Assembly (NCBI RefSeq): GCF_000020605.1
Contig: NC_012781.1
Span: 1,675,501-1,739,500 of the forward strand
Length of the DNA stretch: 64,000 bases
Source: Agathobacter rectalis ATCC 33656
GTDB lineage: Bacteria; Bacillota; Clostridia; Lachnospirales; Lachnospiraceae
Reading direction: 5' to 3'
Part shown: one piece after another, positions 1 through 64,000 of the stretch
Numbering within the stretch: the first letter of the stretch is position 1
Layout: each line of letters begins with the position of its first letter
Notes under the pieces: generated by a model
Database searches by the model: none
What the model was told of the DNA's origin: nothing
Seen by the model: the letters and a program-made list of their open reading frames with translations, nothing else
Made by a program: the position numbers and the translations under genes

Positions 1-597
1 GTTGGCAATAAGCGAACCGTAGAATGTAGTAACAAGGGCAACCGCCATATTCGGACCTATTGTTGAAGAATCCTCAAGGTTTTTAAGCATATTGATAAGA
101 CCGATAAGTGTACCGATCATACCCCAGGCAGGACCCTGCTCTCCCCAGAATTCCCAGAAAGAAATTGTTTTCTTATGACGTTCCTCCATGCTTAGCATAT
201 CTGTTTCAAGAATGCCTCTCACAAGCTCTGCATCCGTACCGTCTACTACAAGCATAATACCCTTCTTTAAGAATTCATCGTCTATACTGCCGGCAGCTTC
301 CTCGAGGGCTAAAAGTCCCTCCTTACGGCTGACATTTGACAGCTCTATTATTTTATTTATTGTCTCTCCAGGGTCTACGCTCTTTTCCTTAAAAGGAAGT
401 GCAAATGACTTGATTCCGGCTATAAAGCCCGATAGCTTGTTAGAGCAAAGCACAGCCGAGAGTGAACCACCTATCGTGATAATTGCAGAGGGCGCATCAA
501 GAAAGTTTAATAATGCAGGTACCCCACCATTTTGAATGATACCGAACAAAACCATTCCGATACCAAGAATTACTCCTAAAAGAGATGCTATATCCAC
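1..597 (-). CDS. motA: Flagellar motor stator protein MotA (C-terminus beyond window)
   Basis: MotA forms the proton- or sodium-conducting stator with MotB in the inner membrane and transmits torque to FliG. The 199 visible codons start at a GTG (597) preceded by GGAAGG. An upstream ATG in another frame stops within a few codons, so GTG is the only sensible start. The protein begins VDIASLLGVILGIG, a first membrane helix. A second hydrophobic stretch around residues 30-50 (IITIGGSLSAVL) and the MotA motif GEQGPAWGMIGTLIGLI near the left edge support the family. The gene continues left of the window, where motB is expected. It lies after flgE but has its own promoter-like sequence, so stator expression may be uncoupled from the hook operon. 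Confidence 0.9.
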   Translation of the reverse strand, partial: MDIASLLGVILGIGMVLFGIIQNGGVPALLNFLDAPSAIITIGGSLSAVLCSNKLSGFIAGIKSFALPFKEKSVDPGETINKIIELSNVSRKEGLLALEEAAGSIDDEFLKKGIMLVVDGTDAELVRGILETDMLSMEERHKKTISFWEFWGEQGPAWGMIGTLIGLINMLKNLEDSSTIGPNMAVALVTTFYGSLIAN

Positions 598-625
598 TTA
601 TACACACCTTCCATAAATAAATATT

Positions 626-632
626 TGTCGAA
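626..632 (+). promoter_or_regulatory. Candidate Spo0A box (0A box) in motA leader
   Basis: TGTCGAA matches the core 0A-box consensus (TGNCGAA) exactly. It sits between the predicted motA -10 box (647-652) and the start codon, a position more suited to repression than activation. Seven-base matches arise by chance, so this is suggestive only. Related copies lie in the flgB promoter (12082-12088 and 12135-12141). Confidence 0.3.
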
Positions 633-646
633 TGACCTTAGTTATA

Positions 647-675
647 ATTCTACTAAATTTTAGTGTAAATGTCTA
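647..675 (-). promoter_or_regulatory. Predicted sigma-A-type promoter for motA
   Basis: On the minus strand, -35 TAGACA (670-675) and -10 TAGAAT (647-652) are separated by exactly 17 bases. Transcription would start about 640, giving a leader of roughly 40 nt to the GTG start of motA. No sigma-28 type motif was seen here. Confidence 0.55.
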
Positions 676-711
676 TGTAAAAATAATATTTTTAATAAAA
701 AATACACAAAA

Positions 712-743
712 TATTGGGAAATGACCTAAGCCATCCCCCAATA
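712..743 (-). terminator. Weak hairpin after flgE, possible terminator
   Basis: TATTGGG (712-718) pairs with CCCAATA (737-743) around an 18-nt loop, followed on the minus strand by T-rich sequence. It lies just after the flgE stop. The loop is long and the stem short, so termination is probably partial. Confidence 0.35.
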
Positions 744-756
744 CCTTGCGAAATTA

Positions 757-2190
757 TTATCTCTTAAGATTGATAAGCTCCTCGAGAAGTGTATCAGATG
801 TAGTGATGACACGTGAGTTTGCCTGAAATCCACGCTGAGTTACTATCATATCCGTAAACTGTGAAGACAAATCTACATTTGACATCTCAAGCTCTCCTGA
901 TGAGATAGAGCCTCCGTCAGCTGATATTTCAACTCCTATTCCATCAAACTCACCTGAGTTTAATGTGCTCTGATAGCAGTTGTCTCCGATTTTTTCAAGA
1001 CCTGATGCATTGGCAAACTGTGCCACAGCTATCTGGCAGAGTAAAACTGTATTACCATTGTCATATGAACCGTATATCTTACCATCGTCACTGACAGTTA
1101 TGCCTGTAAGTGCTCCGAGTGCTTTTCCCTTGCCATCGCCCTGCAAGTCACCGTTCATACCTCCGATAGTAGAGGTTCCGTTATTATTATAGTTCATGGA
1201 TTTGCTGAAATCCACTTCTATATTACTGAAATTACTTCCGTTGATTGAGGCATCCTGTGTGTTTAAGACGGAAAGATTCAGGTTTATTGTCTTTGCAGCC
1301 GGTGAATTTGCACTTGAAATTGATGTAAAAGTACCCTCACTCTGGTCAAAAACGAGCGAAGCGTCCTCAAATATAGTCTGGGGATCTACAGCCCTTCCTT
1401 TATACGAGTACATTGTCTGTCCGTTTGGTCCCTGGCTTGTAATAAAATTACCATCCTTGTCCACATCAAATATTGAATTTCCCTTAGAATCAACGATATC
1501 CTTAAGCGTTACATCATATGTACCATCGGTATTTGTCTTTTTAATACCAAACTTTGCAGTATAGTTGTATCCCAGGTCATCAAAAAAGCCTATAGTGATG
1601 ATTCTTCCGGTGTCGGCTGCCTGGGCATCATTTTTATCAAGCACACCTGATACATATGCCTTTGTTGTAGCCTCCGGAGCTGAGGTTTTAGTGGCAGACG
1701 ACATTACCTGCAGTGATGATACCGTATCCTTTATCACGGTGCCCTTTGCATCTACCTGCCATCCTTGCAATGTATATCCTGTAGAGCTCATACATAAATA
1801 GCCGTTACCATCTACATAGAAATCGCCGGCACGGGTGAAAAGACGGTTTGTTCCATCACTTACCACAAAAAAGTTAGTCGCGTTTTTGTCATTTAATCTA
1901 AGATCAAATGGATTACCGGTAGTCTCAGCAGAACCGGCTCCGGTAATATTTACAGCAGTGGCACCCGACTTTACACCAAGACCTATCTGCTTTGCATTTT
2001 TTCCACCGGTACCGGCGGCTCCGTTTCCGGCCGAAGCGCCCGATGTAGTCTGGTACATAATCTCACTGAAACGCACTGAAGATGCCTTAAAGGCCTCAGT
2101 ATTTACGTTTGCGATGTTGTTACCAATAACATCCATTCTTGTCTGATGTGTCTTGAGTCCTGACACAGCAGAATAAAGTGATCTCATCAT
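757..2190 (-). CDS. flgE: Flagellar hook protein FlgE
   Basis: FlgE polymerises outside the cell into the flexible hook that joins rod and filament. The 477-aa protein opens MMRSLYSAVSGLKTHQTRMD followed by GNNIANVNTEAFK, the N-terminal rod/hook signature that builds the D0 helix. It ends with SSQFTDMIVTQRGFQANSRV and a Leu-rich tail, the matching C-terminal D0 element (residues about 440-477). The middle (about 90-400) is the variable D1/D2 region. AGGAGG lies 10 bases before the first of two adjacent ATG codons. It is the last gene of the flgB-led operon in this window. A hairpin in the 84-nt gap upstream (2227-2252) may tune its expression. Confidence 0.95.
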   Translation of the reverse strand: MMRSLYSAVSGLKTHQTRMDVIGNNIANVNTEAFKASSVRFSEIMYQTTSGASAGNGAAGTGGKNAKQIGLGVKSGATAVNITGAGSAETTGNPFDLRLNDKNATNFFVVSDGTNRLFTRAGDFYVDGNGYLCMSSTGYTLQGWQVDAKGTVIKDTVSSLQVMSSATKTSAPEATTKAYVSGVLDKNDAQAADTGRIITIGFFDDLGYNYTAKFGIKKTNTDGTYDVTLKDIVDSKGNSIFDVDKDGNFITSQGPNGQTMYSYKGRAVDPQTIFEDASLVFDQSEGTFTSISSANSPAAKTINLNLSVLNTQDASINGSNFSNIEVDFSKSMNYNNNGTSTIGGMNGDLQGDGKGKALGALTGITVSDDGKIYGSYDNGNTVLLCQIAVAQFANASGLEKIGDNCYQSTLNSGEFDGIGVEISADGGSISSGELEMSNVDLSSQFTDMIVTQRGFQANSRVITTSDTLLEELINLKR

Positions 2191-2226
2191 AGTTGTTTGT
2201 CCTCCTATAGTATAGATGGACGGTAT

Positions 2227-2252
2227 GGGCTTTTTCTGTCATTCAAAAGCCC
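2227..2252 (-). other. Intercistronic hairpin upstream of flgE
   Basis: GGGCTTTT (2227-2234) and AAAAGCCC (2245-2252) form a perfect 8-bp inverted repeat with a 10-nt loop between the TIGR02530-type gene and flgE. No T-tract follows on the minus strand, so it is unlikely to be a full terminator. It may be an mRNA-stability or processing element that raises flgE relative to upstream genes. Confidence 0.35.
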
Positions 2253-2274
2253 TCTGCCTCCTTAAAAGGTCCGG

Positions 2275-2655
2275 CTACATAATTACCGCGCCATCAATAT
2301 TTGTAAATACATTTGAATTAGTTTCCGCCTGGTCCATTGCAGTGACAACGGTCTTACTTGGCACATTTACTATAAACGCAATATCATCTACAAGCACCAG
2401 TGAATCGTTTACACCCTTGCTATCTGCAGCTGCTATCCCCTTTTGAAGACGCATGCTCTGGTCGTCGGAAAGATTAATATTTCTCTGTGTCAGCCGCATT
2501 GATGCATGCTTTGAGAATTTAACCGGCTGTGTCTGCTGCTTTAATATTTCCTCAAAGGATATACCATTTATCTTTTTTTCTGTAGATTTTTGCTTATTTA
2601 GATATTGATTTGTCAGCTGCTCTATGGATGAGTAATTATTAATGATATTCTTCAT
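2275..2655 (-). CDS. Flagellar operon protein, TIGR02530 (flg_new) type
   Basis: This is a small cytoplasmic protein (126 aa from the chosen start) of the kind that lies between flgD and flgE in many Bacillota and spirochaete flagellar operons. Its function is not settled. Visible features are the conserved core 'FSKHASMRLTQRNINLS' (roughly residues 47-63), a following Leu/Asp-rich helix, 'LVLVDDIAFIVNVPSKTVVTA', and a C-terminal end in 'FTNIDGAVIM'. ATG at 2655 is preferred over the GTG at 2667 because AGGTGG lies just upstream of the ATG and nothing SD-like precedes the GTG. It starts 8 bases after the flgD stop codon, which indicates cotranscription. Confidence 0.8.
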   Translation of the reverse strand: MKNIINNYSSIEQLTNQYLNKQKSTEKKINGISFEEILKQQTQPVKFSKHASMRLTQRNINLSDDQSMRLQKGIAAADSKGVNDSLVLVDDIAFIVNVPSKTVVTAMDQAETNSNVFTNIDGAVIM

Positions 2656-2663
2656 AATCCACC

Positions 2664-3377
2664 TCACGCAGTCTGATTCGTATCGTTTTCTTTACTGTCA
2701 GCCTGATTATTTTTATCTGCCGCAATAAGCTCTTTAAGCTTATCCTCATAAGCCTGAAGCTTGCTGTAATCACTGGCATTTATAAACTGCTTGCCATAAT
2801 CTGAAAGTCCGTCGTACAGCTTTCTTGCTTCCTCTATGCTGTCCTTTGAATCTATCGTCAGATTTTCTATCTTTGGAAGCTTTGCTATAAGACTTGAAAA
2901 TGTACTTGAGTTTACAATTGCATCGTAGTACTCATCCGTTGATACAGAATAGAGACTAGAGTAGTCATACATTTTTTCATTGATAGACAGCTGAATCTTG
3001 CCATCCTTATATGTGACATAGTCTACCTTGCCACTGTAGTATCCGGAAGCACTATCCTTATCAGTAACAATAACCTCCTTGCCTACAAGTGAAAGTGCTG
3101 CACTCTTTGTAGTCTGGTCATATGACGATGACATGGATTCTTTCATAGAAAGAGTTGCCTCCAGCTGTGAGAATGTAGCCATCTGTGCCACATAGTCGGT
3201 GTTGCTTGTTGGTTCAAGCGGATCCTGGTACTGCATCTCTGCACTTAAAAGCTTTAAGAAATCATCATAGCCAAGATTTGAGCCACTTGCTTTTGCACTG
3301 CTTGTTTTTCTGTTTTGTGTCGGAGTAGTATTTGTCTTGTCTAGCTTTCCGTTTGTAACATTTGCTGTAATTGCCAT
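2664..3377 (-). CDS. flgD: Flagellar hook-capping protein FlgD
   Basis: FlgD caps the growing hook and is needed for FlgE polymerisation; it is later replaced by hook-filament junction proteins. The 237-aa protein has the family N-terminus 'LGYDDFLKLLSAEMQYQDP' (about residues 35-53) and 'NTDYVAQMATFSQLEATLSM', followed by a beta-rich segment with 'SLVGKEVIVTDKD'. The C-terminal 70 residues are helical and charged (DSIEEARKLYDGLSDYGKQF). They do not look like the usual FlgD Ig/Tudor domain, so the C-terminus is divergent. AAGGAGG lies 5 bases before the ATG. Equivalent to ylxG of the Bacillus operon. Confidence 0.9.
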   Translation of the reverse strand: MAITANVTNGKLDKTNTTPTQNRKTSSAKASGSNLGYDDFLKLLSAEMQYQDPLEPTSNTDYVAQMATFSQLEATLSMKESMSSSYDQTTKSAALSLVGKEVIVTDKDSASGYYSGKVDYVTYKDGKIQLSINEKMYDYSSLYSVSTDEYYDAIVNSSTFSSLIAKLPKIENLTIDSKDSIEEARKLYDGLSDYGKQFINASDYSKLQAYEDKLKELIAADKNNQADSKENDTNQTA

Positions 3378-3400
3378 TTGTCCTCCTTTTTCATGACACC

Positions 3401-4813
3401 TTATGCTGTGAAATCTACTGAATTTCCGTTATCTCTCATAATCTGTGTCACAAGTCTTTCTTCAGCGCGATCCTGCATCATATCGCTGTCTATGCCGCTG
3501 TCAGAGCTGTTTGAACCATTATAGGAATTTGTGCTCTCCTGCTGTCTGCTGTCGTTTGCAGCACCCTGCTCGAGATTCCTCTCAAACTCATGTGATGCAA
3601 CGGTGATTTCCACCTCATTTACCCTGATGCCTGAATTGTTTAAGGCTTCCTTGAGATTGACCATCTGTGTCTGTAAGGCTTCTTTTACAGCCTCATTTGA
3701 AACTGCAATTCTTGCAGATATCTCGCTGTTCTTCTGAGATACGTTGATATACATTCTTCCAAGGCTTTCAGGTGTAAGCTGAAGGTTAATTGCCGATTCT
3801 TCAGTGGTGTTTGATATGCTCATACTGTCGACAATCTGTCTGATGATATCGGTCGTATCAACACGTAATCGGCTTTGTGACTGTGACATTTCAAATGAAG
3901 TATCGGTATTCAGCTGTTCGCTGACAGATGCATGAAGTACTGAATTGTCTGAGTGTGCGTCATCATCATGATGCAACACGCGCTCACCGGAATCATCAAA
4001 GCTACTGTCAACCTGAGACTTTGACTGAGTCTTTTCTGTATTTTCATCTGATATAATACCATTGCCTGTTTCGCCTGAAGAAGTGCCTTCGTCCGAGTTT
4101 TGGTAAGAACTGTCCTGTGTACCGCCATCATATACCTTAACAGCTTCATCAGCAGTGTCGTTTATATTCTGACCCGAAGCTGCTGTATCGTCATAGCTGC
4201 TGTCAACCGTTTTTTCCGTTGTATCAGCCGAAGAAACTATATCTGCATCTAGTATTTCACCATCATCTGAAGCAGTAAGCTGTGATAATAAATCAAGCTG
4301 TGCATCATTTTCAGATGCAACCTGAGACACATCATTAAACAGTGCAGTAAAGTCGGCATTTAAAACAAGTGCCTGTGGATCAGATGCATTTCCGGTGACC
4401 TCACAATATAATGCCGACAGATTTGCAGGGTTGAGTAAATCCATAGCTGTCAGTCCAAGAAGCTGCATTGCATTATTAAGTTCATCCTCAGATATATCGA
4501 GGTCATCAGTTACTTTTTCAACTATCTGCGAAGATATATCATCTGTGATTTTTTTAACTTCGCTTTCTGTAGGGCTGTTTTTTGATGCAGTTTTGATGCT
4601 TATTTCCTTAGTATTGTTTTTATTTAAAGTATAAGAGTTTCTTCGCTTTAAAAATGTAGTGCTGTTATCCTGCACAGCTGTCCGGCCGCCAAGATAGCTT
4701 TTAAAGTCAATACCGGATTGTGCAGCTGTTTGCGTTACAGCCTTCTGCCCTGTCGAAACATTCCGTCCACCTGATACATTTGGTACAACAGGTGATATTG
4801 TATTGTCTGCCAT
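3401..4813 (-). CDS. fliK: Flagellar hook-length control protein FliK
   Basis: FliK measures hook length and switches export specificity from hook to filament subunits. The 470-aa protein has a long, low-complexity Ser/Asp/Glu/Gln-rich middle (about residues 170-310). This is typical of the variable-length ruler region. A conserved C-terminal domain follows: 'INLQLTPESLGRMYINVS' and 'LNNSGIRVNEVEITVA' (about 340-405). The acidic, repetitive middle evolves rapidly and gives little sequence similarity. It lies between the ylxF-like gene and flgD, as in Bacillus subtilis. Confidence 0.88.
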   Translation of the reverse strand: MADNTISPVVPNVSGGRNVSTGQKAVTQTAAQSGIDFKSYLGGRTAVQDNSTTFLKRRNSYTLNKNNTKEISIKTASKNSPTESEVKKITDDISSQIVEKVTDDLDISEDELNNAMQLLGLTAMDLLNPANLSALYCEVTGNASDPQALVLNADFTALFNDVSQVASENDAQLDLLSQLTASDDGEILDADIVSSADTTEKTVDSSYDDTAASGQNINDTADEAVKVYDGGTQDSSYQNSDEGTSSGETGNGIISDENTEKTQSKSQVDSSFDDSGERVLHHDDDAHSDNSVLHASVSEQLNTDTSFEMSQSQSRLRVDTTDIIRQIVDSMSISNTTEESAINLQLTPESLGRMYINVSQKNSEISARIAVSNEAVKEALQTQMVNLKEALNNSGIRVNEVEITVASHEFERNLEQGAANDSRQQESTNSYNGSNSSDSGIDSDMMQDRAEERLVTQIMRDNGNSVDFTA

Positions 4814-4853
4814 ATTCTCCTCCTTTCTTTTATTATTGTAACAAGATATGCTA

Positions 4854-5723
4854 TCAGTTTTGTGAAGGATTCATAATCTTAGTAACCTTTGCCGCCGTAG
4901 CCGAATCCATTTTACCAAGGATATTACCTCTCGACTGGGCATCCATGGCATTTAATATCTTGGCAACAAGTGACAGATTGTCGGTCATGCTGTCAAAAAT
5001 AGCTGCGGCCTCCTTAGGCTTCATTTTGGAATATGTCTGGGCATAATCCTTAATTTCATCATCCTGTTCAAGCTGTTCACACACCTGTTTATATAAGATT
5101 TCTGCATTGGCAGGATCTACCTGCTCGTAGAATTTCTTATATTCTTTTATATCGGGTGCTTTATCTGAAAAAACAACCTCCTCATAGTATTTTTCTTTTT
5201 CCTCCTCAAAGGCTGCCTGCTCCTCCTTATAGGTGCTCAAATCCTGTATCTGGGCATTTAAATCATTGATTGTCTGGGCATCTGCCTGATTCTTGCTATT
5301 GGCATCATCCAATTGCTTTTCGAGCTCCTTAATTCTCGAAACCGCATCGTCCAAATTTGTGTAGCCTGCGGTCTCTGTAGACTCAGATGCAGTGATATTG
5401 CCGGAATCAGGAAGTATCTTACTTAGTACAGGCACATCCTTTAGTGCCGGCGCAAGCACAGTCGAGCCAAAGCCACCCACATCTGCTTTTACAAAAACTG
5501 CAAATATTCCAAGCCATATTGCAATAATAAGTATAGTAACAAGCACCATGACTATCTTGCTTGAGACAGAATCACTGTCATCATTTTCTGCATCGGGCTT
5601 ATCGGCTTCATGATTCTTCTTTGCTTTCTTAGCCGCCTTTTTAGCGGCTTTTTCTTCCATTTTCTTTTCTTTTTTTGTTTTCTTAGTATCCTTGGTTGAT
5701 TCTGCTTCGTTTAGTTCTGCCAT
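4854..5723 (-). CDS. ylxF: YlxF-like membrane protein with MgtE-N/FliG-like domain
   Basis: The 289-aa protein has a highly basic N-terminus (Lys/Ala-rich, residues 1-45), one membrane helix (about 57-80, IVMVLVTILIIAIWLGIFAVF), and a coiled coil (about 125-185). It ends in a helical domain 'YSKMKPKEAAAIFDSMTDN' and 'AKILNAMDAQSRGNILGKM', which is the MgtE-N / FliG-middle type repeat. This architecture and its position between fliJ and fliK match YlxF of Bacillus, a relative of the stator chaperone MotE. A role in flagellar assembly or stator handling is an inference. The start is supported by GGAGG just upstream. Confidence 0.75.
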   Translation of the reverse strand: MAELNEAESTKDTKKTKKEKKMEEKAAKKAAKKAKKNHEADKPDAENDDSDSVSSKIVMVLVTILIIAIWLGIFAVFVKADVGGFGSTVLAPALKDVPVLSKILPDSGNITASESTETAGYTNLDDAVSRIKELEKQLDDANSKNQADAQTINDLNAQIQDLSTYKEEQAAFEEEKEKYYEEVVFSDKAPDIKEYKKFYEQVDPANAEILYKQVCEQLEQDDEIKDYAQTYSKMKPKEAAAIFDSMTDNLSLVAKILNAMDAQSRGNILGKMDSATAAKVTKIMNPSQN

Positions 5724-5735
5724 ATTTCCTCCGGA

Positions 5736-6173
5736 CTACGAATTATAGGTAAAGCTCACAAGCTGGTCTATCTCTTTGGATTCGTTGTCTTTTTCCTCTT
5801 TTTGAAAATCCTCAAATTTCTTATCGCGCAGCTTCTCATGCGTCTTACGCTCTTTCATAAGCTCATTCAATGCCACTCTTTTAACCTCCAGCATATCCTC
5901 CGCTTTCTTTACATTCATAAGCTGTGTGCGGATAGCCGATTTGAGTGAATTTATGTTTTTTTTGCAAATATTAATTTCAGATATATTTAAGCTGCCTGAA
6001 AGCTGTTCCTTAAGAGCAGCTTCATAGACTGCACGCTTTTTAAACAGCTCTTCGAGCTTTTCTTTTTCAATCAGATAAGCACGGTTTGCTTCCGAAAACT
6101 CGTTCTTTGCCTGTGTTTCAAGCTTTATTTTTATATCAAGTATATTTTGCATGCTGTATTTGAATTTTCCCAT
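5736..6173 (-). CDS. fliJ: Flagellar export protein FliJ
   Basis: FliJ is the coiled-coil stalk of the flagellar type III export apparatus; it binds the FliI hexamer and FlhA. The 145-aa protein is almost wholly charged coiled coil, starting 'MGKFKYSMQNILDIKIKLE' and continuing with heptad-like Leu/Glu/Lys repeats, as the family shows. It begins one base after the fliI stop codon, so translational coupling is likely. Sequence identity in FliJ is always low; length, coiled coil and gene order decide the call. Confidence 0.85.
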   Translation of the reverse strand: MGKFKYSMQNILDIKIKLETQAKNEFSEANRAYLIEKEKLEELFKKRAVYEAALKEQLSGSLNISEINICKKNINSLKSAIRTQLMNVKKAEDMLEVKRVALNELMKERKTHEKLRDKKFEDFQKEEKDNESKEIDQLVSFTYNS

Positions 6174-6174
6174 A

Positions 6175-7296
6175 CTACTCGAACACCTTCTCTAAAAGCT
6201 CAAGTTCCTCTTCAAAGCTGAATTTCTCATCTGTTCCCTGACAAAGGAATGAGTTAACAGCACCAATTTTTTGAATAGCATAGTCGATATCTTGGTTTGA
6301 GCCGTTTTTGTATGCACCGATATTGATAAGATCCTCAGCCTCCGTGTATGTGGCTAGCACGTTTTTTAATCTGCCGGCGAGATTTTTGTGCTCCTTAGTT
6401 GCTATAGCACTCATAACTCTCGAAATACTCTGCAGTACATCAATAGCCGGATAATGATTTTTATGCCCCAGCTTTCTATCGAGCATGATGTGGCCATCCA
6501 AAATAGAACGCGCCGTATCTGTAATAGGCTCATTGAAATCATCTCCATCGACAAGCACAGTGTACAGCCCTGTGATAGAGCCTTTATCAGCTCTTCCTGC
6601 TCTCTCTAAAAGCTTTGGCATCTCAGAATACACACTTGGTGGATATCCTCTCGTCACAGGCGGCTCTCCGGATGCCAGTCCTATCTCTCTTTGAGCCATA
6701 GAAAAACGTGTCAGTGAATCCATCATCAAAAGCACGTCTTCACCCTTGTCACGAAAATATTCAGCGATGAGAGTACTTTTACCGACTCCTGAGCCTGCAA
6801 AAATACCGATACGCTGTCCCTTGCCTACTGTGATGAGGCCATCTACTGCCTTCACTCCCAGAGGAAGCACATCACTGATAATTTCTCTGGACATCGGATC
6901 AGGTGGCGGTGCTTCTATCGGATATTCACTGTCAAGCTTAAGGTCTTTTTCATCACAGTCAGTTACACGGCCTATTCCGTCAACTGTATGGCCTAAAAGC
7001 TCATCACCGACAGCTACCGTGAGAGGATGTCCTGTATTTTCAACTATACAGCCGACACCGACTCCCTCCACATTGTCAAACGGCATCAGAATAATATGTG
7101 AATCTTTAAATCCTACCACCTCAGACATGACATAATCCCTGCGTTCCTTGTCAAGAAAAATCATGCAAAGATCATTGAGCTTAGCCTTGGGACCAATTGA
7201 TTCTATCGTAAGACCGACAACCTTGTCCACCTTGCCAAAGCATTTATAGTACTCACCGCTTTTTAATTGTAAATACTTTTGTGCTACCTCTAACAA
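6175..7296 (-). CDS. fliI: Flagellar export ATPase FliI with internal deletion
   Basis: FliI normally forms a hexameric ATPase that energises flagellar export. Here it is 373 aa against about 435-440 in the family. The N-terminal domain, the P-loop GSGVGKST (residues 168-175) and the later motifs LLMMDSLTRFSMAQREIGLA, GEPPVTRGYPPSVY and TDTARSILDGHI are intact. However, the P-loop runs straight into IAEYFRDKG (177-185). The segment normally between them, of about 64 residues, is missing. It carries the catalytic-Glu motif of the GERGREV type and the SDQPA motif. The frame is kept across the junction (near 6765-6771), so the protein is probably expressed but should lack normal ATP hydrolysis. 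The start is a TTG at 7296 with AAAGGG 7 bases upstream. Either a real deletion or an assembly error is possible. Confidence 0.9.
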   Translation of the reverse strand: MLEVAQKYLQLKSGEYYKCFGKVDKVVGLTIESIGPKAKLNDLCMIFLDKERRDYVMSEVVGFKDSHIILMPFDNVEGVGVGCIVENTGHPLTVAVGDELLGHTVDGIGRVTDCDEKDLKLDSEYPIEAPPPDPMSREIISDVLPLGVKAVDGLITVGKGQRIGIFAGSGVGKSTLIAEYFRDKGEDVLLMMDSLTRFSMAQREIGLASGEPPVTRGYPPSVYSEMPKLLERAGRADKGSITGLYTVLVDGDDFNEPITDTARSILDGHIMLDRKLGHKNHYPAIDVLQSISRVMSAIATKEHKNLAGRLKNVLATYTEAEDLINIGAYKNGSNQDIDYAIQKIGAVNSFLCQGTDEKFSFEEELELLEKVFE

Positions 7297-7332
7297 TTAA
7301 AATCCCTTTCTTCCAACACTCATACAGCTATA

Positions 7333-8190
7333 TCAGCTGCAAAGTGAGCGTATATCCTTCACCAGATTGTTGAGCTCCATATCAATTCCACAGTCAAACA
7401 CTCCAAAGCTTGTCTCAATGAAGCAGCCGCTCGTGTCAAGATTTGCGTCATTTACAACCTCGATATCAATATCATTGCCTATGCGTTCCTGAATCTCATC
7501 CAAATGCGACATCATAAACTTATAGTTTGAATAAGCTACATGTATACGAAATTCTTTGCCCACCTCTATATTTGACATGGTATTTTCAACCAGATGAAAC
7601 AAGATATCCTTTTTATCATCGAACTGTATTTTAAAGACCTTGTTAAAAACCTGAATTATTGCATCTATCAGATCTGATTCAAGCTCCTTTGAATAAGCAT
7701 CATATTTTGATTTCAAAGAGCTTTCTTTATCTGAAAGCTCCTGTCTTAAAGATATTTCTTTTTCGTCAAACTCTCTCTGACACTCAGCCAGACCATCCTC
7801 ATAGCCCTTTGACTTGTTATCAGCATATAGAATCTGTGCACGTTGTTTAGCCTCATCTAAAAGTCTTGAGGCCTCTGCCTTTGCTTTGTCCAATATGCTA
7901 TCAGCCTCAAGCTTTGCTTCCTCTAAGAGCCTTTCCTTCTCAGCTGAAACATCTATTTCTGTGACTACAGCAGCATTTATGCCATCATTGAAGCCACTCT
8001 CCTGCGTGTCCGGACTTTGCGATTTTGTTTTTCCTAAGCTGCTCTGTGCATCAGATGATATGCCTGTATAACTATCAGCGGGGCGGCTTATGGAGTCGGC
8101 AAAAATCTGCTTTATCATGGAATTGCTATTTATCACACGGACATTTTTATCTTCTCCGGCAACACGATACTGCTTTAATATATTAGACAA
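7333..8190 (-). CDS. fliH: Flagellar assembly protein FliH
   Basis: FliH is the peripheral stalk/regulator of the FliI ATPase and tethers it to FliN at the C ring. The 285-aa protein has a low-complexity N-terminus, a long Ala/Glu/Lys coiled coil (about 88-175, with repeats such as LLDEAKQRAQILYADNKSKG), and a compact C-terminal domain. That domain, of the kind shared with the V-ATPase E subunit, includes 'LIDAIIQVFNKVFKIQ' and 'GCFIETSFGVFDCGIDMEL'. It overlaps the end of fliG by 8 bases. Because its partner FliI is apparently deleted, the intact FliH suggests either recent damage or retained non-catalytic function. Confidence 0.88.
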   Translation of the reverse strand: MSNILKQYRVAGEDKNVRVINSNSMIKQIFADSISRPADSYTGISSDAQSSLGKTKSQSPDTQESGFNDGINAAVVTEIDVSAEKERLLEEAKLEADSILDKAKAEASRLLDEAKQRAQILYADNKSKGYEDGLAECQREFDEKEISLRQELSDKESSLKSKYDAYSKELESDLIDAIIQVFNKVFKIQFDDKKDILFHLVENTMSNIEVGKEFRIHVAYSNYKFMMSHLDEIQERIGNDIDIEVVNDANLDTSGCFIETSFGVFDCGIDMELNNLVKDIRSLCS

Positions 8191-9187
8191 CTATATCATC
8201 ACCTCCGCCTCTTGAAATGACAATATCACCCGAATCCTCAAGCTTTCTGATAACAGCAACGATCTTTTGCTGCGCCTCCTCAACATCCTTCATACGTACA
8301 GGTCCCATGAAATCCATATCCTCTTTTATCATAGCGGCAAGTCGTTTTGAAAGATTCCTAAATATGACATTTTGTAGTTCCTCTGTAGAACTCTTAAGTG
8401 CAAGCTCAAGATCCGCATTCTCCACATCGCGGAGCACTCTCTGGATAGACCTGTCATCCAGGAGAAGGATATCCTCGAATACAAACATCTTCTTTCTGAT
8501 TTCTTCTGCAAGCTCAGGTTCATCAACCTCAAGTGACTCCATAATACGCTTTTCTGTAGCACGGTCTACACTGTTTAATATATTGACAATAGAATCTATG
8601 CCACCGACAATTGTATAGTCCTGATTGACAAGAGATGAAAGCTTTCTCTCCAGCACTCTCTCGACCTCCTTTATGACATCAGGTGATGTTCTGTCCATCT
8701 GGGCGATACGTCTGGCAACATCAGCCTGCTTTTCCGGAGGCAAAGCACCGAGTATCATGGCAGCCTGTGAAGACGACAGATAAGAAAGAATCATGGCTAT
8801 TGTCTGAGGATGCTCGTCCTGTATAAAATTAAGCAGCTGTGCAGGCTCAGTCTTTCTGACAAACTCAAATGGTCTGACCTGTAATGATGCTGTAAGCTTG
8901 GAAATAACTCCCTGAGCCTTTTCACTGCCAAGAGCTTTTTCAAGGAGCTCCTTGGCATAGCCGATGCCGCCCTCAGCAATATACTGCTGCGCGAGACACA
9001 CCTGATAATATTCATCCAAAACAGATTCTTTATCCTGCGGAGAGACGCTTCTGGTGTTTGCTATTTCGAGTGTCAGACTCTCTATCTCATCTTCCTTCAA
9101 ATGCTGGAAGATGGCTGAAGCCTTTTCAGGTCCAAGTGTAATTAAAAGAATAGCAGCTTTTTGTAAACCACTGTAATCATCTATCAT
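8183..9187 (-). CDS. fliG: Flagellar motor switch protein FliG
   Basis: FliG sits between the MS ring and the C ring and interacts with MotA to generate torque. The 334-aa protein has normal length and all three domains: an N-terminal FliF-binding part (GLQKAAILLITLGPEKAS), a middle domain with the conserved EHPQTIA motif (about 124-130), and a C-terminal torque domain. The torque helix is 'DDRSIQRVLRDVENADLELA', with the charged residues needed for stator contact. It starts 6 bases after the fliF stop and overlaps fliH. Confidence 0.96.
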   Translation of the reverse strand: MIDDYSGLQKAAILLITLGPEKASAIFQHLKEDEIESLTLEIANTRSVSPQDKESVLDEYYQVCLAQQYIAEGGIGYAKELLEKALGSEKAQGVISKLTASLQVRPFEFVRKTEPAQLLNFIQDEHPQTIAMILSYLSSSQAAMILGALPPEKQADVARRIAQMDRTSPDVIKEVERVLERKLSSLVNQDYTIVGGIDSIVNILNSVDRATEKRIMESLEVDEPELAEEIRKKMFVFEDILLLDDRSIQRVLRDVENADLELALKSSTEELQNVIFRNLSKRLAAMIKEDMDFMGPVRMKDVEEAQQKIVAVIRKLEDSGDIVISRGGGDDIVV

Positions 9188-9193
9188 ATGTAA

Positions 9194-10795
9194 CTACTCC
9201 CAATCCTCATTAAGCCAGTTACGCAACAGCTGCGCAGCCGCTTCGGGATTTTCATCAACAAATTTTTCTATCAGAAGACGTGTCTCCGTCTTCTCGTTAT
9301 ATCCAATATCCTCAAGAGGCTCATTATTCTCAGCAGTCTGTTCTAAAAGAGAATCTACAGACAGCTCCTCCTCTTTTGGCTCTTCCTCACTGCTTCTTGT
9401 GCTCTTAAATACCACAAAGCCAAGCAGTGCAAAAATAAGGACAGTGATTGCAATCTGTAAAATATCACTCAACGAACGCACGCCAGATGCCTTGTCAACA
9501 AACTCCGGCTGCTCATATACAAGGAATGAAATCTGTGAGATACCTGTTGCATTCTGCACGGAAGTTACAAGATCCTGGTCTACATCCGTCACCTTGACCG
9601 GATCTGCATGCTTTGCTTTGTATTCCTCCCAGCTTGTATCCTTGAGCTTTCCGTTCTTTTCAAGAGTGCTTTCATCATATACCTTATACCTGGTGGCAAC
9701 TACGGTAATTGAAGATGAATCATACTTGATTGAGCCTCCATCGTTTTTACTTGTAGTGATTTTTTCATCATTTAAATACTTTTTGTCGTTATCTGTAATT
9801 GATGACTCTGATGGAGTGCCATCCTGTGTAGTGTATGTAGTATCATCGCTGTTTGAATCAGTTCCGGGAACCGCAGCCTGACCATTGGTTGCATCCGACT
9901 GGTAATTCGACTCACTGTCCAAAAGACCTGTATCGGTCTGTCCATCAGGCAAAGTGTAATTTTTCTGGGCTGTTTCAGTCTTACTGAAATCTATGTCCAG
10001 ATTCATGCCAACTTCAATATTCGAGAAAATATTTGAGCTCTCTAAGGTCTTTTTGACTTCATTTTTCACCTGCTCCTCCAGCTTTTGCTTATAAGAAAGC
10101 TGTGATGTCGCAAGACCTGCCGAGGTATCGGAATCTCCGCCCGAGTAAAGTACATTGGCCTTTTTGTCGATGATAGTAATGCCCTTTGTGGTATCGTTTC
10201 CAAGAGCTGTTGCAACAAGACGTGCTATTGCGTAGGCCTGATCATCTGTAATCGAATCCTTAAGTCCAAGAGTGACAGCCGCAGTTGCCTCCTCTTTTGA
10301 TTTAAGAATGGTACCATCCTTGTCAGGCATAGTGATATCAACGCTTGCTTCATTTACGTATGACTGTTTTTCCAGATGATCCTTAAGCTTATCCTCCAGA
10401 TACACCTGATACTTTTTCTGCTTATCAGCCTCGGTTGTTGAGAAGCTGCCGTCTGTGACATTGTCTATCGAGTACGCCTGCGCAGGGATGCCGTTATCAC
10501 CCAGTGCCATAATGGCATTTACCTCATCTGATTTATTGACAAAAAACACAAGCTTGCTGTCCACCTCATAGCTTATATTGTTATCTTCAAGTACTCCCTT
10601 TATTGTGGAAGCCTCTGATGCACTCTGTGCCTCGACCAGCTCAACCTGTGTAGGTCTTGATATGACTACGCCAAGTATTACAAGAGCCACTATAACCACA
10701 GCTACTATGCTTATGAGCACGGAGCGCTGCTTAGTATTGAATTTTTTCCACCATGCAGTTATTTTATCCAAAATAGCCTTTAAACGTTCTGGCAT
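9194..10795 (-). CDS. fliF: Flagellar MS-ring protein FliF
   Basis: FliF builds the membrane MS ring on which the flagellum assembles. The 533-aa protein shows a first membrane helix (about residues 25-46), the secretin-like YscJ/FliF domains (ISYEVDSKLVFFVNKSDEV to about 220), and a Ser/Thr/Asp-rich variable region (about 280-345). A second membrane helix follows at about 440-460 (LQIAITVLIFALLGFVVF). The C-terminal tail 'NPEAAAQLLRNWLNEDWE' is the FliG-binding end. It lies between fliE and fliG with short gaps. Confidence 0.95.
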   Translation of the reverse strand: MPERLKAILDKITAWWKKFNTKQRSVLISIVAVVIVALVILGVVISRPTQVELVEAQSASEASTIKGVLEDNNISYEVDSKLVFFVNKSDEVNAIMALGDNGIPAQAYSIDNVTDGSFSTTEADKQKKYQVYLEDKLKDHLEKQSYVNEASVDITMPDKDGTILKSKEEATAAVTLGLKDSITDDQAYAIARLVATALGNDTTKGITIIDKKANVLYSGGDSDTSAGLATSQLSYKQKLEEQVKNEVKKTLESSNIFSNIEVGMNLDIDFSKTETAQKNYTLPDGQTDTGLLDSESNYQSDATNGQAAVPGTDSNSDDTTYTTQDGTPSESSITDNDKKYLNDEKITTSKNDGGSIKYDSSSITVVATRYKVYDESTLEKNGKLKDTSWEEYKAKHADPVKVTDVDQDLVTSVQNATGISQISFLVYEQPEFVDKASGVRSLSDILQIAITVLIFALLGFVVFKSTRSSEEEPKEEELSVDSLLEQTAENNEPLEDIGYNEKTETRLLIEKFVDENPEAAAQLLRNWLNEDWE

Positions 10796-10808
10796 TTTCT
10801 ATTACTCC

Positions 10809-11123
10809 TTATATTGACATCTGCATAAGTTCTTTGTATGCGTCAATTATTTTATCCCTGACAGCAACAGTGTACTGCAATGCCACAGCCGCCTTTGTTT
10901 CCGCAACAAGCAGATCATGTGTATTATCAGACTCGCCAAGTGCAAATCTCACTTCCTCCTGCTCAGCTGCATTCTGCAGATCATTTGTCTCACCGATGCT
11001 TCCCATGGCAGCAGAAAGTACATCAGAAAATGAATCAGTCTTGTCAGTTTTCGTAAGAGAGGTATTATTAAAAAAAGATTTAATATCTCCTGTTGAAATT
11101 CCATTAATGTTTGAAATATCCAT
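10809..11123 (-). CDS. fliE: Flagellar hook-basal body complex protein FliE
   Basis: FliE joins the MS ring to the rod and is the first exported substrate. The 104-aa protein ends with the family signature 'LLVAETKAAVALQYTVAVRDKIIDAYKE' shown in part as AVALQYTVAVRDKIIDAY. An in-frame TTG lies one codon upstream, but ATG at 11123 is chosen because AAGGAG lies 7 bases before it. It sits between flgC and fliF, as in most Bacillota operons. Confidence 0.92.
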   Translation of the reverse strand: MDISNINGISTGDIKSFFNNTSLTKTDKTDSFSDVLSAAMGSIGETNDLQNAAEQEEVRFALGESDNTHDLLVAETKAAVALQYTVAVRDKIIDAYKELMQMSI

Positions 11124-11154
11124 CAAAAAGCTCCTTTATGTATGTATCAGCCGG

Positions 11155-11595
11155 CTATTTGCCTATTTGTAAGCCATTTTGTGCCATTGACTTGCTTGCC
11201 TCAAAGGCAGTTGCATTGGCTTCATATGCACGTGTGGCATCTATCAGATTGGTCATCTCTGTGACTGTATTGACATTTGGATAAGAAACATAACCATCTG
11301 CATCAGCATCAGGATTTGATGGGTCATACTCCTTGATAAAATCAGTAGAATAATCTGATGTCACGCTGCTTACCTTTACACCGTTTCCAACAGCGGCCTT
11401 CTTTGATGAAGAGTATATCTGTGAAAAAGGTGTGACATTTTTCTCGGAAAAAGTCACAATCTTTCTACGGTACGGTGTGCCTTCCTTTGTGGACGTAGTG
11501 TTTACATTGGCAATATTCTGTGCAATGATATCTGTCCTGAAGCGTTCAGCCGTCATGCCGGACGCACTTATATTAAAAGCTTGAAATAATCCCAT
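11155..11595 (-). CDS. flgC: Flagellar basal-body rod protein FlgC
   Basis: FlgC is a proximal rod subunit. The 146-aa protein starts 'MGLFQAFNISASGMTAERFR' with 'IIAQNIANVNTTSTKEGTPY', the rod-protein N-terminal signature. It ends 'MTNLIDATRAYEANATAFEA', the conserved C-terminal helix. The length is normal for the family. It is second in the operon, directly after flgB. Confidence 0.95.
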   Translation of the reverse strand: MGLFQAFNISASGMTAERFRTDIIAQNIANVNTTSTKEGTPYRRKIVTFSEKNVTPFSQIYSSSKKAAVGNGVKVSSVTSDYSTDFIKEYDPSNPDADADGYVSYPNVNTVTEMTNLIDATRAYEANATAFEASKSMAQNGLQIGK

Positions 11596-11616
11596 ATCAT
11601 TAAACCTCCATGATTA

Positions 11617-12003
11617 CTACAGCACGCTCTTCATTCGTGAAAACTGCGAGCTTATGCTGCTTGTAAGTGCTTCATACTTAATCTGCTCAGACGCAAGCTC
11701 GACATTTTCAGTGTCTATATCCACGTTATTGCCATCCATCCTGTATGAATAATTGGAATGGTCTGTATATACATTGGCCGTCAGCTTTGAGGTATCAAGC
11801 TCACTTATTTTTTTATCAAGCGACTGATGCTTGCATCTGCCAAGCTCCTGTGACAGTACCCCCTCAAAATTTAAATCCTTGCGCTTGTAGCCCGGGGTAT
11901 CCACATTCGATATATTGTTTGCAAGTATAGCTTCTCTTTGGTAGCTTGCATCAGCCGCTTTGGTCAATACATTGACATAATCAAAGGCTGTTGAGTTTAT
12001 CAT
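11617..12003 (-). CDS. flgB: Flagellar basal-body rod protein FlgB
   Basis: FlgB is the most proximal rod subunit. The 128-aa protein contains 'ASYQREAILANNISNVDTPG' and 'YKRKDLNFEGVL', the canonical rod-protein N-terminus, and ends 'IKYEALTSSISSQFSRMKSVL', shown in part as ALTSSISSQFSRMKSVL. AGGAGG-type SD (GGAGGAATATTT) precedes the ATG. It is the first gene of the flagellar operon. The 220-nt region upstream holds the operon promoter and the codY terminator. Confidence 0.95.
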   Translation of the reverse strand: MINSTAFDYVNVLTKAADASYQREAILANNISNVDTPGYKRKDLNFEGVLSQELGRCKHQSLDKKISELDTSKLTANVYTDHSNYSYRMDGNNVDIDTENVELASEQIKYEALTSSISSQFSRMKSVL

Positions 12004-12068
12004 AAATATTCCTCCAATACACTTTTTGCATATTATAAAAAATACTATATAAGTACTCTAATATATAT

Positions 12069-12096
12069 ATTATAAAGTAAAATCGACAAAACACAA
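12069..12096 (-). promoter_or_regulatory. Predicted promoter of the flgB flagellar operon
   Basis: A perfect -10 TATAAT (12069-12074) has a poor -35 TTGTGT (12091-12096) with a 16-base spacer. The weak -35 suggests an activator or regulated use. A TGTCGAT sequence (12082-12088), one base off the Spo0A-box core, lies inside the spacer. A TGTCGAC sequence lies further upstream (12135-12141). The two form an inverted TCGACAAAA/TTTTGTCGA pair. Confidence 0.5.
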
Positions 12097-12171
12097 GATG
12101 TTTTTGTTGTTTTTTACATTATATTGTATTTTTTTGTCGACAGACGCACTATATATATGCCGAAAACATAG

Positions 12172-12206
12172 AAAAGACCTATGTTCTTTCAAACATAAGT
12201 CCTTAA
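12172..12206 (-). terminator. Terminator after codY
   Basis: A stem of about 13 bp (AAGGACTTATGTT with AACATAGGTCTTT, including G-U pairs) closes a 4-6 nt loop and is followed on the minus strand by TTTTC and T-rich DNA. It lies just beyond the codY stop and separates the codY operon from flgB. Confidence 0.6.
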
Positions 12207-12223
12207 AATATACTTAAATTTAT

Positions 12224-13000
12224 TTACTTGTTTTTATTTCGGATTCTGTCAAGCTCATCAAAAACTACATCGTTTACTACTTTGATATATGTGCCCTTCA
12301 TGCCGGATGAGCGTGATTCGATAACGCCTGCACTCTCAAACTTGCGAAGGGCATTTACGATTACCGAGCGGGTAATGCCTACTCTGTCGGCTATTCTGCT
12401 GGCAACAAGTATACCCTCATTGCCGTCAAGCTCATCAAAGATGTGAAGAATAGCCTCAAGCTCAGAATAAGAAAGTGTATTGATAGCCGAACGGACAATC
12501 GCTACCTTTCTCTTTTCCTCTTCATTCTCCTCATTCACGGATCTCATCATCTCAAGCCCAACCACTGTCGTGCCATACTCTGTAAGAATGATATCGTCAA
12601 TGTCATACTCTCTGTCACTTCTGTACTCAAAAAGAGTTCCAAGCCTCTCGCCGGCTATATCAATCGGTGTGATAATAGCCTTGTACATTCTTGTATCTTC
12701 ACCAAAGCCAAGTGTCTCGAGGTTTACATTTTCCTTTGTTGAAAGTATGCCAAGAAGTCTTTCATTGAGCTCAGTGTCAATATAGCCACCAACCTCATCT
12801 ACTATCAGTTCATGAAGCTCATCCACGCCTTTGCAGATACTTGAGCCAAGCACCTTGCCCTTTTTGCTGATTACAAGTATGTCTGAGTCGAGCACCCCGG
12901 TGAGCACCTGACATATATCATTGAACACAACCTTTGATGAATTGTTGTTGTGAAGAAGCTTATTAATCTTACGTGTCTTATCTAATAATTGTACTCCCAT
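12224..13000 (-). CDS. codY: Global transcriptional regulator CodY
   Basis: CodY is a GTP- and branched-chain-amino-acid-responsive repressor of nutrient-limitation genes in Bacillota. The 258-aa protein has the N-terminal GAF domain (about 1-160; 'MGVQLLDKTRKINKLL' opening). It also has the linker helix and a C-terminal winged helix-turn-helix with the highly conserved 'GILVASRIADRVGITRSVIV' (about residues 196-215) and 'NALRKFESAGVIESRSSGMK'. It begins 6 bases after the topA stop, so it is the last gene of comM-dprA-topA-codY, an arrangement like Bacillus. It sits directly upstream of the flagellar operon. Confidence 0.97.
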   Translation of the reverse strand: MGVQLLDKTRKINKLLHNNNSSKVVFNDICQVLTGVLDSDILVISKKGKVLGSSICKGVDELHELIVDEVGGYIDTELNERLLGILSTKENVNLETLGFGEDTRMYKAIITPIDIAGERLGTLFEYRSDREYDIDDIILTEYGTTVVGLEMMRSVNEENEEEKRKVAIVRSAINTLSYSELEAILHIFDELDGNEGILVASRIADRVGITRSVIVNALRKFESAGVIESRSSGMKGTYIKVVNDVVFDELDRIRNKNK

Positions 13001-13006
13001 TAATTG

Positions 13007-15091
13007 TTATTCCTCTCTTTCGGGCTTTTTATCTGTTACGTAGCCGCACTGCTCATCTGCGCAGGCAATCTTGTTTCCCTTTATAATCATATATCCTCCA
13101 CAACGAGGGCATTTTTCTGCAACTGGTCTGCCCCAGCTCATAAAATCACACTCAGGGTTGTCAATACAGCCATAGTATTTTCTTCCCTTCCTTGTTTTCT
13201 TAAGCACAACATCCTTACCGCATTTAGGGCAATTGACGCCGATTTTTTCAAGATAAGGCATAGTGAATCTGCAGTCAGGAAATCCCGGACATGCCAAAAA
13301 CTTGCCGTGAGGTCCGTATTTTATAACCAGATTGCGTCCGCACTCAGGGCAGATTTCATCTGTCACCTCATCATGTATTGTAACCTTCTCAAGCTCATTT
13401 TCAGCCTTGTCGATTGCATCTTTAAGATCAGGATAAAAATTCTCAACAACTGTCTTCCAGTTAACCTTCCCCTCTGCTACCGCATCTAAAAGTGACTCCA
13501 TATTGGCTGTAAAATGCTCATCGACAATAGTAGGAAATGATTCCTTCATAATAGAATTAACAACCTCTCCTATCTCTGTCACATAGAGATTTTTACTCTC
13601 CTTGGTAATATAGCGTCTGGCAAGTATTGTAGATATTGTTGGAGAGTAGGTACTCGGACGTCCTATTCCAAGCTCTTCAAGCGTCTTTACCAAAGAAGCC
13701 TCAGTGTAATGTGCCGGGGGCTGGGTAAAATGCTGCTTAGGCAAAAGCTCCTCAACTGTAAGAAGCGATTCTTCTGTCAGAGGATTTTTAAGAACAGGCT
13801 GCTTTTCTTTCTTTGCATCGTCTGCGGCAGTATATGCAAGCTCAAAACCATCAAATAACAGTCTTGAGGTAGCAAAGCTGAATACATAATCTCCGACTGA
13901 AAGCTTTACTGTAGTAGTCTCGTACTCGGATTTTGCCATACGGCTTGCAGTAAAACGCTTCCAGATAAGCTGATAAAGCCTGAACTGGTCTCTCGACAGT
14001 GACTCCTTAATCTCAGAAGGCACTCTGTTTATATCAGTTGGCCTGATTGCCTCATGGGCATCCTGGATATTTTTGCTGCTCTTCTTTGTTCCCTCACCGT
14101 TGGAAAGATATTTGTCTCCATAGCTTTTTGAAATAAAATCCTTTGCCATGGCCTCAGCCTCATCTGATACACGCACAGAATCGGTACGCAGGTATGTGAT
14201 GATACCTACCGTACCCTGCCCCTTTATGTCTACTCCCTCATAAAGCTGCTGAGCTATACGCATTGTCTTTGAAATCGGAAAATTCAAAGCCTTTGAAGCC
14301 TCCTGCTGCAAAGTACTGGTCGTAAAAGGAAGCGGAGCTTTATTGCTGCGCTGTCCTTTTTTGATATTTTGCACTTTGCAATCCTTTCCATTTATTTCGT
14401 TAAGCACCTTATCCATCTCTTCCTTTGAGGAAATGGCTATCTTATTGTCGCCCCTGCCGTATAGCTTTGCAGTGATCGGCTTCTTCTCACCCTCCACATC
14501 AACCGTGGCATCAAGGCTCCAGTACTCCTCAGGGATAAATGCATTGATTTCATCCTCCCTGTCACAGATAATGCGAAGTGCAACAGACTGCACTCTTCCC
14601 GCACTAAGCCCTCTCTTAACTTTGGCCCAAAGCAGCGGACTGATTTTGTAACCTACTATACGATCCAAAACTCGTCTGGCCTGCTGTGCGTCCACAAGAT
14701 CCATATCTATTTTTCTTGGATGCTTTAATGATTCCTTGACAGCATTCTTCGTGATCTCATTAAAGCTGATACGGCTGACATCCTTGCCCTCAAGTTTAAG
14801 TGCGTGAAGCAGATGCCATGAGATGGCTTCTCCCTCACGGTCGGGATCGGTTGCGAGATATATCTTATCGGCCTTCTTAGCCTCCTTGCGAAGCTTAGCG
14901 AGTATTTCACCCTTTCCGCGGATTGTGATATATTTTGGTTCAAAATCTCCGTCCACATCTATTCCAAGGCTGCTCTTTGGCAGATCCCTCACATGACCGT
15001 TTGATGCCATTACCTCATAGTTCTTTCCCAAGAATTTCTTTATAGTCTTTACTTTTGCAGGCGACTCTACGATAACCAGATATTTAGCCAT
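13007..15091 (-). CDS. topA: DNA topoisomerase I
   Basis: Type IA topoisomerase that relaxes negative supercoils. The 694-aa protein opens 'MAKYLVIVESPAKVKTIKKF' (Toprim), has 'LATDPDREGEAISWHL' with the acidic metal site, and 'GIITYLRTDSVRVSDEA' with the catalytic Tyr (about residue 300). It ends with three zinc-ribbon modules, each with paired CxxC-type cysteines (ICPECGRN, NCPKCGKD, KCPRCGG). The start ATG overlaps the dprA stop (TAATG), and its SD (AGGAG) is inside the last dprA codons, so translation is coupled. Confidence 0.97.
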   Translation of the reverse strand: MAKYLVIVESPAKVKTIKKFLGKNYEVMASNGHVRDLPKSSLGIDVDGDFEPKYITIRGKGEILAKLRKEAKKADKIYLATDPDREGEAISWHLLHALKLEGKDVSRISFNEITKNAVKESLKHPRKIDMDLVDAQQARRVLDRIVGYKISPLLWAKVKRGLSAGRVQSVALRIICDREDEINAFIPEEYWSLDATVDVEGEKKPITAKLYGRGDNKIAISSKEEMDKVLNEINGKDCKVQNIKKGQRSNKAPLPFTTSTLQQEASKALNFPISKTMRIAQQLYEGVDIKGQGTVGIITYLRTDSVRVSDEAEAMAKDFISKSYGDKYLSNGEGTKKSSKNIQDAHEAIRPTDINRVPSEIKESLSRDQFRLYQLIWKRFTASRMAKSEYETTTVKLSVGDYVFSFATSRLLFDGFELAYTAADDAKKEKQPVLKNPLTEESLLTVEELLPKQHFTQPPAHYTEASLVKTLEELGIGRPSTYSPTISTILARRYITKESKNLYVTEIGEVVNSIMKESFPTIVDEHFTANMESLLDAVAEGKVNWKTVVENFYPDLKDAIDKAENELEKVTIHDEVTDEICPECGRNLVIKYGPHGKFLACPGFPDCRFTMPYLEKIGVNCPKCGKDVVLKKTRKGRKYYGCIDNPECDFMSWGRPVAEKCPRCGGYMIIKGNKIACADEQCGYVTDKKPEREE

Positions 15092-16170
15092 TATAAACTC
15101 CTTATATAGTAATTTGGAATTGTCTCCTTAACAAATCCTTTTTGTATAAGATCTTCTAACACTTCAAATAGTTCCGATAATTCATACGGCACTTTTTGAG
15201 ACAATGTCCCGATTGCGATAGGACAAAAATCGAGTAAACTATACACCAATGCTTCTTTTTTATCAAGTATATTTTTTCTGAAATCCATCTGTGTGCACTC
15301 TGTAAACCCAGTCATTGTAATGTCTGAGACAAATTCATCAATATTATAAATAATGCCTGCGCCCTGCTTTATCAGGCTGTTGCAGCCGTAGCTTAAGGTG
15401 TCGGTGATACGCCCCGGAATGACATATACGTCCTTTCCCTGCTCCATTGCAAAATCAGCCGTAATCAGTGAACCGCTTCTCTTTTTTGCCTCAACTATAA
15501 CTACTATATCGGATAACCCGGAAATTATTCTGTTTCTCATCGGAAAAAACATCTTTTGCGGGTCGGTGCCCGGCATAAGCTCGCTGATTATGCCTCCGGA
15601 GAGCTTTATTTTATCATACAGAAAGCGGTTCTCTTTCGGATAACAGGTGTCTGCTCCGGAGCCAAGAACTGCATATGTATTTCCACCAGCCTCCAGACAC
15701 CCCATATGGGCATCTCTGTCTATTCCTCTTGCCATGCCGCTGATTATCTGTATCCCCTGCCTTGAAAGTGCTGCTGCCAGTACCTTTGCCACCTCGCAGC
15801 CATATGCGCTTCTGCCCCGTGCTCCGACTATAGCGACACTTTTTCTTGATTTGTCGGGAAGAGCGCCTATGTAAAAAAGACTATACGGCGGATTATGTAT
15901 ATTTCTAAGCTTGTCCGGATAAGCCTCATCCTCCATTGTTACAAAGCCGATATCCTTCTGCTGAAATAATATCCACTCCTTCTCTACGTCATAGGAAGCT
16001 CTTGATTCAAGGATTATTTTTCTGTCATCATCTGTGAAAAACAAAATATCAAAAAGCTCATTCTTTGGCATAAAAAACAGCTTTTCTGCCGTTATACTGC
16101 AATCATGCAGAAGCTTTTTCTTCGCATTGCTTATATCTGTAAGGCTTGTAAGCCAGTATTTGAACTTCAT
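15091..16170 (-). CDS. dprA: DNA-processing protein DprA
   Basis: DprA loads RecA on incoming single-stranded DNA during natural transformation. The 359-aa protein has the DprA/Smf Rossmann fold: 'VAIVGARGRSAYGCEVAKVL', 'ISGMARGIDRDAHMGCLEAG', 'GSGADTCYPKENRFLYDKI', 'MRNRIISGLSDIVVIVEA' and 'RSGSLITADFAMEQGKDVYV'. A C-terminal winged-helix-like end follows (about 290-355). It overlaps comM by 4 bases (ATGA) and topA by 1. The competence genes needed for full uptake are not in the window. Confidence 0.95.
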   Translation of the reverse strand: MKFKYWLTSLTDISNAKKKLLHDCSITAEKLFFMPKNELFDILFFTDDDRKIILESRASYDVEKEWILFQQKDIGFVTMEDEAYPDKLRNIHNPPYSLFYIGALPDKSRKSVAIVGARGRSAYGCEVAKVLAAALSRQGIQIISGMARGIDRDAHMGCLEAGGNTYAVLGSGADTCYPKENRFLYDKIKLSGGIISELMPGTDPQKMFFPMRNRIISGLSDIVVIVEAKKRSGSLITADFAMEQGKDVYVIPGRITDTLSYGCNSLIKQGAGIIYNIDEFVSDITMTGFTECTQMDFRKNILDKKEALVYSLLDFCPIAIGTLSQKVPYELSELFEVLEDLIQKGFVKETIPNYYIRSL

Positions 16171-17702
16171 GATACAGCACCTCCCCAGAACTTCTCATTG
16201 ATGCTTCTGTAGCATATAGCTTCGTTGAGATGCTTTGTCTTTATGCTTTCACAGCCGTCCAGATCAGCTATTGTACGCGCAACCTTAAGTATCTTGTGGT
16301 ATGTGCGTGCCGTCAGTCCAAGCTTGTCAAACATATTTTCCATGTAGCTTTTCTCTCGACTGCCGAGGAAACAGTATTTTTCCAGCTTGTCAGTTGATAT
16401 TTTTGAATTATACGAAAAGCTCTCACCTTTAAACCTTTCTTTTTGAAGCTCGTGGCAGTGCATAACACGCTTTCTTATGTCCACAGATGATTCATTGGAT
16501 GTAGTACTGTTTATATCCTCAAAGCTAAGCGGTGACGCCTCCACACATATGTCAATTCTGTCTATTATAGGCTGTGAGACCTTATCAAAATATCTGCGCA
16601 GAGTCGGCTCTGAGCAGCGGCACCTTTGCATATCGGGATAATAGCCGCAGCTGCATGGGTTCATCGCACCAAAAAGCAGAAAATTAGCCGGATAAGTCAC
16701 GTTTCTGCCGGCTCTTGAAAGCCTGATGCAGTGCTCCTCAAGTGGAGCCCTGAGCAGATCCAGCAGGCCGCCCTTAAACTCAGCGAGCTCATCCAAAAAC
16801 AAAACGCCATTGTGTGCAAGCGATATCTCGCCCGGATTAATTCTCGTTCCTCCGCCGATTAATGCGGCCTGGGTGACGGAATAGTGGGGATTTCTGAATG
16901 GCCTGTTGTCTCTTAAGGAGCTGTCATTGTCCAAAAGACCGCAGATACTGTATATTTTTGACAGCTCAAGCCTCTCATTTTCACTAAGAGGAGGCAGAAT
17001 GGACGGCATACGCTCTGCTATCATTGTCTTGCCTGCACCGGGAGGTCCGACAAGCAGTATATTGTGCATACCACCCGCAGCCACCTCACATGCTCTTTTA
17101 ATAAATTTCTGTCCGTTAACATCACAAAAATCGGCGTATTTTTCATCTATTTGCAGCTCATGTGCCATACCGGTTTTCTGACACGTAAATGCTGTCTCAT
17201 CAAACTGTGCAATTACATCATTTAAATGGCTTATCCCAAATATTTTTGCACCGCAGACGAGTCTGCCTTCATTTTCATTCTGCTTTGGAATAATAAACTT
17301 TCCAATGCCTTTGTTGTACTCATCAAATACAATCGGCAGAATACCGCTGACCGGCAAAATTTCACCGTTTAGATTTAGCTCGCCTGCAAGTGTGCAGTCC
17401 TTTATGCTATCAGCGTCAATCACCCCCATAGCTGTTAAAATAGCAACAGCTATAGGCAGATCAAAGCCTGTTCCTGTCTTTTTAATATTTGCAGGCGATA
17501 GATTTACTGTGATACGCTTGGCAGGCAAAACAATGCCAACGCTGTGCAGCGCTGTTTTAACACGCTCCTTTGCTTCTCTCACCTCTGAGGTAAGATTTCC
17601 AACCATATCAAAAACAGGCATACCGGTTGAAATATCAACCTCCACCTGTACCGGAATCGCACTGATTCCATCCAAAACAGCCGTTCTGACTGTACTGTAC
17701 AT
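16167..17702 (-). CDS. comM: ComM/YifB family AAA+ ATPase
   Basis: ComM-type helicases promote branch migration during integration of transformed DNA. The 511-aa protein has an N-terminal Lon-protease-like domain ('GMPVFDMVGNLTSEVREAKE' and 'ITVNLSPANIKKTGTGFDLP') and a Mg-chelatase-type AAA+ core. The core shows Walker A 'LVGPPGAGKTMIAERMPSIL', Walker B 'GVLFLDELAEF' and 'SLAHNGVLFLDEL', and a Cys-rich insertion 'CSCGYYPDMQRCRC'. It ends 'ICYRSINEKFWGG'. It is the first gene of comM-dprA-topA-codY and has a good promoter directly upstream. Confidence 0.93.
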   Translation of the reverse strand: MYSTVRTAVLDGISAIPVQVEVDISTGMPVFDMVGNLTSEVREAKERVKTALHSVGIVLPAKRITVNLSPANIKKTGTGFDLPIAVAILTAMGVIDADSIKDCTLAGELNLNGEILPVSGILPIVFDEYNKGIGKFIIPKQNENEGRLVCGAKIFGISHLNDVIAQFDETAFTCQKTGMAHELQIDEKYADFCDVNGQKFIKRACEVAAGGMHNILLVGPPGAGKTMIAERMPSILPPLSENERLELSKIYSICGLLDNDSSLRDNRPFRNPHYSVTQAALIGGGTRINPGEISLAHNGVLFLDELAEFKGGLLDLLRAPLEEHCIRLSRAGRNVTYPANFLLFGAMNPCSCGYYPDMQRCRCSEPTLRRYFDKVSQPIIDRIDICVEASPLSFEDINSTTSNESSVDIRKRVMHCHELQKERFKGESFSYNSKISTDKLEKYCFLGSREKSYMENMFDKLGLTARTYHKILKVARTIADLDGCESIKTKHLNEAICYRSINEKFWGGAVS

Positions 17703-17761
17703 ATATACTCCTATTCCAATTGGGGTAAATGCATAGACAAATGCACAAAAGACATGGCTCT

Positions 17762-17789
17762 ATGATAACATATTTTTGCCTTTTGTAAA
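17762..17789 (-). promoter_or_regulatory. Predicted promoter of comM-dprA-topA-codY
   Basis: -35 TTTACA (17784-17789) and -10 TATCAT (17762-17767) are 16 bases apart, each 5/6 to consensus. They lie between the sigK stop and the comM start, so the comM operon need not depend on read-through from sigK. Confidence 0.55.
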
Positions 17790-17792
17790 CAC

Positions 17793-18428
17793 CTATTCGA
17801 GCAGTTTCCGTAATTTTTTCAAACCGGCCTTTTCAATTCTTGAAACATATGACCTCGAAATGCTGAGCGTTTTAGCAATCTGTCTCTGTGTCAGCTCTTT
17901 TTCACCGTCTAGTCCAAAGCGTTTCGTAATAATATAATATTCTCTGTCCGATAAAACGCTTCTCATATTTTGCCTTAAAATCTTGAGCGATTCAGATACC
18001 TCTATATCCGATACCACATCAGATTGTCCATTCTCAATCACATCCACCAGATGAATCTGGTTTCCCTCCTTGTCAGTGCCTATAGGTTCAAATATGGACA
18101 CATCACCCCGGCTCTTTTTACGGCTTCTAAAGTGCATCAGAATCTCATTTTCGATACATCTGATTGCAAAGGTTGCAAAACGATTTCCGTAATCAGCCTT
18201 GAATGATGACACTGCTTTTATCAGTCCTATAGTGCCTATGGATATGAGCTCCTCCATCTCATCCTCGCTTACTGCATATTTTTTTGTAACATGTGCCACA
18301 AGGCGCATATTGTGTAATATAAGCTCATCCTTAGCTTCTTTATCATTTTGAGCCACTTTTTTCAGACATTCCGTCTCACGTTCTAAACTAAGAGGTGATA
18401 AAAATGTATTCACATAGCACCCTGTCAT
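17793..18428 (-). CDS. sigK: SigK-like sporulation sigma factor
   Basis: A sigma-70 family factor resembling late mother-cell sigma-K. It has region 2 'LILHNMRLVAHVTKKYA', 'ELISIGTIGLIKAVSSF', and 'RFATFAIRCIENEILMHFRS'. 'EPIGTDKEGNQIHLVDVIEN' follows, then region 4 'LTQRQIAKTLSISRSYVSRI'. The mature Bacillus SigK N-terminus (YVKNNAFPQPLS) aligns with YVNTFLSPLS here, only four residues after this ATG. So the cleaved pro-sequence is absent or minimal. GTG at 18413, with AGGG six bases upstream, is an equally good or better start. Longer forms to 18485 would overlap the divergent gene. Regulation by proteolysis is therefore unlikely. Confidence 0.88.
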   Translation of the reverse strand: MTGCYVNTFLSPLSLERETECLKKVAQNDKEAKDELILHNMRLVAHVTKKYAVSEDEMEELISIGTIGLIKAVSSFKADYGNRFATFAIRCIENEILMHFRSRKKSRGDVSIFEPIGTDKEGNQIHLVDVIENGQSDVVSDIEVSESLKILRQNMRSVLSDREYYIITKRFGLDGEKELTQRQIAKTLSISRSYVSRIEKAGLKKLRKLLE

Positions 18429-18467
18429 TATTTGCTTATAATATATTATGTTCAAATCTGTATTTTG

Positions 18468-18476
18468 TGATATAAT
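18468..18476 (+). promoter_or_regulatory. Extended -10 promoter of the RluA-family gene
   Basis: TGATATAAT is a perfect extended -10 (TGnTATAAT). No good -35 lies 16-18 bases upstream. The expected start point, about 7 bases after the -10, coincides with the ATG at 18484, and no SD lies before it. The transcript is predicted to be leaderless. Confidence 0.5.
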
Positions 18477-18483
18477 CTTTGCC

Positions 18484-19371
18484 ATGAATAGAAAAATAGA
18501 CTACAAAATCAATGAAAATGATACAGGAAAAACAGTAGAAGGCTTTTTGAAAGAGCATGGCTACACACATCAGGTGCTTGTCAGGCTGAAGCAGACAGAC
18601 CATGGCATACTAAGAAACGGTATATGGGCCTATACAAATGAAAGGCTGTGTAAGGATGATTTAATCACAGTCCAAATTGTCGAAAACGAATGCTCTGATA
18701 ATATAGCACCTGTAAATCTGCCTCTTGATATAGCATACGAGGACGATGATATCATCGTAATAAACAAGCCGTTTGATATGCCTGCCCATCCCTCCGCCGG
18801 AAACCATGACAACACGCTTGCAAATGCGCTCATGTACTACTATGGCAGTCAGAACAAGCCGTTTGTATACAGATGCATAAACAGGCTGGACAGAGATACC
18901 ACAGGGCTTACAATTGTCGCAAAGCATGCACTTGCAGGCGGGATACTTGGCAACGCTGTCGCAAAGCGTGCCATCCACCGGACATACTACGCCGTCTGCA
19001 GTGGGTGTACACCTGCATGCATGCGCATCAGTGCTCCGATTGCAAGAAAGGATGCTTCCACCATAGAGCGGTGTGTTGATTTCAAACGCGGTGAATATGC
19101 AGTAACCGACTTTATCAGAATCAAATATAACCCGGATAATAATTTATCGCTTGTCAAGCTAAGACTTCTTACCGGACGCACTCACCAGATACGCGTCCAT
19201 ATGAAGTATATCGGTTTTCCACTGATAGGTGACTTTTTATATAATCCCGACTATACATATATATCCAGACAAGCACTGCACTCAGGGCGTCTTGTTTTCA
19301 CGCACCCTGTCACAGGACAAAAAATGAACCTCATATCTGATATTCCATCAGACATGAAGTCCCTGTTCTAG
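18484..19371 (+). CDS. RluA-family pseudouridine synthase
   Basis: Isomerises uridine to pseudouridine in rRNA or tRNA; the exact target cannot be told. The 295-aa protein has a short N-terminal S4-like part ('YKINENDTGKTVEGFLKEHG' and 'LVRLKQTDHGILRNG'). The catalytic domain follows with 'VINKPFDMPAHPSAGN', the active-site motif 'RCINRLDRDTTGLTIVAKH' (catalytic Asp in RLDRDT, about residue 140), and 'LLTGRTHQIRVHMKYIGFPL'. ATG at 18484 is chosen over one at 18448 because the latter lies upstream of the -10 box. The 3' end overlaps the convergent DUF5662-like gene by 24 bases. Confidence 0.9.
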   Translation: MNRKIDYKINENDTGKTVEGFLKEHGYTHQVLVRLKQTDHGILRNGIWAYTNERLCKDDLITVQIVENECSDNIAPVNLPLDIAYEDDDIIVINKPFDMPAHPSAGNHDNTLANALMYYYGSQNKPFVYRCINRLDRDTTGLTIVAKHALAGGILGNAVAKRAIHRTYYAVCSGCTPACMRISAPIARKDASTIERCVDFKRGEYAVTDFIRIKYNPDNNLSLVKLRLLTGRTHQIRVHMKYIGFPLIGDFLYNPDYTYISRQALHSGRLVFTHPVTGQKMNLISDIPSDMKSLF

Positions 19372-19950
19372 TTGGTTTATTTTATCCTTTTCGTATGGGA
19401 TATGCCCTTTTAAAACCTCTTTTTTTATGTAGCTGTAAGTATATTTTTCTCCCTTTACAGAGAGCATGACAAGCAGATACTCAAGCATTGCTTTTGTATC
19501 GGGATGAATCATGTAGTGATCCACGCTTTTTTCATAGTATTCCAGTGCACTTTTGTCGGTGTACTTTTCTTTCTGATAGTTTTTTGAGGCGCTTACACGG
19601 TCTATAAACATCTCGCAGACATACCTTATGGGCATTTTCATGCCCTCCATTTTTGTATGTGTTTTATCGTCCCCCGGCTTTGAAACAGCATAGTCAATCC
19701 AGTACTCCAGGTGATGCTTATTGCGTCCCTTGTGATGAAGCCACGCAGATGAATAGCCCCTGTCGGCTCTCTCCGCATTATTCGGGCTCATATACCCCTT
19801 GTAATACCTGCAGCCGACGAGAAACTCAGTCGGTGAATATTTTGACATGTCATGAAGAAGTCCCTGTTTATAAAGCCCTATCCTAAAGCACCCCTGCATG
19901 ACTAAAATCTTATGATGTGTAATTGTTATAAAATGTCTTATTGCTTTCAT
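19348..19950 (-). CDS. DUF5662-like protein, possible HD-type metal site
   Basis: A 200-aa protein of unknown role that I associate with DUF5662, common in Lachnospiraceae; the family name is from memory. The visible core is His-rich: 'FITITHHKILVMQGCFRIG' (about 7-25), 'LLHDMSKYSPTEF' with an HD pair (about 31-43), 'SSAWLHHKGRNKHHLEYW' and 'VSKPGDDKT'. The spaced His/Asp pairs resemble HD-type phosphohydrolase metal ligands, but this is an inference. There is no signal peptide. It starts 4 bases after the stop codon of the GH13-like gene and may be cotranscribed with it. Confidence 0.7.
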   Translation of the reverse strand: MKAIRHFITITHHKILVMQGCFRIGLYKQGLLHDMSKYSPTEFLVGCRYYKGYMSPNNAERADRGYSSAWLHHKGRNKHHLEYWIDYAVSKPGDDKTHTKMEGMKMPIRYVCEMFIDRVSASKNYQKEKYTDKSALEYYEKSVDHYMIHPDTKAMLEYLLVMLSVKGEKYTYSYIKKEVLKGHIPYEKDKINQLEQGLHV

Positions 19951-19954
19951 ATGT

Positions 19955-21811
19955 CTATCTGCCTATGAGGATGTATACCGACTGCGGTGAGACATCTGCA
20001 TACTGCTGGTTTTCACACAGCACCGGAGTGTCATAAAACGGTTCTTTGAGCGTAGAATCGCAGACTGCATACCATTTCATTCCTTTCTTTAGCTTAGGAA
20101 GAGCTAACTTCTCCCTGGATGAATAAAAATTGTAAGCTACGTATACATAGTCTTTATTCACTTCATTGTAATCCCCACAGTACATCACACCTACACATAG
20201 CTTTGTGGCATCACACTCGCCTATCCAGGCATTCTTGCAGTGGTAGGACAAATCAGGATACCCAACAGCCTTGTAATCGCTGAATTTAAACGGCTTTGGA
20301 CAGGAAATAACAGGATGCTCATCCCTGAATTTGATAAGTCTGGTTAAGAACCTGATGTTTTCCCTTCTGCTATGCTCATTTGACCAGTTCACCCAGCCTG
20401 TAGGGTTGTCCTGACAGTAAGCATTGTTGTTGCCATCCTGTGAATTACAGATCTCATCACCTGCCATAATCATAGGCACTCCCTGTGCCAAAAACAAAAG
20501 AAGCATGGCATCCTTCCACTTAAGTTTTCTTATCTCACGGATAAACCTCTTTCGCGAAGGACCCTCACAACCGTAATTATTGCTGAAATTCCATGAAGGA
20601 CCATCAGCATTTTTCTCACCATTGGCCTCATTGTGGCGGTCATTGTACATGAATAAATCGCTCAGGGTAAAACCGTTATTGCTTGATATATAGTTTATAA
20701 ATCCGACATTCTCCCCCTGCTTTTTCTGCTGGTTTAAAAGCTCATACATATTGCAGTTTATATGGTTTAACATCATACGCGCCGCAAACTGGTACTCCTC
20801 CTTGTCAATATAGAGATTTTCATATGTCCTGTTTTGCGGTACAACCGACATATCAAAGCCATCATAGAGTATCTTTGTCCGGCTAAGGAGAGCATCCTGC
20901 ACAATCGCAGTAACAGGCAGCCTGTCCCCAAGCAGCTTAAAACCATCTACATGAAAGCTCATGACCCAGTATCTGAGCGCATCGAGTATCAGATTGTGGT
21001 CAGTTCTGTCCGGAAAATACATCTCTACGATACATTCCATGCCATTTTTGTGCAGCCTTTCAACGAGACGCCTAAGCTCATTGGAGGCATCTGAAGCGTC
21101 ACTGGCATATGATGCTTTTACGGCAAAATAATTGCCGGAGGTATAGCCCCAAAAATTGACCTTGTCATTTTCTGTATGCACACTTTGCTCATCTTTTAAG
21201 GAATACTTCGGCTTTGCATATTCCGGAATATCGTGCTTTACAGGGATTGTCATTTCTTCAAACTCGTATACAGGCATGAGAAGAATTGAAGTAAAGCCTA
21301 ATTTCTTGATGTAATTTATTCTGTCCGATACAGCCTCAAAGGTGCCCTTATGCTTTTTGTTCCCTGAAACATCCATGGAAAAACCTCTCACATGAAGCTT
21401 ATACAGCTTCATCCGGTCCCTGGTTATCTCAGGAAAGCTGTCATATTTCCAGTCAAAATCACTACTGTCTATCCCGCATGCTATTTCGTAGTCATTATCA
21501 CTTCTTGTTTTATCATTCCATTTTTCTCTGCCGAAAATTCTTGTGGCATAGGGATCTATGCACCTTTTTCCATTAATTCTAAAATAATATGCATACTCAT
21601 TACCGCAAAAGCCATGAACTCTCACAGAGTAAAGAGAGCCTGTCGAATACTCACCGGGTATATCAAGCTCACAGGCTGTATTTCCTGATTTATCAAGTAA
21701 AACAATGCTGCATGCATCCTCTTTTTCTGCCGCGAAAGTGAATATCGCACTATCCCCGTCAATATAAGCACCTGTTTTTAAAAAGTTTCCCTTTGTTAAT
21801 CGAAATTTCAT
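19955..21811 (-). CDS. Isoamylase/GlgX-like GH13 pseudoenzyme
   Basis: A 618-aa intracellular protein with a CBM48-like N-terminus (about 1-95), a GH13 barrel and a C-terminal beta domain. It resembles GlgX-type debranching enzymes: 'LYKLHVRGFSMD', 'NFWGYTSGNYFAV', 'GPSWNFSNNYGCEGPSRKR', 'GDEICNSQDGNNNAYCQDNP'. All four catalytic regions are changed. DVVYNH-type region I reads EMYFPD (263-268). The nucleophile Asp in DGFRFD is Leu294 (DGFKLL). The acid Glu is Asp317 (ILYDGFD). The HD pair of region IV is Asn-Asn (378-379). It should not hydrolyse glucan; a binding or regulatory role is inferred. ATG 21811 has GGATGG upstream; the in-frame TTG at 21829 does not. Confidence 0.85.
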   Translation of the reverse strand: MKFRLTKGNFLKTGAYIDGDSAIFTFAAEKEDACSIVLLDKSGNTACELDIPGEYSTGSLYSVRVHGFCGNEYAYYFRINGKRCIDPYATRIFGREKWNDKTRSDNDYEIACGIDSSDFDWKYDSFPEITRDRMKLYKLHVRGFSMDVSGNKKHKGTFEAVSDRINYIKKLGFTSILLMPVYEFEEMTIPVKHDIPEYAKPKYSLKDEQSVHTENDKVNFWGYTSGNYFAVKASYASDASDASNELRRLVERLHKNGMECIVEMYFPDRTDHNLILDALRYWVMSFHVDGFKLLGDRLPVTAIVQDALLSRTKILYDGFDMSVVPQNRTYENLYIDKEEYQFAARMMLNHINCNMYELLNQQKKQGENVGFINYISSNNGFTLSDLFMYNDRHNEANGEKNADGPSWNFSNNYGCEGPSRKRFIREIRKLKWKDAMLLLFLAQGVPMIMAGDEICNSQDGNNNAYCQDNPTGWVNWSNEHSRRENIRFLTRLIKFRDEHPVISCPKPFKFSDYKAVGYPDLSYHCKNAWIGECDATKLCVGVMYCGDYNEVNKDYVYVAYNFYSSREKLALPKLKKGMKWYAVCDSTLKEPFYDTPVLCENQQYADVSPQSVYILIGR

Positions 21812-21847
21812 GCAACACCATCCAATCAAAAATTCTAGTATTTATTT

Positions 21848-21876
21848 ATTATACTAGTTTTGACTTTTTTTGTATA
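21848..21876 (-). promoter_or_regulatory. Predicted promoter of the GH13-like gene
   Basis: -35 TATACA (21871-21876, 4/6) and -10 TATAAT (21848-21853, perfect) are 17 bases apart on the minus strand. The start point would be about 35 bases before ATG 21811. Confidence 0.5.
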
Positions 21877-21884
21877 GAATAATT

Positions 21885-21893
21885 TGATATAAT
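21885..21893 (+). promoter_or_regulatory. Extended -10 promoter of the DUF1292 gene
   Basis: TGATATAAT, a perfect extended -10, lies about 40 bases before the ATG at 21935. The same element precedes the RluA-family gene. It is divergent from the GH13-like promoter 10 bases away. Confidence 0.45.
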
Positions 21894-21934
21894 ATAATAG
21901 TTACTTTAGATTACTATAAAGAAAGAGGTACAAT

Positions 21935-22246
21935 ATGGCAGAAAAAGCAACACCTGTTACACCTGAAGAGGCAGACGACATCCGCGTGACACTTGATCTG
22001 GACAACGGAAGTGTCGAATGCAAGATTATCACTATTTTTGATGCAGATCACAAGGATTACATAGCTCTTCTACCGTTAGACAAAAATGGCAACGAGAATG
22101 AGAGTGGCGAAGTGTATCTGTATCGCTATTTCGAGGACGAGGAAGGTCTTCCGAGAATAGAAAACATCGAATCCGACGACGAGTACGAGGCTGCTGCCGA
22201 CAGATTCGATGAGCTTTTGGATGACGAAATGTTTGATGATATTTAA
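21935..22246 (+). CDS. DUF1292 (YrzB-like) protein
   Basis: A 103-aa acidic protein of the DUF1292 family, conserved in Bacillota but of unknown function. In other species the gene often sits near alaS-yrrL-yrrK. The typical pattern 'CKIITIFDADHKDYIALLPL' and 'GEVYLYRYFEDEEGLPRI' is present, followed by an Asp/Glu-rich C-terminal helix 'EYEAAADRFDELLDDEMF'. AGAGG lies about 8 bases before the ATG. Its last 4 bases overlap the convergent helicase gene. Expression is from its own promoter, divergent from the GH13-like gene. Confidence 0.8.
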   Translation: MAEKATPVTPEEADDIRVTLDLDNGSVECKIITIFDADHKDYIALLPLDKNGNENESGEVYLYRYFEDEEGLPRIENIESDDEYEAAADRFDELLDDEMFDDI

Positions 22247-24096
22247 TCATCTCTACTATTATTTTGTCTAGGTTCTTTACTTTCACGGACAAACCTGGAG
22301 GCTTGGGCTGATTTATCGTTTACCGACTTGACCGAGTAAACAGACAAGCTTGTCTTTGCACGGGTCATGCCGACATAAAACAGCCTTCGCTCCTCCTCTA
22401 TGTCCTTTTCAAGCACAGCCTTTTTATACGGCATTATCCCTTCATTTGCATCAATTATATACACGTTTTCAAATTCAAGCCCCTTTGAGCTGTGAAGGGT
22501 TGCAAGTGTCACGGCATTAGGGTCACTTTCTTTCGATAAAGCCATAAGCTTCATCTGCTTTGTATATTCCCTTATATGCTCATACCACTCTTCATATGTA
22601 GCAAAGCCCTTGGCTCCTGACTGGATTTCATCCAGTATATCAAACAAATCCTCTTTATTTATATTTCGATACTCGGCATATTCAGCTAAAAAGTCGTCAT
22701 AGCCAATCCCTCTTCTGATATAGTTTATGCTGGCATATGGATTCATCCGGCTTATAAGCTTCATGTCATACTCAAGCTTTTCTATCCGCTCAGCTATCCA
22801 CGGCTTCTCATCAAACAGCTTAATCCACTCATCAAATGCCACAGTTGCATCACACAGGCTGTCTCTTGACAGATACCGCTTAGGTCTGTTCATAATCTGC
22901 AAAAAATCAGCTCTGTCTCTGCTGCCTCCTGCAATTCTTTGGTATGTAAACAAATCTCTGGCAATCCAGTGCTCATATATATTAGGTATATTATCCTTGG
23001 TTTTGAATGGGATATTATAGCTCATAAGCTGCTCTATAAGCTGTCTTGGCTGGGTATTTGTCCTGAAAAGCACCGCAAAGTCGCTGAATACAGCTCCCGC
23101 CTTTATCTTTTTATCTATATCGCGTATAAGAAAGATATTTTCGTCTCTTCTGTTTTCAAAATCAGCAAACGTAACAGGTGCCTTTGACTTGCTTGCCGCA
23201 ATGATTTTCTTATCAAATCTCTCCCTGTTGTGCGAGATGAGATTCAGCGAGGCCTCCACTATATATCTGCCACATCTGTAATTAGTATCTAAAAGGATTC
23301 TTTTTGCATCCGGATAGTCCTTCTCAAACCCAAGCATTATCTCAGGCTTTGACCCTCTGAAGCGGTATATTGACTGGTCATCATCTCCTACAATAAACAG
23401 ATTGTTCTGTGGAGCGGCAAGCATTTTTATAATCTCATACTGCAGACGGTTAATATCCTGAAACTCATCAATCAGTATGTATTTATACTTGTTCTGCCAC
23501 AATGCCAGTATATCAGGTCTTTCCTTAAACAGCTCATAAGTATACGAGAGCATATCATCAAAATCAATAAGCCTGTTTTCCTTAAGCCTTGTCTCATATT
23601 TTTTATATATATCCCTGAATATTTCCTCACCACACACTCCCGAGTAGAAATTTTCTATATCAATGCGGCTGTTTTTAATCAGACTGATTTCAGCAAGTAA
23701 ATTGCCTATAAACTCATTCTCATCCTTGTATTCAAGGCGGTAGTAGGATAAAATTTCCCTGATAAAGCCGTATCTCACAGACTCATCAGCAATATTGGCA
23801 CTTGTAAAGCGATATGCATATTTGAGTATCGTAAAAAAGACAGCATGAAAAGTACCAAAAGATACGTTCACCCTCTCGTCTTTCATCAGTGAATTAAAAC
23901 GCTCCTTCATCTCATTTGCAGCAGCCTTGGTAAAGGTGATAACTAAAATCTCAGAAGGCTTCACATGATGCTTTGTTATTAATTTTTTAGTCCTGTGTGT
24001 GATAACTGCGGTCTTACCGGAACCCGGTCCTGCTAAAACAAGCATAGCGCCATCCTTGTGTTCGATGGCGCCAAGCTGGGCTTTGTTAAAATTCAT
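22243..24096 (-). CDS. UvrD/PcrA-type ATP-dependent DNA helicase
   Basis: A superfamily 1A helicase that unwinds DNA 3' to 5', probably in repair. The 617-aa protein has motif I 'VLAGPGSGKTAVITHRTKKL' and motif Ia 'LVITFTKAAANEMKER'. Motif II is 'ILIDEFQDINRLQYEI', motif III 'IVGDDDQSIYRFRGSKPEI', motif IV 'LDTNYRC', motif V 'VTLATLHSSKGLEFENVYI' and motif VI 'EERRLFYVGMTRAK'. It is about 100 residues shorter than standard PcrA, lacking the long C-terminal tail, so it may be a lineage-specific paralogue rather than PcrA itself. It lies 21 bases after the gltX stop codon. Confidence 0.9.
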   Translation of the reverse strand: MNFNKAQLGAIEHKDGAMLVLAGPGSGKTAVITHRTKKLITKHHVKPSEILVITFTKAAANEMKERFNSLMKDERVNVSFGTFHAVFFTILKYAYRFTSANIADESVRYGFIREILSYYRLEYKDENEFIGNLLAEISLIKNSRIDIENFYSGVCGEEIFRDIYKKYETRLKENRLIDFDDMLSYTYELFKERPDILALWQNKYKYILIDEFQDINRLQYEIIKMLAAPQNNLFIVGDDDQSIYRFRGSKPEIMLGFEKDYPDAKRILLDTNYRCGRYIVEASLNLISHNRERFDKKIIAASKSKAPVTFADFENRRDENIFLIRDIDKKIKAGAVFSDFAVLFRTNTQPRQLIEQLMSYNIPFKTKDNIPNIYEHWIARDLFTYQRIAGGSRDRADFLQIMNRPKRYLSRDSLCDATVAFDEWIKLFDEKPWIAERIEKLEYDMKLISRMNPYASINYIRRGIGYDDFLAEYAEYRNINKEDLFDILDEIQSGAKGFATYEEWYEHIREYTKQMKLMALSKESDPNAVTLATLHSSKGLEFENVYIIDANEGIMPYKKAVLEKDIEEERRLFYVGMTRAKTSLSVYSVKSVNDKSAQASRFVRESKEPRQNNSRDD

Positions 24097-24117
24097 AAAA
24101 TACCCTTTGTTAATAGA

Positions 24118-25572
24118 TTAGTTATTAGAAAGCTTTTCTATGCCTTTCTTAATTCTGGCTATAGACTCCTCTTTGCCAAACACCTCCATAAGCTCTGTAG
24201 CTCCGCCCGGTGTCATCTGCTTGCCTGAAACAGCGGTACGGATTGGCCACATAACATAGCCTATCTTATAGCCCTTTTCTGTAGCATATGCCTTAAGAGT
24301 CTCAAAAAGTGCATCATTTGAGAAATCATCACAGCTTTCAAGAATAGGAACTACATCGTTTAATACCTCAAGTGATGTCTCTGGGTTTGTCTTCATCTTC
24401 TTGTGAGTATACATTGCAATATCATAATCCGGAAGCTCTTCAAAGAAATCAATATGTTCCTTGATATCAGGGAATATCTCAATACGTGTCTGGACCATTC
24501 TTGCTATCTTCCTAAGGTCATAATCCTTTGTGACAACCTCCTTAATGTATGGCAGTGCCATCTCATAGAATTTGTCAAAATCAAGCTTCTTTATATACTC
24601 TCCGTTCATCCATTTAAGCTTTGTGAAGTCGAATACAGCAGGTGATTTGCTCATATGATGATAATCAAACTTCTCAACAAGCTCAGGAAGTGACATGATC
24701 TCCTGATTGTCTGAAGGACTCCAGCCAAGAAGCGCTACAAAGTTTACAATAGCCTCTGTAAGGAATCCCTGATCCAGTAAATCTTCAAAGGATGAGTGAC
24801 CGCATCTCTTTGAAAGCTTATGATGCTCCTCATCTGTGATAAGCGGACAGTGTACATATACAGGTACATCCCATCCAAATGCCTCATAAAGTCTGTTATA
24901 CTTAGGGGATGATGAAAGATACTCGTTTCCTCTGACTACATGTGTGATGCCCATCAGGTGATCATCTACTACGTTTGCGAAATTGTATGTAGGATATCCG
25001 TCAGATTTGATAAGAATCATATCATCAAGCTCTGCATTATCTACTGTGATATCTCCGTAAATCTCATCCTCAAATGTGGTTGTGCCCTCTGTAGGGTTGT
25101 TCTGTCTGATAACATATGGCTTGCCGGCCGCGAGATTTGCCTCAATCTCCTCCTTTGACAGGTGCAAGCAGTGCTTGTCATATATAGAGATTTCCTTTCC
25201 TGCAACAGTTGTTTTAAGACTGTCAAGACGCTCCTTGTCACAGAAGCAGTAATATGCCTCTCCCTTGTCAATAAGTTCCTTTGCATACTTCATGTAGATA
25301 CCCTGTGCCACACGCTCACTCTGCACATATGGACCGCATCCGCCATCCTTGTCAGGTCCCTCATCATGGACAAGTCCTGTCTCTTCGAGTGTCCTGTTTA
25401 TAATATCAACAGCACCCTCCACCTGGCGTACCTGATCTGTATCCTCTATACGGAGAATGAAATCACCGCCCTCATGCTTTGCAATCAGATAAGCATACAG
25501 TGCTGTTCTTAAATTTCCTACATGCATTCTTCCTGTCGGGCTTGGTGCAAATCTTGTTCTAATCTTACTCAT
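24118..25572 (-). CDS. gltX: Glutamyl-tRNA synthetase
   Basis: Class I synthetase that charges tRNA-Glu. The 484-aa protein has the HIGH-type site in '[20 protein letters not shown]' (HVGN), a class-typical Cys-containing insertion '[16 protein letters not shown]', '[20 protein letters not shown]', and the KMSKS-type site '[14 protein letters not shown]' (about residues 253-266). The C-terminal anticodon-binding region is complete. GAGGAG precedes the ATG. A strong promoter upstream overlaps the preceding gene's stop codon. Confidence 0.96.
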
Positions 25573-25624
25573 TTTAAAATGTGCTCCTCTATATTAATAT
25601 TTTTTAGTCATTTTTCAATTTGAA

Positions 25625-25653
25625 ATTATATAACAATATGGAAATTTTATCAA
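25625..25653 (-). promoter_or_regulatory. Predicted gltX promoter overlapping upstream stop codon
   Basis: -35 TTGATA (25648-25653, 5/6) and -10 TATAAT (25625-25630, 6/6) with a 17-base spacer. The TGA stop codon of the upstream coiled-coil gene lies inside the -35 box. Confidence 0.65.
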
Positions 25654-26798
25654 TCCTCAGATTGAACTTCCATATCAAGCTCTGCGATTTTATTTAAAAT
25701 TCTGTTTACCTCGTGGATTCTGTCACCAAGCTCGTTCCTGTGTGATAAAATCTCGCGTCTTAGCCTGGTTATAGTCTCCACATTGCAGGACATCCTGCCC
25801 CTTAATTTTTGTCTCCTGACTATAAGTTCATGCTTCTGCTCAACCATCTCCTTGTGATCCACAATAGCGTTTGTGTAGTTGAGCCATACTCTGGCATCGT
25901 AGAAGTCATTTTTACTAAGCACCGAAACAAGCTTTTTGCTGTTGTATTCCAGATCCTCGTTTGTCCTTCTGAAGCGCTCCTTGTCTTTTACAGCGAGAAG
26001 ATACTGCTCATAGTTGTATACAAATTCCTTTGAATTCTTCACATGATACTTCTCGTATGTATAATCAACAGCATTTTTTATACTTACATACTTGATCTTT
26101 ACTCTGTTTTCAAGAGCTACTGCTTTATTTTTGGATGCTGCAGCGCTTTTTACTTCATCTGAATAGCTTTGATATGTCAAAAGCACAAACGAGCCTGCAA
26201 CCGCTGAAAGAAGTGCCCCGATAAGCATAAAGATAGTGGTATCGGCTCCATATACAATCTGCATCAGCGTGCATACAGCTACCACCACAGCAAAAAATAT
26301 CACTAAAAGCACTGCGTACACCCTAAATGCCCGCTGTCTGCTTTTGGCATATTCACCATCTATATCGAACTGCACTTTTTCTCCCTCGAGATACCTCAGG
26401 TCTTTATTTATTACATCCAGACTGCTTTCGTTTTTTTCAAGACGCTTTATTGCCCGCGGAATCTCATCCTCCAGCTGCTGCATCTGCGCATACTGGCTGT
26501 CTGATATGCGGTTTTTGGTCTTTAAAAAATCACTTCTGGTCTTTTCGAGTGTCAATATGTTTGCAGCCGCATCATTCATGGTCTTTTTATCTGTCTCTGA
26601 CATATTTTCCATCCTTTCTATGTCAGTCAGATAATTTGTGACAAGTGCATACTCTGTTCTGTTATCCTCGAGTTCTCTGGCGGCATCAACCATCTGTTCA
26701 CATATTTCAACTACATTGAACCCTTTAGTACTCTCATCCGGTATACTCTCAATATGTAATTGTGTATCATCGGTCTTTTTTTTGCGTTTAAATAACAT
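25650..26798 (-). CDS. Coiled-coil membrane protein of unknown function
   Basis: I do not recognise this 382-aa protein. Residues 1-30 are charged and soluble. About 60-160 is predicted coiled coil ('MQQLEDEIPRAIKRLEKNES', 'LDVINKDLRYLEGEKVQF'). Two membrane helices follow (about 167-190, VYAVLLVIFFAVVVAVCTLM, and about 196-216, FMLIGALLSAVAGSFVLLTY). A second coiled coil runs from about 225 to 380 and ends in an acidic tail. The two helices with long cytoplasmic coils suggest a hairpin membrane anchor or scaffold. It is the last gene of the four-gene operon running from 32371 and overlaps the preceding helical-repeat gene by 11 bases. Confidence 0.75.
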   Translation of the reverse strand: MLFKRKKKTDDTQLHIESIPDESTKGFNVVEICEQMVDAARELEDNRTEYALVTNYLTDIERMENMSETDKKTMNDAAANILTLEKTRSDFLKTKNRISDSQYAQMQQLEDEIPRAIKRLEKNESSLDVINKDLRYLEGEKVQFDIDGEYAKSRQRAFRVYAVLLVIFFAVVVAVCTLMQIVYGADTTIFMLIGALLSAVAGSFVLLTYQSYSDEVKSAAASKNKAVALENRVKIKYVSIKNAVDYTYEKYHVKNSKEFVYNYEQYLLAVKDKERFRRTNEDLEYNSKKLVSVLSKNDFYDARVWLNYTNAIVDHKEMVEQKHELIVRRQKLRGRMSCNVETITRLRREILSHRNELGDRIHEVNRILNKIAELDMEVQSED

Positions 26799-27567
26799 GC
26801 GCCCTGTAATCCTCTTTGTATTTCAAAATTGTTTCTTTTGGTCTGCCCTCATCGCAACCATCTGAAGCTTCTGCATATACGCCCTTTAATACGTTGTCCA
26901 GATTATTTATTTCCTGCTCTGTGACACTATATTCCCTGACAATACGGGCATATCCTATGTCGTTATTATCAAGCTTATAGGCATATAGACAAGACCACAG
27001 TGATTTTCTGTCCCCATTTTGCCTGAAAGCCTCAAGATATAAATCCGCTGCTATATCAAACAAAAACAGCTGCACATAGGCTGTAGCCAGATTGTGATAT
27101 ATGTTTCCGTACAATTCACGCTCAGTATGCTTTGCATCCTCACATGACAGCAGCTTTTTGTATTCAAAAATTGCTGCAGTGTACTTTTTCTTCTCCATCA
27201 GTCTGTCTGCCCTGATTTTCAAGCACTCAAACTCGCTCTTTTCCTCGAGCTCCTTAAGTGCATCATGTGTGTTCTTAAGCTCCTCCTTAGTGCAGTAGCC
27301 GCTGTACTCAAGCAGCTCAGTCACAAAAGCAGACAGTCTGCCGTTTGTGGATATAATGGTTCTAAGATGCATGGCAAGCTTTGGCAGATGTGCATGGTTT
27401 TCAATCCAGGTGCACAGCTCAAGACTCATAAAGTCATCATCCAAAAGATATGTATTGTTGATTATATAATAATTAAGCTCCTCTATTGAGTAAACATTTA
27501 TAGACACACCCTCTATGTAATAGGGCATGGCTGCTATAGCTTCATTACACAGTAATAATTCTCCCAT
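26788..27567 (-). CDS. TPR-like helical-repeat protein of unknown function
   Basis: A 259-aa protein with no known family name to me. The N-terminal part 'IEGVSINVYSIEELNYYIIN' and 'DDDFMSLELCTWIENH' (about 18-55) is distinctive. Residues about 110-225 form helical hairpins resembling TPR units: 'LIRADRLMEKKKYTAAIFEYK' seen in part as RADRLMEKKKYTAAIFEYKK, 'YGNIYHNLATAYVQLFLFD' and 'AADLYLEAFRQNGDRKSL'. Such repeats usually bind partner proteins. It lies 8 bases after the stop of the ATPase-fold gene and overlaps the coiled-coil gene, so the four genes are probably made together. Confidence 0.72.
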   Translation of the reverse strand: MGELLLCNEAIAAMPYYIEGVSINVYSIEELNYYIINNTYLLDDDFMSLELCTWIENHAHLPKLAMHLRTIISTNGRLSAFVTELLEYSGYCTKEELKNTHDALKELEEKSEFECLKIRADRLMEKKKYTAAIFEYKKLLSCEDAKHTERELYGNIYHNLATAYVQLFLFDIAADLYLEAFRQNGDRKSLWSCLYAYKLDNNDIGYARIVREYSVTEQEINNLDNVLKGVYAEASDGCDEGRPKETILKYKEDYRAHVI

Positions 27568-27575
27568 ATACCCTC

Positions 27576-28814
27576 CTACATAGTCATCTCATAGTGCCAG
27601 ACTTTGCCCGAGCTCATAAATATTTCGCCAAATCCTAAATCCTTAATCTCTATATCTATCCTGTCATCAGATACAGGTGTCGCCGTAATTCTGATGCGTG
27701 TAGCCCTATCCGGCCTGGGCGGCATATCCGTAAGTCTTAGTGTCTCAATCTTTGCCTCCCGGCTTTTAGGAAGCTGCTTCCAGAAATCCACCTCATAAGA
27801 GCCTGAAATTATAACCTCACACTGCCCCTTGGATTCAAACCAGTTGCTTCCGGCACTGATAAGATTATAAAACGACAATTCTCCCTTATCATGTACCTTA
27901 AGGCTCAGATTGAACTTCATCTCATTCTCGCCCATATATACAAAAGGCCATTCTGCTTCCCTATCCCTCGTGGCTGCCGCATAGCATGCTCCCTTAGTAA
28001 AGAGGTTATTGCCCATGAACACTCGTCTGCCCTTGCACAAAAGTGCAACAGACTGCTTCATCCAGCCCTCAGCAAACGTATCTCCCACGAGAAAGACCGT
28101 TGAGATAATCTGATTCTTAAAGCTCTCATTTATTATATCCAAAAAGCTTTTGTCCTTATCATTTTTATCCAGAGTATAGCTTATGCTTTCATCTATAGAT
28201 ACTACCTGTGGCGTTGTGCGAAGATCCCTCTTTAGGGAATAAAAAAATATACTCTCCTTTTCCTGCATAAACATCACCACATCATGAAGCCACAGTGAAT
28301 TGTCCTGGTTCAGTGCAAAATAATAAAAGCTCTCCTTCCGGTCTATGACCGTAAGCTGTCTGGAATTTATGCCAAGCCTGACCGCCATGCCATAAAACAT
28401 GCTCACGTTCTCCTTTGTCAGCCTGTCAACACATATAACAAGCCTGTCAAAGGATGAAGGATTACCAAGCTTGGATGGCAGTTCCATAACCTTTTTAAGA
28501 AACAAGGCCAAAAGCTCCTCTGCCATAAATGAATCATCATCAATGACTATTTTTTCACTATTCAGTGCTCTCTTAAGCAGCTGGTCAATACACACCATCT
28601 CACCGCTTTTAGAGAGTCTTCTTGCCTCATCTCCATAATACCATTTGCCAATGCTCTTACGGCGTGCAAGTACAAGAGGAATCTGAAACTCCTCACTGCC
28701 CGCAACAGTGCTGACAGTCTCCGGCTCTTTCATATTCTGTTGAAAAAAACTAACCATAGCATAGCTGTCATTTAAATCTATGCCTATATAGTATGAATTG
28801 CCATTATGTCCCAT
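27576..28814 (-). CDS. DUF5716-like protein with actin/Hsp70-type fold
   Basis: A 412-aa protein that I associate with DUF5716 from memory. The N-terminus 'YYIGIDLNDSYAMVSFFQQN' resembles the phosphate-1 loop of Hsp70/actin ATPases (GIDLG-type). 'FDRLVICVDRLTKENVSMFY' and 'RLGINSRQLTVIDRKESFYY' follow the layout of DnaK subdomains. 'ISTVFLVGDTFAEGWMKQS' stands where the second phosphate/adenosine loops (GG-rich in DnaK) would be. The Gly pairs and the catalytic Asp/Thr of DnaK are not all evident, so ATPase activity is uncertain. The C-terminal 120 residues are beta-rich. It sits 11 bases after the 1181-aa partner gene. Confidence 0.72.
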   Translation of the reverse strand: MGHNGNSYYIGIDLNDSYAMVSFFQQNMKEPETVSTVAGSEEFQIPLVLARRKSIGKWYYGDEARRLSKSGEMVCIDQLLKRALNSEKIVIDDDSFMAEELLALFLKKVMELPSKLGNPSSFDRLVICVDRLTKENVSMFYGMAVRLGINSRQLTVIDRKESFYYFALNQDNSLWLHDVVMFMQEKESIFFYSLKRDLRTTPQVVSIDESISYTLDKNDKDKSFLDIINESFKNQIISTVFLVGDTFAEGWMKQSVALLCKGRRVFMGNNLFTKGACYAAATRDREAEWPFVYMGENEMKFNLSLKVHDKGELSFYNLISAGSNWFESKGQCEVIISGSYEVDFWKQLPKSREAKIETLRLTDMPPRPDRATRIRITATPVSDDRIDIEIKDLGFGEIFMSSGKVWHYEMTM

Positions 28815-28825
28815 TATAAATCCTC

Positions 28826-31800
28826 TTAAATCAGCTTAAACAGCTGCTTAGTCGCAGCATCCAGCCTTTTATATTCGTCTATATTGCTCTTTAAGGTTGT
28901 CTCATCAGACAGTGTATCTGAAATTATCATCTCATTAATCAGATTATAGCGGCTGTGATCATTGTCACCCGGTATATTGTTGCATGTAAGACGATTGCTC
29001 TCCTTCACCTCTATGCTGTTGTCATGCTCCTCAGTAATATAATACCTGATCAGCTCACCGAAAAATATGACAAATGTCTTTACGTATATGCCGTCGTACA
29101 TCTCAACCATATCCTCTGAATTAAACTCTTCGCCATCCTCGTCTCGGCTGTAATGCAGCACAACATGAGTCCCCGGAGTACTCTCATACTGTAAAAATGC
29201 CTTGTCATAGAGGAAATATTTCTCCAGCAGTCTGTAATCAAGCCTCGCAAAAAAATCAAAATACATATTGTTATATATATAATATTTAAGCAATGTATCT
29301 TCAATCTCAAGCTCAGCCTGAGTGATATCCGTTTTCTCAGCAAAATGCTTCAATAGGGCTAACTGGCAGGCATCATTTAATGTTCTGTTTCCAATAAATC
29401 GCTTTTCGATAATATCAAAAATAAAATCAGCCTTGCACCCGCCACTATGCAGATATCCATGTGCCACAAGAGATATATAAGCTAAAATCAGCTTATCATT
29501 TCCGGCTCTTTTATAGTATTCCATAAAGATATCCGATATCTTTTCAGGCTCAATCTGCGTATAAATACCCTGTTCGAGAATACGCTCATCAAGCTTCATG
29601 GAAGATATTGAAAACTTATCAGCGGCATGCCACAGATTAATCAGCTCGTCTGTAGGCCCGGTATAGTTTTCACACAGGTATTTAAGCACCAGATCACTGT
29701 ATTTGCCTGTTTTAAAGGCAGATATGGCAAGCTGCACCATAAAATCATCATCTACATGCTGCACTTTAAGCGCATTCTCACACAAAACCACCTTTGATGC
29801 GGCAGCAAGCATGTCTATTCCATACTCCATGGCCATATCATATGCCTTTTCATAGAGGCGGTTTGATACAAGCATGTCAATAAGATATTTTCTTGCATCC
29901 TTTTGCAGGGTATCAAAATTAATGCTTTGCAAAAACGGCCTGACGTAATCCTCATAATCGTGAAGCTGACAATATTTTAAAATTCTGTATCCCATAACAG
30001 CTTTGTAGGAATCAGAAAAGGATTCACTATAAAATACAGGTTTAAACAGCTTCAAATCATCCTTTGTAAAATCAGAATAATCCCTTACATGCTTAAAATG
30101 TGACACTATATACTGTGGTCTGTCAGGCGAGAGGCTTATACACCTGTCAAGGTATTTCTCGGCATCCATCAGCCTCTGCAGTCTGTATGAGATGCTTTTA
30201 ACATATCTATAGCCCCTTGAGTCCTCAAAAAGTATAACATAGTCGTTTGAAAACAGTTCAAAATAAGCACACTGGTCTGTAACCGGAACTATCTGAGGCT
30301 CCTTCATTTCATTCTGATATATGATAGCTCTCACTATGCGCTTATCAAATACAATAAGCTTGTGGGTATATATAATATCTGAAAAAGCTGCCGACAGCTC
30401 TTCATTGATAAATCCCAACTCAAGCATATCCTCGTATAAAACAGCCAGATTATCATCAATATGCCTAAGCTGTGCCTGGTCCATGGCAAACCTGCCCATA
30501 GCTTTCCTGTACTTGTGGTAGACCTCAGGCTCTGTTTCCTTGGCAGCAATTATATTGTTGTAAAGCACTGCAAGCTTTCGGTATGGCAGCTTATTATCAA
30601 AGCTGAAATACATCTGGATGATCTTTGGCACAGGGGAAATCTGCCTGTCATTCATCGTAAGGAGATACGACTCATACAAGCCTGTCAGACGCAGCTTATT
30701 CTCGATACCCAGCTCAAACCATTTATGAAAACAGGTATCATTTTTGTGTCCCTTAATCAGGTAGCTGCATATGATGCCGACATACTCTGCCTCCGGACAT
30801 ATCTCATAGGCTGCTGTAAGAAGCTCATATACTCTGTTATCGAACCCGCCTGCCAGATCAACCGCCTCAAAGATTGCTCCGGCAAGCTCCTTTGTCAGAG
30901 CCTTTTCCTTTACGGCCCAGCTTAGGATGCGAAGCTCAAATACCGACAGCTCCTTTATCAGATAAGGATCCTGTGATATAAGATAATAAGCTTCAATATA
31001 CAAATACGGAGACGAACAGCCTCGCAGTACCCAGTATTTTATATCTTTAAGCTTACCGGCACTGTCATCAAAATACTGATCCCTCAAAAATAAAAGTACC
31101 CAGAACAAAAGCACAGAGTCAGGATTTTCATAAAAAATCAGCTCCACTTCGTGTGTCATATTGTCAACGTATGAAGGCTCTCTCTCTAACAGCGTCATCA
31201 GATACAGATAATAGCCCCAGATTGGAGCTTTCTTATCAGGATTACTGTGCTTGAAATCATCAAGAATCCACTTAGCTTCCTGCCTTTGCCTGTTGATAAT
31301 AAATGCCTGAGCCTTCATCAGCTCATACATATGCTCATCCGGCATGAGTGCATGCAGGTGGTTTAATATGCTTATAGTCTCGTTTGCCCATACCCCGGTC
31401 ACTATCCGCTTCAGCCTGAAACTGGTATAAAGCTCCATGATTCCGACCATGCATTCCTTTATGTCCTTTGTCACAGCTATATCACTTATACTGCCATCAT
31501 CATCTCTTACACCGGCCGTGATATCTATTGTAAAGCTCTGATATACACCATCAATATATATGCGGCCAAAATTACGTCCGGCATGCATCGCAGATGCATC
31601 GATGATATACTCATACAGATATGTTTTACCTATAAAATCATCAAGCGTTAAAACAGGCTTAGACAGCTTTATGAATTCACAATCCGTGCGCAGGCGTATC
31701 TCGGTATATCCCCAGTTATCCTTTGTTATAGTAAAGCATCCACTCTGTGGCTCTTTAGAAGCCATAAAAATCTCCTCTGACTTGTCTACACTAATGGAAA

Positions 31801-32371
31801 CAGGCTGTTTTTTGTTTACGCCAATCAGAAACTCCTCCATATTCTGACCGGATGGTCTGGCGCAGGCAAAGCCCTCATAGGTCAGCCTCTCATATACATT
31901 GTCATAAGGAATTGTGTTTAAAAAATTGCGATTATAAAACAGATGATAAGCCTCATCCCAATTGGATGCCGCAAGCCTTGTAAAATCATCAAGGCTCTTT
32001 ACAGCTCCGGTGGATGCTTCCGCATAGAGCCTTGTGATTCTTGCACAAAAAGAAAGACTGTACTCTATCTGATTGCATACAATCACAAATTTGCCCTCGC
32101 AGGTATCGCCCTCCGTAAGGCCCTTACTGTTAAATTGATAACGAATCCTGACTTTCTCGCCCTCGAAGTGCGGATTCAGACACTCCATCCTTGGATTAGT
32201 CGAATAAACTATGCCACAGATTTTTATCTGATTCGTACTTTCTATTACAAAGCTTCCCGCTTCGCTTCTTCCCTCAATGACCGAAAGGTCTATTGTCTCC
32301 TCTGAAAACGCCAAAATCGGTTTCGTGCCATTAAATCTGCCGGCAGCTATCTGCCCTATACGTGCTCGCAC
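28826..32371 (-). CDS. Large DUF5717-like protein, beta domains plus helical repeats
   Basis: A very large (1181-aa) cytoplasmic protein that I associate with DUF5717 from memory. Residues 1-300 are beta-rich and appear to form two or three Ig/MSP-like domains: 'SEAGSFVIESTNQIKICGIV', 'KVRIRYQFNSKGLTEGDTC', 'SGCFTITKDNWGYTEIRLRT', and 'GRIYIDGVYQSFTIDITAG'. From about 320 onward it is helical, with repeated hairpins suggesting a solenoid. No signal peptide or catalytic motif was seen. The start is a GTG (32371) preceded by GGGGTAAC. It leads the four-gene operon and is divergent from the CobD/HisC-like gene. Confidence 0.75.
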   Translation of the reverse strand: MRARIGQIAAGRFNGTKPILAFSEETIDLSVIEGRSEAGSFVIESTNQIKICGIVYSTNPRMECLNPHFEGEKVRIRYQFNSKGLTEGDTCEGKFVIVCNQIEYSLSFCARITRLYAEASTGAVKSLDDFTRLAASNWDEAYHLFYNRNFLNTIPYDNVYERLTYEGFACARPSGQNMEEFLIGVNKKQPVSISVDKSEEIFMASKEPQSGCFTITKDNWGYTEIRLRTDCEFIKLSKPVLTLDDFIGKTYLYEYIIDASAMHAGRNFGRIYIDGVYQSFTIDITAGVRDDDGSISDIAVTKDIKECMVGIMELYTSFRLKRIVTGVWANETISILNHLHALMPDEHMYELMKAQAFIINRQRQEAKWILDDFKHSNPDKKAPIWGYYLYLMTLLEREPSYVDNMTHEVELIFYENPDSVLLFWVLLFLRDQYFDDSAGKLKDIKYWVLRGCSSPYLYIEAYYLISQDPYLIKELSVFELRILSWAVKEKALTKELAGAIFEAVDLAGGFDNRVYELLTAAYEICPEAEYVGIICSYLIKGHKNDTCFHKWFELGIENKLRLTGLYESYLLTMNDRQISPVPKIIQMYFSFDNKLPYRKLAVLYNNIIAAKETEPEVYHKYRKAMGRFAMDQAQLRHIDDNLAVLYEDMLELGFINEELSAAFSDIIYTHKLIVFDKRIVRAIIYQNEMKEPQIVPVTDQCAYFELFSNDYVILFEDSRGYRYVKSISYRLQRLMDAEKYLDRCISLSPDRPQYIVSHFKHVRDYSDFTKDDLKLFKPVFYSESFSDSYKAVMGYRILKYCQLHDYEDYVRPFLQSINFDTLQKDARKYLIDMLVSNRLYEKAYDMAMEYGIDMLAAASKVVLCENALKVQHVDDDFMVQLAISAFKTGKYSDLVLKYLCENYTGPTDELINLWHAADKFSISSMKLDERILEQGIYTQIEPEKISDIFMEYYKRAGNDKLILAYISLVAHGYLHSGGCKADFIFDIIEKRFIGNRTLNDACQLALLKHFAEKTDITQAELEIEDTLLKYYIYNNMYFDFFARLDYRLLEKYFLYDKAFLQYESTPGTHVVLHYSRDEDGEEFNSEDMVEMYDGIYVKTFVIFFGELIRYYITEEHDNSIEVKESNRLTCNNIPGDNDHSRYNLINEMIISDTLSDETTLKSNIDEYKRLDAATKQLFKLI

Positions 32372-32397
32372 AATTGTTACCCCGTTTACGTTAAATG

Positions 32398-32425
32398 TTG
32401 ATTTTTTATATACATATTATATAAT
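32398..32425 (+). promoter_or_regulatory. Predicted promoter of the CobD/HisC-like gene
   Basis: -35 TTGATT (32398-32403) and -10 TATAAT (32420-32425) with a 16-base spacer, about 60 bases before ATG 32485. The duplicated TTGCAATGC sequence lies just downstream of the expected start point. Confidence 0.5.
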
Positions 32426-32441
32426 GTAAATTATATACGAT

Positions 32442-32461
32442 TTGCAATGCTGTTGCAATGC
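32442..32461. repeat. Direct repeat TTGCAATGC, possible operator
   Basis: TTGCAATGC occurs at 32442-32450 and 32453-32461, with an 11-base period (one helical turn). The flanks extend it to ATTTGCA...TGCAAAT, an inverted repeat. It lies between the divergent DUF5717-like and aminotransferase genes and may bind a regulator of either. Confidence 0.4.
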
Positions 32462-32484
32462 AAATAGAAAGGAAATTACAGCTA

Positions 32485-33573
32485 ATGATAGAACAAAAGG
32501 AGCATTTTCACGGCAGTGACCTTGAAAAAATAGAAAAAATATACGGTATAAAGAAAGAAAATATTATGAGCTTTGCAGCAAATGTCAACCCACTCGGTGA
32601 ATCCGGTAAACTAAAAACTGCACTGTCTGAGCGCATTGATGCAATCACAAAATACCCTGACAGGGAGTATACTTCTCTCAGAAAGGCTATCGGCAGCTAC
32701 TGCAAGTGCGATTACAATCACATAACAGTCGGAAACGGATGCACGGAGCTCATCTCTCTTTTCATTCAGATTACAGCTCCTAAAAAGACACTTCTGCTTG
32801 GTCCGACTTACTCTGAGTACGAGCGCGACTTAAGGATAAACGGCAGTGATATCTCATACTATTTTCTTAAGGAAAAGGATGATTTTAAGATTAATTCGGA
32901 TGAATTCATCTCTGCAATCACAGCTGATACCGACCTTGTCATCATCTGTAACCCCAACAATCCGACTGGCAGTCTTATCACACAGGATAAGCTCAAAACA
33001 ATTTTAACCCACTGTAAAGAGACAAATACTTATGTGATGATAGACGAGACATATATAGAGTTTGTGCCGGATGTTGATGAGCTTTCAGCAATACCTCTGA
33101 CTGAATTGTTTGACAATGTGATTATTTTACGCGGCACATCCAAGTTTTTTGCCACTCCGGGACTTCGCCTGGGCTATGCCATCACATCAAATTCACAAAT
33201 TCTTACAGACATAAACACAAACAAAAATCCGTGGATGATTAACTCTCTCGCCGTTGTTGCAGGCGAAACCATGTTTTTGGATGAAGAATATATAGATAAA
33301 ACAAGAAGCTTGATACTTTCGGAGAAAACCAGATGCAGGCAATTGATTGAAAAATCACACAAATTCAAGCTTTATCCATCCTACAGCAACTTCTATCTGC
33401 TTAAGATACTTGATGAAGGCGTGGATGCACATATGCTATTTGAGCGCGCCATAAGGCAGGGCATGATGATAAGGGATTGCTCTACCTTCCCCGGACTCAA
33501 GGAGCGGTTCATACGATTTTGTATAATGAAGCCAGAGGACAACACAAGGCTTATTAATTGCCTTACACAATGA
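32485..33573 (+). CDS. CobD/HisC-like PLP-dependent aminotransferase
   Basis: A fold-type I PLP enzyme of 362 aa. 'HFHGSDLEKIEKIYGI' and 'SFAANVNPLGESG' resemble the opening of CobD (threonine-phosphate decarboxylase). 'RDCSTFPGLKERFIRFCIM' also matches the CobD end better than HisC. PLP-site elements are 'VGNGCTELISLF', 'VIICNPNNPTGSLI' and 'MIDETYIEF'. The Schiff-base lysine is in 'RGTSKFFATPGLRLGYA'. No cobalamin or histidine genes are nearby, so the substrate is open. ATG at 32485 with AAAGGAAA upstream is preferred to ATG 32458. It ends in a strong bidirectional terminator. Confidence 0.85.
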   Translation: MIEQKEHFHGSDLEKIEKIYGIKKENIMSFAANVNPLGESGKLKTALSERIDAITKYPDREYTSLRKAIGSYCKCDYNHITVGNGCTELISLFIQITAPKKTLLLGPTYSEYERDLRINGSDISYYFLKEKDDFKINSDEFISAITADTDLVIICNPNNPTGSLITQDKLKTILTHCKETNTYVMIDETYIEFVPDVDELSAIPLTELFDNVIILRGTSKFFATPGLRLGYAITSNSQILTDINTNKNPWMINSLAVVAGETMFLDEEYIDKTRSLILSEKTRCRQLIEKSHKFKLYPSYSNFYLLKILDEGVDAHMLFERAIRQGMMIRDCSTFPGLKERFIRFCIMKPEDNTRLINCLTQ

Positions 33574-33608
33574 TGCTAAATGCCTTTATATAAACATAAC
33601 ATATAACC

Positions 33609-33650
33609 AAAAAGCCTCCGGAAGGATTTAATCCAGCCGGAGGCTTTTTT
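33609..33650. terminator. Bidirectional terminator between aminotransferase gene and nfnB
   Basis: AAAAAGCCTCCGG (33609-33621) pairs perfectly with CCGGAGGCTTTTT around a 15-nt loop. T-runs on both strands make it suitable for both convergent genes. Confidence 0.9.
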
Positions 33651-33686
33651 ATAAAGTGAAACATAGAATATGCTTTAAGGTCTATA

Positions 33687-35078
33687 TTATTTTGCAGATA
33701 AGAACTCGTCAATACCCTTTGCTGCTGCTTTTCCTGCACCCATGGCAAGAATAACCGTTGCAGCACCTGTTACGGCATCTCCACCTGCAAATACACCCTC
33801 TTTTGAAGTTGCACCTGTATCCTCAGTTGCTACAATACACTTTCTCTTATTTGTATCGAGACCTATTGTTGTAGAGGAAATAAGTGGATTTGGCGATGTA
33901 CCAAGTGACATGATCACTGTATCGCACTCCATCTCATACTCAGAGCCGGCAATCTCAATAGGGCTTCTACGTCCTGATGCATCAGGCTCTCCAAGCTCCA
34001 TCTTGATAAGCTTAACACCCTTAACCCAGCCATTCTCATCAACAAGAATCTCTGTAGGGTTCTCAAGGAGATCAAAGATAACTCCCTCTTCCTTGGCATG
34101 ATGTACTTCCTCTTTACGTGCAGGAAGCTCTGCCTCACTACGTCTGTATACAATGTGTGTCTCTGCACCGAGACGAAGAGCTGTTCTGGCTGCGTCCATG
34201 GCTACGTTTCCACCACCGACAACTACAACCTTTTTACCTTTTGAGATAGGAGTCTCATAACCCTCTTTAAAAGCTTTCATGAGGTTATTTCTTGTAAGGA
34301 ACTCATTAGCAGAAAATACACCGTTGGCCTGCTCTCCAGGGATTCCCATAAATCTTGGAAGTCCTGCTCCCGAACCGATAAATACAGCCTCAAAGCCTTC
34401 TTCCTCCATAAGTTCGTCAATCTTAACTGACTTTCCGATAACTACATTTGTCTCGATTTTAACACCAAGTGCCTTGACATTCTCTACTTCTGCCGCAACA
34501 ACCTTGTCCTTTGGAAGACGAAACTCCGGTATTCCGTAGCTTAATACTCCGCCGGCAGCATGAAGTGCCTCAAAAATAGTTACATCATAGCCAAGCTTTG
34601 CAAGGTCTCCGGCACATGTAAGTCCTGCAGGACCTGAACCGATAACAGCAACCTTTTTGCCGTTTTTCTCTGCGGCTGTCTTTGGCTTGATGCCATTCTC
34701 TCTGGCTGTATCAGCAACAAATCTCTCGAGCTTTCCGATTGAGACAGGATCGCCCTTGAAACCTCTGATACACTTGCCCTCACACTGGCTCTCCTGTGGG
34801 CATACACGTCCACATACAGCAGGAAGTGCTGATGACTCTGAAATAATCTCATAAGCCTTTGTGAAATCACCATTTTTAACCTGCTCAACAAATGCAGGAA
34901 TATTGATAGAAACAGGGCAGCCCTTCATACACTGTGCATTTTTACAGTTTAAGCATCTGCTTGCCTCTGCCATTGCCTCTTCTTTATTGTAGCCGTAGCA
35001 AACCTCTTCAAAGTTTGTGGCACGAACCTTTGGATCCTGCTCTCTGACAGGTACTCTCTTTAATACATCGACTTCCAT
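33687..35078 (-). CDS. nfnB: NfnB: NADPH-binding subunit of ferredoxin:NADP+ oxidoreductase
   Basis: Large subunit of the electron-bifurcating NADH-dependent reduced ferredoxin:NADP+ oxidoreductase, often annotated GltA / glutamate synthase small chain. The 463-aa protein has an N-terminal Cys-rich helical domain binding two [4Fe-4S] clusters ('CLNCKNAQCMKGCPV', 'CGRVCPQESQCEGKC', residues about 40-105). Two Rossmann folds follow: 'VAVIGSGPAGLTCAGDLAKL' for FAD and 'VVVVGGGNVAMDAARTALRL' for NADPH. It ends 'GDAVTGAATVILAMGAGKAA'. Pairing with NfnA, whose stop codon overlaps its ATG (TAATG), rules out a simple glutamate synthase subunit; no gltB-like gene is present. Confidence 0.92.
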   Translation of the reverse strand: MEVDVLKRVPVREQDPKVRATNFEEVCYGYNKEEAMAEASRCLNCKNAQCMKGCPVSINIPAFVEQVKNGDFTKAYEIISESSALPAVCGRVCPQESQCEGKCIRGFKGDPVSIGKLERFVADTARENGIKPKTAAEKNGKKVAVIGSGPAGLTCAGDLAKLGYDVTIFEALHAAGGVLSYGIPEFRLPKDKVVAAEVENVKALGVKIETNVVIGKSVKIDELMEEEGFEAVFIGSGAGLPRFMGIPGEQANGVFSANEFLTRNNLMKAFKEGYETPISKGKKVVVVGGGNVAMDAARTALRLGAETHIVYRRSEAELPARKEEVHHAKEEGVIFDLLENPTEILVDENGWVKGVKLIKMELGEPDASGRRSPIEIAGSEYEMECDTVIMSLGTSPNPLISSTTIGLDTNKRKCIVATEDTGATSKEGVFAGGDAVTGAATVILAMGAGKAAAKGIDEFLSAK

Positions 35079-35968
35079 TATTTGTCACCTCCGCAGTTTC
35101 CGCAGCCACCGTGATGTGTTGCGCCCTCTTCATAGGCAAGCTTAGCTCTGCCTTCCTCAGTCTTATATTGCTGCTGTCTCTTCATAGCCTGATCGAAATC
35201 AACAAGATGTCCGTCGAACTCAGGTCCGTCAACACATGCGAACTTAACCTTTCCGTCCACGATCAGACGGCATGCTCCACACATACCTGTTCCATCAACC
35301 ATGATTGGGTTCATTGAAACAATTGTAGGAATCTCAAGCTTCTTCGTGAGCAGACATGTGAATTTCATCATAATCATAGGTCCGATAGCTACACAGCAGT
35401 CATATGTATTGCCGGCATCAACAAGTGCCTGAAGCTGCTGGCTGCCGTTGCCGTGGAAGCCGTATGAGCCATCATCTGTACAAACATAGAGATTCTTTGC
35501 AACAGCTTTCATCTCATCCTCAAAGAAAAGGATATCCTTATTTCTAAAGCCCATGATGACATCAGCATCCACACCATGCTCTTTAAGCCACTTAACCTGT
35601 GGATATACAGGAGCTGTACCAAGACCTCCTGCGATAAATACGATGTGCTTTTTCTTTGTCTCCTCGAGGTTATCCTCCTGACAAAGCTCTGATGGACAGC
35701 CGAGTGGTCCGACGAAATCCTCTAATGAATCTCCCTCATTAAGAGCCATCATTCTCTCTGTTCCTGCACCGATAGTCTGTACTACGATAGTAACAGTCTC
35801 TTTTTCCCTGTCATAATCACAGATGGTAAGTGGGATTCTCTCTCCTACCTCATCTGTCTTTGCGATGATAAACTGACCAGGCAGACACTCTTTTGCAACT
35901 CGTGGTGCCTTTATATCCATAAGGATAATATTGTCAGCCAATTTTTCTTTTCGAACTATTGGATACAT
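35078..35968 (-). CDS. nfnA: NfnA: FAD/NADH subunit of ferredoxin:NADP+ oxidoreductase
   Basis: Small subunit of NfnAB, balancing NADH, NADPH and ferredoxin in anaerobes. The 296-aa protein has an FAD-binding barrel ('RIPLTICDYDREKETVTIVV'), an NAD domain ('IVFIAGGLGTAPVYPQVKWL'), and a C-terminal [2Fe-2S] site ('GTGMCGACRLIVDGKVKFAC' then VDGPEFDGHLVDF). The tail 'HHGGCGNCGGDK' adds a CxxC after His residues and extends beyond the usual family end. GGAGGAAG precedes the ATG. It is the first gene of the nfnA-nfnB pair. Confidence 0.92.
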   Translation of the reverse strand: MYPIVRKEKLADNIILMDIKAPRVAKECLPGQFIIAKTDEVGERIPLTICDYDREKETVTIVVQTIGAGTERMMALNEGDSLEDFVGPLGCPSELCQEDNLEETKKKHIVFIAGGLGTAPVYPQVKWLKEHGVDADVIMGFRNKDILFFEDEMKAVAKNLYVCTDDGSYGFHGNGSQQLQALVDAGNTYDCCVAIGPMIMMKFTCLLTKKLEIPTIVSMNPIMVDGTGMCGACRLIVDGKVKFACVDGPEFDGHLVDFDQAMKRQQQYKTEEGRAKLAYEEGATHHGGCGNCGGDK

Positions 35969-36039
35969 AGTCTTCCTCCTAGTTAAATCTTATCTCATTA
36001 CATAGGTAATCTGATACTCAATTATTTCATACTTTTTTA

Positions 36040-36068
36040 ATTTTAAATGAAATGATATAATTTTTCAA
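36040..36068 (-). promoter_or_regulatory. Predicted nfnAB promoter
   Basis: -35 TTGAAA (36063-36068) and -10 TAAAAT (36040-36045), each 5/6, with a 17-base spacer. It lies about 70 bases upstream of nfnA. Confidence 0.6.
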
Positions 36069-36153
36069 TATATTTCTTTAGATATTCCATAAAAATATGT
36101 TATATGCTTATGAAATTGTGTTATCTTCTGACATTCGTCCGGTACTTTATATC

Positions 36154-36195
36154 AAAAACAGGAACCAATTCATGCAAAAAATGAACCGGTTCCTG
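36154..36195 (-). terminator. Terminator of the CobW/P47K gene pair
   Basis: CAGGAACCAATTCAT (36159-36173) pairs with ATGAACCGGTTCCTG (36181-36195) with two G-U-type positions and a 7-nt loop, followed on the minus strand by TTTTT. It lies just after the stop of the 36209-37153 gene. Confidence 0.85.
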
Positions 36196-36208
36196 TATTT
36201 ATCAGCTT

Positions 36209-37153
36209 TTATGAGAAGTATACAAGCTCATCCTGCGGCTTCTCGGCAGGCTCGATGGAAACCGGATAAAGCACCGGTCCCTTTCCCTTGTACTCTCTTG
36301 CAAACTCCACATGCACCCTTGCGGTGATGGTAATCCACGATTTGTGAGGAATACTGCTCTCATCCTCATACTTGCACTTAAAGCCTATAAAGGTCACGTC
36401 CTCTATACAGCAGGTCATCGCAAACCTGCCCGGTACCATAACACCCTTTCTAAGCTTATCAGGATTGTATACAAGAGCAAGAAATTTGACAACCTTGCCA
36501 TCGTACTTCTTGTAATTCTCCATGGCATCCATATACCAGATGGCATAATCTGCATCTGAAAGCTCAATCACATCCTGATTTATATCAAACGGCAGTTCCT
36601 CCGGACGCTCATCAATAGTACCGTCCTTGCGTTCGTAGACTATCTGGGCTTTGCGGTTGATATTCTTTATGGTGCGCCTTAGGTGTCCTCTGTCTGTATC
36701 ATCGTCCGTCCTGTTAAATATGACAACATCACTCGCAAATACCTGTTCCTGCATCATCGCGCGCATATTGTTCATATAAAGGTCAAATGTAGTGGAATCA
36801 ACTGTGGCAAGCGACTGCACGATAACCCAGCCCTTTGGCAGCTCAGCCTCTATTATTTTATCAATGCCCCATGTGCCGTTGTACTCGATAAACACCTGTT
36901 CAGGCAAATACTGCATGTTGAGCTCATTCAGCTTTGCAGCTGCGAACTCATCCTCCGAGTCGATCTCTGCAACCTGGATATTGGCAGCCTTTAGCTTATC
37001 CATATCATACTCCACATCACCATCCTCGCACATAATGATAAGCCCCTTTGAGCCATTAGCAAAATCATTCTCGAAAATGGTATCCTTAATCAGTGAAGTC
37101 TTGCCACTGTCCATGAATCCGGTAAATAAATATACTGGAATCTCTTCAGCCAT
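36209..37153 (-). CDS. CobW/P47K GTPase fused to TIGR03943/YcgQ-like C-terminal domain
   Basis: A 314-aa G3E-type GTPase probably acting in metal handling. The N-terminal domain has P-loop 'LFTGFMDSGKTSLIKDTIF' and guanine-specificity motif NRTD ('DVVIFNRTDDDTDRG', about 158-172). It lacks the CxCC metal-binding motif that CobW proteins usually carry. The C-terminal part (about 225-314), with 'GRFAMTCCIEDVTFIGFKCK' and 'KSWITITARVHVEF', resembles the soluble OB-like domain of the TIGR03943/DUF1980 (YcgQ) family. I know that domain from permease-associated metal proteins. It follows the His-rich CobW gene by 45 bases and ends at a strong terminator. Confidence 0.75.
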   Translation of the reverse strand: MAEEIPVYLFTGFMDSGKTSLIKDTIFENDFANGSKGLIIMCEDGDVEYDMDKLKAANIQVAEIDSEDEFAAAKLNELNMQYLPEQVFIEYNGTWGIDKIIEAELPKGWVIVQSLATVDSTTFDLYMNNMRAMMQEQVFASDVVIFNRTDDDTDRGHLRRTIKNINRKAQIVYERKDGTIDERPEELPFDINQDVIELSDADYAIWYMDAMENYKKYDGKVVKFLALVYNPDKLRKGVMVPGRFAMTCCIEDVTFIGFKCKYEDESSIPHKSWITITARVHVEFAREYKGKGPVLYPVSIEPAEKPQDELVYFS

Positions 37154-37198
37154 TTTGTTAGTTCCTTTCTGATTATTGTGTAACTATATTAAATACAT

Positions 37199-38308
37199 TT
37201 AAGCAAGTCCGAAAAGCTCTTCAAGCTCATGCTCGTGGATATCTGTTCCGATAACAACTATACGTCCTGTATAGTCAGGCTCGCCATCACGAATCTCGTA
37301 CTCGCCCGGAACCATATCAAAGTAAATCCACTTGCCGTCTGTGCCCTCTACCATGCCCTTTGAACGAAGAATCTTGTCATCTTCCACAAACTGCTTAAGG
37401 ATTTCTTCGAGCTTAGCGCGCTCAAACTTGTGAGGTGTCTCCTTGCCCCAGCTTGTAAATACATCATCAGCATGATGATGTCCGTGCTCATGCTCATGGT
37501 CATGACAGCCACAGGTGCAGCCCTCGCCATGCTCGTGGTGATGCTCGTGCTCGTCATGGTCGTGATGGTGCTCATGCTCATCATGGTCGTGGTGATGCTC
37601 ATGCTCATCATGGTCATGGTGATGCTCATGCTCATCATGGTCATGGTGATGATGATGCTCTGCCTCATCCTGTGCATGGCGTGCCTCAGCAAGCACCTTC
37701 ATCTCGAGATTGTCCTGACCTTCCATAGTCTTAAGAATCTGCTCTCCTTTAATAGCATCCCAATCAGTAGTGATAACTGAAGCCTTTGGATTTAAAGCCT
37801 GAATCTGCTTTACACAAAACTCAAGCTGCTCAGGTGTAGCATTCTGGCTGCGACTTAAGATCACTGTTGTGGCATACTCTATCTGATTGTTGAAAAACTC
37901 ACCGAAAGCCTTCATCTGCTTGCTTGCCTTAAGTGCATTTACCACTGTAACAAGTGCATTAAGCTTGACCGGCTGTTCTTTTTCGATATCTATAACAGAT
38001 TTCATGACATCTGATAATTTACCCACGCCGGAAGGCTCGATTAAGATACGGTCAGGATGATACTTAGTAATAACCTCATTTAAGTTCTTACCAAAATCAC
38101 CAACCAGTGAACAGCAGATACAGCCTGAGTTCATCTCAGTAATCTGAATGCCGGCATCCTTTAAAAAGCCACCGTCTATACCAACCTCACCGAACTCATT
38201 CTCTATGAGAACTATCTGCTCACCCTTAAAAGCCTCATCTATCATTTTCTTGATAAATGTAGTCTTTCCAGCTCCAAGGAAACCTGAAATAATGTCAATT
38301 TTTGTCAT
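37199..38308 (-). CDS. CobW/ZNG1-like metallochaperone GTPase with His-rich repeat
   Basis: A 369-aa G3E GTPase of the CobW/YeiR/P47K group. P-loop 'ISGFLGAGKTTFIKKMI' (about 8-24), 'IENEFGEVGIDG' (switch), and the metal-binding CxCC in 'NSGCICCSLVGDF' (63-66) are clear. A His/Asp/Glu-rich stretch (218-279) holds four near-identical 9-residue units (DHDEHEHHH) and a CTCGC cluster, likely a zinc or nickel buffer. The usual NKxD guanine motif reads 'LSRSQNAT' here, so base specificity may be altered. The C-terminal domain includes 'LEEILKQFVEDDKILRSKGM' and 'TGRIVVIGTDIHEHELE'. Probably transcribed from its own promoter with the P47K gene. Confidence 0.88.
   Translation of the reverse strand: MTKIDIISGFLGAGKTTFIKKMIDEAFKGEQIVLIENEFGEVGIDGGFLKDAGIQITEMNSGCICCSLVGDFGKNLNEVITKYHPDRILIEPSGVGKLSDVMKSVIDIEKEQPVKLNALVTVVNALKASKQMKAFGEFFNNQIEYATTVILSRSQNATPEQLEFCVKQIQALNPKASVITTDWDAIKGEQILKTMEGQDNLEMKVLAEARHAQDEAEHHHHHDHDEHEHHHDHDEHEHHHDHDEHEHHHDHDEHEHHHEHGEGCTCGCHDHEHEHGHHHADDVFTSWGKETPHKFERAKLEEILKQFVEDDKILRSKGMVEGTDGKWIYFDMVPGEYEIRDGEPDYTGRIVVIGTDIHEHELEELFGLA
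37472..37657. repeat. His-rich coding tandem repeat (27-nt units)
   Basis: Inside the CobW gene, four near-perfect 27-nt units encode DHDEHEHHH-type peptides, flanked by more His-rich sequence and a CTCGC cluster. The nucleotide identity between units suggests recent duplication and likely copy-number variation between strains. Confidence 0.85.
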
Positions 38309-38341
38309 TGTAATTCACTCCTTTTCTTTTCACTAAGTCCT

Positions 38342-38370
38342 ATTTTACTAGCAATAATACAAATATGCAA
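38342..38370 (-). promoter_or_regulatory. Predicted promoter of the CobW gene pair
   Basis: -35 TTGCAT (38365-38370) and -10 TAAAAT (38342-38347) with a 17-base spacer, about 30 bases before the ATG. No obvious Zur-box palindrome was seen. Confidence 0.5.
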
Positions 38371-38407
38371 ATTAAATTTTTATTATTAAATTATGTTGAC
38401 ACATAAC

Positions 38408-38433
38408 AAAAGAACTACCGCACGCGGTAGTCC
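38408..38433 (-). terminator. Terminator after rpsU
   Basis: ACTACCG / CGGTAGT (38414-38431) forms a 7-bp stem with CACG loop, extendable by flanking pairs, followed on the minus strand by TTTTG. It lies 14 bases beyond the rpsU stop. Confidence 0.7.
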
Positions 38434-38444
38434 TCTCTAATACA

Positions 38445-38621
38445 TTAATTGTATTTTCTTTTTCTAGCTGCTTCAGATTTCTTCTTACGCTTTACGCTTG
38501 GTTTCTCGTAATGCTCACGCTTACGGATCTCCTGCTGGATGCCTGCTTTTGCACAGTTTCTCTTGAATCTGCGTAATGCGCTATCTAAAGTCTCGTTTTC
38601 TTTAACTATTACACTAGACAT
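38445..38621 (-). CDS. rpsU: 30S ribosomal protein S21
   Basis: A 58-aa basic protein found by direct translation of the minus strand. It starts '[20 protein letters not shown]' and continues with '[20 protein letters not shown]', then a Lys/Arg-rich tail ending KRKYN. This is the full-length S21 pattern. S21 sits on the 30S platform and helps initiation. GGGAGG lies 14 bases before the ATG and AGG lies closer. It has its own promoter and terminator, so it is monocistronic. The usual gatB/yqeY-like neighbour is absent. Confidence 0.96.
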
Positions 38622-38699
38622 AACCTAAAACCTAACCTCCCTCCAGTTGTGTATTGTGCATCAACTGTTAGGTATCTATACTTAATTGCACTAACATGT

Positions 38700-38727
38700 A
38701 TTTTATCAAAATATCCGGATTTGTCAA
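38700..38727 (-). promoter_or_regulatory. Strong rpsU promoter, -35 inside a terminator loop
   Basis: -35 TTGACA (38722-38727, perfect) and -10 TAAAAT (38700-38705, 5/6) with a 16-base spacer. The -35 lies in the loop of the upstream gene's terminator hairpin, and the spacer lies in its right arm on the minus strand. Confidence 0.8.
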
Positions 38728-38745
38728 GATAAATCCGGATATTTT
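38708..38745. terminator. Terminator of the chemoreceptor gene overlapping the rpsU promoter
   Basis: A perfect 15-bp inverted repeat: AAAATATCCGGATTT (38708-38722) and AAATCCGGATATTTT (38731-38745), loop 8 nt. T-runs follow on both strands. It should end the SBP-chemoreceptor transcript coming from the right. Confidence 0.85.
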
Positions 38746-38799
38746 TTCAAGAAATTATTATTTTAATTATATCAGGTAAAACATCACTCCAAAATGACT

Positions 38800-40689
38800 C
38801 TAATCAAGCTTGATAAAGATTGATGTTTCTTTTTTCAGCGAATCTGCAATCTCATAGTTTTCATCCATCTTGTGTGAGATATTGTCCATATCCTCAACAA
38901 TAAGCTGTGTACTGTCAGCCGCTGAAACCACTCCGTTCACACCCTCATTTATAGCATGTGATATGGTGTTGATTGAAGAAGAAATCTCAAGCATGGACTG
39001 CTTCAGTGAATCAGTCTTCTCCTTGAAATCAGTCATGGTACCCTCAATGAATGAAGCCTTGTCGTTGTACTCCACACCGGACTCAACAAATCTCTCAAAC
39101 TCCGGAAGAATCGAATCATTAATATAGCTGACAAGACCATTGGCGTTGTCAGAAAGATTGTTAACCGAATTGGTAACTACCGCATTGATACGCTGGATAT
39201 TGTTGGCTGCCTCCTGGCTGGCTGCAGCAAGCTGGCTGATCTCACTGGCTACAACCGCAAAACCTCTGCCTGCCTCTCCTGCCCTTGCTGCCTCAATAGA
39301 AGCATTTAATGCCAGCAGATTGGTCTGACTTGCAATGTTTAAAATATCATTGGTAAGTGAATTGACCTGCTTTACGCTGTTGCTATCCTCAATAGCCTTC
39401 TGCAATACCTCGAGAATCTCCGAAACCTTCCTGTCTGTTGACTCCATGTTTGTACGTGCAACAGACTCCATTGACTGTGCATGGGCCTTCATATCCTTGG
39501 TGTATCCGGTCAGTTCATCTGTCTTTTCAGCAATAAGCTCAACCTCTTTTGCCACATTATCTGTGTTGGTATTGATAACAGATGCATTTTCAGAGATATC
39601 CTGCATGGTAGCAGACAGCTCCTCTGTTAAAGCCGAAAGATCGGACACACTGCTGTTGCTTGTCTGAACACTCTGACGCACATCATCAACAACCCTCTCC
39701 ATCCTGGCCGAGTTGGTGACAACAGCCTTGAATATAGCCTGCAGCTTTGTCATAAAGACATTGATGCCCTTGCCTACGGCGTCAACCTCAGCATTGTTGA
39801 TAGGAGTAACCCTCTGTGTCAAATCGCCCTTCTTGTTATCAATATTGACTATGATGCCGTTGATTTCCTTCTGTGTACGAAGCAGAGGCTTGATAACCAT
39901 GGTGACAACAGCAAAAACAACAAACAGTAATGCAATTATACTTACTGCAATAGTAAATGTACATGTGACAACAGATGCGCGATAAGTACTTTCGAGGCTC
40001 TTTCTCTCCTCCTGTGTAACAGAATTGACATGCTCACGCATTGACGAAATAGCTTTTTCAATGTTATTAGTATATTTTGCAATAGAGCCATTTGCCGTTT
40101 TATACGCTTCCTCGTTTTTACCGGCGGCAGAATAGGCCATTACATTGCCACACTCCTTGACCAGGCTTGTATAGTTTTCACAGATAATTCTATAGTTTCT
40201 CTTGGTCTCCAAGGTTACATAAGGATTATAATCATCAAGGAGCTGCTTTAGCTTTTCCTCGTGATTTCTCACTTCACTTACAATATCAATCATTGATGAT
40301 AGATCTGTCGATATAATATGAGACAGTGCCAGTGTATGAATATTCACGGTCTCCATCTCAATATCATTAAGCATCTCCGTGCCAACCATTGAGGTGTCCA
40401 CAATCTGAGAAGCCGCATCATTTACCTTTGATAAATTTTTAAGAGATAAGCCACTTGAAATAACACTTACAAAGCCTACAATGAAAACAGGAATAAGTAT
40501 CAATTTTGTACTTAACTTTTTCTTTCCCTTGATCTTTGGTTTGTTATTAACCTTTTGAGCTTTTTTTGTGTTGAGAGTTTTTTTAACTTTTGGTGCTTTT
40601 GCAGGATTTGCTGCTTTTGCTTTCACCTTTTTTTGTTTTACTGCGCTATTTTTAACAGCGGCTTTACTTTTTTTTGAATCTAATTTCAT
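38800..40689 (-). CDS. Methyl-accepting chemotaxis protein with Lys/Ala-rich N-terminal extension
   Basis: A 629-aa transmembrane chemoreceptor. Unusually, about 60 residues of Lys/Ala repeat sequence ([20 protein letters not shown] and similar) come before the first membrane helix (about 63-83). A helical extracytoplasmic sensor of about 150 residues follows, resembling 4HB. A second helix (about 237-262), HAMP, and a signalling domain with the hairpin tip '[17 protein letters not shown]' complete it. The gene starts 13 bases after a sugar-type binding lipoprotein, which suggests that the bound protein is its ligand carrier. No C-terminal CheR-tether pentapeptide is visible. Confidence 0.92.
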
Positions 40690-40702
40690 GTTATATACCC
40701 CT

Positions 40703-41974
40703 CTACTCAGCTACAGATTGTGTTATCCCCGCAACAAGATTATCCATTATCTCCTGAAGATCTGTATTATCAGGATTACCGGCCGCCATTTTTTCGCCAA
40801 ACTCCGTCGCAGCATCCCAGTAAGAATTTCCAACTCTTTGGAGCTTTCCGTACTGTGCCTGATCCATAACAGCCATAATAGCAGGAACCTTTTTGACCGC
40901 ATCATCTGCGGCTGCCGCTTTATTGGCAGGGCCTACATTCTTCATCTCAAAGCGGAGCTTCTGGTTATCCTCGTTTGTAAACCACTGGGCAAGCTTATTT
41001 GCCCACTCAGGATACTTGGTGTATGCATTTACAGCCATATATTTATAACCTTTAAACGATGACATCTGAATCTGCTGTCCGGCACATGTGTATGTAGGCA
41101 GCTTTACAGCACCATAATCATCGCCCCATAATTCCTTGATTTTTGCTGCATTCCAGCATCCGCTGACACCGGCAATAATACTTCCGTCCTGTACTCCTGC
41201 AATAAAATCGTCCTGTACACAGTTCTTAAAGCCCGGCTTAGCCGCAATATCAAGCATAGCCTGTGCTATATCAACACCCTTGATGTCCGTGATGATAGCA
41301 TTCCAGTTGCAGTGGTTTGTCACACCATCATCATTCACGCCAAAATCAAGCCCTGTATTTCCAAAAAATGAATACAGATACCAGCCTGAGCTCCAGTCCA
41401 TAGTCAAGTACTTACCATTTGCCCCTGCAATGTCGAGCATGCCATCAAGCGTAGCCACATCGCTGTCTGAGAAATAATTCTTATTGTAATACATAAAATA
41501 TCCATTGTCAGCGGTCAGCGGATATCCATATAATTTGCCATCGATAGTGGCAGCCTCAACCGCACTTTCATCGTTAGCCTTTTTAACGGCATCCACATCC
41601 TCTATCTCATAAAGAGCGCCTCCCGCTACCATAGAAGTTATCTGGTCATCCGCTATAGGGAATACATCCGCACCATTATGCACATTTGATAATATATTAT
41701 CTCTGGCATCAGAATCCTCTGACTCCTCGATAATTATATTAAAATCAGTTCCTTTATTAGCCTCCTTGAAGCTTTCAATCATCTGTGTAGTAATATCCAC
41801 ATCATCCTTCGAACACCACACATGCATCTTTACTTCCTTATTCTTCGCTTTATCCGAAGAATTCTCCGTCGTACCCACCTGAGTATTGTCATGTGATTTA
41901 TTTGATACTCCGCATCCTGTAAGTAATGAAACCCCCATGGCAGCCACAAGTGTTGCAGCTATTAACCTCTTCAT
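40703..41974 (-). CDS. Extracellular solute-binding lipoprotein, sugar ABC type
   Basis: A 423-aa lipoprotein with signal peptide '[20 protein letters not shown]' and lipobox LLTGC (Cys21). The mature protein resembles family 1 (maltose/oligosaccharide-type) solute-binding proteins: '[20 protein letters not shown]', '[20 protein letters not shown]', '[20 protein letters not shown]', '[13 protein letters not shown]'. No ABC permease or ATPase gene is adjacent. The only partner is the downstream chemoreceptor, so it may serve sensing instead of, or in addition to, uptake. The ligand is unknown. Confidence 0.88.
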
Positions 41975-42040
41975 ACATATTCATCCTTTCAGTTTATTCT
42001 CAATTTATAATTTAGTACAATTTTACCATACTTTCACAAA

Positions 42041-42089
42041 AAAAAATAGGTCTAATTTGATTTTTTTAACAAATTTAGACCTATTTTTT
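42041..42089. terminator. Terminator after alaS (bidirectional)
   Basis: AAAAAATAGGTCTAATTTG (42041-42059) pairs with CAAATTTAGACCTATTTTTT (42070-42089) with one bulge. Flanking A/T runs favour function on either strand. It lies between the alaS stop and the SBP gene start. Confidence 0.88.
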
Positions 42090-42126
42090 AAAAGATGCAT
42101 TTTAAAGCACTATATAAGCTTTTTTG

Positions 42127-44787
42127 TTACTTAATCATACCTGAAAGTGCGTCCTTTACTGAAGCAATAGCATCAGGAATACCTGCCGGGTTCTTTCCAC
42201 CGGCCTGAGCCATGTTAGGGCGTCCACCGCCGCCACCGCCTACCTTTGAGGCGATTGCCTTGATTAAGTTTCCTGCATGCGCACCGCTCTTTATGGCAGC
42301 GTCTGTTGCCATGGCAACAAGATTTACCTTGCCTTCATTTGAAGAAGCAAGCACGATAACTCCCTCGCCAAGCTTTTCCTTGAGGGAATCGCCAAGATCA
42401 CGCAGTCCGTTCATATCAACGCCGTCAACACTTGTTGCAAGAAGCTTGATGCCGTTTACATCAACTACCTGATCCATAACATCGCCAAGCGCATCCTTTG
42501 CTGCCTTGCTCTTAAGAGACTCATTCTCACTCTGAAGTGCCTTCATCTCAGCAATCAGGTGCTCAAGTCTCTCTTTGAGGTTGGCAGGAGTTGATTTAAC
42601 AACCTTAGCAGCCTCCTCAAGCTCCTTCTCCATATTGCTGTAATAAGCGAATACATTGTCGCCTGTGATAGCCTCGATACGTCTTACGCCTGCAGCCACA
42701 CCACTCTCCGAAAGAATCTTGAATGCCTTGATATCAGATGTATTCTTTACATGTGTACCACCGCAGAACTCCTTTGAGAAATCGCCCATTGATACGACAC
42801 GTACCTTTTCACCGTATTTCTCGCCGAAGAGAGCCATGGCACCTGTCTTTTTAGCCTCATCGACAGTCATGATATCTGTGCGAACTTCAATAGCTTCGTT
42901 GATTTTCTCGTTTACGATATCCTCAACCCTTTTAAGCTCCTCAGCAGTCATAGCAGAAAAATGAGAGAAATCAAAACGTGTTCTCTCAGCATCCTGGTAA
43001 GAACCTGCCTGCTCTACATGTGTGCCGAGTACCTCACGCAGTGCCTTCTGAAGCAGATGAGTGGCAGAGTGATTTCTGCATGTGTTTGTTCTTGTTTTTG
43101 TATCAACAGAAAGTGTAGCCTTCTCGCCTGTGCGGATCATACCCTCTGACACATATCCTACATGTGCATATCTGTTGCCGACTACCTTTACAGTATCCTC
43201 AACAACAAATGTACCGCTCTCTGTCTTTATGATACCCTTGTCACCCTGCTGACCACCCATTGTGGCATAGAAAGGTGTGTTTGGCACGATTACAGAACCC
43301 TTATCACCATCTGAAAGAGCCTCGACTACATCATCCGATGTGGTAAGGAAAGCAATCTCAGCTGTGTCAGTAAGCTTGTCATAGCCTGTGAACTCTGTAG
43401 TAATTTCAGAATCTATATCATTGTAAACATTGGCATCAGCACCCATATAGTTTGTTTCCTTGCGGGCTCCTCTTGCCTTCTGTCTCTGAGCCTCCATACA
43501 ACTCTCAAAGCCAGCCTCATCATATGTGAAGCCCTTCTCCTCGAGAATCTCTGCCGTGAGGTCTACAGGGAAGCCGTATGTATCGTAAAGCTTGAATGCA
43601 TCCTCTCCTGAAAGTACCTTGACCCCGTCAGCCTTCATATGCTCTTCCATATCTGCAAGGATACCAAGTCCCTGGTCGATAGTCTTCGCGAACTTCTCCT
43701 CTTCCTGAGTGAGCACCTTAAGGATGAAATCCTTTCTCTCCTCAAGCTCCGGATAACCGTCCTTGCTCTCATCAATAACAACCTGCGCGATTTTGCCAAG
43801 GAATGCCCCCTGTATGCCAAGTGTACGTCCATGCATAGCGGCACGTCTGATGATACGGCGAAGCACATAGCCCCTGCCCTCGTTAGATGGCATAACTCCG
43901 TCAGAAATAAGGAATGTAGACGAACGGATATGGTCTGTGATAAGACGGATAGAAACATCGTCCATCTCATCGACATGATATTTCTTGCCTGAAAGCTCGC
44001 AGACCTTGTCACGGATAGCCTTCATTGTATCAATATCGAATACCGAATCAACATCCTGCATTACAACAGCAAGACGCTCAAGTCCCATACCTGTATCAAT
44101 GTTCTTGTGCTCAAGCTCAGTGTATCCACCGTGTCCGTCACCGTTAAACTGTGTGAATACATTGTTCCACACCTCCATGAAACGGTCACAGTCACAGCCT
44201 ACCTTACAATCAGGCTTGCCACAGCCGTACTTCTCACCGCGGTCGTAGTAAATCTCAGAGCAAGGACCGCAAGGACCTGCGCCATGCTCCCAGAAGTTGT
44301 CACACTCACCGGTCTTTGGATCTCTGTAGAAACGTGTAATACGATCTCCCGGCACTCCTACTTCCTTAGTCCAGATATCAAATGCCTCATCATCCTCACC
44401 ATAGATGGAAGGATAAAGCCTGTCCTTTTCAAGACCGAGCACCTCTGTCAAAAATTCCCATGACCATGCGATTGCTTCATGCTTGAAATAATCGCCAAAC
44501 GAGAAGTTTCCGAGCATCTCAAAAAATGTAAGATGACGAGCTGTCTTACCTACATTCTCGATATCACCTGTTCTGACACACTTCTGGCATGTAGTCACAC
44601 GGCGTCTTGGCGGAACCTCCTGTCCTGTAAAATATGGTTTAAGCGGTGCCATACCTGCATTAATAAGAAGCAGACTGTTGTCATTGTGAGGCACCAGTGA
44701 AAAACTCTTCATTGCGAGATGTCCCTTGCTCTCAAAGAACTCAAGGTACATACGACGTAATTCGTTAACGCCATAACTCTTCTTCAT
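42127..44787 (-). CDS. alaS: Alanyl-tRNA synthetase
   Basis: Class II synthetase that charges tRNA-Ala and edits Ser/Gly mischarging. The 886-aa protein has full length with the catalytic core ('RRVTTCQKCVRTGDIENVGK', 'HLTFFEMLGNFSFGDYFKHE'), an editing domain with 'CRNHSATHLLQKALREVLG' (HxxxH) and 'FCGGTHVKNTSDIKAF', and a C-terminal coiled-coil plus 'GGGGGGRPNMAQAGGKN'. It starts 12 bases after a 42-aa membrane ORF with which it shares a promoter. No T-box leader is present, since the ORF and promoter occupy the upstream region. Confidence 0.97.
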   Translation of the reverse strand: MKKSYGVNELRRMYLEFFESKGHLAMKSFSLVPHNDNSLLLINAGMAPLKPYFTGQEVPPRRRVTTCQKCVRTGDIENVGKTARHLTFFEMLGNFSFGDYFKHEAIAWSWEFLTEVLGLEKDRLYPSIYGEDDEAFDIWTKEVGVPGDRITRFYRDPKTGECDNFWEHGAGPCGPCSEIYYDRGEKYGCGKPDCKVGCDCDRFMEVWNNVFTQFNGDGHGGYTELEHKNIDTGMGLERLAVVMQDVDSVFDIDTMKAIRDKVCELSGKKYHVDEMDDVSIRLITDHIRSSTFLISDGVMPSNEGRGYVLRRIIRRAAMHGRTLGIQGAFLGKIAQVVIDESKDGYPELEERKDFILKVLTQEEEKFAKTIDQGLGILADMEEHMKADGVKVLSGEDAFKLYDTYGFPVDLTAEILEEKGFTYDEAGFESCMEAQRQKARGARKETNYMGADANVYNDIDSEITTEFTGYDKLTDTAEIAFLTTSDDVVEALSDGDKGSVIVPNTPFYATMGGQQGDKGIIKTESGTFVVEDTVKVVGNRYAHVGYVSEGMIRTGEKATLSVDTKTRTNTCRNHSATHLLQKALREVLGTHVEQAGSYQDAERTRFDFSHFSAMTAEELKRVEDIVNEKINEAIEVRTDIMTVDEAKKTGAMALFGEKYGEKVRVVSMGDFSKEFCGGTHVKNTSDIKAFKILSESGVAAGVRRIEAITGDNVFAYYSNMEKELEEAAKVVKSTPANLKERLEHLIAEMKALQSENESLKSKAAKDALGDVMDQVVDVNGIKLLATSVDGVDMNGLRDLGDSLKEKLGEGVIVLASSNEGKVNLVAMATDAAIKSGAHAGNLIKAIASKVGGGGGGRPNMAQAGGKNPAGIPDAIASVKDALSGMIK

Positions 44788-44799
44788 TACTTGAATCTC

Positions 44800-44928
44800 C
44801 TATTCTTTTGTCTTTGCGTCCTTCATTTTACGAAGCTTTACCCCTATTAAAGCCCCACAAAAACCTATGGCCGCCAAAACAATCATAATAATAACATATT
44901 GTGCTACGCACATGAAAAAGTCCCCCAT
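44800..44928 (-). CDS. 42-aa single-pass membrane protein upstream of alaS
   Basis: Found by translating the gap between alaS and the MBL gene. It starts MGDFFMCVAQ, has one membrane helix (about 9-30, YVIIMIVLAAIGFCGALIGV), then a short basic tail ending KMKDAKTKE. The strong SD AGGAGGGTAATT precedes the ATG, and a good promoter lies just upstream, so translation is likely. The function is unknown. It is cotranscribed with alaS and separated by 12 bases. A regulatory leader-ORF role is possible but there is no run of Ala codons. Confidence 0.75.
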   Translation of the reverse strand: MGDFFMCVAQYVIIMIVLAAIGFCGALIGVKLRKMKDAKTKE

Positions 44929-44959
44929 AATTACCCTCCTAAATTTATTGAACTAATTT

Positions 44960-44988
44960 ATTATAAATGAATTTGTGAAATAATTCAA
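44960..44988 (-). promoter_or_regulatory. Predicted promoter of the 42-aa ORF and alaS
   Basis: -35 TTGAAT (44983-44988) and -10 TATAAT (44960-44965) with a 17-base spacer. The -35 overlaps the stop codon region of the MBL gene (44985-44987). Confidence 0.65.
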
Positions 44989-45743
44989 TAGTTCTCTCCA
45001 AAAGCGAACGTCTGATTTTCACGTTCAATCTCAATCACCCTGTCAGCCATGTCCTTATTGCTCAGCCTCTTTTTGTATTCAGTAATACCGCTGTAGTCCT
45101 GCCACATGTGCATAGGAAACACAAACTCTGCCGAGGTATTTTGTAAAAAATAATCAAAACCCTTGAACTGATACTCCATAAGCTTTGGATCCATCGGGAA
45201 AAAAGCCACGTTTATTGGTTTTTCCGAAAGCTTTTTTATCTCATGTCTGAATGCTCTGCGCACTCTGCCGTTTATCAGATCACCTGCGCCATCCCACTCC
45301 CAGTCATTTAAATCACCGGCATGAAACAGGCTCACTCCGTTAGAAGTGACGTAAAACGCCACACCGGCATCGGTGGATCTAAGTGTCATTATATCCAGAT
45401 CATCCACATGATATGTATTGTCAGGTGAAACAAATGTCACCCTGTCCCTGACAGCGGGATCAATGCCATGCTTTGACAAAAAATGCGGACTGATACGGAT
45501 ATCCTTTGAAAAAACATAATGTATATTCGAATATTTGTCAGCCAGACGCAAAATATCCATATCATAATGATCCTTGTGGCTGTGACTTGCAAACATATAG
45601 ATTTTTGTATCCGGCTCATAAGATGGCAGCTTTCCGGTAAAATGCATACCCTCCACCTTGTCTCCATCAAAATAATCAAATATAAGCACCTTGTCATCCA
45701 GTTCCACAAGAAAACAACTGTGATGTATAAAAATTATCTGCAT
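44985..45743 (-). CDS. MBL-fold metallo-hydrolase
   Basis: A 252-aa cytosolic protein of the metallo-beta-lactamase fold, UlaG-like. 'IIFIHHSCFLVELDDKVLIF' opens the first beta sheet. The metal motif reads 'FASHSHKDHYD' (HxHxDH-type, about residues 53-63). 'VSLFHAGDLNDWEWDGAGD' carries the bridging Asp, and 'FVFPMHMWQDYSG' the last His. The substrate is unknown; UlaG relatives act on phosphoesters or lactones. It has its own promoter (45786-45814) and no cotranscribed neighbour on the upstream side. Confidence 0.88.
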   Translation of the reverse strand: MQIIFIHHSCFLVELDDKVLIFDYFDGDKVEGMHFTGKLPSYEPDTKIYMFASHSHKDHYDMDILRLADKYSNIHYVFSKDIRISPHFLSKHGIDPAVRDRVTFVSPDNTYHVDDLDIMTLRSTDAGVAFYVTSNGVSLFHAGDLNDWEWDGAGDLINGRVRRAFRHEIKKLSEKPINVAFFPMDPKLMEYQFKGFDYFLQNTSAEFVFPMHMWQDYSGITEYKKRLSNKDMADRVIEIERENQTFAFGENY

Positions 45744-45785
45744 GTAACCTACTCTCTTTCGCTTTTAAATCAGTCTTTATGTATC

Positions 45786-45814
45786 ATTATGCTATCTTTA
45801 TGCTATATAGTCAA
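45786..45814 (-). promoter_or_regulatory. Predicted promoter of the MBL-fold gene
   Basis: -35 TTGACT (45809-45814, 5/6) and -10 CATAAT (45786-45791, 5/6) with a 17-base spacer. Confidence 0.6.
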
Positions 45815-45876
45815 CTTATATTTCGTATAATATAGTAATTAAACTCTAATCACCAATCAATAATTATATGGTTAAA

Positions 45877-45898
45877 GGGTCAAAATACCTTTTGACCC
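45877..45898 (-). terminator. Terminator-like hairpin after spoIVA
   Basis: GGGTCAAAA (45877-45885) and TTTTGACCC (45890-45898) form a perfect 9-bp stem with a 4-nt loop. On the minus strand only TTTAACC follows, so it is a moderate terminator. Confidence 0.6.
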
Positions 45899-45906
45899 TC
45901 ATATCA

Positions 45907-47406
45907 TTATATAATTATACAAATCATGCCGCCATTTGAGTCATTCACAATCTTTTGCATGGTTTCCTGAAGCTTTATCTGGCACTCATCATCCATCTGC
46001 ATTATTTTGCTTCTTATTCCGTCCTCCATAAGCTCACCGACAGACTTTCCAAAAATATTAGTCTTCCAGACTCCACTGTCACTGTTTTCACCATTTTTGA
46101 TGTAATCTATCAGATCCTCTGCCTGTTCCCTGCTTCCGACTATCGGCGCTATCTCGGTCTCGATATTAGCTCTTATCATATGTATTGACGGTGAAATAGC
46201 CTTCATTTTTACGCCAAACTTGTTTCCATGGGCTATAAGCACCGGCTCCTCCATTCTGATATCAGACAGCTGTGGCATCACAACACCATAACCCTTCTGC
46301 TGCACCGATGAAAAAGCATCCTTAATCTTTTCGTACTCATTCTTTTCCTCAGTGAGTGAAAGAATCAGGGAAATCAGCTCCTTTTCCCCGGAAACAGTCA
46401 CACCGCACAGCGCGGAAATATTCTCGTAGTAGTATTTCTCTGCAATCTCAATTTTGACCTTTACCACACCATCAGACAGCCCCATCCCGGCAAGAGATAC
46501 CGCTTTTAATATATCCCCATCCGATTCAGGCATATCAGTGCTCATCAGTGCGACATCCTTCAGCTTTGAAGCCCTTGCAAGATAAGTCTTTGCATATGTA
46601 ATTACAGCCTGCTTTACATGATTGTCATAAGGCAGAAGCTGCACCCATTTCGGTATATCATAGTCCACTCTCGTGACTGCAAATTCATATAAGAGCTTTT
46701 CCATGATATCTGTAATCTGTCCCATGCAAAGCTTTTCACAGTCTATAGGAATGGCAGCCGCTTTATACTCTCTGCTAAGTGACTCGCATAAAAGTCTCGT
46801 TTCTGCCGCAAAAGGCTTTGTAGTATTTACCACAATTACAAATGGCTTTCCTGAAGTCTCAAGCTGCATGACGGTTTCTCTTTCTGCTGCCTCATAGCTT
46901 TGTCTTTTTATATCGCCTATGCTGCCGTCAGTGGTTACAAGCACAGCCACTGTCGAATGCTCCTCTATTACCTTTTTTGTACCTACAACTGCAGCCTCCT
47001 CAAAAGGAATATCCTCGTCGAACCACGGTGTTTTGACCATACGCTCGCCGTCCTCCTCGAGATAACCGACGGCATCCCCCACTGTAAAACCCACACAGTC
47101 CACAAGGCGTACCTTCACAGCGCTGCCATCATCCAGACTGATAGTAACCGCATCCTGTGGAATAAATTTCGGTTCAGTCGTCATAATAGTCTTTCCTTTG
47201 CCTGATTGCGGCAGTTCATCGACTGCACGCTTTTTAGCATACTCATTGTCCATCTTCGGAATTACACAAAGCTCCATGAAATGCTTTATAAATGTGGACT
47301 TGCCTGTGCGCACAGGACCGACGACACCTATGTAAATCTCGCCGTTTGTGCGGCATCTGATATCTTTATATAAATCAAACTCTTTACTGTCCATAGTACT
47401 GCCCAT
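45907..47406 (-). CDS. spoIVA: Stage IV sporulation protein A
   Basis: SpoIVA is a mother-cell ATPase that polymerises on the forespore surface as the base of the spore coat. The 499-aa protein shows Walker A 'VGVVGPVRTGKSTFIKHFME' read in part (GPVRTGKST), 'SGKGKTIMTTEPKFIP', 'RLVDCVGFTVGDAVGY' (Walker B region), 'VLVTTDGSIGDIKRQSYEAA', and the conserved C-terminal half ending 'VNDSNGGMICIII'. Length fits the family (about 490). ATG 47406 has GGAGG eight bases upstream; ATG 47421 has none and lies in an inverted repeat. Sigma-E control is expected from the family, but no clear sigma-E promoter was seen. Confidence 0.95.
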   Translation of the reverse strand: MGSTMDSKEFDLYKDIRCRTNGEIYIGVVGPVRTGKSTFIKHFMELCVIPKMDNEYAKKRAVDELPQSGKGKTIMTTEPKFIPQDAVTISLDDGSAVKVRLVDCVGFTVGDAVGYLEEDGERMVKTPWFDEDIPFEEAAVVGTKKVIEEHSTVAVLVTTDGSIGDIKRQSYEAAERETVMQLETSGKPFVIVVNTTKPFAAETRLLCESLSREYKAAAIPIDCEKLCMGQITDIMEKLLYEFAVTRVDYDIPKWVQLLPYDNHVKQAVITYAKTYLARASKLKDVALMSTDMPESDGDILKAVSLAGMGLSDGVVKVKIEIAEKYYYENISALCGVTVSGEKELISLILSLTEEKNEYEKIKDAFSSVQQKGYGVVMPQLSDIRMEEPVLIAHGNKFGVKMKAISPSIHMIRANIETEIAPIVGSREQAEDLIDYIKNGENSDSGVWKTNIFGKSVGELMEDGIRSKIMQMDDECQIKLQETMQKIVNDSNGGMICIII

Positions 47407-47419
47407 AAAAGCTTCCTCC

Positions 47420-47448
47420 ATACACTTTATTCTATAATCAAAGTGTAT
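47420..47448. repeat. Inverted repeat in the spoIVA 5' region
   Basis: ATACACTTT (47420-47428) and AAAGTGTAT (47440-47448) form a perfect 9-bp inverted repeat spaced by 11 bases, just upstream of the SD of spoIVA. The 20-base centre-to-centre spacing suits a dimeric DNA-binding protein, or an mRNA hairpin near the ribosome site. Confidence 0.55.
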
Positions 47449-47476
47449 TCACCTGCTCTTTGAATTATTACACATA

Positions 47477-47517
47477 AAAAGGCCACAGGCTTCAAAACAG
47501 ATAACCTGTGGTCTTTT
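47477..47517 (-). terminator. Terminator after malQ
   Basis: AAAAGGCCACAGG (47477-47489) pairs with CCTGTGGTCTTTT (47505-47517) around a 15-nt loop, with T-runs on the minus strand side. It separates malQ from spoIVA. Confidence 0.85.
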
Positions 47518-47545
47518 GTAATAATATATAGTATTTTAAACCAAA

Positions 47546-49120
47546 CTACTTAGCAGCCTTTTTCTCACATCCTGCTGTCTTGCTTGTAGAAGCATCAGCT
47601 GTTTCTTTAGCATCTGATTTGTCAGAAGCCTCCTCAGGCTCCTCTCTCAGACGTGCGTACATCTGCATACACTTGTGAAGCTTCTTTGCAAGCTTATTGT
47701 CTATCTGCTCAGGAGTAGCTCTCCACTGCCAGTTGCCACCGGTAGTTGAAGGAATGTTGATACGGGCCTTTGAATCAAGTCCAAGCAGATCCTGCATAGG
47801 AACAATAGCCATATCGGCAACTGATGACCATGCCGCACGCATCATACCCCAGTTGTAGCCTTCCTCCTTTGTGAGGTTTAAGTAATCCTTTGCAAACCTT
47901 ACGCAATCCTTTGGAGCTGTCTTCATCCAGCCCATAACTGTGTCATTGTCATGGGTACCTGTGTATACAACACAGTGCTGCGGATAGTTATGTGGCAGAT
48001 AATCGCTATCTTCTCTTGAATCGAAGGCAAACTGGATAACCTTCATGCCAGGGAAGCCTGAATCCTTTAAAAGCTTCTTTACGGAAGGTGTGAGGAAGCC
48101 GAGGTCCTCCACGATGATAGGAAGCTTACCAAGCTTCTTCTCAAGCACGTTGAATAAATCCATGCCAGGTCCATCTTTCCATACACCGTTCTTTGCTGTA
48201 TCATCCTTTGCAGGAATAGCATAGAATGAATCAAAACCTCTGAAATGATCGATTCGCACGATATCATAAAGCTTTGCCATAGCACTGATACGCTTTGTCC
48301 ACCAGCTGTAGCTGTCCTTCTTCATAACATCCCATCTGAAAAGAGGATTGCCCCAGAGCTGTCCGTCAGCTGAGAAGGCATCAGGAGGACAGCCTGCCAC
48401 CTCGATTGGATTTAAGTCTTTATCGAGATAGAACTGTGTAGGATTAGCCCATACATCTGCTGAATCCATGGCAACATAAATAGGTACATCTCCGATAATT
48501 CTTATGCCCTTTTCATTAGCATATGCCTTTAAAGCAGTCCACTGCTTGAAGAAGAGATACTGGAGCATCTTGTAGAAGGCAATATCATCAGCATACTTCT
48601 CCTTTGCTTCTTCCATAGCCTCAGGTTTTCTAAACTTGAGAGCATCATCCCACTCGCTCCATGCCACTCCGCCATTGGCATCCTTTAATGCCATAAAGAG
48701 TGTGTACTCATCAAGCCACTCTGCCTCTTTACTGCAGAATGCTTCATAGTCAGCCGGTGTTTTCTTTGAAAAACGCTCATATGCCTTTCTTAAAAGAGCA
48801 TATCTGTTGACATACATAATGCCATAGTCTACATACTGTGGCTTTTTGCCCCACTTATATGACTCGCACTCCTTCTTTGTCAGAAGCTTGTCCTTGCATA
48901 AAAGCTCCAGATCGATAAAATAAGGATTGCCTGCAAAGCTTGAAAATGACTGGTATGGAGAATCTCCATAGCTGGTAGGACAGATTGGAAGAATCTGCCA
49001 GTATGTCTGACCTCCCTTCTCAAGGAAATCGACAAAACGTCTTGCCTCCTTTCCCATAGTTCCAATACCATACTGTGATGGCAGTGATGAGATTGGCATT
49101 AATACACCGCTAGTTCTCAT
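47546..49120 (-). CDS. malQ: 4-alpha-glucanotransferase (amylomaltase)
   Basis: MalQ (GH77) transfers alpha-1,4-glucan segments, allowing growth on maltodextrins. The 524-aa protein opens 'RTSGVLMPISSLPSQYGIGT' and has 'QILPICPTSYGDSPYQSFSS'. The catalytic region is intact: 'YDIVRIDHFRGFDSFYAIPA' (nucleophile Asp in RIDHFRG), 'PIIVEDLGFLTPSVKKLL' (acid Glu in EDLG), and 'VVYTGTHDNDTVMGW' (HDND). The last about 30 residues are a Lys/Glu/Ala/Ser-rich tail not typical of MalQ and probably disordered. Cytoplasmic: no signal peptide. Confidence 0.95.
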   Translation of the reverse strand: MRTSGVLMPISSLPSQYGIGTMGKEARRFVDFLEKGGQTYWQILPICPTSYGDSPYQSFSSFAGNPYFIDLELLCKDKLLTKKECESYKWGKKPQYVDYGIMYVNRYALLRKAYERFSKKTPADYEAFCSKEAEWLDEYTLFMALKDANGGVAWSEWDDALKFRKPEAMEEAKEKYADDIAFYKMLQYLFFKQWTALKAYANEKGIRIIGDVPIYVAMDSADVWANPTQFYLDKDLNPIEVAGCPPDAFSADGQLWGNPLFRWDVMKKDSYSWWTKRISAMAKLYDIVRIDHFRGFDSFYAIPAKDDTAKNGVWKDGPGMDLFNVLEKKLGKLPIIVEDLGFLTPSVKKLLKDSGFPGMKVIQFAFDSREDSDYLPHNYPQHCVVYTGTHDNDTVMGWMKTAPKDCVRFAKDYLNLTKEEGYNWGMMRAAWSSVADMAIVPMQDLLGLDSKARINIPSTTGGNWQWRATPEQIDNKLAKKLHKCMQMYARLREEPEEASDKSDAKETADASTSKTAGCEKKAAK

Positions 49121-49233
49121 GTTATTTTTCCTCCCTTTTGTTGTATACTCATTGTTTGGCTGCGTGAGCCTGTATTTTAAAATAATATATAATATACATA
49201 TGAAATCATATGATATTTTCGTTTTATTTAGTT

Positions 49234-49263
49234 ATTATAACATCATAAAGTGCAACTTGTAAA
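49234..49263 (-). promoter_or_regulatory. Predicted malQ promoter
   Basis: -35 TTTACA (49258-49263, 5/6) and -10 TATAAT (49234-49239, perfect) with an 18-base spacer. Its -35 overlaps that of the divergent ClC promoter. Confidence 0.55.
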
Positions 49264-49285
49264 TTAAATTAGTTAATGTTAATAT
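49257..49285 (+). promoter_or_regulatory. Predicted ClC-channel promoter
   Basis: -35 TTGTAA (49257-49262) and -10 TAATAT (49280-49285) with a 17-base spacer, about 30 bases before the ATG 49321. The -35 is shared with the divergent malQ promoter, so binding at one may exclude the other. Confidence 0.5.
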
Positions 49286-49320
49286 CAAATTAAGAAAAAG
49301 TTTAAAAGAGGTGTAACAAA

Positions 49321-50592
49321 ATGAATGAAACAACCAGGCAATTGATTGTGCATAAGGTAAAGCATAATACGAAACGCCTTATAACATCCATTAAATGGGT
49401 AATCTTTTCTATCGTTGTCGGCATAGTCGCAGGAAGCTGCGGCACCGCATTTTATTTTGCCCTGTCGGTCGTAACCGATTTCAGAATGAAATACCCTTGG
49501 CTCATTTACTTTCTGCCAATCGGCGGACTTGCCATTGTAGGACTCTATCATCTGTGTAAAGACGATAACGACACCGGAACCAATCTGGTAATATCAGCTA
49601 TCCATTCAGGCGACAAGGTGCCCTTTATAATGGCCCCGCTTATATTTGTATCCACACTTATCACTCACCTGTTCGGTGGCTCTGCCGGCCGTGAGGGTGC
49701 TGCACTGCAGATGGGAGGCAGCATCGGAAGCTCTATAGGCAGGGTATTCAGATTTGATGAAAAGGACAAGCATGTCATGATTATGTGTGGCATGAGCGCT
49801 GCATTCAGTGCACTGTTTGGCACTCCGATGGCAGCCGCTATTTTCTCCATGGAGATGATAAGCGTCGGTGTCATGTATTATATAGCACTCGTTCCATGTG
49901 TGATAAGCTCCCTCATCGCTCACGGTATCGCATCATACTTCAATGTTACAAATGAATTTTTTGCTATTGAAAACATACCGGACTTTACTATTTTAAACTC
50001 AGTAAAAATCTCTGTGCTTGCAATACTGTGCGCACTCGTAAGCATACTCTTTTGTGTGGCCCTTCACTCAGGTGAGGCGCTGTACAAAAAATATCTGCCA
50101 AACAAATATACAAGAGTATTCATTGGTGGCTGCTTTATCATCATAGCAACTATGCTTGTAGGAAACCAGACATACAACGGCACCGGAATGAGTGTCATCC
50201 AAAGCAGTATAGACGGCTCTGTCAGACCTGAAGCATTTCTGCTAAAAATCATCTTCACCGCACTGACTCTTGGCGCAGGCTTTAAGGGCGGCGAGATTGT
50301 ACCATCCTTTTTCATAGGCGCAACATTTGGATGCCTGTTCGGCAATCTGACAGGCTTTGAGCCATCGCTGTGTACAGCTGTCGGCATGATTTCACTGTTC
50401 TGTGGTGTCACCAACTGTCCGATCACATCGCTGCTCATCAGCTTTGAGCTGTTTGGCTACGACGGCATGCCATACTTTCTTTTGGCAATTCCATTCAGCT
50501 ATATGCTGTCAGGATACTTTGGCCTGTATCGCAGCCAGAAAATCGTATATTCAAAATACAAGACAAGCTACATAAATAAATCAACTCACTAA
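49321..50592 (+). CDS. ClC-family chloride channel/transporter
   Basis: An integral membrane anion channel or H+/Cl- (or F-) exchanger with about 10-11 helices (423 aa). The gating-glutamate motif 'FGGSAGREGAALQMGGSIGS' (GREG, about residues 119-138) and 'MSAAFSALFGTPMAAAIFSM' are intact. 'AGFKGGEIVPSFFIGATFGC' (GGEIVPSF) is the second half-site. The first GSGIP-type motif is replaced by 'DDNDTGTNLVISA', as in small CLC-like proteins. RBS AAAGAGG precedes the ATG. It is convergent with the pullulanase gene (4-base overlap) and divergent from malQ. Confidence 0.92.
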   Translation: MNETTRQLIVHKVKHNTKRLITSIKWVIFSIVVGIVAGSCGTAFYFALSVVTDFRMKYPWLIYFLPIGGLAIVGLYHLCKDDNDTGTNLVISAIHSGDKVPFIMAPLIFVSTLITHLFGGSAGREGAALQMGGSIGSSIGRVFRFDEKDKHVMIMCGMSAAFSALFGTPMAAAIFSMEMISVGVMYYIALVPCVISSLIAHGIASYFNVTNEFFAIENIPDFTILNSVKISVLAILCALVSILFCVALHSGEALYKKYLPNKYTRVFIGGCFIIIATMLVGNQTYNGTGMSVIQSSIDGSVRPEAFLLKIIFTALTLGAGFKGGEIVPSFFIGATFGCLFGNLTGFEPSLCTAVGMISLFCGVTNCPITSLLISFELFGYDGMPYFLLAIPFSYMLSGYFGLYRSQKIVYSKYKTSYINKSTH

Positions 50593-52412
50593 CATTTGCA
50601 AACTGCAACCAGGCATGATACCCCAGGTATTATTGCCTGGTCTTTTATTGTGTAAAGAGCTTTATCTCCCGCAGAAGATTCATCTGCAAGAACCTCCCAC
50701 AAAGCATCTGCAAGTTTAATTGTGATTTTATTTTTTCCGGCATTGTAAGCTACGAACACCTTCTCTGTATCGTTATCAATAGTATATGCTACAACGCCAT
50801 CAGGCATATCATCCATGAAATGTACGGATTTCTTAATCTCATCTACTGTGTCAAGATAAAATGACTTGTGAGCCCTTCTTAGTGCTATAAGCCCCTTATA
50901 GTAGGCTTTAAGGTCCGAAAACTGCTCAGCCCTGTCATAATCTATTGCATTGACAGAGAGAGGACTGCAATAGCTGTTCTCTACAGGAGCACCATCAGCC
51001 TCACTAATCTTTGTTCTCGCAAACTCCTCTCCATGCAGGAAAAACGGAATCCCCTGCGCTGTAAAAAGGATGGCTGCTGCAAGCTTATTCATACGGATAC
51101 GCATCTCTTCACTCTCATGTGAATTGGATATGATAAACCTGTCCCAGAGAGTATAGTTGTCGTGACATGACAGATAGTTAATCGACTGCATAGGCGATTT
51201 GGCCCACTTAGCGCACATAACAGCCTGCTTTAGCTCTTCACCTCTGTCTGCAGCTCCATTGACAAAGCCCAGCTCATCCATATAGAATACATGTCCCTTT
51301 ACCGCATCACGTATATCATCCGAAAACATGCCGATGCCCGGTGTCCTTGGAGCATTTATTTTCATGCCACGCTCTGATTCTGGCAGAGTGCTCTCTCCAC
51401 CTGTCCAGCCCTCTCCGTACATTATTATATCAGGATTTATTTTTAAGAGAGCTTTTCTGGCTTCGTTCAATGTCTCGATATCAAGTACTCCCATCAGATC
51501 AAACCTGAAGCCATCAATGTGATACTCACTCGCCCAGTAGCACAGCGAATCAATGATATATTTTCTGACCATAGGCTTCTCTGAGGCTATTTCATTGCCA
51601 CAGGCTGATGCATCAGAGTACTTTGCAGCATCCAGCATACGGTAGAAATAATTGCCCGCAGTCTTGTAAAAGCAGCTGTCATGAACATTGAAGGTATGAT
51701 TGTAAACCACATCCATGATTACACCAAGACCCGCCTCATGAATCGAGTGCACCATCTCCTTATACTCTCTCACTCTCACGGCTCCATTAAACGGATCTGT
51801 CGAGTAAGAGCCCTCCGGCACATTGTAATTGTACGGATCATAGCCCCAGTTATACTGCTCCTTTAAGGAATCACTCTCGTCAATGCTGGCAAAATCATAC
51901 GACGGCATAAGCTGCAGATGTGTCACTCCCATATCCTTGAAATACGAAAGAGTTTTATCCTCAGTAAATGCCTTAAACTTACCCGGATACCTAGAATGAG
52001 CAGATGCACCGGCAGACACATCCGCGATAGACACCTCAGTGATAACCATGCTCATGGGATCTGCAAGCTTTGGCCTGTCCTCATCTGCAAATCCATCAGG
52101 ATCAGTCTTTGACAGGTCAATAACCATAGACCTGTGCCCATTTACACCGCAGGCTCTTGCATACGGATCATGCGAGCCGAATGTGCCATCTGAGGTGTGA
52201 ACCTCATATGTATAATAAACACCATCCAGATTACCCTCTGCCGTAGCAGAAAAAATACTGCGAAGCTCTCCCTCTCCGCGCATCATCTCAAGCCTGCCTT
52301 TCTCGGCCGAATCATTTCCCTTATCATAAAAAATAACAAAAACACTGTCCGCAACAGGCGAAAACAGTGTAAATGTTGTCTTTTCCTTTGAATAAATCGC
52401 TCCTAATTTCAT
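50589..52412 (-). CDS. pulA: Type I pullulanase (GH13_14)
   Basis: Hydrolyses alpha-1,6 branches in pullulan, limit dextrin and glycogen. The 607-aa protein has an N-terminal CBM48-like domain, the type I signature 'YNWGYDPYNYNVPEGSYS', and all four GH13 regions intact: 'MDVVYNHTFNVHDSCFYKTA' (I), 'YHIDGFRFDLMGVLD' (II, nucleophile Asp), 'IIMYGEGWTGG' (III, acid Glu), and 'INYLSCHDNYTLWDRFI' (IV). No signal peptide, so cytoplasmic. ATG 52412 has AAGGA seven bases upstream. The ATG at 52445 lies inside the -10 box. Together with MalQ it fits intracellular breakdown of imported maltooligosaccharides. Confidence 0.95.
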   Translation of the reverse strand: MKLGAIYSKEKTTFTLFSPVADSVFVIFYDKGNDSAEKGRLEMMRGEGELRSIFSATAEGNLDGVYYTYEVHTSDGTFGSHDPYARACGVNGHRSMVIDLSKTDPDGFADEDRPKLADPMSMVITEVSIADVSAGASAHSRYPGKFKAFTEDKTLSYFKDMGVTHLQLMPSYDFASIDESDSLKEQYNWGYDPYNYNVPEGSYSTDPFNGAVRVREYKEMVHSIHEAGLGVIMDVVYNHTFNVHDSCFYKTAGNYFYRMLDAAKYSDASACGNEIASEKPMVRKYIIDSLCYWASEYHIDGFRFDLMGVLDIETLNEARKALLKINPDIIMYGEGWTGGESTLPESERGMKINAPRTPGIGMFSDDIRDAVKGHVFYMDELGFVNGAADRGEELKQAVMCAKWAKSPMQSINYLSCHDNYTLWDRFIISNSHESEEMRIRMNKLAAAILFTAQGIPFFLHGEEFARTKISEADGAPVENSYCSPLSVNAIDYDRAEQFSDLKAYYKGLIALRRAHKSFYLDTVDEIKKSVHFMDDMPDGVVAYTIDNDTEKVFVAYNAGKNKITIKLADALWEVLADESSAGDKALYTIKDQAIIPGVSCLVAVCKC

Positions 52413-52443
52413 AGCACTATCCTTTTCGTTTATTTTCGTATAC

Positions 52444-52472
52444 ATTATAATAAAATTTACAATAACTGTAAA
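52444..52472 (-). promoter_or_regulatory. Predicted pulA promoter
   Basis: -35 TTTACA (52467-52472, 5/6) and -10 TATAAT (52444-52449, 6/6), 17-base spacer. Transcription would begin about 52437, which rules out the upstream ATG at 52445 and supports 52412. Confidence 0.75.
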
Positions 52473-52503
52473 TAGGGCAATTCAACCAATTTTCAAAAAC
52501 TTT

Positions 52504-53280
52504 TTAGTCAATGTGCCATTTTTTCTTTTGCTGATGTGAAACAATCTTTATATACAAAGATTGTGGCAGAAATCTGCCACAGGTTGTAGCAAGCTTCATC
52601 CTGAGAGTAGGCACTATGACCGTTTTGTGCTTCATCATCCGGTCTATGGCATAATTGGCGCAGTATTCAGCGGAAATCCCCTTCAACGCAAATCGCACAT
52701 TCGCCACATCATTGAACTCTGTATCAACCGGTCCCGGACACAGACACCCCACATACACATGGCTGTGGCTCTGTCGAAGCTCACATGCAACAGCCCTTGA
52801 AAGGCTCGCAACATATGCCTTAGAGGCATAATAGGCAGCCATGTACGGACCGGCAGGAATAAGACCAGCAGAGCTTGCCACATTTAATATAAAGCCTCTG
52901 TCCTTTACCCTCATCTGTCTTAAAAGCTTTTTCGTCAGGAAGTGTACAGCACGCACATTGACATCTATCATGCCCATTTCCTTAGCTATATCAGTCTCCT
53001 CAAACAGGCCGCAATCACCGTAGCCTGCGTTGTTTATAAATATTTCTATATCTTTTTCCTCGAGATAGTCCGAAAGTCTCTGACACTCATCAAGCTGCAT
53101 CAGATCCGCGGTAAAAATATCACACTCAAGCTCCTTATGTGTGGCTTTAAGCTTATCAGAAAGAGCTGTAAGCCTCTCCCGCCTTCTGGCAACAAGAATC
53201 AGGTCATACCCCTCCTTCGCAAGTCTCTTTGCAAACTGCTCACCTATTCCTGAGCTTGCTCCTGTAATCACTGCATACAT
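52504..53280 (-). CDS. Short-chain dehydrogenase/reductase
   Basis: A 258-aa classical SDR. Cofactor motif 'VITGASSGIGEQFAKRLA' and 'LILVARRRERLTAL' (Arg after the second strand favours NADPH) are present. So are 'FINNAGYGDCGLFEE' (NNAG), 'FILNVASSAGLIPAGPYMAA' (catalytic Ser) and YYASK (catalytic Tyr/Lys). 'LCPGPVDTEFND' follows. It resembles the YqjQ/DltE-like SDR group. The substrate is unknown. It starts 12 bases after the stop of the upstream hypothetical gene. Confidence 0.9.
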   Translation of the reverse strand: MYAVITGASSGIGEQFAKRLAKEGYDLILVARRRERLTALSDKLKATHKELECDIFTADLMQLDECQRLSDYLEEKDIEIFINNAGYGDCGLFEETDIAKEMGMIDVNVRAVHFLTKKLLRQMRVKDRGFILNVASSAGLIPAGPYMAAYYASKAYVASLSRAVACELRQSHSHVYVGCLCPGPVDTEFNDVANVRFALKGISAEYCANYAIDRMMKHKTVIVPTLRMKLATTCGRFLPQSLYIKIVSHQQKKKWHID

Positions 53281-53292
53281 ATATCATATCCC

Positions 53293-53745
53293 CTATTCTT
53301 CAATCATAAGCTCCCTGGAGCTCGCATCCAGCTCTACGCTTGTGTTGTCGCTCTTATACATCTCAAGCAGCAACAGCCACAGCGTGTGAATCTCGTAGGT
53401 GAGAATATTGGATGCCGGCACTGAGTATGGTAGCAGTGTGCTGATATCAAAGTATCTGATGCCAAGCGGCGGTAAAAAAACAAGGTTGGTTGTCTGTCTT
53501 TTATCACCGGCAGTATGAATCATCTCATATGTAATCATCACAAAATCACTGCCCTTATAGGTACACTCATATGACACGTAGCACTCATCAACAGTCCAGG
53601 TGATGCCATCCTCTGTAACTGTCGGCTTTACGGCCTCATCATTGTACTCTGTAGTCTGACAGGAAAGCTTCCACTTAATCTGCCCCTTCTTTGTTTCCTT
53701 TACCATATCGGTAAGCTCTTTAAGTAATTCATCTTCTTTTTTCAT
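53293..53745 (-). CDS. Hypothetical protein in the sortase/SDR cluster
   Basis: A 150-aa protein I do not recognise. It has a charged N-terminal helix (about 1-20, MKKEDELLKELTDMVKET) and a beta-rich core: 'GQIKWKLSCQTTEY', 'GITWTVDECYVSYECTYKGS', 'FVMITYEMIHTAGD', 'NLVFLPPLGIRYFDISTLLP'. A C-terminal helix 'ILTYEIHTLWLLLLEMYK' follows. The order (strands then helix) and the phrase 'LVFLPPLGIRYFD' look conserved. ATG 53745 is chosen because AGGTGTGT lies before it; an in-frame GTG is 9 bases upstream. It lies between the sortase and SDR genes with short gaps. Confidence 0.6.
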   Translation of the reverse strand: MKKEDELLKELTDMVKETKKGQIKWKLSCQTTEYNDEAVKPTVTEDGITWTVDECYVSYECTYKGSDFVMITYEMIHTAGDKRQTTNLVFLPPLGIRYFDISTLLPYSVPASNILTYEIHTLWLLLLEMYKSDNTSVELDASSRELMIEE

Positions 53746-53774
53746 TTTACACACCTGTTTTTATATTTTAAAAA

Positions 53775-54548
53775 TCAATGTTCATCCACTCTCACTCCGT
53801 GAACCACAAACCTGTATGTCTCACCGCTTGTGGAGCAGGTAGAAAGAGTCACAACCTTGTCATCCTTTGTCGGGACTATGCCTGTATCCTTCATTGATGA
53901 GGCAGCCATCCTCTGTACGAATTTGCCAAACGTCTCATCCGGCTCAAAGCCCACGGTATACTCATCGCTGTCATCACTGACTGTCTCATATGAGAAAATC
54001 TGGTACCTATACTTTTTGCCATCGACAAGTATCTGGAAATACTGATGGCTGTCATAGTAATTCTCATCACGGTTATAGTACTTAAGCTTTCCAAACATCG
54101 ACAGGTTTTTCATATTGTGTCCATAAATGATTGTATGGCAGTCGCTGAAATCAGTCTTGTTTGAACCCTCAAGGAAGATGGAACCTGCAGTGGCATGCTC
54201 TCTCTTAAAGGTCTTTCTGAGGTAATAGCTGTTATCCCCCGAATACATGACAGGGTAGCTGATATCCTCATTTTCAAAATAAATCCAGCCAACCACATCA
54301 GGGTTTTCGCTCCTTAGACCGGCGAAATCAATATCTATATCATCATACCACGGTGACTGTGCTTCACTGCCTTTCGTGCTGTCATCATCCTTCTTTGAAT
54401 CGTCCACTGCATACTCATCCTGAAGCTTCTCATATGTCTTATCCGAAGTATTATAGTCAGAATAAATCTTAAACAGATGATAACCCGAATAAGCCACAAG
54501 AGACAGACCAATTATCAGAACTATAAATCTAATTACTTTCTTAACCAT
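53775..54548 (-). CDS. srtB: Class B sortase
   Basis: A membrane-anchored transpeptidase that attaches surface proteins to peptidoglycan or to each other. The 257-aa protein has an N-terminal membrane helix (about 5-27, VIRFIVLIIGLSLVAYSGYH) and an Asp/Ser-rich linker. The sortase domain follows with catalytic His in 'HTIIYGHNMKNLSMFGKL', Cys in 'KVVTLSTCSTSGETYRF' (TLSTC) and Arg in YRFVVHG. The extra helix near the C-terminal part ('DETFGKFVQRMAASSMKD') fits class B. It overlaps the signal-peptidase gene by 8 bases. No LPxTG or NPxTN-type substrate gene is in the window. Confidence 0.92.
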   Translation of the reverse strand: MVKKVIRFIVLIIGLSLVAYSGYHLFKIYSDYNTSDKTYEKLQDEYAVDDSKKDDDSTKGSEAQSPWYDDIDIDFAGLRSENPDVVGWIYFENEDISYPVMYSGDNSYYLRKTFKREHATAGSIFLEGSNKTDFSDCHTIIYGHNMKNLSMFGKLKYYNRDENYYDSHQYFQILVDGKKYRYQIFSYETVSDDSDEYTVGFEPDETFGKFVQRMAASSMKDTGIVPTKDDKVVTLSTCSTSGETYRFVVHGVRVDEH

Positions 54549-55020
54549 TTGTTTTCTCCATTTTTTTATCAGTCAGTACTGTAATACCGGTAAAAATAAT
54601 CAACAATACAATGAATACAAATTTACCTTGCGAGGTTCCTAAAAAAGAAGCAGGATAACCAAGCACCGGGACATCAAACACAGGCACTCCGATCACATCA
54701 GACCATGCAACCGGCTGTACATCATTCACCTGATTGGCATCTCCCTTTGTAGTGTAGGTCTTTTCATCTGTATTTATTTCAACTACCCTGTGAGTCACAA
54801 GCTCGCCATTTCTGTAAAAGGTAATGGCATCACCTGTCTCTATCCCTCCGACGCCCTCCTTTACATACAATAGGCTCCCCTTCATGTAAGAAGGCTCCAT
54901 GCTTCCGCTTACAACTACCATCGGCTCGATACTAAACAGCTTGGGGATAAGTATTACAGCAATAATTAAAATAAGAATTAATAAAATCACACTGGAAATA
55001 ATGTTAATAAGTCTCCTCAT
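54541..55020 (-). CDS. SipW-like signal peptidase I
   Basis: A 159-aa membrane protease with an N-terminal helix (about 7-29, ISSVILLILILIIAVILIPK), the catalytic Ser motif 'VVVSGSMEPSYMKGSLLYVK' and the downstream box 'ITFYRNGELVTHRVVEI'. Here the general base is His (THRV), as in the ER/archaeal type and SipW. 'TYTTKGDANQVND' is the last conserved box. A second helix is at the C-terminus (FVFIVLLIIFTGITVL). SipW-type peptidases process dedicated surface or matrix proteins. The overlap with sortase B suggests a shared substrate pathway. Confidence 0.88.
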   Translation of the reverse strand: MRRLINIISSVILLILILIIAVILIPKLFSIEPMVVVSGSMEPSYMKGSLLYVKEGVGGIETGDAITFYRNGELVTHRVVEINTDEKTYTTKGDANQVNDVQPVAWSDVIGVPVFDVPVLGYPASFLGTSQGKFVFIVLLIIFTGITVLTDKKMEKTNG

Positions 55021-55045
55021 GAAAACACCTCTATATCAGAAAATA

Positions 55046-56263
55046 TCATTTGTCACTCACAAAACTGCTGTAGCAGCTTACCGGCTCAATGTCAAAGTGT
55101 ATTGTCATATTACTATGTGTGTCACACGTATGATTGAACCTATCGATAATACGCTTCATGACATCGGAGGCTGTATCGCATGAGCACTTCGACAAAAGCA
55201 CAATGTACTGTGAATCACTGTACTTTGCTGCCACATCACCCACACGCAGGCACTTTCTAAGTGCTCTTTCAAGTGTATGCATGGAATCCTTCATCTGACT
55301 ATGATTCTTATCCGGCTGACTGCTATACATTGGCACAACAGTGACAAGCACCAGACTCTCCGGAATCGTAGAACGGGCACTCTTTCTGACCTCCAGATGA
55401 TAAATCTCCTTGAATACAGGATATCCGCACATGAAAACACCCTCCATGCTCTCCTCGTTGATATCCTCCTTCACCTCATCTATATTGTAGCTTGAAACAC
55501 CCTTTGTGACAGATAAAAGCTCCTCATACACCTTGTTGAGCATGACAGTCTTTCTAACGCCAAGATCCTTGTCCATAATAGCCTTGGCAGTCTCATAAGT
55601 ATCAAAAGCCATCTGTACCTTTTTGGTACGCATGCGTGCCATAATAAGATATGAGTATATCTGCTCATCCGAGCGCTCATATACAATCGCCCTGATGCAC
55701 AGCTGCTCAAGCTTCTCATAGCAGCCTGTATCAATATACAGCTTTGCCAGAGCCTTTACTGTATTCACGTATCTTGAATGGTAAAATGCATTGAGCGTCA
55801 TAAACCAGTGTGTATCTGTCCTAAGAGGCAGGAAATCACCATGATAAAGAGCTATGGCCTTCTCATAGCTTTCAATAGCGGTCTCCTTGCTCCTGCAAAA
55901 TGCCATCTCCGCCTCATTTATATATCTGTCAAACTCTTCGACATCAATGGTTACTTCCACATCATCATTCCATTTGTACAAGCCGCCTCTAACAGAGACT
56001 ATGCACTCCTCGTCAAAGGAGGCATCTCTTAGAGCCTTTCTGAGCCTGTATGCCAGATTCTTAAGGGCTCCTACCGGATTATCGGTTTCTTCCTCAACCT
56101 GCCATATAGCCTCTGAAATATCCTCTATACAGACACCCCTGTTTCTGTTCATCGCCAGATATACAAACAGCTTTTCAAGCTTCTCAGACCTCCATGCCCC
56201 TTCCTGGACAGAGGATATGTCATTTCCCACCGTAAAGCTGCCAAAAGTTTTTAATTTAATCAT
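55046..56263 (-). CDS. BTAD/SARP-type regulator with degenerate GGDEF-like C-terminus
   Basis: A 405-aa cytosolic regulator. The N-terminus is an OmpR-type winged helix: 'MIKLKTFGSFTVGNDI', 'KLEKLFVYLAMNRNRGVCIE', 'DNPVGALKNLAYRLRKALRD', and 'IVSVRGGLYKWNDDVEVTID'. A BTAD helical domain follows (about 95-250; 'SYEKAIALYHGDFLPL'). The last about 130 residues resemble a GGDEF fold: 'MHTLERALRKCLRVGDVAAK' then YSDSQYIVLLSKC. The GGDEF active-site loop reads SDSQY, so it cannot make c-di-GMP; a ligand-sensing or dimerisation role is inferred. ATG 56263 with GGGGAAA is preferred to ATG 56293. The gene precedes the signal-peptidase and sortase genes by 25 bases. Confidence 0.82.
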   Translation of the reverse strand: MIKLKTFGSFTVGNDISSVQEGAWRSEKLEKLFVYLAMNRNRGVCIEDISEAIWQVEEETDNPVGALKNLAYRLRKALRDASFDEECIVSVRGGLYKWNDDVEVTIDVEEFDRYINEAEMAFCRSKETAIESYEKAIALYHGDFLPLRTDTHWFMTLNAFYHSRYVNTVKALAKLYIDTGCYEKLEQLCIRAIVYERSDEQIYSYLIMARMRTKKVQMAFDTYETAKAIMDKDLGVRKTVMLNKVYEELLSVTKGVSSYNIDEVKEDINEESMEGVFMCGYPVFKEIYHLEVRKSARSTIPESLVLVTVVPMYSSQPDKNHSQMKDSMHTLERALRKCLRVGDVAAKYSDSQYIVLLSKCSCDTASDVMKRIIDRFNHTCDTHSNMTIHFDIEPVSCYSSFVSDK

Positions 56264-56359
56264 ATAAATTTCCCCATTTCTGACATTAAACATTGTTATA
56301 TAGTCATAAACATATAAATCTTTTTGAAATCCCTATAAAACGCAAAAATTAAACCGAGA

Positions 56360-56863
56360 TTAAAATTTACGCAAATCATCACTGCCGTCGTCGACAGTAT
56401 TTTGTATTTTCATTATCTTAACAAAGTATGAGTAGTCATCATTTACCTTTACCTCACACCTGTCACCCACCTTGTGCCCGAATATAGCGGCACCAAGCGG
56501 TGACTCCTTGCTTATCAGATTCTTTAAGGAATTGCCCCTTACGGTTGTGACAATCTTGTATGTCTCAGTCTCATCATCATCCTCAAAATACACGTCAACC
56601 GTATTGAACATACCCACCTCATCATCCTTTGACTCATCGGATATGACAACGGCAGTCTTAATCATCTTCTCAAGGTATCTGATACGGCTCTCGTTCTGGT
56701 TCTTAAACTGCTTGGCGGCCTTGTACTCGAAGTTCTCGCTCAAGTCACCCTGGGCTCTCGCCACCTTTACGTCATCAAGAGCCTTCTTTCTGACAACGAG
56801 CTTTCTGTACTCTATCTCGTCCTCCATTTTCTTTATATCATTTGCTGTCAATTCATCATGCAT
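56360..56863 (-). CDS. greA: GreA-type transcript cleavage factor
   Basis: Rescues backtracked RNA polymerase by stimulating transcript cleavage. The 167-aa protein has the N-terminal coiled coil with the acidic tip ('VKVARAQGDLSENFEYKAAK', with Asp/Glu pair DLSEN), and the C-terminal FKBP-like domain 'NLISKESPLGAAIFGHKVGD' and 'RCEVKVNDDYSYFVKIMKI'. A segment 'ETETYKIVTTVRGNSLKNL' carries a small insertion relative to standard GreA. It may be a paralogue. It lies between the BTAD regulator and uppP, on the same strand with a gap of about 100 bases before the regulator. Confidence 0.88.
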   Translation of the reverse strand: MHDELTANDIKKMEDEIEYRKLVVRKKALDDVKVARAQGDLSENFEYKAAKQFKNQNESRIRYLEKMIKTAVVISDESKDDEVGMFNTVDVYFEDDDETETYKIVTTVRGNSLKNLISKESPLGAAIFGHKVGDRCEVKVNDDYSYFVKIMKIQNTVDDGSDDLRKF

Positions 56864-56903
56864 GTCTTAAACCCTCTTCCTGCAAAATTGCGTCAAAATG
56901 TAT

Positions 56904-57773
56904 TTAGAGAAGCCCTGCGATACCACAAAGCAGCACAATCGCACCAAGAACTATACGGTACCATCCAAACACAATAAAGTTATGCTTCTTTATGTAGCCC
57001 ATCAGGAATTTGATAACAATAAGTGAAACAACAAATGCCACAATCATGCCGATAATCAGAATAGCAGCCTCTTCCCCTGTAAAATGAAATCCAAATTTAA
57101 CAAGCTTCAGAAGACTCGCACCAAACATAACCGGAATAGCAAGGAAAAATGTATACTCAGCGGCAACAGTCCTTGAAACACCAATTAAAAGAGCTCCGAC
57201 AATAGTAGCACCTGAACGTGATGTACCCGGAAAAACAGCTGCAATAAGCTGGAAAAATCCAATCATAAGCGCAGTCGTGTAGCTTATGTCGACAAGTGAA
57301 TTAATCTTGGCAGACTTGCCATTATGTCTGGTCTCAATCACAATAAAAGCGATACCAAAGAGTATAAGCATGATAGCTACTGTCTGGAAATTGTAAAACA
57401 GTCTCTCGAATACATCATCAAAAAGAATTCCGATAATAGCTGCCGGAATAGTTGAAACAAGAATATGAAACCACAGCACGAAGATATCAGTCTTGACCCA
57501 TGCACCGATACCTGTCTTTGCAAGAGGAGCTTTGTTATTCTTCCTGCCGAATGGCCAGATCTGGCTCCAGAACAAAACAACAACCGCCAAAATGGCTCCA
57601 AGCTGGATAACCACCTCAAACATACTGTAAAAATCGTCCGGGTTCTTTCCTATTCTAAGTGGTAAAATCTCATTCAGAAGAATCATGTGGCCGGTGCTGC
57701 TGATAGGCAGCCACTCTGTAATGCCCTCCACAATTCCAAATATAACAGACTTGATAATGTCAAAGATTTCCAT
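56904..57773 (-). CDS. uppP: Undecaprenyl-diphosphatase (BacA/UppP)
   Basis: Integral membrane phosphatase that recycles undecaprenyl pyrophosphate for cell-wall synthesis; confers bacitracin tolerance. The 289-aa protein has eight membrane segments and both conserved motifs: 'GIVEGITEWLPISSTGHMIL' (residues 13-32) and 'VFPGTSRSGATIVGALLIGV' (about 179-198, containing PGTSRSG). The length is normal. It is the single-gene unit before the TAXI/GltS cluster on the other strand; a TATAAT at about 57815 may be its promoter. Confidence 0.95.
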   Translation of the reverse strand: MEIFDIIKSVIFGIVEGITEWLPISSTGHMILLNEILPLRIGKNPDDFYSMFEVVIQLGAILAVVVLFWSQIWPFGRKNNKAPLAKTGIGAWVKTDIFVLWFHILVSTIPAAIIGILFDDVFERLFYNFQTVAIMLILFGIAFIVIETRHNGKSAKINSLVDISYTTALMIGFFQLIAAVFPGTSRSGATIVGALLIGVSRTVAAEYTFFLAIPVMFGASLLKLVKFGFHFTGEEAAILIIGMIVAFVVSLIVIKFLMGYIKKHNFIVFGWYRIVLGAIVLLCGIAGLL

Positions 57774-57944
57774 AAATAAATTTCCTTCCTTTAAGATATT
57801 TTCTACAACTAATTTATTATATTATTTTTCCAATCACAAGTCCATGGAATTTAAGAAAAATTTAAATTAAATCTTTTCATATTAGAAAATTTTTTGTAAA
57901 ATACTCATAGCAATTATGAAAAAGTGAAAGGACAAAGACAAAAC

Positions 57945-58871
57945 ATGAAGAAAAAAATCAGTATCATGCTTTGCATAGTACTCTTCGCCCTGACAGGCTG
58001 CACCAACTCCGGCCGCACAATACGCTTCGGAACAGCCGACATCGGTGGAATGTACTATTCATTTGCAAATACATTTACGGAGCTTGCCAATGAACAGGGC
58101 TATGACTTTACCTGCAAGGTTCGTACCACAGCAGGCTCTAATGCCAATATAAGGCTTTTATCCGATGACTATATAGAGATAGGCATCGCACAGGCAGACC
58201 TGATAGCCGATGCCTACAAGACAAATGAAGATTTAAGGGCTATAGCAGGGCTTTACACCGAGACCTGTCAGCTTGTGGTCCGCGCTGATTCAAACATACA
58301 GACTCTTGACGACCTGTCAGGACACACTGTAAGCATCGGAGCAGAGGAATCCGGCACCGAGCGAAATGCCACACAGATTCTTGAGTTCGCCGGTATGCCA
58401 TCATCCCTTGTTGCCACCAAAAACCTGGACTATATCGAGGCCACAAAAGAGCTAAAAGCCGGTGATATAGATGCCTTCTTCTGCACTGCCGGACTCACCA
58501 CCACTGTCATAGATGAGCTCTCAAAGGAATGCGACATAAGGCTTATCCCGCTGACTGATACTGTGATAAACAAGATGCTTGAAAGCAGCTCTGCCTACAC
58601 AAGCGAGGTCATACCTGCCGGCACATACACAGGCCAGACCACAGATATAAGCACAATAGGTGTAAAATCTGTGCTTATCACAAAGTCTGATGTATCTGAC
58701 GATACAATTGAGCAGCTTACATCGCTCCTGTTTGAAAAAGAAAATGAGCTCTCCTACTCCAACTCTCTTAAGCTTGAGCTGACATATAACTTTGCAACAG
58801 ACGGTATACCTATTCCATTTCACGATGGAGCAAAAAGGTATTATGAAGTCTGTGGATATAGTACAAATTAA
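57945..58871 (+). CDS. TAXI-family solute-binding lipoprotein
   Basis: A 308-aa lipoprotein with signal 'MKKKISIMLCIVLFALTGC' and lipobox ALTGC. The mature part is a TAXI-type (TRAP-associated) binding protein: 'IRFGTADIGGMYYSFANTFT', 'TAGSNANIRLLSDDYIEIGI', 'ADLIADAYKTNEDLRAIAGL', 'GHTVSIGAEESGTERNATQI'. TAXI proteins normally feed a TRAP permease and bind glutamate-type or organic acids. Here the downstream gene is a GltS-type carrier. ATG 57945 is chosen because the signal peptide starts there; the GTG at 57924 would add seven non-signal residues. Confidence 0.9.
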   Translation: MKKKISIMLCIVLFALTGCTNSGRTIRFGTADIGGMYYSFANTFTELANEQGYDFTCKVRTTAGSNANIRLLSDDYIEIGIAQADLIADAYKTNEDLRAIAGLYTETCQLVVRADSNIQTLDDLSGHTVSIGAEESGTERNATQILEFAGMPSSLVATKNLDYIEATKELKAGDIDAFFCTAGLTTTVIDELSKECDIRLIPLTDTVINKMLESSSAYTSEVIPAGTYTGQTTDISTIGVKSVLITKSDVSDDTIEQLTSLLFEKENELSYSNSLKLELTYNFATDGIPIPFHDGAKRYYEVCGYSTN

Positions 58872-58886
58872 TTCGCGAATTAATTT
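58865..58886. repeat. 22-bp perfect palindrome between TAXI and GltS genes
   Basis: AAATTAATTCG at 58865-58875 is mirrored exactly to 58886, forming a perfect palindrome. It contains the TAXI stop codon and is followed by TT on the plus strand. It could be a weak terminator (partial read-through would favour the binding protein over the carrier) or an operator. Confidence 0.6.
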
Positions 58887-58962
58887 TTAGTCCAATATAT
58901 AATATTCAAAATATAAGAAGAAAATAACAAGAATATAATCAATAAAAATTGAAAGGTAACAC

Positions 58963-60150
58963 ATGAAAATACAACTTGACATGTACCAGACACTGGCCGT
59001 TGCAGTGCTTGTACTACTACTTGGAAACTATTTAAAAAAGAAAATATATTTTCTTCAGAAATTCTGTATTCCGGCGCCTGTCATAGGCGGACTGATTTTT
59101 GCCATCATGACATGCATATGCTATGTCACAGGAATCGCAGAATTTTCCTTTGACGACACACTGCGCGAGGTCTGCATGGTATTCTTCTTTACATCTGTAG
59201 GCTTTCAGGCAAATCTCAAGGTATTAAAAAGCGGAGGCAAATCGCTCATCGTATTCCTGGGACTGGTAATAGCGCTTATCATATTACAAAACCTAACCGC
59301 CGTGGGGCTTGCAAAGCTCTTAAACCTGAATCCGCTAATCGGCATGTGCACCGGCTCTATTCCTATGGTTGGCGGACACGGCACCGCAGGAGCTTTTGGC
59401 CCAGTGCTTGAGGACTTAAACATAAAGGGCGCCACAACCATTTGTACAGCCGCAGCTACCTTCGGTCTCATCTTTGGAAGCCTGATAGGCGGACCTCTTG
59501 GAAAAAGACTGATTGAAAAGCATAGCCTGCTTAATACAGCAGCAAACGATGACGACAGCCTGCTGGTGGAGGATGAGAAAAAGCATGAGCGCCACACAAA
59601 TATGTATGCTGATGCCGTATTCCAGCTCATCCTGGCAATAGGTGTCGGAACCATCTTTACAATGCTGCTCACAAAGACAGGGCTCACCTTCCCAATATAT
59701 ATAGGAGCAATGCTCGCAGCCGCACTAATGCGAAACATATGTGAGTACACAGGAATCGCTACCATCCATATGGGAGAGATAAATGACCTAGGAGGTATAA
59801 GCCTCTCTCTATTCCTAGGCATGGCAATGATTACACTAAGGCTCTGGGAGCTTGCATCACTCGCTCTCCCGCTCTTCATACTGCTTGCAGCACAGGTGCT
59901 TCTCATAATCATATTCACGTATGTTATCGAGTTCAACATCATGGGGCGCGACTACGATGCAGCCATACTTGTGTCAGGCACCTGCGGCTTCGGAACCGGA
60001 GCCACCCCAAATGCCATGGCAAATATGCAGGCTGTCTGCGACCAATATGTGCCATCCATCAAGGCATATCTGCTCATACCGCTTGTCGGGAGCCTGTTTG
60101 CTGACTTTTTGAACAGCCTTGTAATCACATTCTTTATAAACTTACTGTAA
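58963..60150 (+). CDS. GltS-family sodium/glutamate-type carrier
   Basis: An integral membrane carrier of 395 aa with about 10-12 helices in two inverted halves. The GltS signatures are present: 'FCIPAPVIGGLIFAIM', 'VGFQANLKVLKSGGKSLIVF', 'GSIPMVGGHGTAGAFGPVLE' (re-entrant loop, first half), and 'ILVSGTCGFGTGATPNAMAN' (second half). A polar stretch at about 183-215 links the halves. It sits 91 bases after a TAXI binding protein and upstream of a small repeat protein, implying a binding-protein-dependent carrier. The substrate is unknown, probably an anionic amino or organic acid. AAAGG precedes the ATG. Confidence 0.9.
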   Translation: MKIQLDMYQTLAVAVLVLLLGNYLKKKIYFLQKFCIPAPVIGGLIFAIMTCICYVTGIAEFSFDDTLREVCMVFFFTSVGFQANLKVLKSGGKSLIVFLGLVIALIILQNLTAVGLAKLLNLNPLIGMCTGSIPMVGGHGTAGAFGPVLEDLNIKGATTICTAAATFGLIFGSLIGGPLGKRLIEKHSLLNTAANDDDSLLVEDEKKHERHTNMYADAVFQLILAIGVGTIFTMLLTKTGLTFPIYIGAMLAAALMRNICEYTGIATIHMGEINDLGGISLSLFLGMAMITLRLWELASLALPLFILLAAQVLLIIIFTYVIEFNIMGRDYDAAILVSGTCGFGTGATPNAMANMQAVCDQYVPSIKAYLLIPLVGSLFADFLNSLVITFFINLL

Positions 60151-60167
60151 AACAACCGGAGAAAAAT

Positions 60168-60374
60168 ATGTTTGAAAAACTGAAAAAAATATTTAAAAAC
60201 AGAGACGAAAAAGAAAAACATAATTACGATTTAACTTTTGACAACGTGGCAATACCTGAGGTGCACGTAAAAAGCACCGAAAGTCACGAGGACGCTGATA
60301 AAGAAAATGCACCTATCAGCTATGACAATGTTGCCATACCTGAGGTGCATATCAGAAACAGAAAAAATAAATAA
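60168..60374 (+). CDS. 68-aa protein with duplicated DNVAIPEVH motif
   Basis: A small, highly charged protein that I do not recognise. Residues 1-12 (MFEKLKKIFKNR) look like a basic amphipathic membrane-binding helix. The peptide DNVAIPEVH occurs twice, at residues 25-33 and 53-61, 28 residues apart. The linker 'STESHEDADKENAP' is acidic. GGAGAAAAAT precedes the ATG. It starts 17 bases after the GltS stop and is probably cotranscribed. The two copies differ at synonymous positions, so selection has kept the peptide. It may bind or regulate the carrier; the function is unknown. Confidence 0.75.
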   Translation: MFEKLKKIFKNRDEKEKHNYDLTFDNVAIPEVHVKSTESHEDADKENAPISYDNVAIPEVHIRNRKNK

Positions 60375-60436
60375 ACTAAAACTCCATATGCCTTTTGCCC
60401 TTTCACAAAGCTCCTATCCTTCCCTGCTTATTGTCC

Positions 60437-60811
60437 TTATTCTGCCTTCTCAACAGATATTATCTTTCCCTCAAACGGATCCACCTCTGAAATAGTTCCA
60501 GTATATTTTACAGTCACCTTGTCTCCACTTGCAACACCCTCAAGTCCGTCAGGCTTCTCATCGAATGTAAAGCTGTATGGTGTATCCTTATCATCAGTCA
60601 CTACAAACATGAAGTCCTTTATGTCATCGATTGTTCCAGTAAGCTCCTTCTCTTCCTGTGAGCCCTTATCACCTTCATCCTTGGTCTCAGCCTGCTTTGC
60701 ACTTTCGGTGCCTGCTGCCTTATCCTGCTTTGTATCGCTCTGTCCGCAGCCTGCAAACAAGCCGGCGCAAAGCATAGCTCCTATTACAATTGTAATCAGT
60801 TTTTTCTTCAT
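60437..60811 (-). CDS. Small lipoprotein of unknown function
   Basis: A 124-aa lipoprotein: signal 'MKKKLITIVIGAMLCAGLFA' followed by lipobox LFAGC (Cys22). A Lys/Glu/Asp-rich spacer (about 24-56) leads to a compact beta-rich domain. That domain reads 'LTGTIDDIKDFMFVVTDDKD', 'YSFTFDEKPDGLEG', and 'GDKVTVKYTGTISEVDPFEG', a pattern resembling OB-fold or DUF3221-type lipoprotein domains. The role is unknown. It is a single gene, convergent with the 68-aa gene (62-base gap) and preceded by the flavoprotein gene on the same strand. Confidence 0.75.
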   Translation of the reverse strand: MKKKLITIVIGAMLCAGLFAGCGQSDTKQDKAAGTESAKQAETKDEGDKGSQEEKELTGTIDDIKDFMFVVTDDKDTPYSFTFDEKPDGLEGVASGDKVTVKYTGTISEVDPFEGKIISVEKAE

Positions 60812-60927
60812 TATGATATACCTCTTTCTTTATTTATAAGTACTGCTATGAGTACGTTTTCTAAAGAGTACTCTTCTATCCACCTAAAGTAAATAGAATA
60901 CATAAAATATTAAAAAAATCTTACGAA

Positions 60928-62580
60928 TTACTGCTTTTTTGAGCCTCTTGCGAGCCTTGCAGGATACCATTTTTCAAACCATCCGGTAAATATGCCCATC
61001 AATACAGGCATCAGATTGTTTACGACAATAAGTGCAGCTCCAACACCTGCCTTTTTCAGCAGAAATGTCCACACTGCTGTCAACACGTATAATACTCCCC
61101 ATGCCGCCGCAAGTATATAATTCGTCTTCATAAAGAGAGGATTTTTATGTGCGGCTTCACCGCCATAATTGTATTTCACATATGCTGCGCATAAAGGCTC
61201 CTTTGTCAGGCATGAAACCAGCCAGAACAGCCCAAACACCAGATATCCGATATCTGTTGATATGTCACCTGCTCCTGTCAGGCTTGCAATCGCAGAAAGT
61301 ATAGCAACAGCAACAATTGAGAGCTGATCCCATATTACAAATTTATGTTTTCTCATAATAAAAGGCATAGCGGATGCCACCAAAAGAGCAATCACAGAAC
61401 CCTTTTCGGTATTGACAGAAACTGCTATCCAAAACGTAATCCATGGTATGAGCATTGTCATCATGGATGGATTTTTCTGTACCTCCACACCTTGTGATGT
61501 TTTTTCTGCCTCTTTGACTACCGATGTACTTCCAAAAAATTTATCCCAGTTTACCATCAGGGAAAAATCACCTGTCACCGTATACATCTGCTTTCCCAAA
61601 GCCTCTGCGCCACCTATCTCGCCTCGGGAAATAGCCGACCATACCGTAAAAGGCGTATCTATGCGTGTAGTCGCGGCAAGGCTTTGGTCAGTAAGCACCT
61701 CACTACCTTTATCATCAAGCTTTATTTGGTATGTATGCTTCAAATCGGTATAGCATATCTCAAGCACGCGTTCCTTTCCGTCATAGGCATCCTTATTGTA
61801 TAATGCAGCCATCTGTCTGGTGAAAACAAGGTCATCCGCTTCCTTTTCTCCTGTTGTCCTGCTGATTCCCCAGCTGGCATCCGCCATACTTTCAAATACA
61901 TCCCTTGGATATAAAAGAGTATGGAGCGCCGCTTCTGTTTTTTCAGATATTTTTCCTGTGATGGCATATTCTGCCCCGGCACTTTTTACCGTAGCCAGAT
62001 ATTCGTCAGTCCTCTTTGACAGCTCTTTTACACGAAACAGCTCACCCTGACCACAAAATATGGTTGTATAATGCCCTTTTCCAAGAAAATGGTCAAACAT
62101 CCGAAGTACACTGTCATAATTTCCCTCTGCAGAATAAAAGCCACAGGTAGAGATTAGCACATGCCTTTTGCCTTCCATGTCATATCTGCAATCATGGCTG
62201 CCGCTTCCGTATCCGTCATCCTTTGTACTCATAAACGGCAGGCTCATGGGAAGCTGCCTGTCAATCACGTTCTTTAGTATTCCCGGCACACTAAAATAGT
62301 ACAGAGGAAACGACCACACAACAATATCCGCTTCAAGCATTTTCCCAATAACAGTCTGCATATCGTCATTTATGCAGCACACTCCCGGTGTCTTCTGCCA
62401 GCATGCAAAGCAGCCCTTACACGCTCCTACATTCATTGAGGCTACATGCATTTCATCAATGGATACCGCTTCATTTTTGCTCTTATATCCTTCTTTGAAG
62501 CCTTCTATAAAGCTGTTTGCAAGCCTTAACGAATTGCTTCGTTTGCCTTTTGGACTTCCGTTAATCAGAAGTACGTTCAT
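60928..62580 (-). CDS. Flavodoxin-like reductase / SCP2-like / membrane fusion protein
   Basis: A 550-aa multidomain protein. Residues 1-190 are an NADPH-dependent FMN reductase/flavodoxin fold: 'LLINGSPKGKRSNSLRLANS', Cys-rich 'GACKGCFACWQKTPGVCCIN', and 'DIVVWSFPLYYFSVPGILKN'. About 255-355 resembles an SCP2 sterol-carrier domain: 'EICYTDLKHTYQIKLDDKG', 'TPFTVWSAISRGEIGGAEAL', 'TVTGDFSLMVNWDKFFGS'. The C-terminal 180 residues hold about six membrane helices. Separately, I know the first two parts as a combination found in Lachnospiraceae oxidoreductases. The C-terminal part resembles septation-protein-like (VC0807-type) membranes. Substrate unknown. Confidence 0.8.
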   Translation of the reverse strand: MNVLLINGSPKGKRSNSLRLANSFIEGFKEGYKSKNEAVSIDEMHVASMNVGACKGCFACWQKTPGVCCINDDMQTVIGKMLEADIVVWSFPLYYFSVPGILKNVIDRQLPMSLPFMSTKDDGYGSGSHDCRYDMEGKRHVLISTCGFYSAEGNYDSVLRMFDHFLGKGHYTTIFCGQGELFRVKELSKRTDEYLATVKSAGAEYAITGKISEKTEAALHTLLYPRDVFESMADASWGISRTTGEKEADDLVFTRQMAALYNKDAYDGKERVLEICYTDLKHTYQIKLDDKGSEVLTDQSLAATTRIDTPFTVWSAISRGEIGGAEALGKQMYTVTGDFSLMVNWDKFFGSTSVVKEAEKTSQGVEVQKNPSMMTMLIPWITFWIAVSVNTEKGSVIALLVASAMPFIMRKHKFVIWDQLSIVAVAILSAIASLTGAGDISTDIGYLVFGLFWLVSCLTKEPLCAAYVKYNYGGEAAHKNPLFMKTNYILAAAWGVLYVLTAVWTFLLKKAGVGAALIVVNNLMPVLMGIFTGWFEKWYPARLARGSKKQ

Positions 62581-62615
62581 GCTTTATGCCCTCCTGTAAG
62601 TATATAGTTAATTTT

Positions 62616-62644
62616 AGTATAGCGGATTGACAGGCAAAAAACAA
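62616..62644 (-). promoter_or_regulatory. Predicted promoter of the flavoprotein fusion gene
   Basis: -35 TTGTTT (62639-62644) and -10 TATACT (62616-62621) with a 17-base spacer, about 35 bases before the start codon. Confidence 0.45.
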
Positions 62645-62713
62645 TTAAAGTTTAGACTTAGAAACAATACCATAATTATACATTCAAAATACATTCAAAT
62701 TCTTAAGTATGCC

Positions 62714-62742
62714 TTGTAATTATAGTACTATGATAGTAAAAT
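62714..62742 (+). promoter_or_regulatory. Predicted promoter of the membrane chemoreceptor gene
   Basis: -35 TTGTAA (62714-62719) and -10 TAAAAT (62737-62742) with a 17-base spacer, 33 bases before ATG 62776. No sigma-28 type promoter, which chemoreceptor genes often have, was seen. Confidence 0.5.
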
Positions 62743-62775
62743 ATACCTATATTATTACGAATCAGGAGAATTCAT

Positions 62776-64000
62776 ATGGGTTACGATGAAAAAATTTTTA
62801 AAGCAAAGGCGAATATCAAAGCCCGCAGATTATGGCTTGTTTTTGCTATTCTGCTGACCGCAAATTATGGTACCGACACAGCAAATGGCGCTTATTCTGT
62901 CAGTAATTATATCATTTTTGTTATTTTATGCTGGCTGCCTTTCGTGTGTGGTGACATACTTCTAAAAAGGACGGGGAAGGATAATGACCGTTACCGGCTT
63001 GCATTTGTCATCGGATATGGTATTTTTTACGTATTTCTTTTGTGTACGACAACCTCACCGATTGCATTCACCTACATCCTTCCGATAATCAGCCTTATTG
63101 TAATATTTAAGGATGAAAAATTCATGATTTACTGCGCCGTTGCAAATATGCTAAGCCTTATAGCAAGTATTGCATTTCACATATTTGTGCTGGGTCAGAA
63201 CACTGCTGCAGACCACAAAAACTATCAGCTTCAGATAGCATGTCTTTTACTTTGCTACATAGGCTATATCATGTCCGTACGTCACCTGACTGAGTCCGAT
63301 GCTGCACTCACCGAGAGCATAAAGTCTGATTTGAATCGCGTTGTCACGACAGTTGAGCAGGTTAAAACCGCTTGCAACACTATAATGGACGGTATAACCG
63401 TGGTCCGTGAGCTTGCTTCTGAAAACAAGCATGGCTCAGATGTTGTCGTTGAGGGAATGAATAAGCTTACCGGAAATAACAAGCAGCTTCAGTCCCACAC
63501 TGCTTCTTCCCAGGAAATGACTACCGATATAAGCTCACAGGTTGAGAATGTTGCAGCCATGATAAATGATATGGTTTCCCTGACAACCGAATCAGGCAAG
63601 CATGCCAAGGTCAGCTCTGAGGACCTTGAAGGTCTTGCCCAGACAGCAAAAACCATGTCAGAGCTTTCTACAGAGGTTGAAAGCATCCTGACTACATTCA
63701 GAGATGAATTTGAGATGGTTAAAAATGAAACCGGAACAATTGATAATATTTCAAACCAGACAAACCTCCTCGCTCTTAACGCTTCTATCGAGGCTGCGCG
63801 TGCAGGCGAAGCCGGTAAGGGCTTTGCTGTTGTTGCTGAACAGATCCGTACTTTAAGCACTGAGACGAGAAATTCATCCGGTCAGATCAGCGAGGCGCTC
63901 TCACGGCTTGACGAGATTTCCGGAAAGATGACCTCATCCATTGAAGAAACACTCCGCCTCATCCAGCTCACTCTTGAGAAGGTAATGCAGACCGGTGAAA
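62776..64000 (+). CDS. Membrane-integral methyl-accepting chemotaxis protein (C-terminus beyond window)
   Basis: At least 408 aa; reads open to the right edge. It starts '[20 protein letters not shown]' after AGGAGAATTC and has about six membrane helices in residues 19-175 without any long extracytoplasmic loop (for example '[18 protein letters not shown]', '[20 protein letters not shown]'). The cytoplasmic signalling domain follows directly, without a HAMP domain, and carries the hairpin tip '[18 protein letters not shown]' near residue 330. Such receptors are thought to sense membrane-borne or intracellular cues. The adaptation region and C-terminus lie outside the window. Confidence 0.92.

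Follow-up and report, generated by a model that had tools for sequence, protein, structure and literature searches.

An operon found in almost all sampled Lachnospiraceae centers on an apparently inactive, lidless Hsp70 and looks like the remnant of a larger sister-family operon

For yeast Ssz1, a published account describes a non-canonical Hsp70 without a lid or ATP hydrolysis, which keeps the beta part of its substrate-binding domain (SBD-beta) and acts as a stable partner (PMC7083937). For CnuD of the type III CoCoNuTs, the source gives Hsp70 nucleotide- and substrate-binding domains (NBD and SBD), a predicted poor hydrolysis, a link to HEAT-like repeats and a proposed binding of RNA (PMC11090510). 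Furthermore, a third source reports that in actinobacteria and firmicutes HSP70, GrpE and a second Hsp70 are encoded together with FNIII proteins that carry DnaJ or TPR (PMC7159879), and GrpE contacts Hsp70 at subdomain IIB, as stated in a fourth (PMC10825016).

Here, an operon of Agathobacter rectalis ATCC 33656 (Lachnospiraceae, in the following the family) is described, which lies in a window of 64,000 nucleotides, the window being the whole stretch of DNA that was analysed. It consists of four minus-strand open reading frames of the window, A, B, C and D (Table 1), with 11 bases between A and B, 8 bases between B and C and an 11-base overlap of C and D. An earlier note on this DNA had claimed one operon of four same-strand genes with these gaps, and the coordinates agree. 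As a four-gene unit it stands in part: the operon is real, but the set is not intrinsically four, since D is optional, being present at 66 and missing at 36 of 102 loci (locus L131 is counted within the 102 and not as cut off). When D was sought elsewhere in 35 genomes lacking it, nothing of weight was found (a weak match of 0.0014 in G425; controls 4/4). The promoter-like site upstream of A is to be read against 29 such sites found in the region and 21.0 +/- 5.1 expected. A tRNA scan found no tRNA gene.

Table 1. Features of the operon, in positions of the window.
Feature	Position	Strand	Remarks
Promoter-like site TTGCAA-17-TATAAT, upstream of A	32430..32458	-	consensus match only
Gene A ORF	28826..32371	-	GTG start; 1181 aa; DUF5717
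A1-equivalent part of A, residues 1-290	31502..32371	-	L237 A1 matches DUF5717_N positions 13-289
DUF5717 C-terminal region of A, residues 875-1178	28838..29749	-	Pfam match
Gene B ORF	27576..28814	-	412 aa; DUF5716; apparent lidless pseudo-Hsp70, ortholog of sister-operon H2 by sequence
Phosphate-1 motif GIDLN of B, residues 11-15	28770..28784	-	kept (column counts)
Adenosine-motif-like stretch of B, residues 240-250	28065..28097	-	G244 invariant, 102/102
SBD-beta-like C-terminal domain of B, residues 285-412	27579..27962	-	no lid after it
Gene C ORF	26788..27567	-	259 aa; conserved N-terminal domain and TPR
N-terminal domain of C, residues 1-105	27253..27567	-	found only in A-B-C-D-type operon here
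TPR region of C, residues about 111-194	26986..27237	-	weak Pfam TPR; PDB profile matches
Gene D ORF	25650..26798	-	382 aa; coiled coils (by eye) flank membrane hairpin; optional, putative membrane anchor
Hydrophobic hairpin region of D, residues about 155-210	26168..26336	-	hydropathy scan; end 210 by eye

A was found in 388 of 397 genomes of the family. The neighbourhood was surveyed at 104 loci, namely 103 fetched ones and the window. Where contigs allow, A stands beside B at 100 of 101 loci and beside C at 102 of 103, and the order and strand of A-B-C(-D) are kept wherever the genes are seen, with the exception of one locus carrying B alone (L138). No other gene family occurs at more than 42 of the 104 loci. 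The co-occurrence of the operon genes is far beyond chance, and the conserved neighbourhood looked for in the earlier note is thus borne out. Literature searches found no paper describing operon A-B-C-D, and a search on an essential operon of Lachnospiraceae returned nothing relevant.

In Pfam, A matches DUF5717_N (E 2.6e-272, 906.1 bits) and DUF5717 (E 4e-92, 309.1 bits), both above the cut-off of 25, and B matches DUF5716_C (E 1.7e-103, 346.1 bits; cut-off 34.7). Because of these matches, the family names given in the earlier note for the first and second protein are correct; DUF5717 is PF18984/PF18983 and DUF5716_C is PF18980. The Pfam descriptions returned state no function; they do not cover C or D, the assignment of B to Hsp70 or the larger operon of the sister families described below. 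Protein A has an N-terminal beta part, Ig-like by eye, followed by a long helical solenoid and a C-terminal beta region, and would serve as a scaffold. C and D matched no Pfam family at its cut-off. The TPR-like helical-repeat partner and the coiled-coil membrane partner that had been proposed are both recovered. C gives weak Pfam TPR matches (best E 0.004). In addition, the profile of the C family matches TPR proteins of the PDB, mostly designed ones, up to E 1.3e-19. A simple hydropathy scan finds a hydrophobic segment in 65 of 66 D homologs vs 6 of 101 A, 8 of 103 B and 1 of 97 C; in the window D it spans residues 155-193, several homologs show two segments, and coiled coils are visible by eye. 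Where present, D would act as a membrane anchor. PDB sequence searches with the A, B and D profiles, and with B itself, gave nothing credible.

The relationship of B was revealed by profile comparison. The B family profile (102 rows) matches DnaK at 96.3% (E 1.5e-9) over B 8-397, covering nucleotide- and substrate-binding domains, as compared to 0.5% for MreB and at most 0.5% for four decoy families and for A, C and D. Taken separately, blocks of B match their counterparts only: NBD lobe I with the phosphate-2 region matches DnaK 1-215 (97.4%, E 1.2e-11; MreB and decoys at most 1.1%), and the C-terminal domain matches the DnaK substrate-binding domain (75.6%, E 2.4e-5; non-corresponding DnaK blocks at most 2.3%). 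The match of the adenosine block by itself does not reach significance. Within the SBD-beta, D392 is found in 101 and G394 and G396 in all of 102 sequences. An ordinary search with Pfam HSP70 (PF00012) matched none of 35 B-type proteins. With the HMM of the sister Hsp70 H3, ordinary HMMER matches B at 76 of 104 loci (window B E 8.4e-15) and misses it at 28; all 76 matches in the family loci are B. The placement of the 412-aa protein in the Hsp70/actin superfamily, made in the earlier note, is therefore confirmed by the DnaK match over NBD and SBD, and B is, as judged from these comparisons, a degenerate Hsp70 rather than an actin-like switch. DUF5716 is hereby assigned to Hsp70. The fold of B, as well as any complex, is predicted from sequence.

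On the contrary, the "ATPase-fold switch" that had been envisaged is not supported, as the catalytic residues K70, E171, T199 and D201 of DnaK and the GGG loop are not conserved in B. Among 21 diverse B rows, K70, E171 and T199 occur in none and Asp at the position of D201 in one, the E171-equivalent column being placed without confidence; a catalytic Glu that has shifted in position may be E161, which is kept in 85 of 102 sequences. The phosphate-1 motif and the glycines of the adenosine motif are retained, and the phosphate-2 Asp is still present in 37 of 102. The spacing from phosphate-2 to adenosine motif has a median of 71 residues in B (range 60-81) vs 143.5 in its sister-family counterpart H2 (139 in L240) and 143 in DnaK. 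This means that B is about 72 residues shorter in the stretch that holds the GrpE/NEF-binding subdomain IIB. Furthermore, B ends at the SBD-beta, its match stopping at DnaK 488 with no match to the lid block. B thus looks like an inactive, lidless Hsp70.

In sister families, a larger operon with nine identified components is present, of which the four-gene set looks like a remnant. It contains A, usually split, three catalytic-type Hsp70s (H1, H3 and H4), a GrpE-domain protein X, the pseudo-Hsp70 H2 and C, and in some cases D (orthologs in L240 and L252); the full set is found in 12 of 20 fetched loci. A corresponds to two genes, A1 and A2, which are separate in most of these loci (L237 and others). 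The catalytic positions are intact in H1 (16/16), H3 (18/18) and H4 (15/15), and K70 and T199 are found in none of 18 H2 and none of 21 B. H4 is a Hsp70-VWA fusion, with a VWA domain in 16 of 16, and 17 of 18 X proteins carry a GrpE domain. H2 of L237 matches both DUF5716_C (6.6e-14) and HSP70 (4.8e-9) in Pfam. In a tree made with a quick method, whose long branches meet in places, B and H2 form one clade with support of 100, and H2 of L240 is placed next to B. At the level of sequence, B is orthologous to H2. No paper on a sister operon with four adjacent Hsp70 paralogs was found in a literature search.

The sister-family operon is apparently the ancestral form, from which the window family apparently lost the ATPases and the GrpE-like protein; this direction, reduction rather than gain, we infer. 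H1, H4 and X were sought in six frames at the 104 family loci with positive controls, and none was found; in two whole family genomes, G000 and G142, a HSP70 search gave only DnaK-type Hsp70s and MreB. The gene of the exchange factor and its docking subdomain would have vanished over the same interval. In two species of another genus, 38% identical, B and C are fused as a single ORF.

Taken together, it seems fairly probable that the products of the operon form a complex which derives from Hsp70 and does not hydrolyse ATP. It would be reduced from a larger operon of the sister type and act as a peptide-holding scaffold comparable to Ssz1. This draws on the Hsp70 homology of B, its missing catalytic residues, its orthology to H2, the genes gone from the locus and the B-C fusion, all of which can be read from the sequences. 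B would keep the SBD-beta and what remains of a nucleotide site, having given up the lid, the IIB stretch and conserved catalytic residues, and may bind nucleotide without hydrolysis. Most likely it would be permanently bound to both C (the TPR protein) and A (the solenoid scaffold) and hold a peptide or the tail of a partner, with no ATP-driven cycle. D, where it exists, would fasten the complex to the membrane on its inner side. The descent would be one of reduction from a larger operon which, besides three catalytic-type Hsp70s, has a VWA module and an exchange factor with a GrpE domain. A parallel may be the lidless, non-hydrolysing Ssz1 as structural partner of Zuo1. Here, the likeness lies in a lidless protein with SBD-beta and non-conserved catalytic residues; unlike Ssz1-Zuo1, no J-domain was recognised in the window operon or in the scanned L237 and L240 proteins, and the putative partners of B are TPR, solenoid and membrane proteins, which suggests analogy and not membership. 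Similarly, the DnaK-GrpE system is resembled in the homology of NBD and SBD-beta and in the three catalytic-type Hsp70s and GrpE-domain protein of the sister operon, in contrast to B itself without lid, IIB stretch, conserved catalytic residues or a J-domain partner in the scanned proteins.

More tentatively, the sister operon might represent a new chaperone machine, i.e., an obligate hetero-Hsp70 assembly in which three ATPases, one of them bearing a VWA arm, are joined with a pseudo-Hsp70 and a dedicated GrpE-domain exchange factor on an Ig/solenoid and TPR scaffold. An entire family that dominates in the gut would then have dropped the motors, the exchange factor and the docking subdomain of the pseudo-Hsp70, and the inert core that it retained would be a membrane-linked scaffold, nearly universal and possibly essential. 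This would be a natural experiment, in which an ATP-driven chaperone machine is reduced to a non-catalytic scaffold, and a nameless operon in almost all sampled Lachnospiraceae genomes becomes testable. Of the cytoskeletal, envelope and quality-control roles that had been suggested, quality control would be the most plausible.

A working chaperone front-end, in which B, C and A capture clients and pass them to the ordinary DnaK/GrpE that would have replaced H1, H3 and H4, appears unlikely. It would resemble the published relay from RAC to Ssb (PMC7083937). The window genome does retain DnaK and a second DnaK-like Hsp70, and in the sister operons this pseudo-Hsp70 is accompanied by ATPases of the operon itself and by a GrpE-domain protein. 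However, the window and scanned L237 operon proteins lack a recognisable J-domain, and B evolves fast, with a mean pairwise identity of 32.7% vs 54.6% for the neighbouring aminotransferase at 36 loci.

Very improbable is a GAP1-N2-type conflict (defence) system, whose effectors are under the control of HSP70 and GrpE genes. The sister operon combines Hsp70s, GrpE, VWA and TPR, in line with the Hsp70, GrpE and TPR or beta-domain proteins of one neighbourhood in the source (PMC7159879). In addition, PDC-M61B, a PADLOC candidate model without a name, is matched by sister H1, H3 and H4 (5.1e-5, 2.4e-8 and 5.6e-8), and sister C matches PADLOC PDC-M71B (1.9e-10) and, far below cut-off, NCBIfam antiphage_GapS6b, which is explicable by common Hsp70 or TPR sequence. 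None of the four window proteins matches PADLOC at E<=0.01, and neither a GTPase nor an effector was recognised among those window and sister operon proteins that were scanned with Pfam. The near-universal A and the recurring aminotransferase and valS, which flank the operon in both the family and the sister families, do not fit patchy systems.

An RNA-binding, non-hydrolysing Hsp70 like CnuD, which would direct the complex to RNA or ribosomes, has an equally low probability. CnuD shares with B the degenerate Hsp70 NBD/SBD with helical repeats (PMC11090510), but no McrB(C)-type GTPase, nuclease or RNA-binding domain was recognised in the scanned operon proteins. An actin-like cytoskeletal or polymerising ATPase switch is hardly tenable: the superfamily motif GIDLN and the membrane coiled-coil partner D would fit, but the profile of B matches Hsp70 including the SBD-beta and not MreB, and the cytoskeletal reading is therefore without support, with catalytic residues not conserved and D dispensable.

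The confinement of B to the family, suggested by 10 matches among 291 class genomes, all from the family, was overturned by an order-level search. Aminotransferase, gltX, valS and others recur as neighbours, which appears to be positional only and gives no functional clue. A match to DUF5717 outside the family (L007/L141) reached 18.7 bits, below cut-off, and is taken as chance; by eye, the ORF is a coiled-coil, zinc-ribbon-like protein. Domain profiles were run on 38 genomes, six of the family and almost none of sister families. The A beta region was found in five of the six (G594 missed) and the N-terminal domain of C in all six (E 6.1e-20 or better). Among the 32 non-family genomes, each gave a single match taken as chance (G359, E 0.0076, and G069, E 0.0041, respectively). 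Both domains have relatives in the sister families.

Open reading frame calling in the window confirmed the four-gene operon of the earlier note, the minus-strand genes A, B, C and D having the lengths (1181, 412, 259 and 382 aa) and spacings (11, 8 and -11 bases) reported there. The families named for the first two proved right in a Pfam scan, A carrying DUF5717_N and DUF5717 and B DUF5716_C. For C and D no Pfam family was found at the cut-off, and none of the four proteins matches an NCBIfam model above cut-off. One promoter-like site lies upstream of A and a second near the end of D, before gltX, in a region where such matches barely exceed chance (29 vs. 21.0 ± 5.1 expected).

The same note took B for an ATPase-fold switch, a reading here corrected to a degenerate Hsp70 scaffold, the catalytic columns not being kept. 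In ordinary Pfam scans neither B nor any of 34 homologs reached HSP70. When profiles of 102 B sequences and of 14 Hsp70s (loci L142-L155) were compared, B matched DnaK at 96.3% (E 1.5e-9), spanning B 8-397 and DnaK 3-488; MreB reached 0.5%, and four decoy families as well as A, C and D at most 0.5%. Block by block, B 1-200 pairs with DnaK 1-215 (97.4%, 1.2e-11) and B 284-412 with the DnaK substrate-binding domain (SBD; 75.6%, 2.4e-5), non-corresponding blocks staying at or below 2.3%; the adenosine block by itself was not significant. An HMM from H3, a paralog in the larger sister operon of other families whose L237 copy matches HSP70 at 2.6e-58, detects B in 76/104 loci of f1, the window's family (taken as Lachnospiraceae), with 8.4e-15 in the window, and all 76 matches are B segments. 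Judged from these sequence comparisons, B is an Hsp70.

In the phosphate-1 motif of B, G11 is kept in 101/102 sequences and D13 in 88, with E in 10; the adenosine-like G244 is present in all 102, and within the SBD D392 in 101 and both G394 and G396 in 102. Of the phosphate-2 motif, the Asp occurs in 37/102, and the glycine loop is unconserved. In DnaK, K70 and E171 are catalytic and D194, T199 and D201 are implicated in ATPase stimulation (excerpt of PMC5240922). Among 21 B rows aligned with DnaK, K70, E171 and T199 occur in none, D201 in one and D194 in 11. The loss of E171 is not called certain, since E161 of B, conserved in 85/102, might be a shifted E171. From the phosphate-2 to the adenosine motif, B has 71 residues (60-81 in 21 sequences) and DnaK 143; what B lacks here matches subdomain IIB, the part contacted by GrpE (passages in PMC10825016). 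B ends without a lid after the SBD-like domain.

Synteny was followed in 104 f1 loci, namely the window and 103 fetched ones (L038-L074 and L115-L140 picked by B, the latter largely from weak matches, and L075-L114 by A). Conditional on this choice by A or B, A is present in 100/101 loci whose contig reaches it and C in 102/103, including five copies missed by the ORF caller and recovered in six frames, so that the proposed co-occurrence was borne out; the commonest other gene family is found in at most 42 of the 104. The sole exception for both is L138 (G417, 67% complete), where B stands alone between unrelated genes, possibly as part of a decaying operon. In G440 and G752, of one genus, B and C form a single ORF, the two fusions being 38% identical, which points to B and C as physical partners.

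D is present in 66/102 f1 loci. A search of 35 genomes lacking it found no D elsewhere, save a weak match (0.0014) in G425, with 4/4 controls found. On a fast tree of A with many long branches, the distribution of D takes 8 changes to explain, and well-supported branches require 6 of these. Some absences may be a D diverged beyond detection, as perhaps in L139, where a gene with two hydrophobic segments occupies the D position.

The DUF5717 C-terminal model is present in 388/397 f1 genomes and in 316/320 high-quality ones. All nine without it were searched, and seven lack DUF5716_C too (G426, G488, G495, G525, G621, G698, G770); the assemblies of these seven are fragmented (110-220 contigs), and loss or an assembly gap are both possible. 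In a phylum sample 6/398 genomes matched the DUF5717 model, five over cut-off and all five f1, and in a class sample DUF5716_C occurs in 10/291, all f1. Among 295 genomes of the order, 142 carry DUF5716_C at E<=0.001 (134 over cut-off), 48 from f1 and 94 from other families, where most matches are weak and a genome often has two.

From these 94 genomes, 20 neighbourhoods (L236-L255) were fetched, commonly ordered A1, A2, H1, X, H2, H3, H4, C (then D). The full set from A2 to C is present in 12/20 loci, and in L238 and L251 A1 is fused to A2. L240, whose genome stands closest to the reduction step, carries the full set with H4 and C each split into two reading frames, which may be real decay or assembly error. 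L243, L249 and L255 lack some members though their contigs continue, L245 and L254 are truncated where the contig stops, and L247 is broken up. L253 has the f1-like A-B-C form; its genome (G1213), assigned to a different family, may be misbinned, having a completeness of only 86% and 5% contamination.

Genes of the common sister layout and further single features
Feature	Length	Locus	Position
A1	about 390 aa	common sister layout	
A2	about 890 aa	common sister layout	
H1	about 558 aa	common sister layout	
X	mostly 560-645 aa; 279 in L240	common sister layout	
H2	about 500-540 aa	common sister layout	
H3	about 547 aa	common sister layout	
H4	about 692 aa	common sister layout	
C (sister)	about 388 aa	common sister layout	
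D (sister)		2/20 loci: L240, L252	
H4, two frames		L240	5343-7384
C, two frames		L240	4205-5231
Gene in D position	315 aa	L139	6578-7525
Second DnaK-like Hsp70	594-aa frame	L154	G000:C1:21783-23507

In L237, besides H3, also H1 (8e-70) and H4 (5.6e-92, with VWA) match Pfam HSP70, X matches GrpE (9.5e-10), H2 both DUF5716_C and HSP70 (4.8e-9), C TPR, A1 and A2 DUF5717_N, and A2 also DUF5717. A GrpE domain is present in 17/18 X proteins and VWA in 16/16 H4 proteins. Across 12 sister loci, conservation is strong for H1 (79% mean pairwise identity), H3 and H4 (77% each) but not for H2 (40%), C (38%), X (31%) and A2 (28.5%). This operon with four Hsp70 paralogs, one VWA-fused, and a GrpE-domain protein is probably the ancestral form.

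A tree of 102 Hsp70 sequences, built by a quick method and with several long branches that meet, places B and H2 in one group (support 100), with H2 of L240 adjoining B. H1 (16), H3 (18) and H4 (15) show no variation at the catalytic positions examined. In H2, K70 is Lys in 0/18, D201 is Arg in 17/18 and D194 is retained in 17; the pseudo-Hsp70 state is therefore older than the reduction. H2 retains IIB-length spacing (median 143.5; 139 in L240), which places the shortening of IIB and the disappearance of X in the same interval. Six-frame searches of the 104 f1 loci found none of H1, H4 and X, with models that do detect the sister genes. In two whole genomes, G000 (that of the window) and G142, an HSP70 search brought up nothing but DnaK-type proteins and MreB, which establishes genome-wide absence for these two only. 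G000 also encodes, besides DnaK, a second DnaK-like Hsp70, which groups with DnaK, apart from H1-H4. An aminotransferase gene, mostly divergent, flanks 41/104 f1 and 7/20 sister loci, and valS 19/104 and 2/20; these common flanks agree with vertical descent. The direction of change, from the larger to the smaller operon, we infer. B is most likely a degenerate Hsp70 scaffold remaining from a larger multi-Hsp70 machine.

Mechanistically, a constitutive complex is favored, in which B would act as a lidless, non-hydrolysing Hsp70 similar to Ssz1, a comparison that is an analogy (excerpt of PMC7083937). Docked on C and on the putative scaffold A, B would bind nucleotide without turnover and may hold a peptide or tail; D, where present, would tether the complex.

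The one paper that a literature search for DUF5716 and DUF5717 brought up is on curcuma derivatives and mentions DUF5716 once. No description of the A-B-C-D or the sister operon was found in a search on Lachnospiraceae signature proteins, atypical Hsp70s, Hsp70-GrpE-vWA, VWA/DnaK, VWA/tandem Hsp70, multiple DnaK operons, essential operons and subdomain IIB, with subscription papers mostly, and bioRxiv, outside its scope. The four-Hsp70 sister operon deserves a separate study. Among the nearest described systems are the GAP1-N2 neighbourhoods with HSP70 and GrpE (in part of PMC7159879) and the CnuD Hsp70s (in part of PMC11090510).
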